From positions 1-64,000 of the forward strand of contig QKIH01000106.1 in NCBI GenBank assembly GCA_003249645.1: a DNA stretch of 64,000 bases, given 5' to 3'. This DNA comes from Desulfobulbaceae bacterium (GTDB taxonomy: Bacteria; Desulfobacterota; Desulfobulbia; Desulfobulbales; Desulfocapsaceae). Positions within the stretch are counted from its first letter, which is position 1, and every line of letters begins with the position of its first letter. Positions 1 to 64,000 of the stretch are shown here, piece after piece. Made by a program: the position numbers and the translations under genes. The notes beneath the pieces were generated by a model. That model worked only from the letters and a program-made list of their open reading frames with translations, made no database searches and was not told the origin of the DNA.

Positions 1-315
1 GGTCGATGCTGAGGAACTGGTTGCTCCTGATGTATGGCCTCCGTTTTTTTTCTGTCCTTTTGCTGAGGATGAAGTTTCAGTTGAGATGTTTTCTGAAGCA
101 ACAGTCTGACTCGACTCGCTGCCGTTTTGTTTGCCTTTTTGTTTACCCTTTTGTTTGCTCTGGGCGCTGACCGTATCAGAATTTAGTTTTGGATTGTTTT
201 GGCCAAACAGCGAGAACGGTGTACAAAGAAAGACAATAAGAGTAAAAATGAAGAAAATACCGGATAAAAATTGCAGTCGCTGGAATAAATGAATATGTCT
301 GAATCGTTTTGTCAT
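1..315 (-). CDS. Partial exported or anchored protein with Lys/Gln/Gly and Ser/Thr-rich linker
   Basis: The frame opens with ATG at 315 and runs 105 codons off the window edge without a stop. GGAGGAG lies 5-11 bases upstream of the ATG, a strong ribosome site. A basic N-terminus is followed by a hydrophobic stretch at residues about 14-37, either a signal peptide or one membrane anchor. After that comes low-complexity sequence: tandem KQKGKQ units, then Ser/Thr/Gly-rich residues. The part in view looks like a surface or periplasmic linker and I recognise no domain. The C-terminal part, which could identify it, lies outside the window. The frame is well supported; the function is unknown. Confidence 0.6.
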   Translation of the reverse strand, partial: MTKRFRHIHLFQRLQFLSGIFFIFTLIVFLCTPFSLFGQNNPKLNSDTVSAQSKQKGKQKGKQNGSESSQTVASENISTETSSSAKGQKKNGGHTSGATSSSAST

Positions 316-407
316 AATATACTCCTCCTCCATGAAGCATACATCTAGACCCAAAGCCATTTTCTCCCAATAAATCGTTTCAGGTCTCCCGTCTGATTCA
401 CAACCCT

Positions 408-446
408 TCAGACTGTGTCGGTTTTACATCTGATTATAGCTCTCAT
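408..446 (-). CDS. Possible 12-residue leader ORF with strong ribosome site
   Basis: A consensus AGGGAGGTGATGCA lies directly before ATG at 446. The frame is only 12 codons long (MRAIIRCKTDTV) and stops 92 bases before the start of the next minus-strand gene. A near-perfect Shine-Dalgarno ahead of such a short frame suggests a leader peptide or a toxin-like small peptide. It may also be chance or the remnant of a longer gene. No attenuator hairpin is evident downstream. Confidence 0.25.
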   Translation of the reverse strand: MRAIIRCKTDTV

Positions 447-526
447 TGCATCACCTCCCTTAATGCAGGTAATTGATATCACGGAAACAGGTGGATTTAG
501 ATTTATGCGTTTCTTCAGTTTCACCT

Positions 527-943
527 TTACCGAAGAGGTCTGAGGTTGTCAGGATTGCTAATCCTGAGGGCACGCAATGCCACATTGTAGTAGTTGATCT
601 TGTGTGTCAGGCATAATGACTGTCTTAACAAAAGAAAGATGACAAATATTAAGACATGCAGAATGTTCTTTTTAAAGAGCTGCTGCTGAATATATCCCAG
701 GGGAATAATGAGTTTTTTACTAATAAAAACGGGATAAGAAAGATCAGGAATCAATAGCCCTGATACGGTCGAAGAGAATGAAGCCGGTTTAAAAGGAATT
801 TTGAAAAAATCAATGAAATCAGAATGTAAAGGCGTACATACAGGATGGCAAACAAATATTTTGTCTCGTTTCCTGTCTTGAACTGCAGGAATCGGACTCT
901 GCGAGCAGCCTACGAAAATTCTTTTTGACGTTCTGTGTGACAT
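527..943 (-). CDS. Hypothetical small protein, 138 residues
   Basis: ATG at 943 was chosen because GGAGGT sits 7 bases upstream. An in-frame ATG at 958 would put that site inside the gene. A plausible promoter (TTGACA, 17-base spacer, TAATTT) lies at 1031-1059. The product is basic and Cys-containing, with a hydrophobic segment near residues 93-113, so it may be a membrane protein. I recognise no family, and the composition is not strongly protein-like, so it could be a decayed gene whose start signals survive. It lies upstream of two other minus-strand frames with strong ribosome sites. Confidence 0.35.
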   Translation of the reverse strand: MSHRTSKRIFVGCSQSPIPAVQDRKRDKIFVCHPVCTPLHSDFIDFFKIPFKPASFSSTVSGLLIPDLSYPVFISKKLIIPLGYIQQQLFKKNILHVLIFVIFLLLRQSLCLTHKINYYNVALRALRISNPDNLRPLR

Positions 944-1030
944 GAATTTCACCTCCATGCCGAAACACGAACACGAAACAAAAGAATATAGTCCCCAGAA
1001 TGAAAAAAAATAACGCGTAGTGATTGTTAG

Positions 1031-1059
1031 AAATTAACAATTGATTTGGCTTGTGTCAA
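1031..1059 (-). promoter_or_regulatory. Predicted sigma-70 promoter
   Basis: On the minus strand TTGACA (1059-1054) and TAATTT (1036-1031) are separated by 17 bases. Transcription would start near 1024, about 80 bases before the ATG at 943. Sequence match only. Confidence 0.45.
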
Positions 1060-1308
1060 GGTGTGTTTTAAGAATCGTTTCCATTTCTGATTGTCAGCAT
1101 TACGTGGTCTGCAATCTGGGGTGTAGCCTTCGTCATTGTTGAACGGAGGAAAATTCATGAAGAACTCGAACCTTGGCATGATAATCAGGTGATCTGCATA
1201 TCCTGATATACTACCGCCATATTTAATGATTCAATGTTTTACCAGCCGCATTTGGTATCTGCACGCAGTAAGCTTTGCTGGTAACTTGTTTATCATGATT
1301 TTTCTTGT

Positions 1309-1336
1309 TTGCCCTTGGCCAACATGGTGCTATAAC
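1309..1336 (+). promoter_or_regulatory. Predicted promoter of the glutathione S-transferase gene
   Basis: TTGCCC (1309-1314), a 16-base spacer and TATAAC (1331-1336) precede the gene by about 57 bases. Sequence match only. Confidence 0.35.
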
Positions 1337-1392
1337 AGGTAAACAGAAACACTCTGGTAACAGTCAAACAAAAGCGTGAGGAGAGGATGATA

Positions 1393-2079
1393 ATGTACAG
1401 CTTGCATATAGCGAATAAAAACTACTCATCATGGTCGCTCAGGCCATGGGTGTTACTGAAAGAATTGGCGATTCCATTCGATGAGATCACCCATGTCTTT
1501 GGCGATGAAATCGATTGGGCAGGATATAGGAAAATAAACAGATCCGGGTTGGTTCCCTGTCTGATTAAAGGCGAATCTCTTGTCTGGGATTCTCTTGCAA
1601 TCGTTGAATTTCTGGCAGAAAGACATTCGGGTATATGGCCTTCAGATGAGGCGGCCAGGACATGGGCCCGGTGTGCAGCAGCTGAAATGCATTCCGGCTT
1701 TTTTCAACTTCGCCAAAACTGTCCTATGAACTGCGGCCTGAGGGTGCAGCTGAATGGCATGACACCTGAGCTGCAAGAGGATATCGCACGGGTTGAGGCA
1801 CTCTGGCAGCAGGGGATCAATACCTTTGGCGGGCCGTTTCTGGCAGGATCTGCATTTTCGGCGGTCGATGCATTCTATGTTCCGGTGGTTTTCAGATTTC
1901 AAACCTACGGCATTGAACTAAATCCGACTTCTTCGGCGTATGTTAACCACATTCTGAATCTGGATGCTGTAAAACTCTGGTATGATCTGGCAATCAATGA
2001 AACATTCAGAGACACGCCGCACGATCTTGAAATAGAAAAGATTGGTAAGATTATTTCAGATTTGAGAAAGACGGAATAA
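1393..2079 (+). CDS. Glutathione S-transferase family protein
   Basis: Cytosolic GST fold, 228 residues, the usual size. The N-terminal thioredoxin-like domain opens with HIANKNYSSWSLRPW. Its Ser cluster (residues 12-15) is where the catalytic Ser of this subgroup normally lies. VPCL near residue 54 gives the cis-Pro loop, and WDSLAIVEFL (about 65-74) is the glutathione gamma-glutamyl-binding motif. The helical C-terminal domain follows. ATG 1393 is preferred over ATG 1387 because GAGGAGAG ends at 1386, the right spacing only for 1393. The gene stands alone, convergent with topB. The family conjugates or reduces electrophiles with glutathione; the substrate cannot be read from sequence. Confidence 0.9.
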   Translation: MYSLHIANKNYSSWSLRPWVLLKELAIPFDEITHVFGDEIDWAGYRKINRSGLVPCLIKGESLVWDSLAIVEFLAERHSGIWPSDEAARTWARCAAAEMHSGFFQLRQNCPMNCGLRVQLNGMTPELQEDIARVEALWQQGINTFGGPFLAGSAFSAVDAFYVPVVFRFQTYGIELNPTSSAYVNHILNLDAVKLWYDLAINETFRDTPHDLEIEKIGKIISDLRKTE

Positions 2080-2115
2080 AAGCCCGGCTGATGCTCCGGC
2101 CTGCATGGAGCTGGT

Positions 2116-4230
2116 TTATTCCTCTGATTTTTCATCCTGTTGGTTATTTGTTTTTGGCTGTGTGCGGTTCTTCTCACTGGTCTGCTTTTCAGCTGATGGA
2201 AGATTAAGATCCATCGGAACTCCCTGGGTCGACAGGATGAGAAGCCGGGGAGCATCGCCAATGCGGACTGAGCGGGGAAGAATGTGCTGCTGAAGCAATG
2301 TCTGGATTTGCCGTGGAGCAAGAGGCATGTCCTTGTATTCAGGCTCAAGAACATAGGGGCAGCCATTCTTCCAGTCTGAACAGCCGTAGGCCCGTTTGCC
2401 TTTGATGATCTCGCTTTTGCAGAGTGGGCAGCTGCCCCAGCGCGTGGAATCGATTCTTTCATTTGCCCCGGTGTTGACCAGTTCACTGATATAGCTGCTG
2501 ATGCCGTTCATGAAGTCTTCCGCATTATGTTCGTTGCGCTCTATCTGTTTGAGTCTTCCTTCCCATTCCCCCGTCATTTCAGGAGATTTAAGCAGTGGGT
2601 CCCGGATAAGGGCGATGAGACATCTCCCCATATCGGTGCAGCACAGGGTCTTCTTTTCTCTACGGATATAATTTCTGCGAAGCAGGGTTTCGATAATGGC
2701 CGCTCTGGTTGCAGGAGTACCGATACCCCGCTCTTTAAGTGCTTCCCGCAGCTCATCGTCCTCCACAAATTTTCCGGCAGCTTCCATTGCACCCAGCAAT
2801 GAATTTTCGGTAAAGTGAGCGGGGGGCTTGGTCTTGCCTTCACGCAGATACGGTTCGTGCTCCCCGGTTTCTCCTTTGGTAAAGAGAGGCAAAGTCTGGT
2901 CTTCCTGACTGGTTTTGTTCTGTTTTTCCTGAAACAGTATTGTCCACCCGGGCTCAATGATCTGGGTGCCTTTGGCTTGAAAGGGAATTTCGTTGCTTGC
3001 TGCATCCACGGTGGTGATCTTTTTTGTACAGACCGGATAAAAGGCGGCGATAAATTGCGTGGTTATGGCCTCATAAATAAGGCGTTCGTGTTCCTGCAGG
3101 GATTGAGGTATGACACCGGTAGGGATGAGGGCGTGGTGGTCGGTAACTTTGCTGTCATCAATAATTCTTTTCGAAAAGGCCAGATTGTTCAGATCAAGCG
3201 GCGCGATGTCCTGCGGGCGAATCTGTTTCAGTTTGGCCATGATGCCGGGAATCCGCGGCTGCATATCCTTGCTGAGATAACGTGAATCGGTACGCGGGTA
3301 GGTGATCAGTTTGCCTTCATAGAGGTTTTGCGCGGCTGCCAGAGTGTCCGAGGCTGATAAGCCGTGCAGTTTGTTCATCTCCCGCTGCAGAGTGGTCAGG
3401 TCGAAGAGCTGGGGCGGCAAATCTTTTCTGTTTTTACCGGTTACCTTGGTTACTGTTAGCGGGCTGTTAAGGACGGCATCCAGCTGCTCCTGCGCCTTGT
3501 CCTGGTTGTCAAAACGATCCCCGGTATAGGTGAAGACCACCTCCCGATAGCGGGTGCAGAGCTCCCAGAACGGCTGCGGCCGGAACTGGTCGATGGTATC
3601 GTCACGTTCGACAATAAGAGCCAGTACCGGTGTCTGGACACGGCCGATACTCCAGAGCACGCGGTCTGATATGCCGCCGATGCGACCATGGCGTACGGTG
3701 TAGTAACGGGTAGCATTGAGCCCGACTATCCAGTCAGATTCGCTGCGGCAGCGTGCAGCAGCATAGAGTCCATCAAAATCGTGACCGTCTCTGAGACTGG
3801 AAAAGGCTTCCCGGATGGCGTCCGGTGTCAATGAATTAAGCCAGAGGCGGCGAATTGGCTTTGTTTCACAGTCGCTGAACTGAAGAATATACCGGAAGAT
3901 CAATTCACCTTCCCGTCCGGCGTCTGTTGCACAGATGATCTCGTCCGCCTTGTCAAAAAGCATTTTGATAGTGGCAAACTGTTTATCGACCCCCCGGTTC
4001 CTGATCAGGGTCAGGCGGAATGTTTCCGGGATAAAGGGCAATGTCTCCAGTGACCAGCGCTTCAGCCCCGCATTATATTCTCCCGGTTCCTGCAGAGTAA
4101 CCAGATGGCCGAAGGCCCAGGTAATTGCATAGTCCTGTCCTTCGATATAGCCGTTTCTGGTTCCGGTAACGTTGAGAACCTCGGCTATATCACGGGCAAC
4201 AGATGGTTTTTCGGCAATTATAACTTTCAT
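2116..4230 (-). CDS. topB: DNA topoisomerase III
   Basis: Type IA topoisomerase that passes single DNA strands through a transient break and decatenates replication and recombination intermediates. The 704-residue frame starts MKVIIAEKPS, the Toprim opening with catalytic Glu7. The longer frame to 4287 lacks family similarity in its first 19 residues. The Toprim acidic motif is TDAGREGE (102-109): Asp103 is present, but the second Asp of DxD is Gly105, as in the TDAGREGE subgroup of bacterial and plasmid TopB. ITYPRTDSRYL (309-319) holds the DNA-linking Tyr311. A four-Cys, zinc-ribbon-like segment (CPLC...C...C) lies near the C-terminus. Topoisomerase III is not essential in most bacteria. 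The predicted promoter lies at 4299-4326. Confidence 0.95.
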   Translation of the reverse strand: MKVIIAEKPSVARDIAEVLNVTGTRNGYIEGQDYAITWAFGHLVTLQEPGEYNAGLKRWSLETLPFIPETFRLTLIRNRGVDKQFATIKMLFDKADEIICATDAGREGELIFRYILQFSDCETKPIRRLWLNSLTPDAIREAFSSLRDGHDFDGLYAAARCRSESDWIVGLNATRYYTVRHGRIGGISDRVLWSIGRVQTPVLALIVERDDTIDQFRPQPFWELCTRYREVVFTYTGDRFDNQDKAQEQLDAVLNSPLTVTKVTGKNRKDLPPQLFDLTTLQREMNKLHGLSASDTLAAAQNLYEGKLITYPRTDSRYLSKDMQPRIPGIMAKLKQIRPQDIAPLDLNNLAFSKRIIDDSKVTDHHALIPTGVIPQSLQEHERLIYEAITTQFIAAFYPVCTKKITTVDAASNEIPFQAKGTQIIEPGWTILFQEKQNKTSQEDQTLPLFTKGETGEHEPYLREGKTKPPAHFTENSLLGAMEAAGKFVEDDELREALKERGIGTPATRAAIIETLLRRNYIRREKKTLCCTDMGRCLIALIRDPLLKSPEMTGEWEGRLKQIERNEHNAEDFMNGISSYISELVNTGANERIDSTRWGSCPLCKSEIIKGKRAYGCSDWKNGCPYVLEPEYKDMPLAPRQIQTLLQQHILPRSVRIGDAPRLLILSTQGVPMDLNLPSAEKQTSEKNRTQPKTNNQQDEKSEE

Positions 4231-4298
4231 GCAGGATTGAAGAATATATCTTTTAGCAGCTTCGTACGTGTGATGATTCGGAGACAATCGTGTCCCCT

Positions 4299-4326
4299 AC
4301 AATATAGGTGTTGAGAATCAAGTCAA
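4299..4326 (-). promoter_or_regulatory. Predicted topB promoter
   Basis: TTGACT (4326-4321), a 16-base spacer and TATTGT (4304-4299) on the minus strand, about 70 bases upstream of the topB ATG. Sequence match only. Confidence 0.4.
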
Positions 4327-4372
4327 CAGTTTTCAATGGCAATCAGGTTGAAAAAGAGGCGGTCATGAGTTC

Positions 4373-6208
4373 TTATTGCTGTTTGTTGTTGAGCAGATGC
4401 TCAATAGCCTGGGCGAGCAATTCCAGATTAAAAGGCTTCTGGATAATCTGGTTTATTACTCCAGAGTTCAGACCTTCCAGGGCAATATCATTCTGGTAGC
4501 CGGTCCAGAGAAGGACGGGGACATCAGGATGTTGTCCTTTGAAGGAAGTTGCCAATTTTATTCCGTCGATATCAGGCATATCATAATCGGTGATAACCAG
4601 GTCAATCGATTTTTCCTGACTGAAGAAGACCGTCGCTGCTGCAGGATCGGAAAATGTACTCACCTTATAGCCGAGACTCTTGAGGATGGCTTCTCCCATT
4701 TCGAGCACCTGCTGCTCATCATCGACGAGAATTACTTTCTGTCCGGCACCGTACGGAATGCTTGGCGGTTTGCTGACTTCAGACAACTCTTCCAGGGATG
4801 ACGGAAGGTAAATGGCGAAACAGGTACCTCCATTCGGCTCATTGCCAACAGTTATGGTGCCGTTGTGATTCTGAATGATTCCATGGACAACGGCAAGTCC
4901 CATTCCTGTACCTTTTCCCGCTTTTTTGGTGGTGAAAAACGGTTCGAAAATTCTTTCTTTAATCTCATTGGGAATACCCGGTCCGTTATCACAGATTTTC
5001 AGGCTGCAGTAATCTCCCGGGGGTAACACGAGCATTTCAGCTTCAGCTTTCTCCAGGATAACGTGTTCAAGGGTGATAGACAGAACGCCCGGGTTGTCAC
5101 CAATAGCCTGGATACCGTTGGTCGCTATATTCATCACCACCTGATGCAGCCTGGTTGAATCTCCCTTGATCCTGATGTTGTAGTCGAGATCTGTTTTTAT
5201 GCGGATATTGCCAGGCAGGGAAGCTCGGATCAGATTCAGTGCCTCATCAACGAGCTTGGCCAGGACAAGAATCTCTTTTGGGGTTTCGGTCCGTCTGCTG
5301 AACACCAGAATCTGGGAGGTCAGATCCCTTGCCCTTTTGCCTGCCGTGACAATTTTACTGAGATTTTTGTGAATATGTGAATCCGGTTCAGTCTGGAGGG
5401 AACTCAGTTCTGCCAGACCGAGAATAGCAGCAAGGATGTTGTTGAAGTCGTGGGCAATGCCGCCGGCAAGATTGCCAAGAGCTTCCATCTTGTGCGCCTG
5501 GTTGAGCTGCTGCTCAAGGATCTGCCGGCGCTCTACCTCCTCTTTGGTCTTCTCTATAAGGCCGCTTACAGCATCAGTGAGCAAATCGATCTCGTCTTTT
5601 CTTTTATCACTGGAGATATCATCAGGAGGAGTAAAGTTGTTGAGTTGCTGCAGGTCAATTTTTCGGGTGTAGCGCTCGAGGGCAAGTAACCGTTTTACTA
5701 CCTGGAGGTGAAAGAGATAGAACAGGACAATGGCAATGCCAAAGACACTGATAAGATTGATCAGCAGCAGTTGAGGCAGTTCTCTGATGATGTGTTCAGC
5801 AAAGGTGTCATAATGTCCCTGTAGGGAAACAGTGCCTATCTCAATTTTATTATTGTGTGGTTTGTCCTGGTAGAAGAGCGGTGATTTAAATTCGATGAAA
5901 GGATCCTGACCGGGATCTCCAAGTTTGAGACATTTATCGCTCTTTTGGTCGCAGACTTCTATATAGCTTATTACCTGACTGGTCTGGCTCTTGAGGATGG
6001 TGTTCACCATCTCCCAGTCATATTGCCATACAGCTTCTACTATTACCTGCTTAGTGCCTTGTTCAAAATTTGTGAATTCCTCATGAATTCTGTTTTTTTC
6101 CTGTGTAAGGTTGTAGAAGAGGTTGATCAGGGAAATGGTGATTACAATCAGGGTACATGTAAAAAGAACAGACAGCAGAAGTTTGGTTTTTAAACTGATA
6201 TGTTTCAT
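4373..6208 (-). CDS. Hybrid sensor histidine kinase with C-terminal receiver
   Basis: A 611-residue inner-membrane kinase. It has TM1 (about 9-31), a periplasmic loop of roughly 110 residues, TM2 (about 145-168), a HAMP-like linker, a HisKA H-box GGIAHDFNN with His253, and a HATPase domain with N364, DNGPGI (407-412) and [10 protein letters not shown] receiver follows with acidic pair DD, phospho-acceptor Asp541 and Lys592. It lies 33 bases after a family-3 binding-protein gene on the same strand, so the two are probably co-transcribed. The binding protein may present its ligand to the short periplasmic domain. There is no DNA-binding domain, so output needs a Hpt protein or another regulator not in view. 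H-boxes of the HDFNN type are common in large environmental sensor kinases. Confidence 0.9.
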
Positions 6209-6241
6209 GCGCAGCGACCCTTAGTGCCCATCTGATAAAAT

Positions 6242-6991
6242 TTATTGATACGTAGGAGCATGAAAGCCGTAACGTTCATAAATATGCTGAAGCTTGCCTT
6301 CCTTTAACAATCGCTTTATCTCCTTTTCATAATGGGTGAGCAGGATGCTGCCACGTTCTGAATCGGCGAATACGGGAAAATATTTTCTGGTTCCGACTCT
6401 CTCAAGACCGAATTTCTGCGGATCGAATTTCTGACCAAGTTCTGAGAAGGATTCCGTGATCAGGGCCATGTCGTCAATATAGAAATCTGCCCGATTGTAG
6501 ATAACCATCTCCAGTGCTGACAGACCGCTGCGAACCTCGGTAAAGGTGACGGGGAAGGAAAAATCCAGCTGCGAATAATAACCGGCTCTCCAGACAAGTC
6601 GCTTGTTTTTCATTGAGAACTGTTCGTCGGCCTTCTGATTCTCTTTAACATACAGGGCATAGAAGTCGTTTTCATACATCGCCTGCTTTGCCAGAACCAG
6701 AGATTCTATTTCCTTGGTATCGCACATTTTGATATCTGCCCGGCCGTTTGCAATCATTATATTGGCCTGGATTGTGGGAACATAGATATGCTGTATTGTG
6801 TATCCGGCGAAAATTTCTCTGATCAGGTCATGGTACAGACCGCTTCCGTCCGTGTTGGTGAAATTGTCCCAGGAAGGTCCTGCAATAATAAGCGTCTTCG
6901 GCTCATCTGCACGCAGGCTGGCGGCAAAAGCGATGACGAGGAGGAACACACTGAACATTAAGGAGAGGTTTTTCAAACTACCCTTTTTCAT
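6242..6991 (-). CDS. Periplasmic family-3 solute-binding protein, kinase-linked
   Basis: A 249-residue protein with a signal peptide (basic start, hydrophobic core at about 8-26, cleavage after ASLRA). The mature part follows the SBP_bac_3 pattern of amino-acid-type binding proteins: an early ligand lobe, NGRADI, then a second lobe with DFYIDD. No permease or ATPase gene is near, and a hybrid kinase follows 33 bases downstream. I infer a sensory rather than a transport role. The start is ATG 6991; a GTG directly before it at 6994 sits closer to the AGGAG and is a real alternative. The ligand is unknown. Confidence 0.8.
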   Translation of the reverse strand: MKKGSLKNLSLMFSVFLLVIAFAASLRADEPKTLIIAGPSWDNFTNTDGSGLYHDLIREIFAGYTIQHIYVPTIQANIMIANGRADIKMCDTKEIESLVLAKQAMYENDFYALYVKENQKADEQFSMKNKRLVWRAGYYSQLDFSFPVTFTEVRSGLSALEMVIYNRADFYIDDMALITESFSELGQKFDPQKFGLERVGTRKYFPVFADSERGSILLTHYEKEIKRLLKEGKLQHIYERYGFHAPTYQ

Positions 6992-7399
6992 CACTCTTTT
7001 ACACTCCTGTTTATCTTGAATATCGCCCCGGTAAAGGCCGAGACAATATAATCGGTTATTTTGTAGAACCGCTTCAACCCTTAGTTTTCCCCACGGTCAG
7101 CAGGAATGATTAAACAGGGGCTGTAGCTAAGCATTACCCTGACAAAAATCATATCATTTCTTCATATTTATTCAAACCGTTACTGAACTAAAATTACTGC
7201 TGGAATATAATGGGGGAAACAAAGACTCATTTCCGTTTAGGATGAAATCCCATTTTAAAGGTCCTGAGGTGAATTTGTGGAGGGAATGATAATGGATGAA
7301 AGACCTCTCAAAAAGAGGGCGGACTGTCAGGTTAAGGGAGATTTTCTTGAATGGGCGACCTTTTGGGTTATATCCTGTAACTGTTTGGTAAAAAAGGTG
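6992..7399. other. Intergenic region, no clear feature
   Basis: AT-rich sequence upstream of the binding-protein/kinase operon. It must hold that operon's promoter, but I cannot pick a convincing pair of boxes. Confidence 0.4.
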
Positions 7400-7579
7400 T
7401 TAACCGCCTTTGATATCTCTGAACAGCTCTTTCTCGATCCACTCGTTTAATTCTTTTAAATCCAGAGACTTTTGTCTTTGCCTGGCAAGATATTCAATAT
7501 GACAATTACTGGTTATCAAGACGGTTTTCTTCTGGATTGACACTCTGTAAAAACAGGTTGAAGAGGCTTTCTGTGCCAT
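7400..7579 (-). CDS. Small conserved-looking protein, 59 residues
   Basis: ATG at 7579 has GGAG 6 bases upstream and opens a frame ending at TAA 7400-7402. The product is basic and soluble. Its second half (RQRQKSLDLKELNEWIEKEL) is amphipathic helix typical of real proteins, and residues 10-35 have an alternating pattern suggesting beta strands. There are two Cys. Coding character and ribosome site are better here than for the overlapping plus-strand frame. It follows the sodA group on the same strand but is separated from it by a terminator-like structure, so it may be transcribed alone. Function unknown. Confidence 0.5.
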   Translation of the reverse strand: MAQKASSTCFYRVSIQKKTVLITSNCHIEYLARQRQKSLDLKELNEWIEKELFRDIKGG

Positions 7580-7643
7580 AAGATACTCCGCAGGTTTTTG
7601 GATGAAATCGATATTGCTTTGCAGCAGGAAGGGTGATGCATGT

Positions 7644-7692
7644 AAAAATGCCGGGGCATGGCCGGGGCTTTCGGCCCGACCGTTAACCCCGG
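7644..7692 (-). terminator. GC-rich stem structure with T tract
   Basis: An outer stem CCGGGG/CCCCGG (7651-7656 with 7687-7692) encloses an inner stem GGCCG/CGGCC (7660-7664 with 7672-7676). On the minus strand a run of five T (7648-7644) follows almost directly. This fits a terminator for the sodA group. It is much richer in G and C than its surroundings. Confidence 0.5.
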
Positions 7693-7696
7693 CGAG

Positions 7697-7734
7697 AGGG
7701 CAGCGTGGTTAAATATCTGGGGAGTTGCTGCCCT
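7697..7734. repeat. 8-bp inverted repeat beside the terminator
   Basis: AGGGCAGC (7697-7704) and GCTGCCCT (7727-7734) form a perfect 8-bp stem around a 22-base loop. It lies between the stop codon of the 103-residue gene and the terminator stem. It could be part of a composite 3' structure or a small RNA. Confidence 0.4.
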
Positions 7735-7740
7735 GAGGAA

Positions 7741-8052
7741 CTAGTGAACAAGGTGTGAATCCTTAACCCCTTTATACCTCGAATAGAGGTCTCGCAGTCT
7801 GCGCCTCATGTTTCGCAATGTCCTTGAATAATCATCTGCAGCCCATCTCGGCTCTGAAATTGAGTAGAGTTCCTTTGCAAACTCATCAAAAGACAGCTCT
7901 ATTGCTCTGCACCATTCACCATTGCAGATCTCGTCAATCTGACGAGATTCTTCAAAATCCTTTTCGATTTTATCAAGACATTCAGTAAGGTTTTTCATAT
8001 AGTCCCGATGGCCCAGTTCAAAATCAGTTTCCATCTCTTTTTGCATCTTCAT
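7741..8052 (-). CDS. Hypothetical helical protein, 103 residues
   Basis: ATG 8052 is set by AAAGGAG 5 bases upstream; the in-frame ATG at 8073 lies before that site. The protein is charged, has no signal peptide, and is predicted helical throughout. It contains NGEWCRAIELSFDEFAKEL and a basic C-terminal helix (RNMRRRLRDLYSRYKG). It starts 29 bases after a 54-residue gene that itself follows sodA, so the three probably form one transcript. I do not recognise a family. It may be a cytoplasmic adaptor or a nucleic-acid-binding helix bundle. Confidence 0.7.
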   Translation of the reverse strand: MKMQKEMETDFELGHRDYMKNLTECLDKIEKDFEESRQIDEICNGEWCRAIELSFDEFAKELYSISEPRWAADDYSRTLRNMRRRLRDLYSRYKGVKDSHLVH

Positions 8053-8081
8053 ATCTGCTCCTTTATATCTCATCCTGACAG

Positions 8082-8246
8082 TTATTTAATCTTTTTGGGC
8101 TTACATACATTTTCAGCTTTAGCAGCACTTCTGCCGCAGTTCATGCAAAAATGTGTAGAGGGGTGGATGAGAGCGATATACTGCTCAGAATGTTTTGTAT
8201 GTAATTCTTCCTCAACCCAGGCACACAATGTTTTATGTTCACTCAT
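8082..8246 (-). CDS. Small Cys-motif protein, 54 residues
   Basis: ATG 8246 is preceded by AGGAGG at 7-base spacing. The product has Cys at residue 8, then FCMNCGRSAA (Cys34 and Cys37, a CxxC knuckle) and Cys48 in VCKPKKIK. Three or four Cys could hold Zn or another metal, as in small zinc-ribbon proteins of anaerobes that carry an F-x-C-xx-C-G-R knuckle. It sits 49 bases downstream of sodA and 29 upstream of the 103-residue gene, all on the same strand. No transport or enzyme motif is visible. It is small but well supported by ribosome site, spacing and motif. Confidence 0.75.
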   Translation of the reverse strand: MSEHKTLCAWVEEELHTKHSEQYIALIHPSTHFCMNCGRSAAKAENVCKPKKIK

Positions 8247-8295
8247 TAGAATGCCTCCTGTTAATAAGATTTAACCTTCTGTACCAGCCTGGTTA

Positions 8296-8901
8296 TTATT
8301 TGAGCGCAGAGAATTTTTCATTGACTGCATCCCAGTTGATGACCTTGAAAAAGGCCTTCACATATTCGGCCCTCCGATTCTGGTAATGGAGATAATAGGC
8401 ATGCTCCCACACATCGATTCCAATGAGCGGAGTCTTGTGATCCATAAGCGGAGAATCCTGATTGGCCGTTGAAACGATTTCAACGCCCTTGTCCTTATTT
8501 GCAACGAGCCATGCCCATCCGCTGCCAAACCGTGACATTGCAGCCTTGCTGAATAGTGATTCAAATTCTTCCAGTGAGCCGAAAGTATTTTTGATGACTT
8601 CCAATACAGGGCCTGAAGGAGCAACGTCCTTTTTCAGTATGGTCCAGAAAAAGAGGTGGTTTGCATGTCCGCCGCCATGATTTCTTACGGCGGTTTTGAT
8701 GGATTCCGGAACCTTGTCAAAGTTTTTAAGAAGCTCTTCGACCTGAAGATCTGCAAGGGCATCCTTGCCGTCCAGAGCCACGTTGAGGTTGTCAATGTAT
8801 GCCTGATGATGCTTGGTATAATGGATCTCCATGGTTTTCGCATCGATATATGGCTCTAATGCATCGTATGAATAGGGTAAAGCAGGTAAAACGTGTTTCA
8901 T
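8296..8901 (-). CDS. sodA: Superoxide dismutase, Mn-type by signature residues
   Basis: Converts superoxide to O2 and H2O2 in the cytoplasm. The 201-residue product has metal ligands His27 (HYTKHHQAY), His82 (GGHANH), Asp163 and His167 (DVWEHAYY). Metal-type markers point to Mn: Gly78 in GGGHANH, and Gln148 in ANQDSP, where Fe enzymes carry a Gln in the first position and Ala in the second. Cambialistic use of Fe cannot be excluded. ATG 8901 follows AGGAGG; the in-frame codons upstream belong to the ribosome site. There is no signal peptide. It leads a likely transcript with two small genes and is divergent from a sigma-54 activator. A short hairpin (AACTCT/AGAGTT) lies in the 5' leader at about 8930-8953. 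Confidence 0.95.
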
Positions 8902-9000
8902 TCTTTCCTCCTGAAGCAAAAAGTAATTTCAAACTCTTTAAAAAGAGAGAGTTACACAATACACATGTCGATCATGTTCATCGCTCGATAGAGGTGTTCC

Positions 9001-9028
9001 TGTTCTGAACATTCCAAAATACATGCCA
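9001..9028 (-). promoter_or_regulatory. Candidate sodA control region: palindrome and sigma-54-like site
   Basis: TGTTCTGAACA (9001-9011) is a perfect 11-base palindrome, and further TGTTC words lie nearby. Directly beside it, on the minus strand, TGGCAT-N5-TTGGA (9028-9013) resembles a -24/-12 promoter. It has the -24 GG, but GG instead of the expected GC at -12, so the sigma-54 match is imperfect. It lies about 110 bases upstream of sodA and faces a sigma-54 activator gene. Confidence 0.25.
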
Positions 9029-9169
9029 GATAAATGGTGTGACAACAGGCTGAAAATACGTAGAATTATATATATTGACTAAAAGGGGTTGGTGTCAGAA
9101 CCTTGAGATATTCAATTTTCTGAATATTGTTTCCTCAATAAAATGAGAACTTTTTGCAGGGGCAAGGGT

Positions 9170-10399
9170 ATGGAAAAAGTAAATCTTGAAAGTAAATGCC
9201 AATTCTATCACTGCCAGTGCGGTGATTATATAGACGAACTGCAGCAGAAGAATAAGGTTCTGGCCAGACAGGTCGAACAGTGCAGGACAGGCAATTATTC
9301 TGATGACCGGATTGCATCTGCTGCTGATGCTCTTGGGCCGCAGGGCGATGAGATAATCACTTTGAAAGAACAGCTGCAGCTTGAAAATCAGCGTCTTCGA
9401 AAAAAACTCCTGGAATCGCGTAAATATGGCGAAATAATTGGAGAAAGTCGCTGCGTCAAAGATCTGATCAGCCTGATTGACCTTGTTGCAGCAACCGATG
9501 CCAGCGTGCTTATTCAAGGTGAATCAGGAACCGGAAAAGAGCTGGTGGCCAAAGAGATACATCGTCACAGTGAACGCCGGGAACAGCCTTTTATTAAAGT
9601 AAATTGTTCAGCAATTCCTGGAGATCTTTACGAGAGTGAATTCTTCGGCCATGTGAGAGGGGCCTTTACCGGGGCGATGAATGATCGTACTGGGCGATTT
9701 GAAGCCGCAGACGGCGGGACAATATTTCTCGACGAAATTGCCGAAATGCCTTTTTCGCTTCAAAGTAAACTGCTTCGGGTTCTTCAGGAAGGTGAGTATG
9801 AAAGGCTGGGAGAGGACAAGACCCGCAAAGTTGATGTAAGGGTAATAGCTGCAACCAATAAGAAGCTTGAAGAAGAGGTTAACAATAAAAAATTCCGCAA
9901 GGATCTGTTTTTTCGTCTCAATGTATTCCCGCTTGAAGTGCCGCCGCTACGAGATAGGCTGGATGATATTCCGCTTCTTGCCCATCATTTCATTGAAAAA
10001 CTGAATACAAAAAATGGTGTCTGCCGACAGGAGCTGACAGCTGACCATATTCGTGCTCTTAGGAGCTACGACTGGCCGGGCAACGTTCGTGAACTGGGAA
10101 ATATCATTGAACGCGCCTTGATCCTTTTTAAAAATGAGAGGATTGATTTCAATGGTCTCGTGCAGTCTGGCCATCGCTCTTCGGGAGATTCTCCTTCTAT
10201 ACTGGCTGATGAATTGCGTGGTCATATAATGACTGAGAACGAGATGCAGCAGCTTGCCCATGCCAATATGATAAAAGCCCTTGAAGCGTGTCAGTGGAAA
10301 ATATCCGGTAAGGATGGTGCTGCTTCTCGGCTTGGAATCAAACCAACCACTCTGATCGAGAGGATGAAGCGCAAAAATATCAGTCGACCTTTTCCATGA
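9170..10399 (+). CDS. Sigma-54-dependent transcriptional activator with N-terminal Cys cluster
   Basis: A 409-residue bacterial enhancer-binding protein. The AAA+ domain has Walker A GESGTGKE (117-124), the sigma-54-contacting loop GAFTGA (164-169) and Walker [13 protein letters not shown] Fis-type helix-turn-helix sits at the C-terminus ([19 protein letters not shown]). In place of a receiver the N-terminus has Cys10, Cys15 and Cys17 (C-x4-C-x-C) followed by a charged coiled coil to about residue 85. Such a cluster could bind metal or sense redox state, a guess favoured by the divergent sodA. The start is ATG 9170; the in-frame upstream codon at 9143 adds nine residues with no motif. Targets are unknown; the downstream usp-ATPase pair and sodA are candidates. 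Confidence 0.88.
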
Positions 10400-10548
10400 A
10401 ATATAGAGGTGTTAGAGATAGAAGACAGCTCTTACTTTTCGAGGCCCATTTGCAATGCACCGATTGATCGGCATATAATCAGATATCGTCAGTACAGAAT
10501 CGAACCTCATTCGCCAGTCAGCTGGGTGATCTCCCGGGAGACATTGTT

Positions 10549-11427
10549 ATGCCTGATCTTGCGTCCAGCCTTGTATCTGTGCCCTCATTCAATATCTATC
10601 TTGCCTACGACGGATCCATCAACAGCGACTGGATAGCCAAGTATGCCATTAATATGGCGGAAAATAACGGAATAAGGAAAATTAACCTGATCCATGTTGA
10701 TGACGGCATTCATTCTCCGGAGGCTATAACACAAAAAATTGCTGTCATAGAAGACCAGGCTGCTTCGTTTGGGGTTGAGCTGTCTGCCAGTACTTTGCCC
10801 TTATCGGAAAACGTTCTTCTATCGCTTCTTGATTGTATCCCGAAAAGTGAGGCAAGCCTCTGCATCTGCGGAACCAGAAGCACTTCTCGCGGCAGGGGGT
10901 ATCTTGCCGGGACGATCTCGGAGAAACTTCTTCGCTGCAAACATTTCAATGTTTTTGCCATTCGGGTTGTTAAACCCGGTATCCTAGGACTGCCGAGACA
11001 GGTTCTCTTTCCGCTTTCAGGCCACCCGCGCGGTGTCCAGGGCGCCATGTCTCTTTTTGCCCTCATGGCGCCGCATGTGAAGAAAATATACCTGCTGCGG
11101 GTCATGTACATCAGCTCTCTCTGGTTTCGTTATATGTCTGCCTCCCGGGCACGTTCAATACGGAAATCCGGTACAGCCTATCTTGACAGGATTCTTGAGG
11201 AGCTGGACAGATCGTTTGCAGATACCGGACTCTTTATCGACGGCAAGGTTGTCCTGTCTGATGACTGGATTAAGGAAATTCTCATTTATGCCAATCGTGT
11301 CAAGGCACAGATGATAATAATGGGGGCTTCAGACCGTAATTTGCCTTCGCGCTATTTTTACGGCAACAAGATTGAACAGGTGCTGCGGCATTCTCCCTGT
11401 GATGTAGCCATTTACCGGAAGATATGA
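10549..11427 (+). CDS. Tandem universal stress protein
   Basis: A 292-residue cytoplasmic protein of two UspA-like units. The first (about 15-140) has the opening strand IYLAYDGSINSDW and a nucleotide-loop-like CGTRSTSRGRG with LAGTISEKLL. The second (about 145-292) ends with IIMGASDRNL and YGNKIEQVLRHSPCDVAIYR, the usual G-x2-S-x-K-like loop and last strand. The family binds ATP or acts as a stress adaptor. Its stop overlaps the start of the P-type ATPase gene as ATGA, so the two are translationally coupled and probably work together, for example a Usp regulating the pump. The ATG follows GGGAG at 8 bases. Confidence 0.88.
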   Translation: MPDLASSLVSVPSFNIYLAYDGSINSDWIAKYAINMAENNGIRKINLIHVDDGIHSPEAITQKIAVIEDQAASFGVELSASTLPLSENVLLSLLDCIPKSEASLCICGTRSTSRGRGYLAGTISEKLLRCKHFNVFAIRVVKPGILGLPRQVLFPLSGHPRGVQGAMSLFALMAPHVKKIYLLRVMYISSLWFRYMSASRARSIRKSGTAYLDRILEELDRSFADTGLFIDGKVVLSDDWIKEILIYANRVKAQMIIMGASDRNLPSRYFYGNKIEQVLRHSPCDVAIYRKI

Positions 11428-14117
11428 AACAAGAACCAAGGCAGATTCAGCAGTTTCCTGCAGAAGATGTGTTTTCCATCCTGCACAGCAGGCCTGGAGG
11501 GTTGACAACCGCCGAGGTCGCAGAACGGTTGGGGCATGTCGGCAGGAATTCTTTTGAAATCCCTGACAGGTGGAAGGTTTACCGCAGTTTTTTCAGGCAG
11601 TTTACGAATTTTTTCACTATCCTGCTCCTGCTTTCAGCCGTCATCTGTTTCATTGCCCATTCCATTAATCCCGGAGAAGGTATGAATATTCTGGGATGGG
11701 CGCTTGCGGTGGTGGCTTTGCTTAATGCCTTTTTCAGCTTTATCCAGGAGTTCCGTGCTGAACGAGCCATGGAGGCTTTGAAAAAATTCCTTCCGCAGCT
11801 GGTTGAAGTTGAACGGGAAGGAGCGGTACAGAAGGTTGAGGTGGCGGAGATTGTGCCCGGCGACCTGCTGCTGCTCAGTGAGGGAGACAAGATCAGTGCC
11901 GATGCCAGAATAGTTGAGTCGGAAGGTCTGCTGGTCAACAATGCACCTCTTACCGGTGAAGCGGCCCCTTGTCCTCTCACTGCTCAAGCGAATGCAGCAT
12001 CTCTCATCGAAAGCGATAATATCGTCTTTGCCGGCTGTAGCGTGGTGAGGGGTGTCGGCAAGGCGGTGGTCTTTGCCACAGGTCTGCGTACCGAATTTGG
12101 TAAGCTGGCCCATCTCTCCCAGGGAATAAAGCGGGAAATTTCTCCGCTTGAGCGGGAAACCGCTCGTATGGTGCGCATTCTCACCATCATTGCAACGGTA
12201 ATGGGATTTAGTTTTTTTCTCTACGGCGTGGCGAGCGGCCGTTCTCTTTGGGTGAACCTGGTGTTCATGATGGGCATTATTGTTGCCAATGTTCCCGAAG
12301 GCCTGCTGCCCACCTTTACGCTTTCCCTTGCCATGGGCAGCCTGCGAATGGCAAGAAAGAATGTTCTGGTCAAAAGCCTCAACTCCGTCGAGGCACTGGG
12401 CGCTGTCCACGTTATCTGTTCTGACAAAACAGGTACGTTGACTGAAAACAGGCTTTCCATAACTGCTGTCATTGATCCGTTGACCGGCAAGGAACTTGAC
12501 CGGCGGCTGCAGCAGGAATTGCTGGCGCTTGCTCTTGCCGCATCCGAAGTAAAAAAGACTGAAGACGGTTTTTCAGGAGATCCTTTAGATGTTGCTGTCG
12601 CCAGGCGCTTTATAGAACTTGAAGGTGATTTCGAGGCCGTTCAGGAAGATATCAGCCGCTATTTCACATTTGACGTGGAAAAGCGACGTTCCGGAGGGAT
12701 TATCACCCGGCCGTCAGGCAGCTGTTTTGTCTCAAAGGGGGCTTTCGAAGCACTTGCCTCCATGCTTGCAGGAATTGAAACAGGCTCAGGTGGAACAGCT
12801 TCTGGATCGTCAATTGGCCATGAACTGGAAAAGGCGCAGGAAGTGTTGCATTCAATGGCCTCTGGCGGGTTGAGGGTCATTGCTCTGGCGACCAGGGCAC
12901 TTGGTGAAGTAAATCTTGACCAGGAACAGGAAGAACTGGAGACAAGGCTCACCCTCAAGGCATTCATCGGTATTGAAGACCCATTGCGTGCCGAGGTCCC
13001 TGCTGCAATTAAGAAGTGCCGTGAGGCCGGGGTCGAAGTCCTGCTGATCACCGGGGATCATCCTGATACGGCCTTGTCTATAGGCCGCAAGAGCGGCATT
13101 GTCTTAGAAGAGCAGGCCGAAGATGCCGTGATGACCGGAATAGAACTGGAACAGCTTACGGAGGGGCGGTTGAGAAGAAAACTGGAAGACGGGGTGAAAA
13201 TCTTTGCCCGGACTACACCTGGGCAGAAGATGAAGATTGTCTCGGTACTGCAGTCCATGAACAAAGTTGTCGCAATGACCGGAGACGGGGTAAATGACGC
13301 CCCGGCTCTCAAAGCTGCGGACGTCGGTATTGCCATGGGTCGGCAGGGAACAGATGTTGCCCGTGAATCCGCCCAGATCATTCTGCTTGATGACAACTTC
13401 GCCTCCATTGTATCCGGCATCGAGGAAGGGCGGACGGTTTTTGAAAATATCAGAAAATTTACCAACTATGTGCTGGTAAGCAATGGGCCGGAAATCCTGC
13501 CCTATGTGCTGTACATCCTGTTTCCGGTACCGCTTGCCCTGAATGTCATCCACATCCTCTCAATCGATCTTGGTACAGATATTATCCCTTCCATGGCCCT
13601 GGGTCAGGAGCCTCCTGACAGCGAGGTTATGAATCGTCCGCCCCGCCAGACAGATCAGGGTTTGCTCAGTCTCAGACTTATGCTTCACAGTTATCTCTTT
13701 CTTGGCCTGCTTGAGGGCTTCTGGTCTTTGACACTCTTTTTTTACGTGCTGGTCAGCGGCGGCTGGCACTGGGGGATGGAACTGCAGAATTCAGATCCGC
13801 TCTACCGCTCCGCTACCGGCATTGCGCTGGCCACCATTCTTCTCATGCAGATCGGCAACCTGCTGGGGCGTCGTTTTCGATTACGGTCGGGATTGGACAG
13901 GGGGATAATAAAAAACCGGCTGATGCTGCTGGGTATCGTGATCCAAGTTGTTTTTTCCTGGGCCATCCTCTATCTACCGATAATGCAAAAGGCGTTGAAT
14001 ACGGGGCCGGTTTCGGTCGGTGTTTATCTGTTGGCCTGGTTCGGCGTCATTCTGATTTTCGGCAGCGATTATCTGCGTAAGCAACTGACAATCTTTTTTG
14101 AACGAACTGCCGATTGA
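11424..14117 (+). CDS. P2-type cation-transporting ATPase
   Basis: An 897-residue membrane pump with an N-terminal cation-ATPase domain, TM pair (about 60-105), and actuator domain with TGEA (177-180) where most P2 pumps have TGES. Next are the M4 motif VPEGL (290-294), phosphorylation site DKTGTLTEN with Asp334, hinge TGDGVNDAP (619-627) and a C-terminal TM bundle. M6 carries IDLGTDIIP, and EPPDSEVMNRPPR follows. These are features of the Na,K/H,K-like P2C group rather than SERCA. That group moves monovalent or divalent cations; the ion here cannot be fixed. ATGA overlap couples it to the Usp gene. It is convergent with the PBP gene. Confidence 0.92.
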   Translation: MKQEPRQIQQFPAEDVFSILHSRPGGLTTAEVAERLGHVGRNSFEIPDRWKVYRSFFRQFTNFFTILLLLSAVICFIAHSINPGEGMNILGWALAVVALLNAFFSFIQEFRAERAMEALKKFLPQLVEVEREGAVQKVEVAEIVPGDLLLLSEGDKISADARIVESEGLLVNNAPLTGEAAPCPLTAQANAASLIESDNIVFAGCSVVRGVGKAVVFATGLRTEFGKLAHLSQGIKREISPLERETARMVRILTIIATVMGFSFFLYGVASGRSLWVNLVFMMGIIVANVPEGLLPTFTLSLAMGSLRMARKNVLVKSLNSVEALGAVHVICSDKTGTLTENRLSITAVIDPLTGKELDRRLQQELLALALAASEVKKTEDGFSGDPLDVAVARRFIELEGDFEAVQEDISRYFTFDVEKRRSGGIITRPSGSCFVSKGAFEALASMLAGIETGSGGTASGSSIGHELEKAQEVLHSMASGGLRVIALATRALGEVNLDQEQEELETRLTLKAFIGIEDPLRAEVPAAIKKCREAGVEVLLITGDHPDTALSIGRKSGIVLEEQAEDAVMTGIELEQLTEGRLRRKLEDGVKIFARTTPGQKMKIVSVLQSMNKVVAMTGDGVNDAPALKAADVGIAMGRQGTDVARESAQIILLDDNFASIVSGIEEGRTVFENIRKFTNYVLVSNGPEILPYVLYILFPVPLALNVIHILSIDLGTDIIPSMALGQEPPDSEVMNRPPRQTDQGLLSLRLMLHSYLFLGLLEGFWSLTLFFYVLVSGGWHWGMELQNSDPLYRSATGIALATILLMQIGNLLGRRFRLRSGLDRGIIKNRLMLLGIVIQVVFSWAILYLPIMQKALNTGPVSVGVYLLAWFGVILIFGSDYLRKQLTIFFERTAD

Positions 14118-14222
14118 CAATGCAGGGTGAGCAGTTCTTACAAACTGAAGAGAACCGCATCCTCTGCGGGAAGATATCAGGGCAAAAATATTCTCCCCAA
14201 CAGATTTTGTATCTGACAGAGC

Positions 14223-17200
14223 TTACGGCTTGCTCACTTTTTCGGCAGCCTGCAGATAAGGCAGAAGGATTGGCGCCATGCTCTTCAGCACCTGGGTAGG
14301 CAGGGCTGAGGTGAAGCTGTAGGAGGCAGCCGTATTACCGGTTACGAACGCTGTCAGAGTACCGAAATGGTGGTCGCCAAGATAAAAGACAAAGGTTGCA
14401 GTCCTGTTACGTGCCTTGGATGAGATCTTCTGACCGCCGCGGGTGACAACAATGCGGTTATCGCCGGTACCAGTTTTTCCGCCGGTGGTCATGATATCAC
14501 CATTTGCGTAGGTGAAGGTTTTGGCGAGCCGGCGTGCGGTACCGACGGAAGTAACTCCTGACAGGGCTGTTTTCAGTACCTGGGCGACTTCAGGCAGCAT
14601 GACCTGCTCGGGGATGATAATCGGCTGTTTGAGTGTCGTTTCGTAGGGAGTGTTCCGGGCGAAATCAAATTGGGTCAATCTGATAGTCGGCCATCTTCTT
14701 CCATCATTGATAATAATCCCCATGAGTTCCGCAAGGCTTGACGGTTTATCGCCGGAACTGCCGAGTGCTGTGGCAAGCGATGGAACAAGATGAGCAAAAG
14801 GATAACCGAGTCTTGCCCAGCGGCGATGAATGTCGCTGAATGCCTCAACCTCAAGAACTGTGCGAATCCGGATATCGCGGGCGTTTTTGGCTCTTGTCTT
14901 CAGCAGCCAGCCATAGACCTCCCGACGAACTTCTGCGCTCTTTTCAGCTGCATCGGCGAAGCTCGGATTTGGCGTCGTCTGCATATACTCTAGTAGCCAG
15001 AGTTCAAGTGGGTGGACTGATGCGAGGTAACCCTTGTCCTGCAGATTAAAGGCGTCCTTGTTGTATTTATTGTACAGGGTGGAAACTTTGACTTTTGCAA
15101 ATGTTTCAGGCGGCAGATATTCTTGCAGAAATGCCCGGAAACTCTCCTCATCGGCATCCGGTCTGAGGTATCGGTAAACAACGGCCAGCCGCAAAGGTGT
15201 AGGCCGTAGCCCGGCAAGCAGCTCATCAAGCATCTGGTCCGGTTCTTTGTCTTTGTATTTCTGCCAGAATCTGTTGAGAAAGACTTTGCTTTCATTGTCG
15301 ATGAAGCGGTCGAGCACCTCTTTTCTTCTCGGATCCTGATCGTTCTGCAAAACCTGACGGTAATTCTCCCACTGCTTTGCTCTGGTATAATTGACGATAT
15401 CGTGCATTATCCGGATGAACGGCAGGTTGATCGAATTTTCTATGGCCTGGCGTACTGTGACAATTCGGCCATTGTCATCCTTGCTGAAATTGTTGAAGGT
15501 ATGTACCCCGCCGCCGGTGAAGAACTGCTCCTTCGGGCTTGCTGAATATTGGCGGTTCATGGCTGCATTCAGGGTCTCGCTGAGGCTGGCTTCATGGTTC
15601 TCAATGAGCCAGTTGCCGGTCCACCGGGTCAGGGTATCGGGATAAGTCGCCTCCAGACTTATCAACTCGGAGAGTGATTTGGTTGACAGGTCGTTGTAGG
15701 TTTCAGCGATGATTTCAAGATAGCTTGCAAGCGTTCTAATTTTTGCTGTCGAGCCCAGTTCGAGTTTGCTGCCTTCGTTAATATCAAAGGCCAGTTTGGT
15801 AGTATCAGTCTGCACCCGCACCAGATTGCCTTCGTCGCTGTGCTCAAACAGCGTAAAACTGTAACTGATATCGCCGACCTGACTGCTGTCGAGCAGGTAT
15901 TTGCCGACCAGCCCTGCTTCTTCAGCGCTGTCAGGCTGGCGAATGCGCAGGAGGTAGTCGTTCACCTTGTCCTGCAGCTCAATGTTCAGTGTGGATGTGA
16001 CAGACAGATCCATGCGGTCGAGGTTGTAGACCGACGTCTGAAAAAGCGGGGCGAGCCGGTTGCGTACGAGGTTTGCCCCCTTGTCGTTCTCGATGTGGGC
16101 AAGTGCCGGGCTGTTCGAGAAATCTCTGAATTGCAGTGGCGTTTTCTGGGCTTCTTCGCCTGTTTTCCAATCAATTATACCTGATGACATCAGCAGCCTC
16201 AGGTAACTGTTGGTCAGTGATTCCAGTTCGGCACGGCCGCTAAAAAGATAATACGAAGGCCTGCGGTGACCGATCATCAGACTTACTACCTGTTTCAGCA
16301 CAGTTATGTAGCGACCGCCTGAGATCTCCTCCGGTGTCGCTTTGCCACTAAGCAGCCTGTTCAGCTCGTTAAACTCGACGCCGTACCAGACATACATACC
16401 GTCACCGATGCCAAGTACTTCCCCAACACCGGGTGCCGCGGCCAGAGGGACCGCGTTGAGATAGGTCTGGACGATCCGTTCTCTTGCTTCCAGAGTCTTT
16501 TCTCCCTGCATGTATGCACGGACACTGCCTGAAACCATCTGGATCAGTTTGTCTTCACCTGATGAAGTTATACCGCTCTGCGAATGGCGAAATTTTTCTA
16601 TCTGTGTGGCGAGGGTAGAACCGCCCATAGACGGCATATTATAGTTAAATTTCTCGCCAAAGTAGACTACACCGGCTTTGGCAAAACGCCCCCAGTCGAT
16701 GGCCGGGTTCAGGTTTGGAGCGCGGCCGGTAAGAAGTTTGCGGTTTTCTATGAACAGCAGAATGTCGGTCATCAGATAGGGGATATCGGTAAACTTGTTG
16801 TATACCCTCTCCGGATTATGCTTCCGGTAGATATCTTTGCCGTAAGCATCGAAAACCTGCAGCCCGGTCTGATATTTTTCCTTATAGGGTGGATAAAAGC
16901 CCAGTTCGGCATACTGCAGCAGCTTGTCGTTGAATCTGCTTTGGCTGCTGATGACCAGCCCTTTTTTCTGAAGGGTATCCAGGATATGGGGCATTTCGGT
17001 GTAGCCGAGGCGGAAGTCGCTGGGGCCTTGATGCGGGTAGATGATTTTGCCGGCTTTTCCTTCGGAAACCTGATAATGCAGGCTGCTGGCAATACGGGAG
17101 AAGATTTTCGACTGCAGCCAGGAGGTGCGGATTTCATAACGGCCTGCATAGAAAAGACCGGCTGCAAGCAGGCAGAGCAGGATGATCCTTTTGAACCACC

Positions 17201-17444
17201 GCATGAGACCGCCTCTGCCGGAGGCCCGGCGCTGTTTCTTGGATGGTTTCTTCGAGTTGGAAGCTGCTCGCCGCTTCTTGCTCACACCGGCAGGCGTGTT
17301 GGTGTTGATGGTGATTTCACCGGGAGACTTGTTTACCGGATTTCGCTCTCCGTTTACCAATGTCTTTTTGCCTGTCACTTGATTGTTCTGGTCTGAGCCT
17401 GCGCCTGGGTAACGATTCCCGTTTTCTGGTAAACGATTTGTCAC
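14223..17444 (-). CDS. Class A penicillin-binding protein with divergent glycosyltransferase domain
   Basis: A 1073-residue cell-wall synthase. It has a basic, Ser/Asn/Lys-rich cytoplasmic tail (1-80), one TM (about 85-103), then a GT51-like domain with GGSTLATQI. The first GT51 motif, normally EDxxF, reads ENRKLL, and the RKxxE region is altered, so transglycosylase activity is uncertain. The transpeptidase part has all three motifs: S565-T-A-K568, S671-I-N673 and K990-T-G-T993. The size exceeds typical PBP1 proteins because of long inserts between motifs. The start is GTG 17444 with no good ribosome site; a later start is possible, though ATG at residue 80 would remove the basic tail. It acts in the periplasm on peptidoglycan. 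Confidence 0.88.
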   Translation of the reverse strand: MTNRLPENGNRYPGAGSDQNNQVTGKKTLVNGERNPVNKSPGEITINTNTPAGVSKKRRAASNSKKPSKKQRRASGRGGLMRWFKRIILLCLLAAGLFYAGRYEIRTSWLQSKIFSRIASSLHYQVSEGKAGKIIYPHQGPSDFRLGYTEMPHILDTLQKKGLVISSQSRFNDKLLQYAELGFYPPYKEKYQTGLQVFDAYGKDIYRKHNPERVYNKFTDIPYLMTDILLFIENRKLLTGRAPNLNPAIDWGRFAKAGVVYFGEKFNYNMPSMGGSTLATQIEKFRHSQSGITSSGEDKLIQMVSGSVRAYMQGEKTLEARERIVQTYLNAVPLAAAPGVGEVLGIGDGMYVWYGVEFNELNRLLSGKATPEEISGGRYITVLKQVVSLMIGHRRPSYYLFSGRAELESLTNSYLRLLMSSGIIDWKTGEEAQKTPLQFRDFSNSPALAHIENDKGANLVRNRLAPLFQTSVYNLDRMDLSVTSTLNIELQDKVNDYLLRIRQPDSAEEAGLVGKYLLDSSQVGDISYSFTLFEHSDEGNLVRVQTDTTKLAFDINEGSKLELGSTAKIRTLASYLEIIAETYNDLSTKSLSELISLEATYPDTLTRWTGNWLIENHEASLSETLNAAMNRQYSASPKEQFFTGGGVHTFNNFSKDDNGRIVTVRQAIENSINLPFIRIMHDIVNYTRAKQWENYRQVLQNDQDPRRKEVLDRFIDNESKVFLNRFWQKYKDKEPDQMLDELLAGLRPTPLRLAVVYRYLRPDADEESFRAFLQEYLPPETFAKVKVSTLYNKYNKDAFNLQDKGYLASVHPLELWLLEYMQTTPNPSFADAAEKSAEVRREVYGWLLKTRAKNARDIRIRTVLEVEAFSDIHRRWARLGYPFAHLVPSLATALGSSGDKPSSLAELMGIIINDGRRWPTIRLTQFDFARNTPYETTLKQPIIIPEQVMLPEVAQVLKTALSGVTSVGTARRLAKTFTYANGDIMTTGGKTGTGDNRIVVTRGGQKISSKARNRTATFVFYLGDHHFGTLTAFVTGNTAASYSFTSALPTQVLKSMAPILLPYLQAAEKVSKP

Positions 17445-17778
17445 TGATTGAGATGTATCAGGCCGGTGATTTCTGGCCAGCTAAATAATGTTGTTACTTG
17501 TTGAAACGGGAAGTGAGTTTGTGATACCAGCCGTTAATAGCTATATCGCTTATCCTGCCCGGAATTGACAGAAAATATCCTATCTTTTTTCAGAAAAGCC
17601 AGCAAGAAAATCTTTTCATTTACAACTATTTTCCTGATACTGGTTAAGTTTTTTTTGCCGGTAGAAACAGAAAAAGAGAGTTAGATGATTAATCGGCAGA
17701 TATTTTTGACAGCAAAAATGTGACGGGCACTCATGCTGCTTTATGAGTGCCCATCAGACCTCATTGTAAATCCGGTTA
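17445..17778. other. Intergenic region between two minus-strand genes
   Basis: It holds the chemoreceptor terminator listed separately and presumably the PBP promoter. I could not choose a promoter with confidence. Confidence 0.4.
17714..17752 (-). terminator. Rho-independent terminator of chemoreceptor gene
   Basis: A 10-bp perfect stem, GGGCACTCAT (17725-17734) with ATGAGTGCCC (17743-17752), and an 8-base loop. On the minus strand a five-T run follows at 17718-17714. It begins 26 bases after the chemoreceptor stop. Confidence 0.75.
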
Positions 17779-19467
17779 TTATACCTTGAAGCGGCCGACG
17801 ATACTGTTCAGTTCTTTTGACAGTTTGAGCAGGTCTCCTGCACTGGATTTGACCGTGTTGCTGATTGAAGAGATGCTTCTGGCTGCATCAGACACACCTG
17901 AAATGTCATCAGATATTGTATTTGCAGTGGCAGAACTCTGGTTGACGTTTTCGTTAACATCCTTGATTGCTTCACTTGTCTGTGCGATATTGCCTGCGAT
18001 TTCGCTGGTGGTTGCTGTCTGTTCTTCCACAGCTGTGGCGATGGTGCCGACAATATCATTGACTCCTCTGATAACTTCGGAGATCTGCTCAATCTCTCCG
18101 CTGGTGTCTTTCGAATTTTTCTGAACGTTATCAATGAGATTCTTGATATCAAGCGTTGCTTCAGCGGTCTGCTTGGCAAGTTCTTTGATTTCATTGGCAA
18201 CAACGGCAAAACCTTTGCCTGCTTCACCGGCTCTGGCAGCCTCAATAGTTGCATTAAGTGCCAGCAAATTGGTTTGTTCTGAAATTTCTGTAATGGTCTC
18301 GGTTACTTTTCCGATCTTGTCGGCCGCGTTACCAAGTGCGATCATCTTCTCTGATGCACTCTGTGCCTGCATAACCGCTTCTGTGGAAACATTGCGAGCT
18401 CTTTCGGCATTTTCGGCAATTTCATTGATGGTTGAGCTCATTTCCTCAGCAGCGGTTGCAACCATATTAACGCTGGTTGATGATTCTTCCATTGCAGCGG
18501 CAACGGAGTTAAGGCTGCCACTCAGATCGACAGCGGCATCAGCAACATTGGTGGAGCGATCAGAAGTCTGCTCCGCATTATTCAGCAGGGTCTGAGAGAC
18601 TTCCGAAAGCTGGGTAGAACTGCTGCCGACACCTGATGCATTTTCAGAGATCTGTTTGATCATGACCTGAAGCTTCTCGATGAAGGTGTTGAACCATTTG
18701 GACAGCTCGCCAACCTCGTCGGTTGTTTTGGCCGGCAGCCGCTTGGTCAGGTCGCCTTCTCCTTCGGCAATATCTCTGAGACTGGCAATTGCTGCTTTAA
18801 TCGGGTCGACAATGACTTTACTGATGATCCAGGTCATGATCACCCCGAAAACAACACCGAAACCAACCAGTGTCAGGATGAGCCATATCGAACTGTTGTA
18901 GACGGCATGTGCCTGGTCATTGGCACGTTGCGCATTGTTGAGACTGAGTTCGGTGAGTCCGTTGATCTGATCACGCATTTGTTCAAATTTGTCGCTTGTT
19001 TCTCCAAGCGATGAAGCCATGGCTTGGGCTTCTGACGTTTCAGTTCCTCTGGCAACTTCGTTGAGAATTTCGCGGCTCGATTTCTCCCAATCACTTCTGG
19101 CGCGGTCATGTAGTTCGATAAAGTTTTTTTCCTCAGGTGAAGAGGCAAGCTCTTTGTAATGCTCCCACCTTTCCTTGGACTGAGTGAAGTTTGTTTCGTA
19201 TTCATCAAGCAGTTTTTTGGCGGTTTCGGAGCCTGGCTCGGCAAAGATCAGTGAACGTTCGGCAACCAGTAACTGCTGAAGATCACGGTCTGCCTCTATC
19301 AGGTAGTCCATGGCAGGTAAACTGACCGTGAAAATCTGATTCAGATTATCTTGGATTTTACCCATTCCGCGGATTGATCCGTATCCAAGAATAATCATCA
19401 CGAGTACGAGAACGATACAGAGGAGAAAAATTTTGGTTCTGATGTGCAGGTTCGCCAGGAAACTCAT
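17779..19467 (-). CDS. Methyl-accepting chemotaxis protein, helical-bundle sensor
   Basis: A 562-residue transmembrane chemoreceptor. TM1 (about 10-30) is followed by a periplasmic domain of about 160 helical residues resembling the four-helix-bundle class. Then come TM2 (about 190-212), HAMP with [13 protein letters not shown], and a long cytoplasmic hairpin whose tip is [20 protein letters not shown]. Methylation-type Glu/Gln pairs flank the hairpin. It passes ligand binding to CheA-CheW. ATG 19467 has AAGGGG 6 bases upstream, so the longer frame to 19497 is rejected. No CheR-binding pentapeptide is visible at the C-terminus. The ligand is unknown. Confidence 0.93.
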
Positions 19468-20128
19468 AAAAAACCCCTTGAAAATGTAATGATTCAATTA
19501 GTTGACAGGGCTACTGTCGGTTGTCAATATTCTGCCTTTCTCAATTTTGATCCTATGTCAAATTGGGTCGATTCGTCAAGGAAACCGGTCAAATATTTAT
19601 TGCAATAACGGTATTTTTTGCTTTTTCGACAATAATTTTGCCGACCAAACAACAAGGTGATAGTAAGGGCTTTTGGGTGGGAAAGTTGGTTTTTCGTCTC
19701 AGATTGAGTATTAATCTGCTGAATTTTCAGTGTGTTGTGTTTAGTATTTGTTAACATTTCCTATGACTAACATTAGGAAATCATTATCAATGCGCACCTC
19801 TTAGCTGTTAGTAATCATCTGCCGGATTGTCTGTGTGGCCATCATTTCCAAGAGGGGATAAACAGACCGTTGCAGCGGGGGGCGGTTTCAAAGGTGGAAG
19901 AGGGCACGGCTGATATGAAAAAAATCTGGTAAATGCAAAATTCTTAAGATAGGATTATCATAAGTAACCGATGGAAATCAATAAAATTTGACAGTTTTCA
20001 GCAGGCTTTCCGGGAGCGAATATTGATTATTTGACTATCGGTAACCTGATGATCCCTGATACATGTTGCAGTCCTTACAGAACAGCCCCGTCCACCATGG
20101 AAACATCAACCCGGTCAAGGAGTTGAAA
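19468..20128. other. Divergent intergenic region with an 8-bp inverted repeat
   Basis: About 660 bases between the chemoreceptor and the four-module kinase. ATTTCCTA (19757-19764) and TAGGAAAT (19775-19782) form a perfect inverted repeat around 10 bases, a possible operator for either gene. No reading frame in it has both a ribosome site and protein-like composition. I looked for a c-di-GMP riboswitch and did not find its conserved core. Confidence 0.4.
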
Positions 20129-23100
20129 ATGCGGTCTGGTATCATCATGCTAGTGGGTATTATCTGTTTTCTGGTTGAAATAACACAAGTTTTAGCTGAA
20201 GATCTTACGCTTGTCTATGACAGGAATACCACGCCGATGGGCTGCTCCGGCAGTTCGGCGCAACCGGCAGGGCTCGTCAGTGATTACTGGAAACAGCTGG
20301 GTGAGGCCGGTGGCTTCAGGATAACATTTCACCAAGCCGCAACGCTTGAAGATTCGCTTGAACTCATCCGTACCGGGCAGGCAGACCTGCATGCCGGGCT
20401 GCAGCGTACAGGCGAGAGCAAAGAAAATCTCAGTTTTACAGAACCTGTTTTTTCGCTGAAATATTACCTCTATACTGAAAAGCATCTGAAGCCGCTGCAC
20501 AGCTTGCAAAACTTAGGCGTTGAGCTGACAGGTGTCGTTGATAATGGGTATGCAGAACAGGTTGTCAGCCGTGAAATCCCGGCTAAACAGATAATCCGGT
20601 TCAGTGATTCTGAATCGATGTTTCAGTCATATCTTGATGGCAAGATAAAAGCGTTCATTTCTTCTGACATCCAGTTGCACTGCTACCAGTCACAAACATC
20701 CCGTCCTCTTTTGTTCAGCCAGTCGGACAAACCGCTTTTTGAGCAGACCTATTACGGTGCAGCAGCAAAAGAAAACTCTTCTCTTATCAGAAGGATAAAA
20801 GAGGTCCAGGAAAAGCTGATCCAAACCCGTCAGCAAGGTCAGGAACAGACGACGGAGGCTGAGAAAGCGGCCGAAAACGGATCATCCCTGATGGCAGCGA
20901 TCACTGACGATGAAAGACAATGGCTCGTTCAGCATCCGGTTCTTCGCGTCTCAAATGAAATGGACTGGCCGCCTTTTGATTTCAATGAAAACGGCACACC
21001 TATGGGACTTTCCATTGATCTGCTGAAAATTATCGGTGAACGCCTTAATGTGAAATTTGAGTTTATCCATGGTTATGAATGGAAAACGCTGCAGGAGATG
21101 ATCAGGACAAAACAGCTTGATGTCATACATAGTCTCACCCGGTCAGCAGAACGCGAACAATATATACTTTTTACCACTTCGTATGTTTCAAACCAGTCGG
21201 TGATCGTCACCTCCGAAGACGACACCTCAATCACACGGACGGAAGATCTTCGCAACAAGGTGGTTGCGGTAATTGATGGTTACAATCAGAAAGATGTTCT
21301 GCAAAAACGCTTTGATGATATTCGCTTTCTCGAGGTTGATTCTCCTCTTGATGCACTTAAAGCTGTCGCTTCAGGGCAGGCTGATGCAACAATCAGGTTT
21401 AACGGGGTTGCCGGCTATCTCATGCATCAGCATCTGCTTTCAAACCTGAAATTTGTCAACGAATTTACCACAGACAATGGAAACCTGAGCGAGCTCTTTT
21501 TGGGTGTGAGACAGGACTGGCCTCTGCTGCAGTCCATATTGCAGAAGGGACTGGATTCAATAAGCCGTGAAGAGATGGATGCTCTTAAAGAAAAGTGGTT
21601 TACGCAGAAATCAAGTTTGCAAGGCGCTGCTGTTGTATTCAGCAAAGAAGAAAGGCAATGGCTTGCCGATCATAGCGAAATTGTCCTCGGAGCAGATTTT
21701 AACTGGCCACCCTTCGATTTTACGGATGAATACGGTAACCATGCAGGCCTTTCCGCAGAATATGCTGCGATTATTGAACGGAAGAGCGGGTTAAAAATCA
21801 AGATAGTCAGTGGTGTCTGGTCTGACATCATCACCCGTATGCAGGAGGGCAAGCTGGACGGGCTGATATGTGCAGTGGAAACTGAACCGAGAAAGGCCTA
21901 TCTCACTTTTTCTCCACCTTATCTTTCCATTCCTACAGCTGTTGTCCTCAGGCAGGACAGCCCGATACTGCGTTTCCCTCAGGATCTGTATGGTAAGACA
22001 GTTTCGATCAACCGCGGATCGTATATGCACGACTGGCTGAAAAAACAGTTTCCCCAAATAAAACTCCATCTCAGCACCTCCAATGAAGAATCGCTGGAAG
22101 CCGTTTCCTATGGAAAGGCCGATGCATACATCGGCAACCTTGTTGTTGCCAACTACATCATCCGCAAACAGCTTCTCACCAACCTGACCATCACCCAGAA
22201 ACTCGTCGGCATGGACACCAAAACATCGGTTGCCATCGACCGAAAACAACCGCTGCTGCAATCCATCGTTGATAAAGTTTTAAAGAGCGTCACCCCATAT
22301 GAAAAAAAACGTATTCTCGACAAATGGTATTCAGTCACCACAGAAAAAATGATCCTGCTGACTGAAAGGGAAAAGAAATGGGTAGAAGCCCACCCCGTGG
22401 TCAGGGTTGCTGGTGATCCATCCTGGGCGCCATTTTCTTTTTCCAGTGAAACGGGGGAATACAGAGGAATCATTCCAGATTTTTTCAAATTACTGCAGCA
22501 GAGGACAGGACTCCAGTTTGAACTGGTTCATACAGAGTCATGGAACGATACGGTCAGCCTTTTTAAGCAGAAAAAAGTCGACATCATTGATGGTCTGTCA
22601 AAAGATGCGAAAAGAAGCGAACTGATGGATTTCTCAGATATATTTTTAAGCGGTGATAATGCCTTCATTACCCGTGATGATATTAATTTTATTAAGAATT
22701 TTTCCGATATTGCCGCAAAGAGGATTGCTACGGTTAAAGGCTATGTGACACAGACTTTTATCGAGCAGGATTATCCGAACCTCAAGTTGATGCTGTACGA
22801 CAACATAGAAGACGGCCTGAAAGCTCTGTCAAACGGAGAATCAGATGTTTTTGTTATTGATATCGCTACATTCGATTACCATGCAAAACATTCCGGCCTC
22901 TCAAATCTTAAAATTTCCGGTCTGACTCCCTATTCGTTTTCGCTGCGTGTCGGTGTTCAGAAAGAACAACCTGACCTGCTCTCGATCCTCAATAAAGGGA
23001 TTGCCCTGATAGATGACAAGGAGAAAGGGGAAATATATTCCAACTGGGTGACCCTATCAAAGCCGGTTGTTGATTATTCTCTCATCACCAAGATTATTCT

Positions 23101-24682
23101 GGCTGTCTTGGTTCTATTCGCCCTCTTCAGCTATTGGAACAGAAGACTGGCGGAAGAAGTGAAACTGAGAAAGGCTGCAGAAATAGCTGCGCTGCAGGCA
23201 GCAAGGGCAAAAAGCGAGTTTCTGGCAAATATGAGTCACGAAATCAGAACCCCGATGAACTCTGTTCTGGGCTTTGCTGAGCTGCTGGATAACATGATAA
23301 CGGACGCTGAACAGAAAAGTTATCTTAAAGCAATCAGGGCAGGCGGTAAGTCGCTTCTGAATATTATTAATGACATACTTGACCTGTCAAAGATCGAAGC
23401 GGGGAAAATGCAGCTTCGTCCGGAGGCGGTCTCGATGGAGAAGGTTTTTGATGAAATGCACAGCATCTTCATTAACCGTGTGCAGCAGAAAGACCTCAGT
23501 CTGTCCTTCTCGCTTGAAGATCGGTTTCCTCCCTATCTCTTTATAGATGGTGCCAGATTACGGCAGATTCTGACTAATCTTCTGAGCAACGCGCTTAAAT
23601 TCACCGATAAAGGCGGCATAGAAGTTTATGGTTATGTCAATAAAACAGACGCCAGCGGGGAAGACGTCTCTTTTACAGTCACGGTCAGAGATACCGGCAT
23701 CGGAATTAACAAGGATCAGCAGACTCTTATCTTTGACACATTTGAACAGCAGACTGGTCAGGACAGCAGCAGATACGGAGGGACCGGACTTGGTCTGTCC
23801 ATCTGCAGGAGCCTGATGTCAATGATGAACGGAAACATTTATGTCGAGAGCGAACCGGGAAAAGGCTCTGTTTTTTTTCTCGAGTTTCTGAGAATCCCAG
23901 TCACCGATCAGCAGCAGGAAGCGGCGGAAGAAAAACAGATGACGGCCAGGGGCTTTCATGAAGCTGTTGTTCTGTTGGCTGATGATGTTTCTGACAACCG
24001 CTCGCTTATTACCGGCTTCTTCAGGGGGAGTTCCATTAAATTTATCGAGGCAGATAACGGTCAGCAGGTGCTGGATTATGTGCAGGAAAACCATATTGAT
24101 CTTCTTGTTATGGATTTGCGGATGCCTGTCTTAAACGGTTATGAAACAATCTCTTACTTAAAACAGGACAAGAAAACTGCAGCTATCCCGGTTATTGCTT
24201 TCACCGCTTCTGTAATGGGCGAAGATCTTGAAAAGGTACAACAGTACGGATTTGACGGATACCTGCGTAAACCTGTCGGACAGCAGGAAGTATTTAAAAT
24301 GGTGAGCAACTTCATTCCGTATGATGAGCCGTCTTCTTTACCGCAGCAGGAGATGGCGATCGTCACATCGGAGATTCCGCCTGAACAGATCGCTGAGTTT
24401 ATTGGCAGAGCAAAAACAATCCTTCTTCCTCAATGGAGAGAGGTGAAAGACAAAGGCGACTTCAATCGCATCGGCACCTTTGCAGATGATCTGTATAAAA
24501 TTGCCGGCCAGTATAAGTTGGAAGGGTTGATGGATTATTCAAAATTGCTGCATATTCACATAGAAAGTTTCGACATTCTTGAAGTTGATGTTATGATGAA
24601 TACATTTCCTGAATTACTTAAAACTCTGGAGCAAACCTTGAAAACGGGTGAAAGGGGAGCCGATGATGGGAACAACGTTTAA
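20129..24682 (+). CDS. Hybrid histidine kinase with four tandem SBP3 sensor domains
   Basis: A 1517-residue BvgS-like sensor. It has a signal peptide (1-22), then four family-3 binding-protein modules: about 24-250, 262-500, 508-745 and 748-985. The last three each open with a similar helix (for example ERQWLVQHP, ERQWLADHS, REKKWVEAHP) before the ligand lobe, which shows internal duplication; module one is more diverged. TM at about 985-1005, coiled linker, HisKA MSHEIRTPMN with His1037, HATPase with DTGIGI and GGTGLGLS, and a receiver with Asp1329. The last 110 residues look helical but lack an evident phospho-His, so a degenerate Hpt is possible. ATG 20129 has AGGAG 6 bases upstream. Its end overlaps the next gene by 17 bases. 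Confidence 0.92.
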   Translation: MRSGIIMLVGIICFLVEITQVLAEDLTLVYDRNTTPMGCSGSSAQPAGLVSDYWKQLGEAGGFRITFHQAATLEDSLELIRTGQADLHAGLQRTGESKENLSFTEPVFSLKYYLYTEKHLKPLHSLQNLGVELTGVVDNGYAEQVVSREIPAKQIIRFSDSESMFQSYLDGKIKAFISSDIQLHCYQSQTSRPLLFSQSDKPLFEQTYYGAAAKENSSLIRRIKEVQEKLIQTRQQGQEQTTEAEKAAENGSSLMAAITDDERQWLVQHPVLRVSNEMDWPPFDFNENGTPMGLSIDLLKIIGERLNVKFEFIHGYEWKTLQEMIRTKQLDVIHSLTRSAEREQYILFTTSYVSNQSVIVTSEDDTSITRTEDLRNKVVAVIDGYNQKDVLQKRFDDIRFLEVDSPLDALKAVASGQADATIRFNGVAGYLMHQHLLSNLKFVNEFTTDNGNLSELFLGVRQDWPLLQSILQKGLDSISREEMDALKEKWFTQKSSLQGAAVVFSKEERQWLADHSEIVLGADFNWPPFDFTDEYGNHAGLSAEYAAIIERKSGLKIKIVSGVWSDIITRMQEGKLDGLICAVETEPRKAYLTFSPPYLSIPTAVVLRQDSPILRFPQDLYGKTVSINRGSYMHDWLKKQFPQIKLHLSTSNEESLEAVSYGKADAYIGNLVVANYIIRKQLLTNLTITQKLVGMDTKTSVAIDRKQPLLQSIVDKVLKSVTPYEKKRILDKWYSVTTEKMILLTEREKKWVEAHPVVRVAGDPSWAPFSFSSETGEYRGIIPDFFKLLQQRTGLQFELVHTESWNDTVSLFKQKKVDIIDGLSKDAKRSELMDFSDIFLSGDNAFITRDDINFIKNFSDIAAKRIATVKGYVTQTFIEQDYPNLKLMLYDNIEDGLKALSNGESDVFVIDIATFDYHAKHSGLSNLKISGLTPYSFSLRVGVQKEQPDLLSILNKGIALIDDKEKGEIYSNWVTLSKPVVDYSLITKIILAVLVLFALFSYWNRRLAEEVKLRKAAEIAALQAARAKSEFLANMSHEIRTPMNSVLGFAELLDNMITDAEQKSYLKAIRAGGKSLLNIINDILDLSKIEAGKMQLRPEAVSMEKVFDEMHSIFINRVQQKDLSLSFSLEDRFPPYLFIDGARLRQILTNLLSNALKFTDKGGIEVYGYVNKTDASGEDVSFTVTVRDTGIGINKDQQTLIFDTFEQQTGQDSSRYGGTGLGLSICRSLMSMMNGNIYVESEPGKGSVFFLEFLRIPVTDQQQEAAEEKQMTARGFHEAVVLLADDVSDNRSLITGFFRGSSIKFIEADNGQQVLDYVQENHIDLLVMDLRMPVLNGYETISYLKQDKKTAAIPVIAFTASVMGEDLEKVQQYGFDGYLRKPVGQQEVFKMVSNFIPYDEPSSLPQQEMAIVTSEIPPEQIAEFIGRAKTILLPQWREVKDKGDFNRIGTFADDLYKIAGQYKLEGLMDYSKLLHIHIESFDILEVDVMMNTFPELLKTLEQTLKTGERGADDGNNV

Positions 24683-25823
24683 TATTCTCGTTGTTGATGA
24701 TGATCTGAAAAATATTCAGGTTGGGATAAATTTTCTCAAGCAGAACAAAAATTATCATCTGATATTTGCAACAAGCGGGGAACAGGCACTAGAACGTGTC
24801 AAAGAAACCAGCTTTGATCTTATCCTCCTTGATATTCTCATGCCGACAATGGATGGCTATGAAGTCTGCAGCAGATTAAAGGCAGATGAAGCCACCAAAC
24901 ATATTCCGATAATATTTCTGACCGCGAAAAATGAGGAAGAGAGCCTGGTGAGAGGGTTTGAGCTGGGAGGCGCCGATTACATCACCAAACCTTTCAATGC
25001 CGCTGAGCTTCACGCACGGGTAAAAACACAGCTTGATCTCCATTACTACTATCATCAGGAAATTGCCAAGCTGCAGCAACTTCTTATGTATTCTCAACGG
25101 GCTGAAACAATTAAGTTTATAGCCGGTGGGGTTGCCCATGATTGTAAAAATTTTCTCTCTGCGATTCCTTTTAACCTCCACCTGCTGCAAAAAACCATTC
25201 TTGAGGACGAATCAAAGAAAGAGAAAATGCTGGAATTAATCGATGGAGCAAAGGCAGCAGTAAATAAGGTCGACAATCTCCTCAATCATTTTTTCTCATT
25301 CAATACAGATTCTTCCCATCACAGCGAACCGGTAGATATGAATGAGGTCGTTGCTGATCTCAACAAAGTCTACAAAGAATGGGTGCGTCATAAAATTGAT
25401 TTTTCCACTGTCCTTCTCTCTCAGCCTGCGATAACCATGGCTGATAAACTGCATATCGAACAGGTTCTCCTGAATCTGTTGATAAACGCCCAGTATGCCG
25501 TTGTTGAACGGATGGAGAGAGATAACGGTGCAGGCAGAATAGAACTTCTTATCGATAAAACTGAAGCAACGGACATAGAAGGGCTTCAACATAATCTGCC
25601 GTATATAACTATTTCTGTTGAGGACAACGGTATCGGCATGTCTGCCGATGTGATGAAGAAAATATTTGATCCGTACTTTTCAACCCGCAAAGAATCAGGC
25701 GGCAGTGGTTTGGGACTTGCCGTATCAAAGCATATAATCGAAATGCATATGGGGCATGTTGAAGTAAACAGCGAAGAAGGTGTCGGGACAACTTTTACGG
25801 TCTACCTTCCCTTGGCCCAATAA
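24666..25823 (+). CDS. Receiver-histidine kinase fusion
   Basis: A 385-residue cytoplasmic protein with receiver first (1-120: acidic residues DDD, Asp56, Lys108), a short coiled linker, then a kinase core. The core has H-box GGVAHDCKN (His158) and HATPase ending FDPYFSTRKESGGSGLGLAV. It has no membrane segment, so it probably takes phosphate or signal from the four-module kinase it overlaps by 17 bases. ATG 24666 is chosen because GGGGAG lies 6 bases upstream; ATG 24663 and GTG 24648 are too close to or before that site. The receiver-kinase order is typical of intermediate relay proteins. No output domain is present, so the final regulator is elsewhere. Confidence 0.9.
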   Translation: MGTTFNILVVDDDLKNIQVGINFLKQNKNYHLIFATSGEQALERVKETSFDLILLDILMPTMDGYEVCSRLKADEATKHIPIIFLTAKNEEESLVRGFELGGADYITKPFNAAELHARVKTQLDLHYYYHQEIAKLQQLLMYSQRAETIKFIAGGVAHDCKNFLSAIPFNLHLLQKTILEDESKKEKMLELIDGAKAAVNKVDNLLNHFFSFNTDSSHHSEPVDMNEVVADLNKVYKEWVRHKIDFSTVLLSQPAITMADKLHIEQVLLNLLINAQYAVVERMERDNGAGRIELLIDKTEATDIEGLQHNLPYITISVEDNGIGMSADVMKKIFDPYFSTRKESGGSGLGLAVSKHIIEMHMGHVEVNSEEGVGTTFTVYLPLAQ

Positions 25824-25875
25824 TGACAATTGTGGACAGCGCCTTTGCCGTCCAATCGTATTGGGTTCTTATGGC

Positions 25876-25914
25876 AAAAAGAATAAGCGGCACAATAAGG
25901 TATTGTGCCGCTTA
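25876..25914 (-). terminator. Strong terminator between convergent genes
   Basis: A 14-bp perfect stem, TAAGCGGCACAATA (25884-25897) with TATTGTGCCGCTTA (25901-25914), and a 3-base loop. On the minus strand TTCTTTTT follows, ending the Cache chemoreceptor transcript. The plus side lacks a T run but the stem may still stop the kinase transcript. Confidence 0.8.
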
Positions 25915-25933
25915 CAGAGTTAAAGGTTTTGCA

Positions 25934-27655
25934 TCAGATTTTAAATTTGCTGACAATCTCTTTAAGCTGACTCGACAGGCGATAGAGTTCAGTGCTTGTC
26001 TTGTCAACCTTGCCGCTATTGTTTGAGATGCCTGTTGCGGCATTATTAACCTTGGAAATATCTTCTGATATTGACCCTGCGACAACGGTTACCTGGCTGA
26101 TATTTTCGTTAACTTCGGTAAGGCCGGATGCTGCCTGGTTGATATTGGATGCAATTTCCTCTGTGGCGGCAGATTGTTCTCCCACTGCAGTTGATATGGT
26201 TGAAATAATTTCATTAACACTGTTGATGACGTTGGTGATTCCCTGAATATCAGCGACAGTCGACCCTGTTGTCGTCTGGACATCATCGATCTGTTTTTTA
26301 ATGTCGAGTGTTGCTTCTGCCGTTTGTTTTGCAAGCTCTTTAATCTCGTTGGCAACAACGGCAAAACCTTTACCGGCCTCACCTGCCCGGGCGGCCTCGA
26401 TTGTTGCATTAAGGGCCAGCAGGTTCGTCTGTTCTGAAATTTCAGTAATGGTTTCGGTGACTTTACTGATGGCATCGGCTAAGGCGCCCAATTCCTGCAT
26501 TTTTTTCGAGGTGCTTTCTGCCTGAACTACAGCCGCCTCTGAAATGGTATGTGCCCGCTCGACGTTTGAGGCAATCTCATTAACTGTTGCTGTCATTTCT
26601 TCCGCAGCACTGGCAACCATGGAAGCGTTTGTTGTTGATTGTTCCATGGCTGCTGCGACACTGTTCATGTTTGCGCTCATTTCTTCTGCCGCCGAGGCAA
26701 CACTTTCTGACAGCGCTGTTGTTTCGCTTGCATTGCTTGCCAGGCTGGAAGATATCTGGGAGAGGCTGTTTGATTCATTTTCAACGCTTGTCGTTGAACG
26801 GGCAATGGAACCTATGATATCCTGCAGCTTTGCCAGAAAGGTATTGAACCAGCCGGCAAGTTCGGCAATTTCATCCTTGGTCTTGATCTCTATCCGTTTT
26901 GTCAGGTCTCCTTCACCCTCAGCAATATCCTGAAAACTGTGAATCATCTGTTTCAGGTTCCCAACAACACCTATAACGATGGCAAGGCAAAGGGTTATGA
27001 TACCGCCAAAAATGATGCCGGATATAATGATCATCGTGATCAGTGATTTGCGGGCCTGGACAGAACTTTCTTCCTTCATTTTAGCCTGATAGGCATCAAT
27101 GTTATCGAGGTAAACACCGGTGCCGATCCACATCTCGGTTCCTGGAATCATTTCTGCATAGCCAAGCTTGCCGACATCTCCGGCGCCCGGTTTAGGCCAG
27201 ATATAGATGACAAAACCACCGCCTTTCTTGGCAGCTGCATGAAGATCGCGGACCAGATAAACATCGTTTTTGTCTTTCATGTCCTGCAGGTCTTTCCCCT
27301 GCAGTTCCTTTTTGGGAGGAAGTGCGACGTTAGTGGTCTCCTCATAGACGAAGTAGTAACCGGATGAATCGGTTTCAAAACGAATATCATCGATCAGTTT
27401 CCGTATGATTTCTATCTTTTCATTTTCACCGGTCACGTTCTCAATAGCATGGCCGGCTGCAATTGCTATGGTGTGTGTGGCCACCTGAAGTTTGTCCTTC
27501 TGGGCGGCAAGCATCACTTCTCCGGTTTTTGCAATCCCAACGTCCCTCGTCTTGTTGCTGTTCTGGATGGAAAACCAGATCATCAACAGAAAAAGACCTA
27601 GAATAGAAGCAATAATCAGATACATCCGTTGTTTAACAGTAAGCCTACTTAGCAT
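25934..27655 (-). CDS. Methyl-accepting chemotaxis protein, Cache sensor
   Basis: A 573-residue chemoreceptor: TM1 (about 8-28), and an extracytoplasmic single-Cache (sCache_2-like) domain with [22 protein letters not shown] and [24 protein letters not shown]2 (about 195-220), HAMP with [13 protein letters not shown] and the signalling hairpin with [20 protein letters not shown] follow. sCache_2 receptors often bind small carboxylates such as acetate, lactate or pyruvate; the exact ligand is not readable. ATG 27655 is preferred since AAAAGGGG ends 6 bases before it. The hairpin is nearly identical to that of the other receptor in the window, so both should join the same arrays. Confidence 0.93.
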
Positions 27656-28062
27656 TATCATCCCCTTTTGTTGATTCCTCATTTATCCGAGCTATTTTAA
27701 AAATTTTACGGATATCTGCAGTACATGTCAAATTATATGCTATAGATCTTGCAAAAGATGTATGGGCTTGAATATTCGATAATAAATGGTGTTGTGTTCA
27801 GGCTCTGCAGCAGTACTGATAATGATAAGATGCAAAGACTGTTTTCTTTGAACGCTGAAGAAAGATAAGCCGTCATGAAATCAAAATCATGTTAGATGGC
27901 ATTGGGCGGTGATCTTTATGCCGGTATATTTGCCTTGCCTTGATATACGATGGATTTTTTTATGGAAAGCGGATATTGCTTTGTTATGAAGGAAAAAGGG
28001 AAAAGGCAATTTGCTGCAAAAAAATATCAGTATTTGAGTGAGCAGCGGAATTTAAGATAGAT
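27656..28062. other. Divergent intergenic region
   Basis: AT-rich, between the Cache receptor and the Fe-ADH gene. GATAATGATAAG at about 27818 matches the first half of a Fur-type box, but the second half is absent. No gene or clear promoter seen. Confidence 0.35.
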
Positions 28063-29211
28063 ATGAACAGTTTTATCTGGAAGAGCAACAGCACATTTAT
28101 TTTCCGGCATGGTGCAAGAAAAGAACTTTCTCACCTCGTTCAGGGGAATCGGATTCTGGCTGTAACCGGTGGACGCTGGCTTAGAGATACAGGTGAGTGG
28201 GATGCCATCAGAATTCCGCTGGAAAACCGAGGTTTCAAGATTGAACGGGTTGCTGTTGCCAGGGAGCCTTCCCCGGAAGACATAGATAACACGGTGGCGG
28301 CATTCCGGAAATTTGCACCGCAGACTATCCTGGCCGTTGGAGGAGGAAGTGTGCTCGATGCGGCTAAAGCAATTGCCGCGATGTTCTGTCATCCGGAAAA
28401 AATTGAATACTACCTGGAAGGCATTGGAAAAGAATCGCCGACCGGAGCAACACTTCCCTTAATTGCCCTGCCGACCACTTCGGGGACCGGTTCCGAGGCA
28501 ACCAAGAACGCCGTTATTTCCCGGCCGGGCATCGGAGGATTTAAGAAATCACTGCGTCATGATGCTTTTATTCCCGCAACAGCTGTCATAGACCCTGAGC
28601 TGCTCCGCTTTTGTCCTCCTGAGATTACAATCTATTCTGGAATGGATGCGCTGACCCAGCTGATGGAAGGGTGGATTTCCACCGGGGCCAACACTTTCAG
28701 TGATATGTTCGCCCGCCAGGGACTTGAGCTTTTTGCCGCCTCTTTTCCTGCAGTTCTGCAAAATCCGGGTAATAGTGATGCCCGAGGAAATGTCGCTCTG
28801 GCAGCATATCTTTCAGGCATGACTCTTGCTAATGCGGGGCTTGGAACGGTACATGGTATGGCAGGTGTACTTGGCGGCCTGGAAAGTTTGCCGCACGGGA
28901 TGATCTGCAGCCGGCTTATCCCACCCGTTTTCAGACATATTGCCGGTCAGGCGGAAGATTCTGCCCTGGCACGGATCAGCTGGCTGGGTGACTGTTTTCA
29001 TCAATACTGGTTTGGTATTACGGAAAATGGAACTGAAGGGTTCCTCCAGCTGCTCGATCAGCTGGAACAGCTGCTGCCCGAACAGAACAGCTTCCTTGAT
29101 GAACAGACGCTCAATTTGGCGGCCAGCAAGTCAAATGATAAAAACAGCCCGGTTTCAACGACTATGGAAGAGCGAAAACGGTTCTTCATGGATGCTTTCA
29201 GCATTGAGTGA
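28063..29211 (+). CDS. Iron-containing alcohol dehydrogenase family protein with altered ligand
   Basis: A 382-residue group III alcohol dehydrogenase. It has NAD(P) loop GGGSVLDAAKA (93-103), TTSGTGSEAT (138-147) and metal-site region GMDALTQLMEG. Ligands expected at Asp195, 199, His264 and His278 are Asp, Gln, His and His: position 199 is Gln where classical members have His. DALTQ is a recurrent variant, so this is a subgroup feature rather than damage, and it may change metal or substrate preference. The family oxidises short alcohols or reduces aldehydes, and some members act on hydroxy acids. A hydroxyacid dehydrogenase-like gene follows 100 bases later, suggesting a shared pathway. Substrate unknown. 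Confidence 0.88.
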   Translation: MNSFIWKSNSTFIFRHGARKELSHLVQGNRILAVTGGRWLRDTGEWDAIRIPLENRGFKIERVAVAREPSPEDIDNTVAAFRKFAPQTILAVGGGSVLDAAKAIAAMFCHPEKIEYYLEGIGKESPTGATLPLIALPTTSGTGSEATKNAVISRPGIGGFKKSLRHDAFIPATAVIDPELLRFCPPEITIYSGMDALTQLMEGWISTGANTFSDMFARQGLELFAASFPAVLQNPGNSDARGNVALAAYLSGMTLANAGLGTVHGMAGVLGGLESLPHGMICSRLIPPVFRHIAGQAEDSALARISWLGDCFHQYWFGITENGTEGFLQLLDQLEQLLPEQNSFLDEQTLNLAASKSNDKNSPVSTTMEERKRFFMDAFSIE

Positions 29212-29310
29212 AATTCGTATAACGGGTAGTCCTGCTATGGAGGATCATCTTCTCATTTTGCTCTGAACTATAAATAAAACGCTATATTATATGATATATA
29301 AGGATATTGC

Positions 29311-30243
29311 ATGAACAGAAAGAAAATAGTCGTCGTCGGCTGCGGTACAATTGGGACCACCATTGCCTATTCATTAATGCTGGAATGTTCTTCAATAGCA
29401 GTTTCATTGATAAACAGGAGTGAAAATAAGTCTTGGGCCAAAGCATTTGATATTTCACATTGTGAACCTTTGCTGAATAAAAACGTTATCAAGTCTGAAA
29501 GGCTGGAAGAATGTAATGGTGCAGACATCATCGTCATGACTGCAGGAGCCCTTCCGAAAAAGGATGGAACCCGTGCCGATGTACTGAAGGATAATGTTGC
29601 AATCTTTAAAAATTTCCTGCCGGTTTTGGCAAAGAACAATTCCAATGCTGTTATTCTGAATATAACCAACCCGGTTGATTCGATGGCCTATGCCATTCAG
29701 AAGATTACAGGATTTCCGGAAGGCCGGGTCATTGGAACCGGTACAGAACTCGACAGTATGCGGATGCGCAGATTTATAGGAGAACGCTTCGGAATTGATG
29801 CTGATAAAATATCTTTTACAATCATAGGTGAGCATGGTGACTCCATGGTGCCGCTGTGGAGTTGTGCCGAATATGACGGACAGCCTCTTTCAGAAAAGCT
29901 GAAAGGTCTTGATGACTCTAAAGATGAATTGCTGCGTAAAACAAAACGGGCCGGATGGGATATCCGTGAAGCTGGAGAACATAGCTGCTACGCCATCTCC
30001 TACAGCGCTGTGAGAATAATCAAGGCTATGGTGGAAGCGTCTGAGAGCAGGCTTCTTGTTTCGAGTCCTTTTGACGGTCAATATGGAATTGAGGATGTTT
30101 TTATGAGCCAGTTTTCAGTTCTCGGAGCAGAAGGCGTCAAAGACAGAATAGCTATGAATATCTCAAAGGATGAAAGAATCGCTGTGGAAAAATCTGCAGA
30201 GATTGTGCGAGGGCAAATGAAGATGGTGGATGGCTTGTTATGA
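29311..30243 (+). CDS. Lactate/malate dehydrogenase family protein, unusual specificity loop
   Basis: A 310-residue NAD-dependent 2-hydroxyacid dehydrogenase. The Rossmann loop is GCGTIG (10-15). Catalytic His175 lies in GEHGDS, Asp148 and Arg151 in ELDSMR, and Arg88 in the mobile loop. The residue that chooses substrate (position 102 in lactate dehydrogenase numbering, Gln for lactate, Arg for malate) aligns with Pro82 in AGALPKKDGTR. I cannot call it lactate or malate dehydrogenase; another 2-oxo acid is likely. ATG follows AAGGA at 6 bases. It probably forms a unit with the preceding Fe-ADH. Confidence 0.85.
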   Translation: MNRKKIVVVGCGTIGTTIAYSLMLECSSIAVSLINRSENKSWAKAFDISHCEPLLNKNVIKSERLEECNGADIIVMTAGALPKKDGTRADVLKDNVAIFKNFLPVLAKNNSNAVILNITNPVDSMAYAIQKITGFPEGRVIGTGTELDSMRMRRFIGERFGIDADKISFTIIGEHGDSMVPLWSCAEYDGQPLSEKLKGLDDSKDELLRKTKRAGWDIREAGEHSCYAISYSAVRIIKAMVEASESRLLVSSPFDGQYGIEDVFMSQFSVLGAEGVKDRIAMNISKDERIAVEKSAEIVRGQMKMVDGLL

Positions 30244-30639
30244 ACTGCATTAAGTTAACCAGATAGAATATCCGCTTTCTTTAATAACTTCGGACGAATC
30301 TGGAAAAACATGAAAAAAAACAGTCTGTTGTATAAGTGCAAAGAGCGGGATTCATGCTAAATTCGTATTTAGACAGCTTTGTTGTCTGGCTTGCTGTCAG
30401 GCTGGTTTAAAAAGATGGGCAATTGCTTGTTAGAGACTGTAATAGAGAGTCTGTATAAATGATTGTCGATTGATCTCTTCATATTTACTTTATGAAATAT
30501 TTTGAATATTATATCACGCATATATAATGTTAGATGTCTTGGACTTGCTGCATCTGCAAATTGGCATTGCCAAGGCCATTTAGCACTATTTTCATGACTT
30601 GCTCTGGCATAACACAAAACCCCTTTGGAGGTTAGAATA
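30244..30639. other. Intergenic region upstream of sugar porter
   Basis: AT-rich. It contains the palindrome listed at 30561-30573. A long minus-strand open frame reaches in from the porter gene, but it is an antisense shadow. Confidence 0.4.
30561..30573. promoter_or_regulatory. Candidate operator palindrome
   Basis: TTGGCATTGCCAA is a perfect 13-base palindrome (6-1-6), 67 bases before the sugar porter start, where a repressor could act. No other copy was noticed in the window. Confidence 0.3.
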
Positions 30640-32061
30640 ATGAGTAGCTCTTCTGCATCATCTGCCGTGGTTGAGAATTCAGGTTCAGGCTTTGTCATCC
30701 TGATTGCCGGGGCGGCTGCCCTGGGCGGTTTCCTGTTCGGATTTGACACTGCCGTAATAAGCGGTACGGTGATTGCAGTAAGAAACAGCTTTGAGGCAAC
30801 AGCTCTCCAGATCGGCCTTGCCGTATCCCTTGCCCTCCTGGGATCTGCGGGTGGCGCTTTTATTGCCGGTCCTCTGGCTGATCGATTCGGCCGTACCAGA
30901 ACCATGACCTTTGCTGCCTCGCTGTTCTTTATCAGTGCCCTGGGTTCGGGTTTCCCTTTTGGTTTGATGGATTTTATATTCTGGAGAATTCTGGGTGGTT
31001 TTGGTGTGGGGGCGGCCAGCGTTATTGCGCCAGCCTATATCGCTGAAGTATCGCCTGCTGAAATGCGCGGCAGGCTTGCCTCACTTCAGCAGCTGGCGAT
31101 CGTTGTCGGAATATTCATCGCTCTTCTGACAAATTTCGGTATTGCAAGAGCAGTGGGGGGCTCTGCTGAAAATGCTGGCTGGTTTGGCTTTGCCGGCTGG
31201 CAGTGGATGTTCTGGTCGGAAATTCCGGCTGCACTCCTCTATGGAATCATGTCTCTTTTTATTCCGGAGTCACCACGGTACCTGATTGCTAAAGGGCGAA
31301 TAGCTGAAGCGACCTCAGTGCTTGTAAAAATAGTGGGGTCTGATGCGAAAAAAAAGGTGGCGGATATCCGTGCTACGCTTGATACCGAGCATATTCCAAC
31401 CTTTGCCGACCTGCGGATAAAACAGGGTTTTATTCTGCTGCCTGTTGTCTGGATAGGCATTGGCTTATCCATGCTGCAGCAGCTTGTCGGCATAAATGTT
31501 ATTTTTTATTATGGAACAGCATTGTGGCGGGTGGTTGGATTCACAGAAGAAAACGCCCTGCAGATCGGGGTGTTGACCGGTGTTGTCAACATTGTCACGA
31601 CGCTGCTTGCCATTCGCTATGTCGATAACTGGGGACGAAAACCCCTTTTGCTCATCGGCTCCATCGGCATGACTGTTACACTGGGCATCCTTGCGGCTGT
31701 TTTCGGCTTTGCTGATGTCAGCCCCGATACTGGTCAGCCTGTTCTATCTCATGCAGCTGGAATGGTGGCTTTAGTCTCGGCCAATCTCTATGTGTTCGCC
31801 TTCGGCTTTTCCTGGGGCCCCGTAGTCTGGGTTCTTCTTGGGGAAATGTTTCCTAATAAAATCAGGGCTGCGGCTCTTTCCATGGCGGCAGCATTGCAGT
31901 GGATAGCCAATTTTCTTGTTTCAACCACCTTTCCTCCGATTACCCTGAATCTCGGTTTGGGTGTCGCTTACGGGATCTATGCGTTTTTTGCGGCGATCTC
32001 TATCTATTTCGTTTTCATCTATGTAAAAGAAACCAAAGGGCGTGAACTGGAAGATATGTAG
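30640..32061 (+). CDS. MFS sugar porter
   Basis: A 473-residue inner-membrane transporter of the SP family (XylE/GalP/GLUT type) with 12 predicted TM helices. Signatures: GFLFGFDTAVISG in TM1, DRFGRT in loop 2-3, RILGGFGVGAASVIAPAYIAE in TM4 region, PESPRYLIAKGR after TM6, QQLVGIN in TM7 and a GPVVWVLLGEMFPN-like stretch near TM10. ATG 30640 is set by GGAGGT 7 bases upstream, so the frame from TTG 30625 is rejected. It probably moves a hexose, pentose or polyol with H+ or Na+. A palindrome upstream may be its operator. It lies 400 bases after the two dehydrogenase genes and may feed them. Confidence 0.92.
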   Translation: MSSSSASSAVVENSGSGFVILIAGAAALGGFLFGFDTAVISGTVIAVRNSFEATALQIGLAVSLALLGSAGGAFIAGPLADRFGRTRTMTFAASLFFISALGSGFPFGLMDFIFWRILGGFGVGAASVIAPAYIAEVSPAEMRGRLASLQQLAIVVGIFIALLTNFGIARAVGGSAENAGWFGFAGWQWMFWSEIPAALLYGIMSLFIPESPRYLIAKGRIAEATSVLVKIVGSDAKKKVADIRATLDTEHIPTFADLRIKQGFILLPVVWIGIGLSMLQQLVGINVIFYYGTALWRVVGFTEENALQIGVLTGVVNIVTTLLAIRYVDNWGRKPLLLIGSIGMTVTLGILAAVFGFADVSPDTGQPVLSHAAGMVALVSANLYVFAFGFSWGPVVWVLLGEMFPNKIRAAALSMAAALQWIANFLVSTTFPPITLNLGLGVAYGIYAFFAAISIYFVFIYVKETKGRELEDM

Positions 32062-32465
32062 ATTTTTCCATGGAAGGCCGCTTGACGCTGACTTCTGTAG
32101 GCTAAATAAGATAGATCTGCTCCTTTGAAAGATGTCCTCTTTACCTGAAAAAACGGTAAACCTTCTCTTATGATCTAACACGTGTAATTTGTTGGATGCT
32201 GTCATCTCTGACAGATTGTTTCCGGCAAGATACAGGGATGATCGCATGTCTTTTCTGAGCCGTGCAGATTGATACTGCCGGCAATTATTCTAACCATATT
32301 GTGCTGTTGTTCTGATAATCAGCATCCGTTTTAACGGGATTAAATTTTTGCAAAAACGAAATGGTTGAGATAGCATTATTCTAAATCAACAAAAGAAATC
32401 GGCCAAAGAGAGAACGAATTAGGGTATGTAAAAAGAGCAATTCCTTACCACTACGCTGGTTCCAT
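32062..32465. other. Intergenic region, no gene
   Basis: It contains short inverted repeats only, such as CTGTCA/TGACAG near 32200 and CCGTT/AACGG near 32330. No riboswitch core recognised. Confidence 0.4.
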
Positions 32466-33827
32466 ATGGAAAGCAAAAAAAATCAGAATTACTTTTCAGC
32501 CCGATCCGTCATAACAATTATTTTGGGGATTTTCTTACTGGCTGGTTCAGCCATGGGACTCAGTGTATTCTTTTTCCTCAAATCATTGGATGAACATGCT
32601 GCTCATAGCTACGATCAACTTGTTGATATTGCACTTGAAAAAGAAAGGAAATTTCTTTCAACAATTACAGAGGAATATTCTTATTGGGATGAGGCATATC
32701 AAAAAATATTTGTTGAAAACGATAAAAAATGGATTGAAGAATATGCCGGGCAGTGGCTCGTTGATCATTACAGTCTAGATTTCTCTGTAGCAATAGGCCC
32801 GGGGCTGCAGGAGGCTTTTCTGGCGAAGAGCAAAGATTTTGCAGAAATGAACTTCAATGATCTCATGGCGAGCGGGTTAACCACCCTGATTAATGCGCTG
32901 TCACAACAAAACACGAAAAGCGATGACACAAGCGGAATCATAAACGGTTATATCAGCTATCGTGGACAGATCTTTCTTGTCTCGATGCAGTCTTTCAAAG
33001 CTGAAGCAAGCGAGAAGGTTCGACCGAATTATTATCTTGCGACCGGAAAATGTCTGGACTTGGAATACATTAGAGAGGTTGGGACGTCTTTCAGGATCAA
33101 CGGCCTGCGCATGGTTGGCCATAAAGAAAACCACGAAATCTTCAGCGTGTTGAAGGATGTTGCCGGGAATGATCTGGTGTATCTTACCTGGACTGTCCCC
33201 AAGCTGAGCCTGATAATCGGTCCAAAGATCATCGGCACCATGGTGCTCTTTTTCGGTTCAGCCATATGTTTAGTGATCTTTCTCGTTAAACGGGAACACC
33301 TCAGCCGTGATGCCTATGAAGAAAAATTATTTCAGGAGGCCACACTTGACCCGTTAACAGATCTCAACAACCGTCGTTATTTTACAGCACTTGCACAGCA
33401 GGAAATAGTCAGTCACAAACGGGATAAGCAGTTATTTTCTTTGATTATGCTGGATATCGATCTTTTCAAAAGCATTAACGACACCTATGGTCATGCAGTC
33501 GGTGATCAGGCGATTATTCATGTAACGAGGGTTTGTACCAGCCTGCTCCGTGAATCTGACATCATGGGACGAATAGGCGGAGAGGAATTTGCTATTCTGC
33601 TACCGCACACCTCACTTGAGATTGCTGTTGAAGTGGCCAATCGAATCCGAGAAAGGATTGAGCAGACACAGATGGCGGTTGATGGAAAGTTTATCACTAT
33701 AAGTGTCTCGATTGGTGTAACCGCTGTAAATAACCAGGAATCCTTTGATGATGCACTTCTAAGAGCGGACAAGGCGCTGTATGAGGCGAAAGAGCAGGGC
33801 AGAAACCAGGTGCGTTCTCTGGCATAA
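32466..33827 (+). CDS. Membrane diguanylate cyclase with CHASE4-like sensor
   Basis: A 453-residue protein. TM1 (about 15-37), an extracytoplasmic CHASE4-like domain (EEYSYWDEAYQ is the typical core), and TM2 (about 255-275) are followed by a GGDEF domain with active loop GGEEF (371-375). RESD (362-365), five residues before the loop, is an intact inhibitory I-site, so the enzyme should make c-di-GMP and be product-inhibited. No EAL or HD-GYP partner is fused. The ATG lacks a good ribosome site. It is an orphan gene. Confidence 0.92.
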   Translation: MESKKNQNYFSARSVITIILGIFLLAGSAMGLSVFFFLKSLDEHAAHSYDQLVDIALEKERKFLSTITEEYSYWDEAYQKIFVENDKKWIEEYAGQWLVDHYSLDFSVAIGPGLQEAFLAKSKDFAEMNFNDLMASGLTTLINALSQQNTKSDDTSGIINGYISYRGQIFLVSMQSFKAEASEKVRPNYYLATGKCLDLEYIREVGTSFRINGLRMVGHKENHEIFSVLKDVAGNDLVYLTWTVPKLSLIIGPKIIGTMVLFFGSAICLVIFLVKREHLSRDAYEEKLFQEATLDPLTDLNNRRYFTALAQQEIVSHKRDKQLFSLIMLDIDLFKSINDTYGHAVGDQAIIHVTRVCTSLLRESDIMGRIGGEEFAILLPHTSLEIAVEVANRIRERIEQTQMAVDGKFITISVSIGVTAVNNQESFDDALLRADKALYEAKEQGRNQVRSLA

Positions 33828-33983
33828 GGAAAGTCAGGCATATCTCTAATAATCACAGCAAAAAGCCAGAACCATAGTGACTCTGCCCTTTAACTTGTCT
33901 GTTTTACCCGGTCTGAAACCTACCATGAAAACTGCTCCAGAAAGAAGCTTGAAAAGAATGAGTGATTGAGAGAGAACATCTTC

Positions 33984-34781
33984 ATGGTAACAAATATTCA
34001 TGTTGTGCGCAGCCCTGATGATCCATGGCTGCTGCCTGGTTATGAAGTACTGAACAACTATTTTGGTGAACGCGGCGAAATGGAAACGCTGGAGGTCATC
34101 AGGATGCGTCTGGGATGGGGGGCAAAACAACCTTCTGATGAGTACTCCTTTTTATATGAGATGGTTGTGCTCACAGATGAACGAGAACAAATTATTGCCT
34201 TGCGTGACCACACTGTAATTGTGAAAAAACAATGTGCTGCCGATGCAGAGCGGGCTGCAGTTGTCCATTTATCGCATCTCTTTATCACAGAAGAAAACAG
34301 GGGTAAAAATAAAGACTTCCTGTCCGACGAATGTCCGGAAAAAGCTGCCGGGGAACTGCTTTCCCGTTTAGGTTTCGACAACGATATGCCGATTATCCTG
34401 GCCGCTGAAGTAGAACACCTCCAACCGGGAAACGAGGAACGGGAAAAACGTCTTCGTATCTTTCGCGGGCTGCAATACAAGCCGATAGATCCGCGCCGCG
34501 TGTCATATCTTCAGCCGGATTTTCGTTCGCCCGATGAGATTGATGCAGGCGGCAAAGCGCAGCCTCTGCCTTTGCTGTTACTGATCAAACAGCTCAAGAA
34601 TCAGCAGCTGGATGAACTCAGTGCTGATGAGGTAATACACATAGTGACCTGCCTGTACCGGATGTACGAAAGAGGCATGAAGGCAGAGCATATGCAATGT
34701 GTATACGACTCATTGGCACAATATCAAACAGGCACTATGCCGATCAGCCTGCTATGGGAAAATACCGGCTTGAAAGGGTAA
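33984..34781 (+). CDS. Uncharacterised protein, possibly GNAT-like
   Basis: A 265-residue cytoplasmic protein without signal peptide or TM. The middle (VHLSHLFITEENRGKN, then LLSRLGFDNDMPIILAAEVEHL) has the strand, Arg/Gly-rich loop and helix order of N-acetyltransferases. Large insertions and no clean Q/RxxGxG/A make this a weak call. The C-terminal 70 residues are helical with Leu-rich repeats. Start ATG 33984 is taken because the upstream in-frame codon adds only six residues. It is convergent with a gene remnant ending at the very next base. Confidence 0.6.
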   Translation: MVTNIHVVRSPDDPWLLPGYEVLNNYFGERGEMETLEVIRMRLGWGAKQPSDEYSFLYEMVVLTDEREQIIALRDHTVIVKKQCAADAERAAVVHLSHLFITEENRGKNKDFLSDECPEKAAGELLSRLGFDNDMPIILAAEVEHLQPGNEEREKRLRIFRGLQYKPIDPRRVSYLQPDFRSPDEIDAGGKAQPLPLLLLIKQLKNQQLDELSADEVIHIVTCLYRMYERGMKAEHMQCVYDSLAQYQTGTMPISLLWENTGLKG

Positions 34782-35060
34782 TCAGGGAATGATTGAAATC
34801 AGTTGGTCATTTTCCACTGCTGCAACTGGTTGAAAAATGACAATGGATGCCACAGCCATGCCGAAGATAGCGTTTTCGATAAAACGTTTCCCATCTATAA
34901 GATCGTAAATACCGACAATCGCACTTGTCCCGATACCAATCCGGATATGAGTCCACAGGTTTTCATAGTCTGTTGAAGCGAGGCGATACCTGCATATATG
35001 CTGCCGGGTACCCAGGCGACAATGGATATATGAAGCAATATCAGACCTAGTGAGGAAAAA
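34782..35060 (-). pseudogene. Frameshifted remnant of a small membrane protein
   Basis: On the minus strand two adjoining frames have strongly protein-like sequence but neither has a start codon. The upstream frame (about 35054-34970) encodes a hydrophobic segment, IVAWVPGSIYAGIASL. The downstream frame (about 34990-34782) encodes TDYENLWTHIRIGIG, then a hydrophobic helix with GMAVASIVIFQPV, and ends in TGA directly beside the stop of the convergent gene. A single frameshift near 34970-34990 would join them. I do not recognise the family. It is best explained as a recently disrupted gene or a sequencing frameshift. Confidence 0.4.
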
Positions 35061-35064
35061 TCAT

Positions 35065-35089
35065 AAAGTCGTATGATTTATACGACTTT
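35065..35089. repeat. 10-bp perfect inverted repeat
   Basis: AAAGTCGTAT (35065-35074), a 5-base loop, and ATACGACTTT (35080-35089). It lies just upstream of the remnant on the minus strand. It may have been its operator, or a weak terminator on that strand since T-rich sequence follows within five bases. Confidence 0.5.
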
Positions 35090-35345
35090 CATTGCACCCA
35101 ACACCACCCGTATCAGAACAATTATTTTAACTGTTTGAAATAATGTTGCTTTTTATGGGAAGTTGTTTTGGCATGCTTTTTGTTCATTATGTTGCCGTAT
35201 GATATATTATTGAGGTAGATGACGATAATTTTCATATTTTTTTGAATGCTTCAGACATTTTCGTCTGGATGACACACTTCTTGTATGAAGTGGCTCGAAT
35301 ATGGTCGTTGATTTGAACATGAATGATTGTCTCATTGGAGTGAAC

Positions 35346-35729
35346 ATGGAAGCAAGCATAGATATCAGATTCAATGGTGCCTACATCACGCTGGAGATCC
35401 TCCCGGATCACAAGATCAATCCTGCCAGTGATCGCTATATGTGGCTTGAAACAGCTTCTGCATGCAAGACACATAAATGCAGGAAAGTCCTGCTTGAAGG
35501 CCCCGTTCCTGAAATCAATATGCAGGAAAAGGATGCTGTCGTATCAGGAAAATGGATGGCCAGGTTAATGGCAGGAACTCGTGTTGCCTGCTGCCTGACC
35601 GGAGCTCCTCCCGATGACGTCGCCGGTCTTTTCTTTAACACCGCATATAACAGAGGTGTTGATATAAAATTCTTCCCCAGCAAAATTGATGGCTTGGAGT
35701 GGCTTTGTGCCGCCGACAGTCAAGGGTAA
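35346..35729 (+). CDS. SpoIIAA/STAS-like small protein
   Basis: A 127-residue soluble protein. The pattern of a short strand, KVLLEGPVPE, a helix with AGTRVACCL and a final FFNTAYNRGVDIKFFPSKIDGLEWL resembles stand-alone SpoIIAA-like (STAS-fold) proteins that often end in a strand with an NRG..V..F motif. It is not a classical anti-anti-sigma factor: no obvious phosphorylated Ser region is seen. ATG 35346 has GGAG 5 bases upstream; earlier in-frame ATGs lack it. It may act as a signalling adaptor. It stands alone between the gene remnant and a c-di-GMP enzyme gene. Confidence 0.6.
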   Translation: MEASIDIRFNGAYITLEILPDHKINPASDRYMWLETASACKTHKCRKVLLEGPVPEINMQEKDAVVSGKWMARLMAGTRVACCLTGAPPDDVAGLFFNTAYNRGVDIKFFPSKIDGLEWLCAADSQG

Positions 35730-36193
35730 GGAAGACAAACGGGCCTGAGTACAAACTGCCTGAATCAGTTCAGTTCTGATTTGGCAAGCGCAATGAAAAG
35801 AGTGTCGCTGTCAGATTCTGTCCGGGCATCTGTGGTTAATGAATTTCATCATTCTCCATAGCTGGTTTGCGGGTAATCTATTCGGTAGTTCACTCGACCT
35901 CCTGTTTATTAAAAAACGGTGAATCAATAATTTGATAGAAAGCTTTTATGTCATAATAAAATTAAAAAGAAAAACACATATATTTTCAGGGTATTAACCT
36001 GTTAATAGACAGCAATCGTTTATCAGATACGGATTGCTGAATTATCCATTAATAATAAATTAACCAAAACATAAAATTACGGCTCGCAGAAGTTGATATT
36101 CTATATAGGTCATGAGGTTATTTTTTTTATCCTCAAACGGTGCAGATTCAGTTTGAAATTATACACGTTCACTAAGACTTATATGGTTATTCT
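35730..36193. other. AT-rich intergenic region
   Basis: 464 bases, strongly AT-rich in the second half. No gene, clear promoter or structured RNA seen. Confidence 0.45.
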
Positions 36194-39010
36194 GTGAAAC
36201 ATTTGAAAATTATCCGCCATCTCAGATTCAGGTATGTGCTTGGTCTCAGCGCCATCGCCATTCTCGTAACCGCCTCATACATTTCGATGCAGCAGGTGAT
36301 CAACAAGCAGCGCTTCCATGCAACCCTTGTCAATCTTGCCGGACATCAATCAGGTCTATCCAATCGTATTGCCTACTTTGCCGGTCTGATGGCATCGACT
36401 GAGGATGATGTTGAATACAATATGGCCAGAGGGCAGATCGGCAGAACCATTAACAAGATGAGAAATGCCCACAAAATACTGACCGAAGGTTCGGTTGAAG
36501 ACAATATCCCTTTTGTAACGAATAACAACCTGAAGACAATTTATGGAGATCCGATGGTGGGCCTCAATGAGGCTTTATCAGATTTTCTGAAACGGGCGGA
36601 AGAAATTTACAATCTCGAAATGGCCGATTTTTCGCTTAATTCCTCCGCCTATATTTTCCTCACCACCTACGGGCCTCACGTCCTCGAGCCCCTGCTTGAT
36701 GCTGCTGTTGATGAATATGAGATAATCGGTGAAGAAGCCATTCTCAGGATTAAAAAGCTGGAAAAAATTATCTGGATATCCACTCTTATTGCACTCTGTC
36801 TAGAGATAGCCTTTATTTTTGTGCCGCTTGAAGGAAACGTCAAACAGACACTTAAATCCCTGGAAAAAAGCATTGCCGAACTTACCCAGACCAGAAAACG
36901 TCTTATTTCCGCCCAGAAACTTGCTCTGGTAGGAGACTGGGAATACAACCGGGAAACTGATTCGATGTATTTTTCAGACCAGATTTTCGATATTCTCGGA
37001 ATCCCAACGCCGGATGAGAAGTTTACCTGGGATTCTTTTCTCCAGTATGTCCATCCGGATGACTGCAGACAGCTGGAAAAGCTATTTAGCGAAATTCCAA
37101 AATCCGAGCATTCCAATAAAATTGAATACAGGATTATCCAGGACGACTTCTCTGAAAGACTGGTTTATCAGTATGCCACCAGAAAAATCGACTCCAATAC
37201 CGGCGCCGAGCTTTTCACGGGTACAATTCAGGACATAACAGAAAGAAAAGAGCTCTCAACCAGGCTGGAGAAACTTTCAGAACATGTTCCCGGTTTCATC
37301 TTTCAATGTCACAGACGAAATGACGGCACCTACAAGATTCATTACGCCAGCAAAGGTATAGAAGATACCTGCGGGATTTCTCTCAATCATATTCTCAAAA
37401 ACTCAAGCAGCCTGCTCAAAACTCTGCATCCGGATGATACTGAGCGATTTAAGCTCAGCATGGAAGAGTCTTCACAAACCCTTGAGACATGGCAGGCACA
37501 ATTTCGGATCAATCATCCCCAAAAAGATACTGTCTGGCTTGAAGGCCACGCCACACCAGGCAAAATGGTTGACGGGAGCGTGCTCTGGTACGGCTATGTC
37601 TGGGATATTACTGAACGAAAGGAATCGGAAGACCGCATTAACAAACTTGCACTATATGATCCTCTGACCGGTCTGGCCAACCGCAGACTCATGCGCGACA
37701 AACTGACCCATGCCCTTGCCGTTTCACGCAATAACGGCAGTTGGGGAGGTTTAATCATGCTTGATCTTGATAACTTTAAAACCCTGAATGACACCAAAGG
37801 ACACGAGCTTGGCGACGAATTGCTCATTGAAGTGTCAGAAAGACTCAACAAGTGTGTCCGGGGAAGCGATACAACAGCACGTCTCGGGGGCGATGAATTT
37901 GTTGTGATTCTGGAAGATGTGGGTGCAACGATGGATGAAGCCAAGGAATATTCACTCATTATCGCCGAGAAAATACGCATGTCCCTGTGCAAACCCTATT
38001 ATCTTGGTGAAGGGCAGACCATCCACCACGGCAGCAGTTCGGTTGGCGTAACAACCTTTTCCGGCAGAATTGTTGATGAGAGTACCATCCTGAAACAGGC
38101 CGACATCGCGATGTATGAGGCTAAGGAAACAGGCAGAAATCGTGTCTGTCTCTATAATGAGGCACGACTGCAGGAGATTAACCAGAAAAGTCTGCTTATC
38201 ATGGATCTTCAGGATGCCATAAAAAATGACGAACTCGAACTCTATCTCCAGCCGCAGATAGACCAGCATAACCGGCTGGCAGGAGCTGAAGCTCTGCTGC
38301 GCTGGTTTCCGGCAGACAGAGAACCCGTTTCTCCGGCAATATTCATCCCTCTTGCAGAAAACAGTGAGCTGATCCATCCCATAGGTTACTGGGTTATCAA
38401 GGAAGCCTGCAGACAGTTGAACATGCTCATAGAGAAGGGGGCTCCGAAAAACTTTTCACTGGCAGTAAATATAAGTGCACGCCAGTTAAACGATGCCTCT
38501 TTTCTTCACAATACCAAGACAATTATTGAAAACTCCGGCATAAATCCAAGTCTGCTTCGATTCGAAATTACGGAAAGCTGCCTTGTGGAAGACTTCCAGC
38601 ATGTCAACAAAACTCTGGCTAAACTCCGTTCTCTCGGCATACTTATTGAGTTGGACGATTTCGGCACCGGCTACTCATCACTTAATTCGCTTTATCAGCT
38701 CCACATCAATGCCCTGAAGATTGATAAATCGCTGATTAAAAACATCGACAGCGAAGATCACTCAAAAGAGATAATACGCGCCGCCATTGCCATGGCTAAG
38801 GCCATGTCTGTCAAGGTAATAGCTGAAGGTGTTGAAAACAGGGCCCAGAAAGAATTTCTTCGCCGGGAGAAATGTGATTATCAGCAGGGGTTCTATTACT
38901 CCAAGCCGCTGCCGTTCCATCAGTTTGAAGCACTCCTGACCAAGAGAGCCGCTGAGCATGAGGTCACGTTTTCAATACCTTCCATTGCGGCTGTAGAAGT
39001 TGCTGCATGA
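36194..39010 (+). CDS. Two-PAS GGDEF-EAL protein
   Basis: A 938-residue membrane protein. TM1 (about 13-31), an extracytoplasmic helical domain resembling the PilJ-type N-terminal domain (QSGLSNRIAYFAGLM), and TM2 (about 193-212) precede two PAS/PAC domains (about 235-355 and 360-480). GGDEF (565-569) has RGSD five residues before it as an I-site, then comes an EAL domain with EALLRW (Glu699), ITESCL, LDDFGTGYSSL, KIDKSL and EGVEN. All catalytic motifs of both activities look intact, so it could make and cleave c-di-GMP, with PAS input setting the balance. GTG start, no strong ribosome site. The PAS cofactor cannot be read. Confidence 0.92.
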   Translation: MKHLKIIRHLRFRYVLGLSAIAILVTASYISMQQVINKQRFHATLVNLAGHQSGLSNRIAYFAGLMASTEDDVEYNMARGQIGRTINKMRNAHKILTEGSVEDNIPFVTNNNLKTIYGDPMVGLNEALSDFLKRAEEIYNLEMADFSLNSSAYIFLTTYGPHVLEPLLDAAVDEYEIIGEEAILRIKKLEKIIWISTLIALCLEIAFIFVPLEGNVKQTLKSLEKSIAELTQTRKRLISAQKLALVGDWEYNRETDSMYFSDQIFDILGIPTPDEKFTWDSFLQYVHPDDCRQLEKLFSEIPKSEHSNKIEYRIIQDDFSERLVYQYATRKIDSNTGAELFTGTIQDITERKELSTRLEKLSEHVPGFIFQCHRRNDGTYKIHYASKGIEDTCGISLNHILKNSSSLLKTLHPDDTERFKLSMEESSQTLETWQAQFRINHPQKDTVWLEGHATPGKMVDGSVLWYGYVWDITERKESEDRINKLALYDPLTGLANRRLMRDKLTHALAVSRNNGSWGGLIMLDLDNFKTLNDTKGHELGDELLIEVSERLNKCVRGSDTTARLGGDEFVVILEDVGATMDEAKEYSLIIAEKIRMSLCKPYYLGEGQTIHHGSSSVGVTTFSGRIVDESTILKQADIAMYEAKETGRNRVCLYNEARLQEINQKSLLIMDLQDAIKNDELELYLQPQIDQHNRLAGAEALLRWFPADREPVSPAIFIPLAENSELIHPIGYWVIKEACRQLNMLIEKGAPKNFSLAVNISARQLNDASFLHNTKTIIENSGINPSLLRFEITESCLVEDFQHVNKTLAKLRSLGILIELDDFGTGYSSLNSLYQLHINALKIDKSLIKNIDSEDHSKEIIRAAIAMAKAMSVKVIAEGVENRAQKEFLRREKCDYQQGFYYSKPLPFHQFEALLTKRAAEHEVTFSIPSIAAVEVAA

Positions 39011-39031
39011 GAATATCTGTTCAAGAAAAGT

Positions 39032-39070
39032 CCTGAGAAGACAAGCAAAGTAACTTGCCATATTCTCAGG
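39032..39070. repeat. 8-bp inverted repeat after the GGDEF-EAL gene
   Basis: CCTGAGAA (39032-39039) and TTCTCAGG (39063-39070), with an inner CAAG/CTTG pair. It may act as a transcription barrier between convergent genes, but there is no T run. Confidence 0.3.
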
Positions 39071-39180
39071 GCGTTAATCAATAACTGCCTGTCAGTTTGT
39101 GCAGACTTTGTGACAGCAATGATGCAGAAACGAATCAGCTGCTGCCTTCGAGCTGCTCAGTAAAATTATAATCGAGAACA

Positions 39181-39522
39181 TCACGCACTGTTGAACAGAG
39201 CTTGGCCGCTGAAAACGGCTTCCCCGGCTATTTTATACATGGAATCGTTCCAGCAGTCTCCACCCAGAAAGGTTGTCTGAATTCCTTGCTGATGAACCTG
39301 TTTCAAGATATACGCCGATATTTTGGTCGGCCCCGGCAAAAACACGATATCTGGCACATGTGATTTAACCTGTTGGATAAAATGAGAGAAATCTTCCGTG
39401 TTTTCAAATGCAATCTTTCCTGATTTTGCAAAGATTGCTCCGACCTTGATCGTATCGGCAGCTTCAACATGGCAGACTGTGAAAAAAAGCAGGATCGAAA
39501 TGACAGATAAAACAATTTTCAT
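39181..39522 (-). pseudogene. Truncated LivK-type binding protein gene
   Basis: A 113-residue product. The signal peptide (MKIVLSVISILLFF...EA) leads into DTIKVGAIFAKSGKIA, the start of a branched-chain amino-acid-type binding protein. It then jumps to FSHFIQQVKSHVPDIVFLPG and TTFLGGDCWND, which belong near residue 200 of the roughly 380-residue family. The segment between, and the C-terminal lobe, are missing. The frame stays open, so it is either an in-frame deletion remnant or a shortened sensor accessory. It is the last gene after a PhnD-like protein and hybrid kinase on the same strand. Confidence 0.65.
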
Positions 39523-39568
39523 ACGTCCTTCTTTCATGAGATATCGTCAGCATATGCTGCGGGTGATG

Positions 39569-42244
39569 TTAATGCTGATTGCTGTTTACAGCCTTTTCAA
39601 TGGCCTGCCTCATTTCATCAACCCGATACGGTTTCGGTACAGCCCCGCAAAAACCGTATTGCTCATAATTTTCCATTATCGGATCTCTGGAATATCCGCT
39701 TGAAACTATGATTTTCGCTGCCGGATCAATAGCAAGGATATGGGCTGCGCACTCTTTTCCTCCCATGCCTTTTGTCACGGTCAGATCCATAATGATGACA
39801 TCAACAGGTTCCTGGTTTTTAGAAGCCTCCGTATAACACGCTATTGCTTCCTCGCCATCTGCTGCAAAGGACGGTTGATGACCGAGTTCGGTCAGTATTT
39901 CCCTGAGCAGCCCTCTGACAATGGGGTCATCATCCATAACCAGTATCCTCAAAACGCCTGCAGCGTATTTTTGCTCATCGGAAGCATTTTCAAGCATTGC
40001 CGGTTCTTCGACGGCAGGCAGGTATATGGTAAAAGTGGTTCCTTCATCTATCTTTGATTCAACGGTGATCAAGCCGTTGTGTTTATGAATGATCGAGTGA
40101 CATATGGCCAGACCGAGTCCGTTGCCCTGCTGCTTGGTGGTGAAATAGGGGTCAAACACTTTATCGAGGACTTCTCTGGTCATCCCCTGGCCGTTATCGC
40201 GTATGACAATTTCAATATATTGCCGCACAGGCAGGTTCTTGGGGATGTTCACCGGCACGGCCGGCAGATTTTTACAGCTTACCGTAATAAGACCCTGTTC
40301 ACTCTGGATAGCCTGAACGGCATTATTGATAATATTTTGAAAAACCTGGAAAATCTGATCCTTGTCAGCAAGAACATGCCACAGGTTTTCACTGAACTCA
40401 AAACGGCATTCAATGCGGTCGCCAAGGGTGGCAAATGCTGTATATTCCTGTATGATTTCTTTTAAATCCGTCTCTTCCTTGACCGGATTGCCGCCTTTTG
40501 AAAAAGTAAGCAGCTGGTTGGTCAGTCCTTTGGCTCGATAAGATGCCTTTTCCGCGATCGCCAGCATATCGGCCGTTTTGGCAGAAAGTGAGGGGTCGCG
40601 CAGGCAAAGACTGATGCTGCCCAGTATTGCAGTAAGAAGGTTGTTGAAGTCATGGGCAATTCCACCGGCCAGAACACCGATGGAGTTCAGCTTTTCGGCC
40701 TGCAGAAGCGCCTGCTCCATCCAGACCTGTTTGGAGATATCGTCTATCCTCACCACTGTCCCCGCCAACTCATTACCGGCAGAGTAGGGGAAGGTTACGA
40801 CAGAGATATGCCGGGTGCCGTTTGGCGTGCAGACCTCTTTTCTGACTGGACTATTCTGGTTCTCCGGTTTGACAATTTCTTCGCAAAGCCCATGGTCTAT
40901 GCCGAGCAGGGCAAGCGCGTGATCAAATGCTGTTCCCCGAACGGATAACAGCGGTTGTCCGCTCTGTCGCTCTGATCCTGCATTCCAGAAACTGATTTTT
41001 CCTTCCGGGTCGATGCCGACCAGGCAGGACGGCATTTTGTTGATGATGCTTTCCAGCGTATTGTTCAGCGCTTCTATTCTGTCTTCTGCAGCGTGACGCT
41101 CGTCAATTTCGTAGAGCAATTCTTTATTCTTGTTAAAAAGCTGCCGAGTTCGGTTCTCAACCTGATGCTCAAGCGTAAGCTTCAAGTCTTCCAGATATTT
41201 ATTGGCCCGTAGCGCTTCCTCCCTGGTCTTTCGCAGTTCTACTGTCTGACGGGACATTTTATTTTTGGCAGATTCAAGATCTTCCAGAGTAGAAAGCACG
41301 TGTACCACAATATTGCTCAGCTCATTTTTCTTATCAATTTCACCCTTATGCTGAACCAGCTCAGACAGCATAAGCTCACCGCTGTTATATTGCCGCAGCC
41401 ATAAATCGAGCTTTCGCATCGGCCGGAGAAGCGTATTCACCACCATGTAAACAAAGCCCAGACTTAAAACAGCAACGACAAAGGTGAGAAGAAGGACCCT
41501 GTTTTTGATAGCTTTAATCTGTTTTTGTTCCTCGATGATGTTTTTCGTTATATTAATAAGATAAAATGACTTATCCAGAGTCGGAATCCGGAGCGGTGCG
41601 CGTAAAGAGAGCAAGTTGGGATGGCTGGTTGAAAAATTCGATACCAGAGTCGAGTTCGGCATAATATTGATATCAAGCCGCAGAGCCTTTTCCATCCCGT
41701 CAAGGAGTTCAAAGTTAATATGTTTTCCCAGAATCAGCGTGCCGATAAAAAGAGTATCATAGGCCCGTATCTGCCTTACACTTATCAGGGACAGGTTGCC
41801 TTCCATCATACCGATTCCGGAAAAGCTGTTGCCGATAGCGGCGAGGCGATAGTACGGGTCGTTTCGCAGAGAATCATTGAACCGGAATTCATCATGACCA
41901 CGGGCCAGAACAACACCCTTGTTGTCGGTCACAATGAATATATCAGCCAGACCTGATTCCACCAGTGAACGTCCTGTCTGAAAAAGAGAATCGGCATTTC
42001 GCTGCTGCACGGCACTCAGGATATCTTCATTTCCTGCGTACAAGGCAGCAATCTGATTGGTTGTATTGATTATTGTCCTGAAATTACTGTCAATCTGATA
42101 CAGAGAGTTCTCCATGCTCTTGCGATCATAGGAGGAGTAGTGATTTACCAGACCATTCAGCTGAAAATATGTAAATGACGTGATAAGAGCGATAGGGATA
42201 AGAACCCAGAGAAATATCTGGTGAATAAGACTTCTTTTGAACAT
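39569..42244 (-). CDS. Hybrid sensor histidine kinase with PAS and receiver
   Basis: An 891-residue membrane kinase. TM1 (about 10-30), an extracytoplasmic Cache-like domain (DIFIVTDNKGVVLARGHD, NDPYYRLA), and TM2 (about 245-268) are followed by a HAMP-like linker and coiled coil. A PAS domain follows (CLVGIDPEGKISFWN), then an H-box GGIAHDFNN with His531, a HATPase with DNGQGM and GNGLGLAI, and a C-terminal receiver with Asp820. The start lies 9 bases after the stop of the PhnD-like gene, so the two are one transcript. The binding protein may modulate the sensor. No DNA-binding output. Confidence 0.92.
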   Translation of the reverse strand: MFKRSLIHQIFLWVLIPIALITSFTYFQLNGLVNHYSSYDRKSMENSLYQIDSNFRTIINTTNQIAALYAGNEDILSAVQQRNADSLFQTGRSLVESGLADIFIVTDNKGVVLARGHDEFRFNDSLRNDPYYRLAAIGNSFSGIGMMEGNLSLISVRQIRAYDTLFIGTLILGKHINFELLDGMEKALRLDINIMPNSTLVSNFSTSHPNLLSLRAPLRIPTLDKSFYLINITKNIIEEQKQIKAIKNRVLLLTFVVAVLSLGFVYMVVNTLLRPMRKLDLWLRQYNSGELMLSELVQHKGEIDKKNELSNIVVHVLSTLEDLESAKNKMSRQTVELRKTREEALRANKYLEDLKLTLEHQVENRTRQLFNKNKELLYEIDERHAAEDRIEALNNTLESIINKMPSCLVGIDPEGKISFWNAGSERQSGQPLLSVRGTAFDHALALLGIDHGLCEEIVKPENQNSPVRKEVCTPNGTRHISVVTFPYSAGNELAGTVVRIDDISKQVWMEQALLQAEKLNSIGVLAGGIAHDFNNLLTAILGSISLCLRDPSLSAKTADMLAIAEKASYRAKGLTNQLLTFSKGGNPVKEETDLKEIIQEYTAFATLGDRIECRFEFSENLWHVLADKDQIFQVFQNIINNAVQAIQSEQGLITVSCKNLPAVPVNIPKNLPVRQYIEIVIRDNGQGMTREVLDKVFDPYFTTKQQGNGLGLAICHSIIHKHNGLITVESKIDEGTTFTIYLPAVEEPAMLENASDEQKYAAGVLRILVMDDDPIVRGLLREILTELGHQPSFAADGEEAIACYTEASKNQEPVDVIIMDLTVTKGMGGKECAAHILAIDPAAKIIVSSGYSRDPIMENYEQYGFCGAVPKPYRVDEMRQAIEKAVNSNQH

Positions 42245-42253
42245 CGTTTGAAC

Positions 42254-43123
42254 TTATTGTTGCCGCTTGATTTTCCTGACAGTATCGTAAAAGCTGTCTT
42301 CGCGAATAAGAAAACCTTTAAGAATAGAATCGCTTGAAGAAAATGCAGGATCGTTTTCTGCATTCTCTAAAACTTCTTTGATAGCATCAAGTTGAGATTG
42401 TGAGAGATGAGGGGCTCCTACTACAGCGTTTCTGGGAATTGGATCGGACTCCTTCAGGATAATATAAACGTCGCCGTTTCTCTCAACCGCCTTTTCATAA
42501 GCAGTGCTGCTGACGCCGCCCCCGCTCACGGCACCTTTTGCAACGGCATCATAAACCTTGTCATGTTTGTTAAGAAAATAGATATTGCTGAAAAAGGTAT
42601 CTGCATTAAAACCGGCTTCCTCCAGCATAATTTTCGGGAGAATATAGCCCGAAGTTGATTCATGATCGGTAAATCCGAAGGCCTTTCCTTTCAAGTCAGC
42701 GAGAGAGCTAATCCCTGAGCCTTTCCCGGCGATAATGAGACTTCTGTAAAAAGCTGTCGGCTGCTTGCATGTAGCCAGATAATGGATTTGAGGATATTCA
42801 TCTTTCAGGCTCACATAGGTGTTGCCGCCGAGAATGGCAATATCGGCACCTTTATGAAGGAGGCTCTCGCCGACTTTCTCATAATTTTCGGGGATTATCA
42901 GTCTTGTTTCCACATCAAGTTTCTCTGACAGCAAGGCCATTAAAGGCGCGTATGTAGCACGCAGGATTTCTTCGTTCTGCCACGGGATTGATGATATAAC
43001 CAGAGTTCCCTTGCTGCCTGGATCCGTCTGAGCAAACAGCGGCTGCAGGCCTGCAAAGGTAACAAGCGGAAGGATAAGAGAAAAAAATGATAACAGAAAA
43101 GCAAACTGTCGTTTGTTGATCAT
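42254..43123 (-). CDS. PhnD-like periplasmic binding protein, kinase-linked
   Basis: A 289-residue protein with a signal peptide (about 1-31) and the PhnD/phosphate-phosphonate binding fold: LVISSIPWQNEEILRATYAPL, HKGADIAILGGNTYV, GISSLADLKGKAFGFTDHESTSGY. No phnC or phnE transporter genes are adjacent; a hybrid kinase follows after 9 bases. Similar PhnD-like proteins elsewhere serve as sensory subunits, so a signalling role is inferred. The ligand may be an oxyanion, but the fold is used for many solutes. No good ribosome site precedes the ATG. Confidence 0.85.
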   Translation of the reverse strand: MINKRQFAFLLSFFSLILPLVTFAGLQPLFAQTDPGSKGTLVISSIPWQNEEILRATYAPLMALLSEKLDVETRLIIPENYEKVGESLLHKGADIAILGGNTYVSLKDEYPQIHYLATCKQPTAFYRSLIIAGKGSGISSLADLKGKAFGFTDHESTSGYILPKIMLEEAGFNADTFFSNIYFLNKHDKVYDAVAKGAVSGGGVSSTAYEKAVERNGDVYIILKESDPIPRNAVVGAPHLSQSQLDAIKEVLENAENDPAFSSSDSILKGFLIREDSFYDTVRKIKRQQ

Positions 43124-43485
43124 GGAGATTGATACCGTAAATTATGTAATTATCTGCTGCAACTTTTCTAACAAAAGATATCCTTTAAATGTTTAAGTTT
43201 ACCTCTGTTTTGTTAGAAGAGTGTTAAAGAAGCATTATTAATTCACTTTGGACAAGCCGGGGTAGAAAGGGCTTAGCGTTTACAATAAGGTTGGATCAAA
43301 CCAAAGGATAAAAAGGATGGAAAACATATCGAAATATATCCTCGGTAACGCGTTTTCCCCGGCACATTGAAATATCGAGATAACCAGTAGGTTTTCTCTC
43401 AGTAAAAGGTTATCAGGGACATAATAGCGTCCCTGAAAATCTGTGAAGAAGGGTCTTAAAGGGTATTGCCGATAAAAAAGAGGTC
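43124..43485. other. Intergenic region with terminator-like stem
   Basis: CAGGGAC (43414-43420) and GTCCCTG (43429-43435) form a 7-bp stem downstream of the MltF-like gene on the minus strand. TTTT follows 6 bases later, a weak terminator. The rest would hold the promoter of the PhnD-like/kinase operon, which I cannot define. Confidence 0.35.
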
Positions 43486-44982
43486 TTATCGTTTCTTCGA
43501 GGGTAACTCTGCAATGGATTCTTTCTTTTCTTTCATGCGTTCGACGACCATTTTATAGGCAATATAATATTTGTAGATATTGGCAACATACTGCACAGTT
43601 TCTTTTCCTATCATCTTTGCGGCGGCAACTTCAGTATTATGAAACCAGATGTTGGGGTTCAGTCCCATTTTTTTTGTTCTTGCACGGACTTTGGTTATCA
43701 TTGACGGCCCGGCATTATAGGCGGCAAAGGAGAAAAGCATTTTATTCAGGTCGTCTATATTTTTATCAGCAAAGAACTGGTCGGTAAGATAGCGCATATA
43801 TTTGGTGCCAGCATGAACATTGGAGTCAAGGAGATGAATGTCGGGGATTGCTACCTGGGGTGATTTAGCAGTTGTCGGCAGCACCTGCATGATGCCGACT
43901 GCACCCGAAGCACTCTTTTTCGACTGGTCGAGCCCGCTTTCCTGGTAGGCCTGTGCGCCAAGCATGAGATAGTCAAAATTATATTTTTCGCCGTACTTCT
44001 TGAACAGGGCAACAAGTGCAGCGAAACGTTCCATGTCTTTCTTGTTTGAAGAATTTTTAATATAATCTGTTTCCTGCAGATAGCGATTGAACAGCAAGTT
44101 GCCGACTAATGTCCCTTTCTTATTCTGTTTCACAAACTCATTAACTACAGCTGCGAGCCGGGGGCTGTTTTTTCGTATTGCCCAGGCAATTTCACCATCA
44201 AAATGAACTGCGGCATTATCATGAACCTTGATATTCTTGAATATTTTCTCCCAGAAATGGGCCTTGTGGGAATCGACGATCGTGGTTGAAATCAGGTTCG
44301 CATTCAACATCTCGAGGATATCTTCATCCTCAAAGGTCTCATCGGCAGCCACTATTTTCATCGGTTTTCGGCCGGTTTTGACAAACAGGTTGTTGAGTGT
44401 CTGGAGGCTCTGATAATAGCTGCTGGATTTTCGGACATAGACTTCACGGCCCTCCATGTCATCAAAACTCTGTAACTGCTTTCCTCCACTGTGTGTGACC
44501 ACAACTTCATTGATTCCCTTGCCCAGCGGGTTTGAGAAATCGACCAGCTCTTTTCTCTGGTCGGTAATGGTCAGGTTGGCGGCAGCAATATCGCCATAAC
44601 CCTCAGCCAGTTTTGTCAGGAGTTGATCTCTTCTGACCGGAATAAAGACAACCCGAACATTGAGCGTTTTTGAGCCGACCTTCTTATTGACGAATTTTTC
44701 GAACTGCTTCATCAGATCGTAGGTAAGCCCCATCTGCTGTCCCTTATCGAGAAAATAAAAGGTCTTGGAATAAACAAGCAGCACACGTATTTCACGCTTT
44801 TTCACCATGGCGTCAAAGTCACCCTTCCATGGTTTGCTGATGAAGTCATCATAGGTGCTGTCATTTTCTGCGCCTATGGAAGGCGGGGCGAAAAAGAGGG
44901 GAATGAAGGTTGAGAGAAGGAGCAGACTGAGGAAGTATCCTCTTATAATACCCGTACAGTTGTTTTTTGAGGTCAGGTGCAT
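43486..44982 (-). CDS. MltF-like membrane-bound lytic transglycosylase
   Basis: A 498-residue envelope protein. An N-terminal hydrophobic segment is followed by a family-3 binding-protein domain (about 55-310, with GDIAAANLTITDQRKELVDFS) and an SLT domain (about 325-480). The SLT domain has catalytic Glu in AQAYQESGLDQ, GAVGIMQVLPTTA and FAAYNAGP. MltF cleaves peptidoglycan to 1,6-anhydro products, and the binding-protein part is thought to control it, perhaps by sensing cell-wall peptides. ATG 44982 is used; a TTG nine codons earlier is possible, and neither has a strong ribosome site. The N-terminus lacks a clear lipobox Cys, so it may be TM-anchored. Confidence 0.9.
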   Translation of the reverse strand: MHLTSKNNCTGIIRGYFLSLLLLSTFIPLFFAPPSIGAENDSTYDDFISKPWKGDFDAMVKKREIRVLLVYSKTFYFLDKGQQMGLTYDLMKQFEKFVNKKVGSKTLNVRVVFIPVRRDQLLTKLAEGYGDIAAANLTITDQRKELVDFSNPLGKGINEVVVTHSGGKQLQSFDDMEGREVYVRKSSSYYQSLQTLNNLFVKTGRKPMKIVAADETFEDEDILEMLNANLISTTIVDSHKAHFWEKIFKNIKVHDNAAVHFDGEIAWAIRKNSPRLAAVVNEFVKQNKKGTLVGNLLFNRYLQETDYIKNSSNKKDMERFAALVALFKKYGEKYNFDYLMLGAQAYQESGLDQSKKSASGAVGIMQVLPTTAKSPQVAIPDIHLLDSNVHAGTKYMRYLTDQFFADKNIDDLNKMLFSFAAYNAGPSMITKVRARTKKMGLNPNIWFHNTEVAAAKMIGKETVQYVANIYKYYIAYKMVVERMKEKKESIAELPSKKR

Positions 44983-45266
44983 GTTTTGTTTTTTTTGATT
45001 TTGTTTCAATAAATTACACGATGAAAGGCGGTCACGCTGTCAGGCCGCATTATACTGTACCCTTTGGAAATTGGTAACAATTAAATGCAGGATGAGAGCC
45101 TTGGTTTAATTTTGGAGGGATCCAGCCGTCTGCAGGATGTTTGACGGCCTAGTTGTCATGTTTTACGATGGGTGCCGATAAAAATGTTCGGATCACAAGC
45201 AGACGAAGAGGCGGATGCCTCTTCCTGTAGATAATCTGCAATGCAGTCTGCTGGGAAAAGCAGGCC

Positions 45267-45629
45267 TTATTTTGACGTTGAAAGGATGACTGTATTCCTT
45301 TTTTTTCTTTGTTCTGCGGTTCTGGCAATTTTATCAGCTGAGGCCCTCAAGATCCTGCTTGCCTCAAACATCATTGCCGCGTTTTTCCTGCTCATCTCTG
45401 TAATTCTGTCAAACAGAGCAGTGTTCACAGCAATCTCTTTTTTTATGCTTGCCAGGCCCTTTTGTATTTTAACAAAATCATCTTCCATGCAGGAAGATGC
45501 CTGAAGAGCTTTTTCCTTGTCTTCCTGGATCAGTAACGCGCGCTTTTTGGTCTCTTCAATAAAACCTTGAGTAAGGATCTCTGAATAAATATCTATCGTC
45601 TCAATTGTCGGTTGCAGTGGTGCATTCAT
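45267..45629 (-). CDS. Hypothetical coiled-coil protein, 120 residues
   Basis: ATG 45629 is preceded by GGGGGA at suitable distance. The product is almost wholly helical and charged, with heptad-like spacing (IQEDKEKALQASSCMEDDFVKIQKG written in parts as IQEDKEKAL and DDFVKIQKG), a single Cys and a basic tail. It has no TM or signal peptide. It may be a flagellar-chaperone-like or cytoplasmic scaffold protein; no family is recognised. The opposite-strand frame over it looks like a membrane protein only because the helix reads that way in antisense. It stands alone, 280 bases upstream of the MltF-like gene. Confidence 0.6.
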   Translation of the reverse strand: MNAPLQPTIETIDIYSEILTQGFIEETKKRALLIQEDKEKALQASSCMEDDFVKIQKGLASIKKEIAVNTALFDRITEMSRKNAAMMFEASRILRASADKIARTAEQRKKRNTVILSTSK

Positions 45630-46415
45630 GTTTTTTCCCCCAGAAAAGAGTTCTATTGTTGAGGGACAAAGAAAACACCGCAGTATTCAATTCAAGTTAA
45701 AGCTCGGTTAAAATCATTTACATGTTTTTTGGCAGCGCTGTCCGATTGTTCCCCCTTGTTCAGCCAGAAAGAGGATTCGGTTAAGATTTTTTCTGAAGAA
45801 GACTTGCAACCGGATAAACGGTGTCATCAGGTTCCGGTTGACAAAGGGAATCTGGGGCTGCAGGCACTATGAACTTTAACCATGACCATAGCCGGGCTGC
45901 CGGCAGGCCTTTGATCAGGAAAACCAGGTGAAATAAAAATAAGAATTTCCATTCACGAAAAAAGAAAGAGAGTCCTTTTTATATTTCAGAATACGATGTT
46001 GTGGTATATGGAGGGATGTGGAATGTCGCTGTGTCGGTCAGTCTTAATCCGTTTAAGAATGCTTACAGAAAATACGTTTTTGTGGTAATGAAGGCGGGTT
46101 TGTTACAAGCCTGTAAAGTATAGGCAGGGACAGGATAAACGGTATGACAGAGAGTTGTTTTATCGACTGTTTGTCGTGGATAAAAAACAATAATTTCAGC
46201 GTATTAAAAAACACGGCACTATCGCGGCATATATGGCATCAATCTTGATTAAGCTCCTCTGATCATTGGCTATGCAAAAAAAAATCGGAAAAGAATATAC
46301 CGGAGCTTGCATAGCAAAACGATTTAACGATAAGCTTGGAACAGACGCAGTTAATCACACGGATAAGAAACCTGTCGCGCCTGTTCACCACTCTAAAACA
46401 AAGGAGAAAAATACG
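45630..46415. other. Long leader region of the BMP transporter operon
   Basis: 786 bases with no convincing gene. Several short frames with moderate ribosome sites (for example at about 46015) lack protein-like sequence. The 3' end carries the long-stem structure listed next. The length suggests upstream control, but no known riboswitch core was recognised. Confidence 0.4.
46269..46315 (+). promoter_or_regulatory. Putative structured leader hairpin
   Basis: GCTATGCAA (46269-46277) pairs perfectly with TTGCATAGC (46307-46315). Inside, CGG and CCG can add an inner stem with an A-rich loop. It ends 100 bases before the BMP gene. ACGA follows twice directly after it. It could be an RNA control element or a DNA operator; no known class matched by eye. 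Confidence 0.4.
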
Positions 46416-47408
46416 ATGAAAAAGCATCTGGTTATGCTCAGTTTTCTACTCATTGCGGCCATGGTCTGTCTGCCGGGCTCTGTGTTTGCCGCCAAAATCA
46501 AGGTTGCGGGCATCTACACCCAGCCGATCCAGCAGAAATGGGATGCATGTCTGCACAAGGCACTGCTTGCACTTTCTGAAAAAGGTGAGATTGAATACGT
46601 CTTTTCTGAAAAAGTTTCCAACACTGACTATATCAGGGTACTGCGCGAGTACGCAGAATCAGGTGTTGCGCTGGTTGTGGGTGAGGCTTTCGGTATCTCC
46701 CGCGATGTGAGAAAAGTTGCTGACGACTACCCGCAGGTAGCCTTTCTGATGGGAGACTCCTTTGGCCCCTACGGTAAAAACATGGCTGTTTTTGATAACT
46801 ACATTCATGAACCATGCTACCTCATGGGCATGATTGCAGGCACCATGACCAAGAGCAACAAGATCGGCATGGTCGGTGGTTATCCAATCGGCGAGGTGAA
46901 CAGACTTTTTAACGCCTTTATGGCCGGAGCAACGTCCGTCAACCCTGAAGTACAGTTCAAGGTTTCTTTCATCGGTTCCTGGTATGATCCGCCAAAGGCG
47001 AAAGAATTTGCCTACGCTCAGGTCGAGGCCGGTGTTGATGTGCTTTATGCGGAGCGTGCCGGTGTAGTTGATGCGGCCCGTGAGAAAGGCCTGGTTGCAT
47101 TTGGTAACGTCAATGACATGAACAAGGAAGAGAACGGTACCAACGTTGTTGTCGCTTCTGCATTGTGGCATATGGATTCTGCCATCGGTCATGCAGTTGA
47201 GCTGGTCAAAGCCGGTCAGTTCAAGGCTGAAGACTACAAAGAGTGGACGATGATGGGGAAGGGCGGTGCAACTCTTTCACCGTATTATGAGTTTGAAGAT
47301 AAACTTTCTGCTGAGATCAAGGATAAAGTAGCCAAGACTGCCGCAGCAATTGCGGATGGCTCCTTCGTTGTAGAGATTAATGACAACGAACCTAAATCTA
47401 CTTTCTGA
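46416..47408 (+). CDS. BMP-family nucleoside/nucleobase-binding protein
   Basis: A 330-residue periplasmic binding protein of the basic membrane protein (BMP/PnrA) type. The signal peptide (1-24) ends FAAKIK. Family features are IKVAGIYTQPIQQKWD, NTDYIRVLREYAESG, GMIAGTMTKSNKIGMVGG and GVDVLYAERAGVVDAAREKG. ATG 46416 has AAGGAG 9 bases upstream; the longer frame from 46266 runs through the leader hairpin and lacks a signal peptide. It heads an operon with an ABC ATPase, two permeases and a cytosine deaminase. BMP transporters of this layout import nucleosides or related bases, and the last gene points to a cytosine-like substrate. Confidence 0.93.
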   Translation: MKKHLVMLSFLLIAAMVCLPGSVFAAKIKVAGIYTQPIQQKWDACLHKALLALSEKGEIEYVFSEKVSNTDYIRVLREYAESGVALVVGEAFGISRDVRKVADDYPQVAFLMGDSFGPYGKNMAVFDNYIHEPCYLMGMIAGTMTKSNKIGMVGGYPIGEVNRLFNAFMAGATSVNPEVQFKVSFIGSWYDPPKAKEFAYAQVEAGVDVLYAERAGVVDAAREKGLVAFGNVNDMNKEENGTNVVVASALWHMDSAIGHAVELVKAGQFKAEDYKEWTMMGKGGATLSPYYEFEDKLSAEIKDKVAKTAAAIADGSFVVEINDNEPKSTF

Positions 47409-47488
47409 TTCTTGTCGAACCACTACTCTTTTATCTTTCATCAGGCCGTTTCCCTGTTTGCAGGTAACGGCCTGTATTGGTTACCTGT

Positions 47489-49039
47489 ATGAACAGTACC
47501 AAACCTCTTCTCAGCCTGAAAAATATCACCAAAACCTTCGGCCCGCTTGTTGCCAACGATTCCATCGACCTTGATTTGCATCGGGGCGAAATCCTCGCTC
47601 TGCTCGGTGAAAACGGGGCAGGCAAAACGACCCTGATGAACATCCTCTTCGGACATTATGTCGCAGACGAGGGCACTATTGAAATAGACGGGGCGCCCTT
47701 GACGCCCGGTTCACCGAAGGAATCGCTGCAGGCGAAACTCGGCATGGTGCACCAGCATTTTACCCTTGCCGATAATATGACGGTGCTCGATAACATCATG
47801 CTGGGTACCGAGCCTTTCTGGGCTTTTCGCCGAAATACGGCCAAAGCGGTCAAAAAAATCAAACGGTTATCCGACCAGTATGAGATTGATGTGAATCCTC
47901 ATTCCATGGTCAGTCACCTCTCAGTCGGTCAGCGGCAGCGGGTTGAGATATTGAAAGCGCTGTATCGTGATACAAGAATTCTCATTCTTGATGAACCTAC
48001 GGCTGTTCTAACCCCGCAGGAAAGCGATCACCTCTTTGCCACCCTGCGTCTTCTTGTTGCGGAAGGGCTGGCGATAATCTTTATTACCCACAAGCTGCGT
48101 GAAGTAATGGCCGTAAGCGATCGATGCCAGGTGCTGAGGCACGGCAAAACCATCCACCTCTGCAAAACCGCAGACACCACCGCCGACAAGCTGGCAAAAG
48201 AGATGGTCGGCGGAGAGCTGCCCAAAGTTGAGCGGCGCGAATCAAAACCAGGCGAGTTGCTTCTTGAGCTGTCTGACATCAATGCGACAGATAAGAAAGG
48301 ACACCAGCTGCTGCGAGAACTCAACCTCAGTCTGCATGGAGGTGAGATAATCGGGATTGCCGGTGTCTCCGGCAACGGCCAGAGCCATTTTGCCGATCTG
48401 CTCTCGGGGCTGCTGATCCCATCTTCTGGTAGTTTTCAGCTTCTAGGCAAGATGATTGACCGGCCGAACCCTCTGCAAATGCTGAAGAGCGGAGTCGGCA
48501 GAATACCTGAAGACAGAACCGCAACTGGGGTGATCGGCGATATGACGGTTCAGGAAAATATTGCTCTTGAAAAATATTGGAAAAACGACTTCAGCAGCTT
48601 TGGTCTGCTCAATAACTCAGCACTTGCAAAACATACCAGAGAACTCACCAAGACATTCGATGTCCGCTGCGGCGGTCTGAATGCCAGTGCCAGGACCATG
48701 TCAGGCGGCAACATGCAGAAACTTATTCTGGCCCGGGTGCTCTCGGAAAAACCGCGCGTAATTCTGGCTAACCAGCCCACCTGGGGACTTGATGTCGGTG
48801 CAACAGCCTTTGTACACCGTCAGCTTATTGAAGCGAGTAGAAACGGGGCAGGAGTGATTGTCATTTCCGAAGATCTTGATGAACTTTTCAGTGTTGCCGA
48901 TGTAATCCAGGTCATGTATCAGGGCAGTCTCTCACCGCCGATTGACCCGTCCCGCACAACCGCATCTGAACTTGGACTTGCCATGAGCGGTCATCGTGAT
49001 GTTATTCACTCGATGATGCTGAAGGAGGCCCGGGCATGA
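47489..49039 (+). CDS. Nucleoside-type ABC transporter ATPase (two domains)
   Basis: A 516-residue tandem ATPase of the sugar/nucleoside importer class. The first half has Walker A GENGAGKTT, signature LSVGQRQRVEI and Walker B LILDEPTAVL. The second half has the degenerate GVSGNGQSH in place of Walker A and signature MSGGNMQKLILARVL; this asymmetry is usual for the class. ATG 47489 is the natural start, and an upstream in-frame codon at 47477 adds four residues. The stop overlaps the first permease as ATGA. Confidence 0.93.
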   Translation: MNSTKPLLSLKNITKTFGPLVANDSIDLDLHRGEILALLGENGAGKTTLMNILFGHYVADEGTIEIDGAPLTPGSPKESLQAKLGMVHQHFTLADNMTVLDNIMLGTEPFWAFRRNTAKAVKKIKRLSDQYEIDVNPHSMVSHLSVGQRQRVEILKALYRDTRILILDEPTAVLTPQESDHLFATLRLLVAEGLAIIFITHKLREVMAVSDRCQVLRHGKTIHLCKTADTTADKLAKEMVGGELPKVERRESKPGELLLELSDINATDKKGHQLLRELNLSLHGGEIIGIAGVSGNGQSHFADLLSGLLIPSSGSFQLLGKMIDRPNPLQMLKSGVGRIPEDRTATGVIGDMTVQENIALEKYWKNDFSSFGLLNNSALAKHTRELTKTFDVRCGGLNASARTMSGGNMQKLILARVLSEKPRVILANQPTWGLDVGATAFVHRQLIEASRNGAGVIVISEDLDELFSVADVIQVMYQGSLSPPIDPSRTTASELGLAMSGHRDVIHSMMLKEARA

Positions 49040-50085
49040 GACTTGAACCGCGAGAACATTCAGCCTGGTGGCTCAGGGCAATGGTGCCGCTCAGTGCAGG
49101 ATTTATTGCCCTGTTCTGCTGTTCGGTGCTGATTATCTGGGCCGGGGCTTCACCTGTTGACGCATTGGGCCTGCTCATTAAAGGGGCTGTGGGCTCAAAG
49201 TTTGCAATCTCTGAAACGCTGACCAGGACCATTCCGCTTATTTTTACAGGCCTGGCCGCCGCTGTCGCTTTCAGGGCAAAATTATGGAATATCGGTGCAG
49301 AAGGGCAGCTCTATGCAGGAGCCTGTATTGCCACCTGGCTCGGCACCGGTATGTTTGATCTGTCTCCCTGGCTGATGATCCCTCTGCTCTTTGCCGCCGG
49401 AGCTCTTGCCGGAGGCCTGCTGCTGCTGGGCCCCACAATCCTGAAAACCAGATTCGGTGTTGATGAGGTCGTGACAACCCTGCTGCTTAATTTTATCGTG
49501 CTGCTCTTTGTCAACTGGCTGGTTTTTGGGCCGTGGAAGGACCCGATGGCCATGGGCTGGCCGCAGGCCGCGCCCGTTGTCGACTCGGCAGTGCTCGGGC
49601 ATATTATTGCCAAAACACGGCTGCACTGGGGGCTGATCATTGCACTTGCCAGCGCTGTCTGTGTCTGGTTACTGATGCGCTTTACCACTTGGGGATATGA
49701 GATCCGCGCCGTCGGGCACAGCCAGAACGCATCCATTTTTGCCGGTATTCCGGTGAACCGGGTGGTTGTCCGCACCGCGCTCATTTCCGGAGGTCTAGCC
49801 GGGATGGCAGGGGTTTCGGAGCTTTGCGGTCTGAAAGGCTACCTGACGCTCGATCTCTCCCCCGGTTTTGGCTATTCGGGGATCGTTGTCGCCATGCTGG
49901 CCTCGTTGCATCCGCTGGGTGTGATACTTTCTTCACTGTTTATTGCTGTTCTTTCCATCGGTGCTGATTCAATGAGCAGATCACTGAACATCTCAAATTA
50001 TATAGCCGATGTTGCCACAGCCGTTTCTTTGCTGGCGGTGCTTCTCAGCATGTTATTAACCAGATACCGCATACGGTGGAGATAA
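49036..50085 (+). CDS. Nucleoside-type ABC permease 1
   Basis: A 349-residue inner-membrane permease of the BPD_transp_2 family (NupP/YufP type) with about nine TM helices. RAKLWNIGAEGQLYAGA and VLHP-type GIVVAMLASLHPLGV are the family landmarks. ATGA overlap with the ATPase gene and a 3-base gap to the second permease show one transcript. It pairs with the next protein to form the channel. Confidence 0.92.
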   Translation: MRLEPREHSAWWLRAMVPLSAGFIALFCCSVLIIWAGASPVDALGLLIKGAVGSKFAISETLTRTIPLIFTGLAAAVAFRAKLWNIGAEGQLYAGACIATWLGTGMFDLSPWLMIPLLFAAGALAGGLLLLGPTILKTRFGVDEVVTTLLLNFIVLLFVNWLVFGPWKDPMAMGWPQAAPVVDSAVLGHIIAKTRLHWGLIIALASAVCVWLLMRFTTWGYEIRAVGHSQNASIFAGIPVNRVVVRTALISGGLAGMAGVSELCGLKGYLTLDLSPGFGYSGIVVAMLASLHPLGVILSSLFIAVLSIGADSMSRSLNISNYIADVATAVSLLAVLLSMLLTRYRIRWR

Positions 50086-50088
50086 GCC

Positions 50089-51030
50089 ATGGACCTGTTA
50101 CATCTTTTTCTTGAAGTCGGCTTCTGGGCCGCGACAGTTCGCATGGCAACCCCCTTGTTATTCGGGACCATCGGCGAGCTGATCTGTGAAAGGGCAGGGG
50201 TGCTTAACCTCGGTATCGAAGGAATCATGGCGGCAGGATGCATGACCGGCTGGACATGGGTCTATTTCGGCGGGGATCTCTGGACAGGGGTGCTGGCTGC
50301 AGCCGCAGTCGGTGCTTTATTTGGTCTGCTGCATGCCATATTTACTGTGTATTGCGGACTCTCGCAGCATGTTACCGGGCTTGGTATTACCATGCTGGCC
50401 TCGGCACTTTCTTCATTTGTCTTCAGGATGCTGCTGCCTAATATCACGACCCCGCCGAAGATCATTCCTTTTCAACCGCTGCACATCCCCGTGCTGAGTA
50501 ATATACCGTTTTTTGGTGATGTCCTGTTTACCCAGTCGCCGATGACTTTACTGGCCCTTGTTTCAGTTTTTGCGGTGGCCTATTTCCTGAAAAAGACTCC
50601 AGCCGGGCTGGCGCTCTGTATGACTGGCGAAAACCCTATGGCTGTTGAGTCACAGGGGCTTTCTGTTTTTGCTATCCGTACCGGTGCGGTGATGATCGGC
50701 AGCAGCTTCATGGCAGTCGGCGGGGCCTTTCTCACCATGTCAGCCTTTGATGCGTTTTATATCGGCATGGTCAACGGCAGGGGGTGGATTTGCATCGCCC
50801 TGGTTGTCTTTTCTTCATGGAATCCGGGCAAAGCGCTGCTCGGAACCATTATTTTTGCCGCTTTTGATGCATTGCAGATGCGGGTGCAGCAGCAGTCCGG
50901 TATGCTTATCCCGTACCAGTTTTACCTGATGATGCCCTATGTCGTTTCGATCATTGCTCTTATTATCATGTCGCGCCGATCGGCATACCCTAAAGCCCTG
51001 CTGATCCCGTTTCGTAAAGGCGAACGTTAA
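50089..51030 (+). CDS. Nucleoside-type ABC permease 2
   Basis: A 313-residue permease of the same family (NupQ/YufQ type). GELICERAGVLNLGIEGIMAAG near the N-terminus and GRGWICIALVVFSSWNPGKALLG near the C-terminus are the conserved parts. About eight TM helices. It follows permease 1 by 3 bases and is followed 9 bases later by the deaminase gene. Confidence 0.92.
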   Translation: MDLLHLFLEVGFWAATVRMATPLLFGTIGELICERAGVLNLGIEGIMAAGCMTGWTWVYFGGDLWTGVLAAAAVGALFGLLHAIFTVYCGLSQHVTGLGITMLASALSSFVFRMLLPNITTPPKIIPFQPLHIPVLSNIPFFGDVLFTQSPMTLLALVSVFAVAYFLKKTPAGLALCMTGENPMAVESQGLSVFAIRTGAVMIGSSFMAVGGAFLTMSAFDAFYIGMVNGRGWICIALVVFSSWNPGKALLGTIIFAAFDALQMRVQQQSGMLIPYQFYLMMPYVVSIIALIIMSRRSAYPKALLIPFRKGER

Positions 51031-51039
51031 GGAGTTGTT

Positions 51040-52308
51040 ATGCTTGATTACCTCATTAAAAATGCAACGCTTTCCACACGAAAAGATCGGGTGGATATAG
51101 CAATAGAAAACGGCCGTTTTGTAGAAATAGCACCGCAAATCGATGCTCCGGCCAACGATCAGTTTGATGCGGACGGCTGTCTTGTCTGCCCGCCTTTTGT
51201 TGACAGCCATTTTCATATGGATGCAACCCTTTCACTTGGTCTGCCCCGCTATAACCAGAGCGGCACCCTGCTGGAGGGCATCCAGATCTGGAGCGAACTC
51301 AAACCTGAGCTGACTGCGGAAGCGGTGAAGCAAAGAGCCTTGGAGCTTCTCACCTGGTCGATTGCCAAGGGCACGCTGTGTATCCGTACCCATGTTGACG
51401 TAACCGACCCGTCGCTTCTGGCGGTTGACGTTCTTCTGGAAGTGCGGGAAGAGATGAAGGAATGGATAGACCTGCAGATTGTTGCCTTCCCGCAGGACGG
51501 TGTCTTGCGAACCGATGGCGGGAAAGAACTTCTTCTCAGGGCACTCGATAAGGGCGTTGACGTGGTCGGCGGAATTCCGCATTTTGAGCGGACGATGGCG
51601 CAGGGCAGCGAGTCGATCTCCTGGCTCTGCTCGGTTGCCGAATCCCGCGGCCTGCTTGTTGATATGCACTGTGATGAAAGTGATGACCCGCTTTCACGGC
51701 ATATCGAGCATCTCACCTATGAGACCAGACGGATGGGGCTCGGCAAACGGGTAACAGCCTCGCATCTTACCAGCATGCACTCTATGGACAACTACTATGT
51801 CTCCAAACTCCTGCCGCTGATGGCGGAATCCGGTATCCAGGCGATCAGCAATCCACTGATCAACATCCATCTGCAGGGGCGTCACGACACCTATCCGAAA
51901 CGTCGCGGACTCACCCGGGTTCCTGAAATGCTTGAGGCCGGCGTAAACGTTGCCTTTGGCCACGACTGCGTGATGGACCCATGGTACCCGATGGGCACTC
52001 ATGACATGCTTGAAGTGGCGCACATGGCGGCCCACTGTCTCCAGATGATGGGGGCTTCACAGGCAAGCACCCTTGTGGATATGGTGACATCACGGGGGGC
52101 GGCAGTGATGAATCTTGAGGGGTACGGCATCGAAGTCGGCAATCAGGCCGATTGCGTGGTGCTGCAGGCAAAAAGTGCAATGGATGCTTTACGGTTGAAA
52201 CCGGTAAGACTGTTGGTGATGAGAAAAGGAAAGATCATTGCTTCAACCCCACCGGTCAAGGCAACAATAAATCTGAACGGCATCCAGGAAGTAAATTTTA
52301 CCATATAG
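51040..52308 (+). CDS. codA: Cytosine deaminase family amidohydrolase
   Basis: A 422-residue cytoplasmic enzyme closely following E. coli cytosine deaminase along its length. Metal ligands are His57 and His59 (HFHMD), His210 (DMHCDE) and Asp309; catalytic Glu213 is present, as are His242 in SHLTSMHS and the substrate-side NIHLQGR. Position 310, next to the metal Asp, is Cys (FGHDCVMDPW) where E. coli has Asp314, a residue lining the base pocket. The reaction is expected to be deamination of cytosine or a related base (for example isoguanine or 5-methylcytosine) to the oxo form plus ammonia. As last gene of the BMP transporter operon it would act on the imported base. A strong terminator follows. 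Confidence 0.88.
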   Translation: MLDYLIKNATLSTRKDRVDIAIENGRFVEIAPQIDAPANDQFDADGCLVCPPFVDSHFHMDATLSLGLPRYNQSGTLLEGIQIWSELKPELTAEAVKQRALELLTWSIAKGTLCIRTHVDVTDPSLLAVDVLLEVREEMKEWIDLQIVAFPQDGVLRTDGGKELLLRALDKGVDVVGGIPHFERTMAQGSESISWLCSVAESRGLLVDMHCDESDDPLSRHIEHLTYETRRMGLGKRVTASHLTSMHSMDNYYVSKLLPLMAESGIQAISNPLINIHLQGRHDTYPKRRGLTRVPEMLEAGVNVAFGHDCVMDPWYPMGTHDMLEVAHMAAHCLQMMGASQASTLVDMVTSRGAAVMNLEGYGIEVGNQADCVVLQAKSAMDALRLKPVRLLVMRKGKIIASTPPVKATINLNGIQEVNFTI

Positions 52309-52336
52309 CGATACTGTTCGTCCCTGTTTATACGAG

Positions 52337-52375
52337 AACCTGCTGATAACTACCAGTTATCAGCAGGTTTTTTTT
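52337..52375 (+). terminator. Strong rho-independent terminator
   Basis: A 15-bp perfect stem (52337-52351 with 52355-52369), a 3-base loop, then eight T. It ends the BMP transporter-deaminase operon. Confidence 0.95.
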
Positions 52376-52576
52376 GAGGGAAATTCTCTCCTTTCCCAAA
52401 AGAAGATCTGTTTAAAGGCAGAGTTTCACTCTTAGCACCATTTTCTTTAGCTGCCGAAAAATTAGAAAATAGCGTTGTTAAGTTGTGTAAAGACACAGCC
52501 GAATTTGAAAAAACAGTTTGACATATCGAACAGTTATAGTGAATTTGGTTGGTTAGGTATTTCTTCAGGAGATAAT

Positions 52577-52615
52577 ATGGTAAAGAAAATAAATGGGGGA
52601 TTGTATGTGGAATAG
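52577..52615 (+). CDS. 12-residue upstream ORF overlapping the omptin start
   Basis: AGGAG lies 5 bases before ATG 52577. The frame MVKKINGGLYVE ends at TAG 52613-52615, 10 bases inside the omptin gene in another frame. Translation of it would carry ribosomes onto the omptin start, giving coupling. It may instead be the original start region of a gene now shifted. Small and unproven. Confidence 0.35.
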   Translation: MVKKINGGLYVE

Positions 52616-53606
52616 ATGCAAAATGCTTGGTTCGGTTGCAGGTACTGCTTTAGCTACCTGTTTTTTTCTGTCAGTTCCATCTGTGGATGCAGCGGTAAAT
52701 GTCGTGAATTCAGAAAAATCCGCAGAACTTGTAAAGAGTGAAAATGCTGATGGCTCAGTAAAATTTTCTCTTGGTCTTGGTGCCGCCTATCTGACGGGTG
52801 AATCTCATGAACTCGTCTACTGGCCTGAATACAACAATCACAAGGCCAGTGAACTTACCTGGAAGATTGACAGCCTCTATATGGCTAATATTAATGCCAC
52901 TCTTGATATATATAATGATTGGTTTATTCATTTTGACGGCTGGTTTAAAGTCACCGATGGTGATGGAGCTATGGATGACTATGACTGGATGAATGTCGGC
53001 GGCGACTGGACCGACTGGTCTCACCATGACGATACTGATGTTACCTCTGCTAGCATGATCGATATTAGCGGCGGATGGAAAGCTGTGAATAAAGAGCGAT
53101 TCACTCTGTCAGGTCTTGTTGGGTATAAGAGAGATGTCTTCGGCTGGGAATCTTATGGCGGAAGTTACATTTATTCGGAGTCAGGTTTTCGTGATTCCAG
53201 CGGAAATTTTGCAGATGGTGCACTGGGCATCAGTTATGAACAGACTTTTAGTTCGATTTACGTGGGGCTTGGAGCCGAGTTTACCTTAAGTGATATGATT
53301 TCTTTGAGTGGCCGTGCAATTTATTCTCCTATAGTGCAGGCTGAGGCGGATGATCATCACTACGAGAGTAATTTTGTAACCTACGATGATTTCAGCGGGG
53401 GGGATATGTTCGGCTTTGATGTTTCTGTTATTATCAATATCTCTAAAAGTCTTGCCCTTGATGTGGGATACAGCTATCTCAACTATGATGAAATGCAGGG
53501 CGATTCCGACTGGGATTATGGTTACGGAATATATACAGCAGCAGATGGGGCAGGTGCAGACCATAACTCATCGTGGTTTTCTGTAGGCCTGCGTTATTCT
53601 TTTTAA
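52605..53606 (+). CDS. Omptin-family outer-membrane protease
   Basis: A 333-residue protein with a signal peptide (cleavage near VDAA, residue 30) and a ten-strand beta-barrel ending in LRYSF. Omptin signatures are KASELTWKID, MDDYDWMN, WTDWSHHDD and GGSYIY. The catalytic set of OmpT (Asp83, Asp85, Asp210, His212) aligns with Asp125 and Asp127 in MDDYDW and Asp250 and His252 in DHHY, all present. Such proteases cleave between basic residues at the cell surface and need LPS for activity in enterics. Start ATG 52605 with GGGGGA 4 bases before. An unknown exported protein gene follows 23 bases later. Outside gamma-proteobacteria the physiological substrates are unknown. Confidence 0.92.
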   Translation: MWNRCKMLGSVAGTALATCFFLSVPSVDAAVNVVNSEKSAELVKSENADGSVKFSLGLGAAYLTGESHELVYWPEYNNHKASELTWKIDSLYMANINATLDIYNDWFIHFDGWFKVTDGDGAMDDYDWMNVGGDWTDWSHHDDTDVTSASMIDISGGWKAVNKERFTLSGLVGYKRDVFGWESYGGSYIYSESGFRDSSGNFADGALGISYEQTFSSIYVGLGAEFTLSDMISLSGRAIYSPIVQAEADDHHYESNFVTYDDFSGGDMFGFDVSVIINISKSLALDVGYSYLNYDEMQGDSDWDYGYGIYTAADGAGADHNSSWFSVGLRYSF

Positions 53607-53629
53607 AATACAGGCGATTCACGCAAAAG

Positions 53630-54316
53630 ATGGTGAAGCAAGAAAATGATATGGTACAGGCGGTACAACTTGCTGTTTGTACCATCATTTTTTTTCTGCT
53701 GACAGTAACAGCCGCTGTTGCAGATACCGGGGGATCTTTGAAGACAGTACATGTGAGCCTTGCAGCCGCAGAGGGGATGGCGACCATAGAGGATGGAAGC
53801 AGCATTCTGTTTGTTGACTACAAGCGCGGTTTAATGAGCAGATGGCAGAGCTCAACCGGTGGTTGTGTACAATACAATATTTCAAACAGCGGGCAGGAAG
53901 ACAGTGAACTGAAGGATCGTATCCGCCTCTTCAGCGAGATCGAACGTTTACCGGATGAGGAGGAAGACTTTTATCCGGTAAGACTGATGCTGGCGCCGGC
54001 AGCGATGAAGACCAGGACTGTAACTACACCAAAACTGGTCTGGCATGATTTTGTTTTTCAACCCGATATCCTGCAGTTTAAAATGGCGGCAGACAGCAGT
54101 ATCTTCAGAGACCTGCAGGAGATTGCCAAGATCAATAAGGTTAATTACGACACGATAGGCCTGACCCACTGGTATGATATTGTAGCTCTCATTCCATATC
54201 TGGGCGGTGTCCCTGAAATGGCGAGAAACCGGCAATTCCTTTTCACCTATTCTTTCACTTTAATGTCCTATAATGCACAGCAGAGCCAGTTGACAGCGCT
54301 GTGTGGTAAGCAGTAA
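53630..54316 (+). CDS. Unknown exported protein next to omptin
   Basis: A 228-residue product. A signal peptide is evident (VQAVQLAVCTIIFFLLTVTA, cleavage near AVA). The mature part has two Cys, an acidic stretch (LPDEEEDFYP) and a C-terminal part with HWYDIVALIPYLGGVPEMARN. I recognise no family. ATG 53630 is taken; ATG 53651, at the start of the signal peptide proper, is equally possible since neither has a strong ribosome site. The 23-base gap to the omptin gene suggests co-transcription, so it may be a periplasmic partner or an unrelated envelope protein. Confidence 0.65.
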   Translation: MVKQENDMVQAVQLAVCTIIFFLLTVTAAVADTGGSLKTVHVSLAAAEGMATIEDGSSILFVDYKRGLMSRWQSSTGGCVQYNISNSGQEDSELKDRIRLFSEIERLPDEEEDFYPVRLMLAPAAMKTRTVTTPKLVWHDFVFQPDILQFKMAADSSIFRDLQEIAKINKVNYDTIGLTHWYDIVALIPYLGGVPEMARNRQFLFTYSFTLMSYNAQQSQLTALCGKQ

Positions 54317-54393
54317 ATTCGTATCCTGCCGTGCAAAAATAATGCGTCTATCCCTTCCATTTTTCCAAGAGAGATTTATATTCCTAATAAAGT

Positions 54394-54412
54394 AATGAGA
54401 ATTATTCTCATT
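54394..54412. promoter_or_regulatory. Fur box
   Basis: AATGAGAATTATTCTCATT is a perfect 9-1-9 palindrome matching the Fur consensus. TATAAT follows at 54416-54421 as a -10 box, so a repressor here would cover the promoter of the A-type carrier gene. Iron control is therefore strongly suggested. Confidence 0.8.
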
Positions 54413-54442
54413 TAATATAATTATTAAATGGAGTTATATATA

Positions 54443-54802
54443 ATGGTAGTGTTAAGCGACAATGCAAAGGCAGTAATTAAGAGAAAAACTTCGGAACAGG
54501 ACTATATTCGAATAACTGTTGCCCCTGGCGGATGTGCAGGGATGACTTATGATGCTGCAATTGTTCAAAATATCCAGCCAGGTGAAAAGCTCGTGCAGGA
54601 TAATGACGGCATCAGAATAATTTCCAACAGTGCCAGCCTGCCTTACATGGAGGGCTTGGAAATTGATTATTCCGATGATTTAATTTCGGCAGGATTCAGG
54701 TTCAATAATGAAAAAAATGAGTCATCCTGCGGCTGCGGGGCAAGTTTTACCCTTGCAGGTTTTCCTCAATTCATTACAGGAGGTGAAAGCTGTGGCTGTT
54801 AA
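54443..54802 (+). CDS. A-type Fe-S carrier (IscA/HesB family) with extra C-terminal CxC
   Basis: A 119-residue protein. The three conserved Cys are Cys31 (GGCAGM) and Cys96/Cys98 (SCGCG), in the C-x64-C-x-C spacing of A-type carriers that bind iron or Fe-S clusters for delivery to apoproteins. Unlike IscA, the protein continues past the usual end and finishes with a second pair, Cys117 and Cys119 (SCGC-end). ATG 54443 has GGAG 9 bases upstream; the earlier in-frame ATG lies in that site. It is preceded by a Fur box and overlaps the next gene by 11 bases. No iscS/iscU genes are near, so it may serve a special target or iron storage. Confidence 0.85.
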   Translation: MVVLSDNAKAVIKRKTSEQDYIRITVAPGGCAGMTYDAAIVQNIQPGEKLVQDNDGIRIISNSASLPYMEGLEIDYSDDLISAGFRFNNEKNESSCGCGASFTLAGFPQFITGGESCGC

Positions 54803-55010
54803 TCCAGTACCTCTTTTAGGCGGCAAATCGGTTTACTGCATAAACGAACAGCAGATGGAAGAAGCTCACAAATTAACCGAGCAGACAGGTGAGGCTTCGG
54901 TGAAAATCCAGGCTTTTATCGAAGAGGCCCAGGAGGAGCTGACCAGAAATGAACAGGCTGCCCTGGCATTTATGCTGATAAAAAGGCTGAAAGATACCTC
55001 AGTCCATTAA
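54792..55010 (+). CDS. Small helical partner of the A-type carrier, 72 residues
   Basis: GTG 54792 is chosen because AGGAGG sits 8 bases upstream, inside the carrier gene, and the frame overlaps the carrier stop by 11 bases. The product opens AVNPVPLLGGKSVYCINEQQ (one Cys) and then is charged helix (EASVKIQAFIEEAQEEL, FMLIKRLKD). Tight coupling under the same Fur box suggests a protein partner made in equal amount. No family recognised. A terminator follows 27 bases later. Confidence 0.7.
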   Translation: MAVNPVPLLGGKSVYCINEQQMEEAHKLTEQTGEASVKIQAFIEEAQEELTRNEQAALAFMLIKRLKDTSVH

Positions 55011-55037
55011 TCATCACGTATTCAGTTTATTTCAGAC

Positions 55038-55075
55038 ATATTTCAGGGGCAGCTGTCAGCCCCTGAAATATTTTA
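55038..55075. terminator. Bidirectional terminator
   Basis: A 13-bp perfect stem (55038-55050 with 55059-55071), an 8-base loop and short T-rich flanks on both strands. It separates the Fe-S carrier pair from the convergent dihydropyrimidinase operon. Confidence 0.8.
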
Positions 55076-55088
55076 TTCGGATCATACA

Positions 55089-56468
55089 TTACCAGCGTGG
55101 AGGGCGTGGAACAAATTTTCCCGCGCCGGCCGCAACATTAAGTTCATCTTTTTCGAAAACCACCTCGCCATTTAAGATCGTTATCTCAGGAGATCCTGTA
55201 AAGGTGAATCCTTCAAATACACTGTAATCAATTGCATGTCTGTGGGTTGTGCTTGAGACATGATGCTCTTTTTCAGGGTTCCAGAGCACGATATCGGCAT
55301 CCGAGCCCGGCTTAACAGCACCCTTTTGAGGGTAGATATTAAAGATTCTTGCTGCATTGGTTGAGGTGGCTGCAACAAACTGTTCGGCACTGATACGTTT
55401 TGAGCGCACTCCTCTATCCCAGAGTATTCTCATCCTGTCTTCAATGCCGGGAGAACCATTAGGAATCTTTGTAAAATCGTGGAGGCCCCTGTTCCGGTTT
55501 GCCTGGGTAAAGGTGCAGTTGTCGCTGCCGATGACCTGGATGGCCTCATCGGCCACTCCTTTCCAGAGTGCATCGAGATGCTCCGGGCTTCGATAAGGCG
55601 GGCTCATGACGTAACGTGCAGCCTTTTCGCGCGGATTGTCAAAATAGACAGAGTCATCGAGCACAAGATGGCCGCAGAGGCTTTCTGCATAGACTTCCTG
55701 TCCGCGTCGCTGTGCTGCTCTTACTGCATTAAGTGCGCCGCCGGAACTGAGATGCACAATATATATCGGGGCCTCGGCAACTTCAGCCAGTGCAATTGCC
55801 CTGTTGGTTGCTTCCGCCTCAGCTACAGGCGGCCGCGATAAGGCATGACCTTTGGGGTGGGTGAGTCCTTCGCGCAGGAGTTTTTTCTGCAGATAGGTGA
55901 TAATCTCATCATTTTCAGCATGTACCGTGCAGAGACATCCGAGTTTTGCAATAAAATTAAAGCTTTCAATCATCTTCCCCTGCTCAAGCATGATCGTGTC
56001 CCGATAGGTGGTAAAGTGCTTGAACGAATTGACTCCATGCTCTTTTGCAAGAAGAGCGATCTCCTTTGCCGCCTCTTCGTTAAACCAGGTAACGGTGACA
56101 TGGAAGGAGTAATTGCAGGTGGCTTTTTTTGCACGTTCCATCCATTGCCCATAGGCTTCGAGATAGGATTGGCCGCGCAGGGGATTGACAAAGTCGATCA
56201 CCATTGTCGTGCCGCCTGAAAGAGCAGCCTTGCCGCCGTCTTCAAAGCCGTCGGCTGTTCTAATATCGCCAACCGGCATTTCCAGGTGCGTGTGCGGGTC
56301 GATGCCGCCGGGGATGACAAGCAGGCCTTCGGCATCGATTATTCTGCACCCTTCGGGAGGTGTTATGGAGGTTTCCACTGCCTTGATACTGCCGCCTTCA
56401 ATCAGTACGTCTGATTTTGCACTGCCGTCTGCATTGACCACCAATCCGTTTTGAATGAGTATTTTCAT
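55089..56468 (-). CDS. hydA: Dihydropyrimidinase / D-hydantoinase
   Basis: A 459-residue cyclic amidohydrolase that opens dihydrouracil, dihydrothymine or 5-substituted hydantoins to N-carbamoyl products. The dinuclear metal site is complete: His59 and His61 (DPHTHLE), carboxylated Lys150 (NSFKHF), His183 (VHAEND), His239 (IVHLSS) and Asp316 (GSDNCTF). Tyr155, the substrate-binding Tyr, is present. After the metal Asp the residue is Asn where most members have His (GSDHC). It is the last gene of a minus-strand operon with an ABC importer, D-aminoacylase-like and M20 hydrolases. E. coli pairs a similar gene (hyuA) with ygeY. Confidence 0.92.
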   Translation of the reverse strand: MKILIQNGLVVNADGSAKSDVLIEGGSIKAVETSITPPEGCRIIDAEGLLVIPGGIDPHTHLEMPVGDIRTADGFEDGGKAALSGGTTMVIDFVNPLRGQSYLEAYGQWMERAKKATCNYSFHVTVTWFNEEAAKEIALLAKEHGVNSFKHFTTYRDTIMLEQGKMIESFNFIAKLGCLCTVHAENDEIITYLQKKLLREGLTHPKGHALSRPPVAEAEATNRAIALAEVAEAPIYIVHLSSGGALNAVRAAQRRGQEVYAESLCGHLVLDDSVYFDNPREKAARYVMSPPYRSPEHLDALWKGVADEAIQVIGSDNCTFTQANRNRGLHDFTKIPNGSPGIEDRMRILWDRGVRSKRISAEQFVAATSTNAARIFNIYPQKGAVKPGSDADIVLWNPEKEHHVSSTTHRHAIDYSVFEGFTFTGSPEITILNGEVVFEKDELNVAAGAGKFVPRPPRW

Positions 56469-56486
56469 AACGACCTTCCCGGGAAA

Positions 56487-57269
56487 TTATTGTTCAACTT
56501 TTTTTCGTCTGACCCACTCGCTTGCGATAATAATCAGAATATTAAACAGGACGATGAGCATCGCAAGGGCGTTGAGACTGGGTGAGAGATGAAACCTGAA
56601 ATCGGAAGCAACGAGAACAGAAAGCGGCTGAATTCTGCCGCTGGTGAAAAAAGATACCGTGTACTCGGCGTTTGAGAGCACGAAACTGATAAAGGCTCCG
56701 GCCATGATGCCGTTTTTCATCAGCGGCAGGGTCACACGGCGGAAAGTAAGCCAGGGTCTTGCGCCAAGATCTTCAGCGGCCTCTTCCAGCGACTTATCGA
56801 TTTTATACAGAACCGAGGCAATGATAATGGTGACGAAGGGCAGGATGATAAGCGACTGCGAAATCCACACCGTTATCAGCCCTTTATCTATGCCGACATC
56901 GTTTAAGAAAGTAACCTGGGCAATGGCGAAAATGAGCTTTGGTACAAAAAACGGCAGGATTAAAAGCGCTGCAAACAGCGGTTTCAAACGAAATGAGTAG
57001 CGTGTTAAAACAAGCGCCGCCGTGCTGCCGAATACGGTTGTGATTAGGGTGACTGGAACGGCAACCGACATGGTTGTAATCAGTCCTTTCAATATCCTGC
57101 TGTCATGGAGGATCTCCGAATACCAGTGCAGGGTGAACTTTGTCAGCGGAAAAGCGATCAGATCAGAAGAGTTGACGGAGAAAAGCCCCATCAGCATAAT
57201 CGGCAGATAGATAAAACCGTAAACCAGAAAGGCATATCCGCGTAGAAAAGACCAGCGTTTTGTGTTCAT
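56487..57269 (-). CDS. Polyamine-type ABC permease (PotC-like)
   Basis: A 260-residue inner-membrane permease with six TM helices and the EAA loop EEAAEDLGARPWLTFRRVTLP. ATG 57269 overlaps the stop of the PotB-like gene as ATGA, with GAGGAGG upstream. The longer frame to 57299 is rejected. Together with the next three genes it forms a spermidine/putrescine-class importer. Its place among ring-opening hydrolases suggests another solute, such as a ureide or hydantoin, but this is inference. Confidence 0.9.
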   Translation of the reverse strand: MNTKRWSFLRGYAFLVYGFIYLPIMLMGLFSVNSSDLIAFPLTKFTLHWYSEILHDSRILKGLITTMSVAVPVTLITTVFGSTAALVLTRYSFRLKPLFAALLILPFFVPKLIFAIAQVTFLNDVGIDKGLITVWISQSLIILPFVTIIIASVLYKIDKSLEEAAEDLGARPWLTFRRVTLPLMKNGIMAGAFISFVLSNAEYTVSFFTSGRIQPLSVLVASDFRFHLSPSLNALAMLIVLFNILIIIASEWVRRKKVEQ

Positions 57270-58156
57270 CTCCGGCCTCCTCTGATGCCTCGGCCCCATG
57301 GAGAACGATAAAAGGTATAGAGTGCGATGGCGACAAAGGCTGTCATGCAGGCAAGCAGCACCCAGGCAAGAGCTGAGCCGGTCGGCCAGTCGAAGGCCGC
57401 GCCGAACATGTCATGGATGGCGCTTGTGACCGTAACGCCTGAAGATCCGCCAATTAGCTGCGGGGTGAGATAGTCGCCGACCACCAGCACGAAGACCATG
57501 AGAAAACCGGCGACAAGGCCGGGCCCGCTCAATGGCAGGATCACCTTGAAAAAGACGCCGAGATTCCTGCTGCCAAGGTCCATGGCCGCTTCGATATACG
57601 AATCATCGAGTGCTTCAATTGAAGCCCACAACGGGAACACCATAAAGGGCAGATAATTGTAGGTCAGAACCACGACCGTAGCAAAGGGGCTGAAAAGCAG
57701 GAACCATAATGGTTCATGGATGATTCCCATCCACTGCAGCAGAGAGTTCAGCACGCCTTCTGCTCCTAGAACAACGCGCCAGGCAAAAATACGGATGAGA
57801 TCACCTGTATAGAGCGGAATGAGCAGGAGAGTAAGCAGGGCCGATTTATAGACAGTCACTCTTTTGGCAATAAACAGGGCCAGAGGAAAGGCTATGACAC
57901 AGCAGAGAAAGGCGATGCCTATCCCGTAGACCAGGGCCTTTACGATGAGCCCCATGTAGGTCCCGCTGTGAAGAATACGGTTGTAATTATCCAGTGTCGG
58001 CTCTCGTATAATTGCGACGAAATCAACCTGGAAGAAACTGTAGCTGAAGAGAACCAGCAGCGGCAGGACACAGAAGGTGCCGACAAAAAGCCCGGTCGGG
58101 ATCGTTAAGCCGAAGGCGGTGCGCTTTCGTTTTGTCTCAATGGCAGCAGAACTCAC
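57266..58156 (-). CDS. Polyamine-type ABC permease (PotB-like)
   Basis: A 296-residue permease with six TM helices and EAA loop IEAAMDLGSRNLGVFFKVILP. The start is GTG 58156, which overlaps the ATPase stop as GTGA and has GGAGG 8 bases upstream. The longer frame to 58201 would lie inside the ATPase gene without signal. It works with the PotC-like protein and the Tat-exported binding protein. Confidence 0.9.
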   Translation of the reverse strand: MSSAAIETKRKRTAFGLTIPTGLFVGTFCVLPLLVLFSYSFFQVDFVAIIREPTLDNYNRILHSGTYMGLIVKALVYGIGIAFLCCVIAFPLALFIAKRVTVYKSALLTLLLIPLYTGDLIRIFAWRVVLGAEGVLNSLLQWMGIIHEPLWFLLFSPFATVVVLTYNYLPFMVFPLWASIEALDDSYIEAAMDLGSRNLGVFFKVILPLSGPGLVAGFLMVFVLVVGDYLTPQLIGGSSGVTVTSAIHDMFGAAFDWPTGSALAWVLLACMTAFVAIALYTFYRSPWGRGIRGGRR

Positions 58157-59274
58157 GGCGCATCCTCCGGCTTTACAGGAGAACCATGGACGACGCGGCA
58201 TTTGGCGTTTGAAACCTGCAGTGCTATTGACTCACCGACAGCTGCTTCGGTTTCATGATCGAGGCGTGCAATGATCCGCTGACCATTGATTTCTGCTTCG
58301 ACCAGTTTTGTGCTGCCCTGAAAGATGACATGGCTGACAACTGCATTGAAGCTGATACTCTCGGAGTCGGCCGGTTTGGCAGAAGAGAGATACTCGGCCC
58401 TGAAGCAGAGACTTGCAGGCTGGCCCATGCTGACTGTTTTACTGCATTCTGTTTCAACTGTACCTATGCATGTCTTCAGCACCGCTTTTGCGGAGGTGCT
58501 GTCTACCGAAATGAGTTCACCGGGCAGCAGGTTGGCCCCGCCGATGAAGTCGGCCACATAGGTATTGGTCGGGCTGTGGTAGATTTCTTCCGGTGTGCCG
58601 ATCTGTTCAATGCGGCCGCCGTTCATAACGATAATGATGTCGCTTAGGGCAAAAGCCTCTTCCTGGTCGTGGGTGACATAGAGAAAACTCATGGCAAGCC
58701 TTCTCTGCAGATCTTTCAGCTCCACCTGCATATGCCTGCGCATCTTGAGATCCAGAGCGCCGAGCGGTTCATCCAGAAGCAGCAGCTTCGGCTCATTGAC
58801 AAAGGCTCTTGCCAGAGCGACGCGCTGCTGCTGACCACCGGACAGTTGAGCAGGGTAGCGGCCGGCCATGGAGGTCATCTTGACGCTTTCAAGGGCTGCC
58901 GCAACTCTTCGGCTCACTTCGGATTTGCCGATCTTCTTGATATCAAGGCCGAAGGCCACGTTATCTTTTACCCGAAGGTGCGGAAAAAGTGCGTAGTTCT
59001 GAAACACTGTATTGATTGGCCTGTCGTAGGGCATCACATGCATCAGCGGACTGCCGTCGAGGGTGATGGTGCCTTCGGTGACCGACTCAAATCCGCCGAT
59101 CATTCGCAGTATTGTGGTCTTGCCGCAGCCGGACGGGCCTAGAATGGTGACGAAACAGTTGTGCGGAATAGAAAAGTCGACACCATGAACAGCGCGAAAC
59201 GACGTATAATCTTTAACGAGGCCCCGGGCCTCCAGCAGATTTGCGGAGGCCGGGGTTTGTTGTATAGCGGTCAT
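58153..59274 (-). CDS. Polyamine-type ABC ATPase (PotA-like)
   Basis: A 373-residue ATPase. Walker A GPSGCGKTT, Q-loop VFQNYALFPH, signature LSGGQQQRVALARAF, Walker B LLLLDEPLGALD and H-loop YVTHDQEEA are complete. A C-terminal TOBE-type domain follows (about 290-365). It energises the permease pair. The start is 4 bases after the binding-protein stop. Confidence 0.93.
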   Translation of the reverse strand: MTAIQQTPASANLLEARGLVKDYTSFRAVHGVDFSIPHNCFVTILGPSGCGKTTILRMIGGFESVTEGTITLDGSPLMHVMPYDRPINTVFQNYALFPHLRVKDNVAFGLDIKKIGKSEVSRRVAAALESVKMTSMAGRYPAQLSGGQQQRVALARAFVNEPKLLLLDEPLGALDLKMRRHMQVELKDLQRRLAMSFLYVTHDQEEAFALSDIIIVMNGGRIEQIGTPEEIYHSPTNTYVADFIGGANLLPGELISVDSTSAKAVLKTCIGTVETECSKTVSMGQPASLCFRAEYLSSAKPADSESISFNAVVSHVIFQGSTKLVEAEINGQRIIARLDHETEAAVGESIALQVSNAKCRVVHGSPVKPEDAP

Positions 59275-59278
59275 GATA

Positions 59279-60355
59279 TCAGCTGGCCTTTACTTCGTTC
59301 CAGATACGTACCCATTTGCCGTAGTCGGCAGGGTTTTCTTTCCAGACGAAAGAGTCCATTACACTCATATCCTTGATGAAGATTTTTTCCTGCTCTTCAT
59401 CGGTAAGGCTGTCGCGGGCGGTGGATGTACTGATTGCATATGGTCCGCCGATCGCCAGTTTCTTGCCGTAATCCGGTCCGAGAAGGAAGTTGATCAGTTC
59501 ATGGGCTGCTTCAGTGCTTTCAGGAGTTGTTCCGGCAGGAATAGCACAGGTATCACACCAGCCGATAACACCTTCCTTCGGTTTCGCCATGCCCATATCG
59601 ATGCCCTTGGCACGAAGATCGTAGTATGGCGGTACCCATGAGAAGGCGCAGACAACTTCACCGGCTGCAAACAGGTTGGTCAGGTCGGCAATGGAGTTCC
59701 AGTAGGTTCTGAGCAGCTTCTTCTGGGCTATACAGGCCTTCTTGCATTCTGCAAGCTCCTTGTCGTCCATCTTGAAAATGCGGCTGCGTTCGATGCCGAC
59801 GTACATGGCGGCAATGGCAATACCTTCGAGTGCGTAGTCACGCATGGCGAGACGGCCCTTATACTTGGTGCCCTCGAACAGCGTTGACCAGTCCGGCTCT
59901 TCATCCATGAGATCGGCGCGGTAAACCATCGGGTTGATACCCCAGTAGAACGGGATGCCGTAGGTCTGGCCGTCTTTTTTGCCAAGGCCGGTTGATTTGA
60001 ACGGCGCGTACAGCTTCTCCGCATTTGGAATCTTGGCAAGATCAAGGGGCTGAAGCAGGCCGGAGGCGACATAGAGCTCGACCTTATCAAGACCGGGTGT
60101 GATCAGATCCCAGTCTTTTGCACCGCCTGCACGGATTTTAGCGAACTGCTCATCGTCTGAGCCGATGAATCCTTTCTGGATCTTGATGCCGCTTGAGGCG
60201 ATAAAATCGGCGATATACTTGTCGTATGCCAGATTTTCCCAGGTCAGCCAGTTAACTGTCTTGTCGGAAGCAGCGAATGCCTCGAATGGTATATCACCAA
60301 TCATTGCACCAGCTGTCCCTGCAGCCATCATCTTTAAAAACGTTCTCCTAAACAT
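59279..60355 (-). CDS. Tat-exported polyamine-type binding protein (PotD-like)
   Basis: A 358-residue periplasmic binding protein. The N-terminus MFRRTFLKMMAAGTAGAM has a twin-Arg motif (RRTFLK) and a hydrophobic h-region, so export by Tat is likely. Tat use is unusual for PotD in enterics but common for this kind of protein in other bacteria. Mature regions NWLTWENLAYDKYIADF, DWDLITPGLDKVELY and GIPFYWGINPMVYR follow the PotD/PotF family, but the aromatic and acidic polyamine contacts were not verified. AGGAGG lies 5 bases before ATG. It heads the transporter part of the operon. Confidence 0.9.
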   Translation of the reverse strand: MFRRTFLKMMAAGTAGAMIGDIPFEAFAASDKTVNWLTWENLAYDKYIADFIASSGIKIQKGFIGSDDEQFAKIRAGGAKDWDLITPGLDKVELYVASGLLQPLDLAKIPNAEKLYAPFKSTGLGKKDGQTYGIPFYWGINPMVYRADLMDEEPDWSTLFEGTKYKGRLAMRDYALEGIAIAAMYVGIERSRIFKMDDKELAECKKACIAQKKLLRTYWNSIADLTNLFAAGEVVCAFSWVPPYYDLRAKGIDMGMAKPKEGVIGWCDTCAIPAGTTPESTEAAHELINFLLGPDYGKKLAIGGPYAISTSTARDSLTDEEQEKIFIKDMSVMDSFVWKENPADYGKWVRIWNEVKAS

Positions 60356-60449
60356 GTTGCCCTCCTGTTTTACTTGGTGTTCACCCTATATAGGTGCTGT
60401 AAAAAATAGTGCTGCGTTAATGCTTTTATCGTACCTGAACTGCTGCTTC

Positions 60450-62060
60450 TCAGGCTTTCCGCCGAAGCACCCGGCCTGACGGAAGATCCTTTTGTTGTAT
60501 TGGTATCCCGCTGTCGGAAAAGACTGCCTGCCCGTTGACCATGACCAGTTTTATTCCGTCCGGATGCTGGCGCGGTGCGGTAAAGGTCGCTATATCACGC
60601 ACCGTTTCAGGGTCAAAGACAACGAGGTCGGCAAAATAATCAGGGGCAATTCGTCCTCTGCCCGGGATGCCGAAGACGGTTGCCGGCTGTGAGGTCATTT
60701 TCCTAATCGCCTCTTCCATCGGCATCAGCTTTTCTTCTCGGCAATATTTGCCCAGCACCCTTGGAAAGGCACCGAAGGTTCGCGGGTGCGGGGTACCGTG
60801 CATGAGGCCGTCTGTGCAGACATTCATTTCAGGACGCATCATGAACTGACGCACGTGGTCTTCCAGACCGTAGAAATCAACCATGCTCACGCCGTTTTCT
60901 TCTTCCAGGATGAGGTCAAGTGCGGCAGTGAGCGGGTCGGTGCCTTTGTCTTTGCCAAGCTCGATCAGGGTCATGCCGATGGTGTGGCGGTTTTTGTCCG
61001 TCTGCACATTGGTGACGGAAATGCCGTCAAGACCGGCAAAGTTAACAAAGTTATCCCAGGTGCATTTCGGGGTGTTGATGGCATTAATGATTTCTGTTCT
61101 GGTTGCAGGGTCAGCCAGCCTTTTCAGCAGTTCTTCCGTTCCTCCAGCATGGGCCCATGGCGGGAGGATAGCGCTTAGCATCGTGCTTCCGGCAACATAA
61201 GGGTACTGGTCAAAGGTGACCTTGATACCGCGGCTTTTAGCGTCATCAAGCAGCTCGAGCATCAGCGGCAGTTTGTCGCTGTTATATTTGCCGCAGAGCT
61301 TGAAGTGGGAAAAATGCACATGGACGCCGGTTTGCTCACCGATTGCAATGACCTCTTTCATCGATTCGATAATCAGGTCTGCCTCGCTGCGCTGATGAAT
61401 AACCAGAGGGACATTGTTGTCCGAGGCGACCTGGCAGAGGGCTGACAGCTCTTTATTATCGGCATAGGTGCAGGGCGGATAGATAAGGCCGGTGGAAAGG
61501 CCGAAACCGCCGGCATCGAGTTCGCGCTGCAGGATGTCGCACATGGCGGACAGCTCTGAATCAGAGGCTTGGTTTTCTCCAAGCCCCATGGCCTCCATGC
61601 GCACATTGCCGTGCGGAATGAGATAACAGGCATTGGGGCCGATTCCCGATTGTTCAAGCTGGTTCAGGTAACCGGCGGTATTACGGTATTCCCATGAGAT
61701 AGAGTCAGAAGTGCCTTCAAGTCCTGCAATATTCTTTCGCCAGCGTGAAATGTATTCAACCGGCAGCGGGGCCATGGATATTCCGTCCTGGCCGAAAAAC
61801 TCCGTTGTGATTCCCTGCCGTATTTTCGGCGGGATCATCGGTTCATCAAGGATGGCAAGGTCTGAATGGCTGTGGGTGTCAATAAAGCCGGGGCAGACCG
61901 CAAAACCTTTGAGATCGACGGCGACTTCTCCGTCTATTGGTACGTTATCGACATTGCCGACAGCAAGTATCCGGTCATTTTCAAGGAGAATATCGGCGGC
62001 GGGTATTGCAGGTGCCCCGGTGCCGTCAAAGAGAAGGCAGTTTTTAAGGCGTGTTCGCAT
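60450..62060 (-). CDS. D-aminoacylase / N-acyl-D-amino-acid deacylase family amidohydrolase
   Basis: A 536-residue TIM-barrel amidohydrolase. The N-terminal DTHSHSD is the first metal motif, and a C-terminal small domain contains PGRGRIAPDYFADLVVFDP. Classical D-aminoacylases have a metal-binding Cys in GNCGxS; here that region is FFGQDGIS, so the metal site differs and the true substrate may be an N-carbamoyl or other acyl compound. HSHFKLCGKYN and TFDQYPYVAGST are further family signatures. It lies 52 bases from the M20 gene and 94 from the binding-protein gene, all one strand. Confidence 0.85.
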   Translation of the reverse strand: MRTRLKNCLLFDGTGAPAIPAADILLENDRILAVGNVDNVPIDGEVAVDLKGFAVCPGFIDTHSHSDLAILDEPMIPPKIRQGITTEFFGQDGISMAPLPVEYISRWRKNIAGLEGTSDSISWEYRNTAGYLNQLEQSGIGPNACYLIPHGNVRMEAMGLGENQASDSELSAMCDILQRELDAGGFGLSTGLIYPPCTYADNKELSALCQVASDNNVPLVIHQRSEADLIIESMKEVIAIGEQTGVHVHFSHFKLCGKYNSDKLPLMLELLDDAKSRGIKVTFDQYPYVAGSTMLSAILPPWAHAGGTEELLKRLADPATRTEIINAINTPKCTWDNFVNFAGLDGISVTNVQTDKNRHTIGMTLIELGKDKGTDPLTAALDLILEEENGVSMVDFYGLEDHVRQFMMRPEMNVCTDGLMHGTPHPRTFGAFPRVLGKYCREEKLMPMEEAIRKMTSQPATVFGIPGRGRIAPDYFADLVVFDPETVRDIATFTAPRQHPDGIKLVMVNGQAVFSDSGIPIQQKDLPSGRVLRRKA

Positions 62061-62112
62061 GGTTATTTACTCCCTTTATCTCAGGTTCATTGTAAAACGC
62101 TGATCCCCGGTG

Positions 62113-63297
62113 TCACAAATTCAGCAAGGCCTTCAGGATAACCCTGTAGCCGCTTGTCCCTTTCTGCAGCTGTTCAAGCTCGATGTATTCATCGATGGTG
62201 TGAGCCAGATTCTCCAGTGAAGGGCCGAAACCAAGGGTCGGTATGCTTTTTTCTCCGGCATAATGGCTGCCGTTTGTGCAAAATGCGTAATGAGAAATCT
62301 TTGATGCAATTCCTTCACCGTGGAGTCCGTCAAGAACGGCCTGCATAAAAGGCGTTTCAGCATCGTAGAGCCAGGCAGGGAAAAAGCGTGTACCTTCAAT
62401 GAGTTCCCCGGTGTAACACTCTTCACGGCCGCTGGCAAAAGACACTTTTGCCTTGAAATCAGGGTCTTTTTCAGACAGCTCTGATATTGCCGCCTGAAAT
62501 GGAGCCAGCACAGATTCCGGGGTTTCACCCACCAGCAGGCGACGGTCATAGGTGACCCGGCAATTGCTCGGCACGACGGACGCACCCGGATAGGGGGTTG
62601 AAATGATGTCAGTCAGAACACAGATGCCTTTGCCGAGAACAGGCTGTTCTTTGGGCTCAATCTGATCAATCTTTTCGATGAGCCTTGTCATCTTGTGAAC
62701 TGCATTGATTCCTTTTTCAGGATTGGCTGAGTGGGCAGGTTTGCCGGTTGTCTCAACGACAATTTCAGCACGACCTCTCTGGCCGATCTTGACATTGAGT
62801 TCCGAAGCCTCACCGATGACAACAAAATCGGGCTCAAAAGCTGCTGAAATCTCACGCGAGGCAATGCCTTCAAAGCATTCCTCGTGGACGACTCCGGCGA
62901 CACAGATCTTACCGGGAAAGTCTCTTCCGGTCTCTTCTGCATACCAGGCAGCAGCAGCAGTCATCGCAGCAACTGCACCTTTCATGTCTGAGGCGCCGCG
63001 TCCGTAGATTTTCCCATCTTCAATAACGGCACCAAATGGATCATATGACCAGACACTCTTATCAGGAACGGGTACGGTATCGATATGACCGTCGAGCAGA
63101 ACACAGGGGCCGGGCTTGCTGCCTGTAATGGTGCCGACCACATTGCCGTACCTGTCTGTTGTGATTTCGTCGAAGCCGAGCCTCTCCATGGTCTCTTTCA
63201 AGACAGCCGCCGCTTTATCCTCCCGGCCGGAAAGGCTGGTGCAGTGGATGAGATCCTGGCAAAGTGTTGTTGCAATGCTGAAATATTTTTCGTTCAC
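62113..63297 (-). CDS. ygeY: YgeY-like M20 peptidase/amidohydrolase
   Basis: A 394-residue M20 metallohydrolase. Metal-site motifs are LLDGHIDTVPV (His, Asp), GRGASDMKGAVAA (bridging Asp), HEECFEG (catalytic Glu and ligand Glu) and GEAS. A dimerisation insert follows (GQRGRAEIVVETTGKPAHS), as in ArgE/DapE and HyuC. The YgeY group is often encoded next to dihydropyrimidinase and carbamoyl-transfer genes, as in E. coli ygeWXY-hyuA. It may hydrolyse N-carbamoyl amino acids. GTG start 63297 has GAGG 7 bases upstream, 10 bases after the PLP gene. Confidence 0.88.
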   Translation of the reverse strand: MNEKYFSIATTLCQDLIHCTSLSGREDKAAAVLKETMERLGFDEITTDRYGNVVGTITGSKPGPCVLLDGHIDTVPVPDKSVWSYDPFGAVIEDGKIYGRGASDMKGAVAAMTAAAAWYAEETGRDFPGKICVAGVVHEECFEGIASREISAAFEPDFVVIGEASELNVKIGQRGRAEIVVETTGKPAHSANPEKGINAVHKMTRLIEKIDQIEPKEQPVLGKGICVLTDIISTPYPGASVVPSNCRVTYDRRLLVGETPESVLAPFQAAISELSEKDPDFKAKVSFASGREECYTGELIEGTRFFPAWLYDAETPFMQAVLDGLHGEGIASKISHYAFCTNGSHYAGEKSIPTLGFGPSLENLAHTIDEYIELEQLQKGTSGYRVILKALLNL

Positions 63298-63307
63298 GGC
63301 CTGCCTC

Positions 63308-64000
63308 TTAAAGGTTTTCCAGTAAACCGGTTCTGGCGTTGAATTCCTCGATCAGTTTATCTATCTGCGGAACGAGGGCCGGGGTGGTGTTCCAGTAGTT
63401 GCGGTCATACCATTGTGCCTGTATTTCATCGAAGGTCTTGCCCTGCTGCTCAACCCAGGTATAGTACTTGAGGTTGTGGATGCGTTTACGGCCATAGTAG
63501 TTCAGCTCTTCCATGGCATCTGTTCCTGTTGCATGCATCTTTCCAAAAGCGTATGCAGCATCCTTTATCTGGTATTTGCCGTGGGCTTCTTCCAGTTCGG
63601 CCAGCCTGCTGCCGTACATTTCTATGGAGTCGGTGGCCATGGTCAGCACGATGTCGTCCTCAGTCAGTTCGTAATACTTGGCAAATTTAATCGAGGCCAG
63701 GGTGTTGGCAACCGATGAGATGCCAAGCAGGTGAAGCTGGTCGACAATCTGAGCCGGAACGCCGCTTTCAACCAGATATTCCTTGCCGACCGGATCGTTG
63801 AAAAGCCTGATCAGGTTCATCGGCACCTCGTCATCAACGGCAATAACCATATCGGTGTTGCGGGTATTGTGTACCCAAGGCACATGCTTGTCGCCGATGC
63901 CTTCGATGCGGTGTTCGCCAAAGCCGTTGGTTAAGAGAGTTGGACACTGCAGCGCCTCACTGGCGGCAATCTTTGCTGCCGGGTAAAGAGATTTAAGATA
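63308..64000 (-). CDS. Partial PLP-dependent enzyme, cysteine synthase-like fold
   Basis: The C-terminal 230 residues of a fold-type II PLP enzyme; the frame runs out of the window at 64000. Residues include TNGFGEHRIEGIGDKHVPW, DDEVPMNLIRLFNDPVGKEYL, LHLLGISSVANTLASIKFAKY and VLTMATDSIEMYGSRL, a set found in proteins annotated as PLP-dependent subunit beta or threonine synthase-like. The PLP-binding Lys is outside the window. It differs from diaminopropionate ammonia-lyase YgeX. It is the first gene seen of the operon leading to YgeY, so it may act on the amino acid released by the hydrolases. Confidence 0.85.
   Translation of the reverse strand, partial: YLKSLYPAAKIAASEALQCPTLLTNGFGEHRIEGIGDKHVPWVHNTRNTDMVIAVDDEVPMNLIRLFNDPVGKEYLVESGVPAQIVDQLHLLGISSVANTLASIKFAKYYELTEDDIVLTMATDSIEMYGSRLAELEEAHGKYQIKDAAYAFGKMHATGTDAMEELNYYGRKRIHNLKYYTWVEQQGKTFDEIQAQWYDRNYWNTTPALVPQIDKLIEEFNARTGLLENL

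Follow-up and report, generated by a model that had tools for sequence, protein, structure and literature searches.

An A-type Fe-S carrier gene paired with an unclassified small protein in a Desulfobulbaceae bacterium: a candidate accessory of Fe-S delivery

Introduction

It is not settled how A-type carriers obtain their clusters and select their clients; a study of 2019, listed among the references of PMC8593673, reportedly dealt with an A-type module that feeds lipoyl synthase. The A-type carriers IscA, SufA and ErpA (PF01521, TIGR00049) are the closest likenesses of the carrier described here, with which they have in common the fold, the size and the cysteine triad with a C-terminal CGCG motif. 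In vitro, lipoyl synthase receives clusters from human ISCA2 (PMC7915201); when iron is low, the A-type carrier ErpA is supplied by GrxD (PMC11327457); and a precedent for Fur control is the suf operon of E. coli, which Fur represses (PMC8593673).

The locus lies in a stretch of 64,000 nucleotides from a Desulfobulbaceae bacterium (the window), where an A-type carrier gene runs into a small gene, hereafter the partner, within the following set of features:

54394..54412, no strand assigned: Fur-type palindrome AATGAGAATTATTCTCATT, perfect over 19 bp (9-1-9), with the carrier ATG 30 bp downstream
54443..54802, plus strand: A-type Fe-S carrier of 119 aa with the Cys31/Cys96/Cys98 triad and a flexible tail ending in GGESCGC (PF01521, TIGR00049, AlphaFold model)
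54779..54783, plus strand: Shine-Dalgarno GGAGG of the partner, spacing 8, within the codons that encode the GG tail of the carrier, with similar sites in Desulfobulbales relatives
54792..55010, plus strand: partner gene with a GTG start, 72 aa, a GGKSVYCIN motif and then three predicted helices, overlapping the carrier by 11 nt
55038..55071, plus strand: intrinsic terminator-like hairpin with a 13-pair stem and a T-rich stretch behind it, 28 nt downstream of the partner's stop codon

From sequence comparison, the partner would be an accessory protein dedicated to one subfamily of A-type carriers and acting in [Fe-S] delivery, encoded with its carrier in a two-gene operon that is probably derepressed at low iron in the window's organism, a reading to which we assign a probability of about 0.6. 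No description of such a carrier-partner pair was found in the literature. Being small, purifiable and strictly paired, the partner offers a concrete candidate for a factor that confers specificity on A-type carriers or mediates hand-over.

The carrier

By profile, cysteine triad and predicted fold, the first gene of the pair encodes an A-type Fe-S carrier. Its best start is the ATG at 54443, with GGAG 9 nt upstream, rather than an earlier in-frame ATG at 54428. The protein matches PF01521 (Fe-S_biosyn) with an E-value of 5.6e-16 and 59.2 bits against a curated cut-off of 26.3, and TIGR00049 with an E-value of 1.5e-25 and 89.4 bits against a curated cut-off of 58.8; Cys31, Cys96 and Cys98 are invariant in alignment A3. 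Its relatives in the PDB are AQ_1857, IscA and SufA, the first two being the closest, and its AlphaFold model resembles the IscA/SufA structures 1r94, 2d2a and 1x0g with E-values in the 1e-7 range, while residues 95-119, tail included, have a pLDDT below 50 and no confident placement. The carrier differs from IscA, SufA and ErpA in that it stays below their equivalog cut-offs (SufA, 75.0 versus 136.2; IscA, 66.7 versus 150.6; ErpA, 62.0 versus 117). Moreover, unlike these proteins, the partner-bearing carriers precede an unclassified small protein, and those of the Desulfobulbales add a flexible tail.

The partner family and its distribution

The partners (alignments A1 and A2) have an invariant GGxS(V/I)xC motif and an RN box in the region of the last helix, and the Cys of the motif is present in 46/46 of them, a count to be read with the fact that the locus script located the partners by this motif, which the genome searches did not use. 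The predicted structure consists of a disordered N-terminal arm followed by three helices, in agreement with the helical nature foreseen for the 72-aa protein in the preliminary description. In close pairs with measurable dS, the dN/dS of the partner is 0.04-0.17, as under purifying selection, and these low values, together with homologues in 45 other genomes, rule out that the partner is a chance ORF.

No relatives of the partner were found in Pfam, NCBIfam, PHROGs, PDB sequences or Foldseek; specifically, scans of Pfam and NCBIfam with 32 members at E 0.01 returned nothing except one spurious tropomyosin match, and the partner thus represents a protein family missing from every family library searched. 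Accessory proteins known from other Fe-S carriers or assembly systems, namely IscX, frataxin, GrxD, BolA and IBA57, resemble the partner in concept only and differ from it in that the 32 partner members have no family match in Pfam or NCBIfam.

Genome searches sampled three phyla, that is, the window's phylum, Verrucomicrobiota and Pseudomonadota. Within the window's class, 17 of 258 genomes have the partner; a sample over the window's phylum gave 2/395 genomes (the window's own and one other, both within the 17), and Verrucomicrobiota gave 29/388. One further weak match in Verrucomicrobiota (G710), interrupted by stops, proved on inspection to be devoid of the motif, and a single very weak partial match of 23 residues among 398 Pseudomonadota genomes is not credible; plasmids and viral contigs yielded no credible homologues.

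In all 46 loci, a same-strand A-type carrier lies directly upstream of the partner, at a spacing of -11 to +100 nt. The 17 partner-bearing Desulfobulbales carriers form one clade in the carrier tree (SH-aLRT 97), its sister consists of 11 partner-less Desulfobulbales carriers, and the verrucomicrobial carriers fall outside. With the distant outgroup used, a single loss of the partner would explain this topology, but the root is weak and the partner may instead have been gained or transferred.

Gene neighbourhood and proposed function

In 12/29 verrucomicrobial loci, the gene that follows the partner is lipA (L077, L078, L106 and L109), nfu (L103, L105, L187 and L188, with lpd divergent upstream) or nifS (L190-L193, about 1 kb away in L193), four loci each, and along the carrier tree these 12 contexts amount to about three independent arrangements, not to 12 independent events. 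Furthermore, rrf2-sufB is divergent in L077, L106 and L109, accompanied by sufC and sufD in the last two. Representatives of lipA, sufB, sufC, sufD, lipoamide dehydrogenase and Rrf2 score above the NCBIfam cut-offs; the neighbouring desulfurases have strong NifS matches that stay short of the equivalog cut-off, and Nfu_N is assigned by Pfam. The tested Fe-S neighbours are missing from the other 17/29 verrucomicrobial loci, and none of the tested Fe-S genes occurs in the examined flanks of the Desulfobulbales loci (0/17), so that the functional link of the latter is borrowed from Verrucomicrobiota. The pair had been described as free of isc or suf context, which is true in the window, where no such gene lies near the module, but fails for the family. 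In one verrucomicrobial clade (L112, L115, L116 and L117), the region about 0.2-1.2 kb beyond the partner repeatedly encodes a conserved protein of about 610-670 aa with no assigned function.

The lipA, nfu, nifS and divergent rrf2-suf neighbours in Verrucomicrobiota point to [4Fe-4S] delivery, and lipoyl synthase would be a plausible client on the grounds of gene order and A-type precedents. The linkage of a verrucomicrobial A-type gene to nfu and lipA recalls NfuA, in which an A-type-like domain is fused to Nfu, and the human route from ISCA2/NFU1 to lipoyl synthase; here, in contrast, the genes are separate, the cysteine triad is intact and a small partner is added. In the proposed mechanism, the partner would bind the carrier, its flexible N-terminal arm, which has the GGxSVxC motif and a single invariant Cys, may aid the carrier in taking up, holding or passing the cluster, and the three-helix part may dock either on the carrier itself or on a protein further along the route, be it Nfu, the SUF scaffold or a client. 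Gene pairing alone does not prove binding between carrier and partner, and the carriers of the sister Desulfobulbales clade manage without a partner, which counts against this explanation. The dedicated iron or Fe-S delivery module suggested earlier is favored by the conserved carrier-partner pair in two phyla and by the Fe-S delivery context in Verrucomicrobiota, although the comparison does not support the CxC of the carrier tail as a defining part of it. A more ambitious version, put forward tentatively and with the odds somewhat against it, holds that the partners are an obligate accessory family whose one invariant Cys shares or gates the carrier's cluster, the two proteins acting as a unit for [4Fe-4S] delivery to lipoyl synthase-like clients in two phyla.

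Two other roles for the partner have to be weighed. It is rather unlikely that the partner regulates the carrier, as an inhibitor or as a Cys-based sensor that lets go of the cluster depending on Fe-S status, instead of helping delivery: its small size, its helices and the lone invariant Cys of the disordered arm would suit this role, as would the tight coupling given by the gene overlap in the Desulfobulbales, but the pair shares apparent operons with the delivery and assembly genes lipA, nfu and nifS, and the partner matches no known regulatory family. Quite improbable is a carrier that donates iron and not a cluster, with the partner binding iron and acting as an adaptor for the cysteine desulfurase in the manner of IscX or frataxin, which would agree with the four verrucomicrobial loci in which nifS comes right after the pair, with the Fur-type operator in the window and with a small helical partner. 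However, the partner has no match to the IscX or frataxin families in Pfam and no profile similarity to E. coli IscX, the latter comparison being a lead only, and downstream delivery is the better fit for the eight loci with lipA or nfu as a neighbour.

Gene overlap and the carrier tail

Carrier and partner probably form a two-gene operon with translation coupled through the overlapping start, an arrangement that would give matched synthesis of the two proteins in the Desulfobulbales, and the position of the terminator-like hairpin shortly after the partner stop supports the two-gene unit. The 11-nt overlap is fixed in 15/17 Desulfobulbales, mostly with the partner GTG overlapping the tail Cys codon and the partner ribosome site in the codons just before this Cys. 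Likewise, the GGAGG of the window falls within the tail codons, exactly where the preliminary description had placed the ribosome site of the 72-residue gene, with correct coordinates and anatomy. Because the partner GTG overlaps the tail Cys codon (T-GTG), this codon is common to the tail Cys and the partner start, and part of the carrier tail, as read from its codons, is explained by the gene overlap.

The window carrier indeed combines the normal Cys31/Cys96/Cys98 triad with a second C-terminal CxC (tail S-C-G-C), as first described, but comparison does not support the weight then given to this CxC, either as what defines the carrier or as a functional element. Two tail Cys occur in 2/17 partner-bearing Desulfobulbales carriers (CGC in the window, CDC in L069), 13/17 have a single one, and the remaining two (L072 and L076) have none and retain the partner. 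Among the 29 verrucomicrobial partner-linked carriers, none has a tail CxC, the tail itself is missing from many, 24 have no tail Cys and five have Cys-rich tails, which brings the partner-linked carriers without any tail Cys to 26/46; a single tail Cys occurs, too, among the partner-less Desulfobulbales carriers of the sister clade. The homologue search proposed for the tail CxC and the downstream gene together thus returned the downstream partner in 45 other genomes, but the CxC in L069 alone. Since few partner-linked carriers have it, the CxC is not a defining feature, and on its conservation (2/17 and 0/29) it was rejected as a functional signature; an added metal-binding site defining a variant, for which the CxC of the window and L069 and the five Cys-rich verrucomicrobial tails could be adduced, is very improbable given these counts, a tail with no confident placement in the model, and tail codons that contain the partner's ribosome site and start. 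The tail of the L106 carrier is a Gly-Cys-rich extension with repeated GGGCGSGGCGSGGCGS, present in a shorter form in L077 and L078.

Iron-dependent control

The perfect 19-base Fur palindrome announced for the promoter is confirmed. Within at most 3 mismatches, the AATGAGAATTATTCTCATT palindrome has its sole place in the window at 54394-54412, with 0.03 expected in shuffles, and at zero mismatches this is also the sole reported match of ATGANAATNATTNTCAT in the 3.74-Mb assembly. The palindrome agrees with the Fur consensus AATGATAATTATTATCATT at 17/19 positions, and three FUR-family genes are present in the same genome (87% complete), so that the genome combines a Fur-type palindrome at the promoter with Fur-family genes, as expected of a Fur regulon. 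In the window's organism, this operator probably keeps the pair repressed as long as iron is plentiful and lets it be expressed at low iron, a condition in which a carrier with a chaperone would be of most use; such derepression is deduced from the motif. The locus resembles the Fur-repressed suf operon of E. coli in having an A-type carrier behind a Fur-type operator, and differs from it in having no suf genes and a box that is not seen in relatives.

As to a wider Fur-type regulon in this genome, the 62 places of the ATGANAATNATTNTCAT type at up to 2 mismatches did not reveal one: those inspected are mostly intragenic or ahead of unrelated genes, and no recognizable iron genes lie behind them, which leaves the local Fur motif without independent calibration. 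Conserved Fur control of the family was likewise rejected, as no box was found upstream of the other partner-linked carriers (n=45), with best agreements of 9-14 of 19 positions in a comparison that covered the late loci L186-L195 only in part. Within the loci compared, the box is seen in the window's genome alone, and iron control would therefore be a local trait; the link to iron shortage made at the outset is probable for the window's organism, but has no counterpart in the relatives compared. The sole same-genus genome searched (70% complete) showed no carrier with which the box could be compared at short range.

Directly before the Fur-type box, a predicted protein of 247 aa that matches no family is encoded at 53573-54316 of the plus strand, preceded upstream of the module by an Omptin-family outer-membrane protease at 52593-53606 of the same strand (PF01278, E 4e-51). 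Lastly, the genome has two more PF01521 genes, plus a NifU_N gene on another contig. One of the two HesB-like genes (L003:1447-1749, C126) encodes a HesB-like protein that has no Cys triad, with SGASSSSNLGF replacing GGCxG, and is possibly a degenerate carrier; the other (L002:1447-1785, C168) encodes a second HesB-like protein with the C-terminal end GGGGGCGGSCSSCG.
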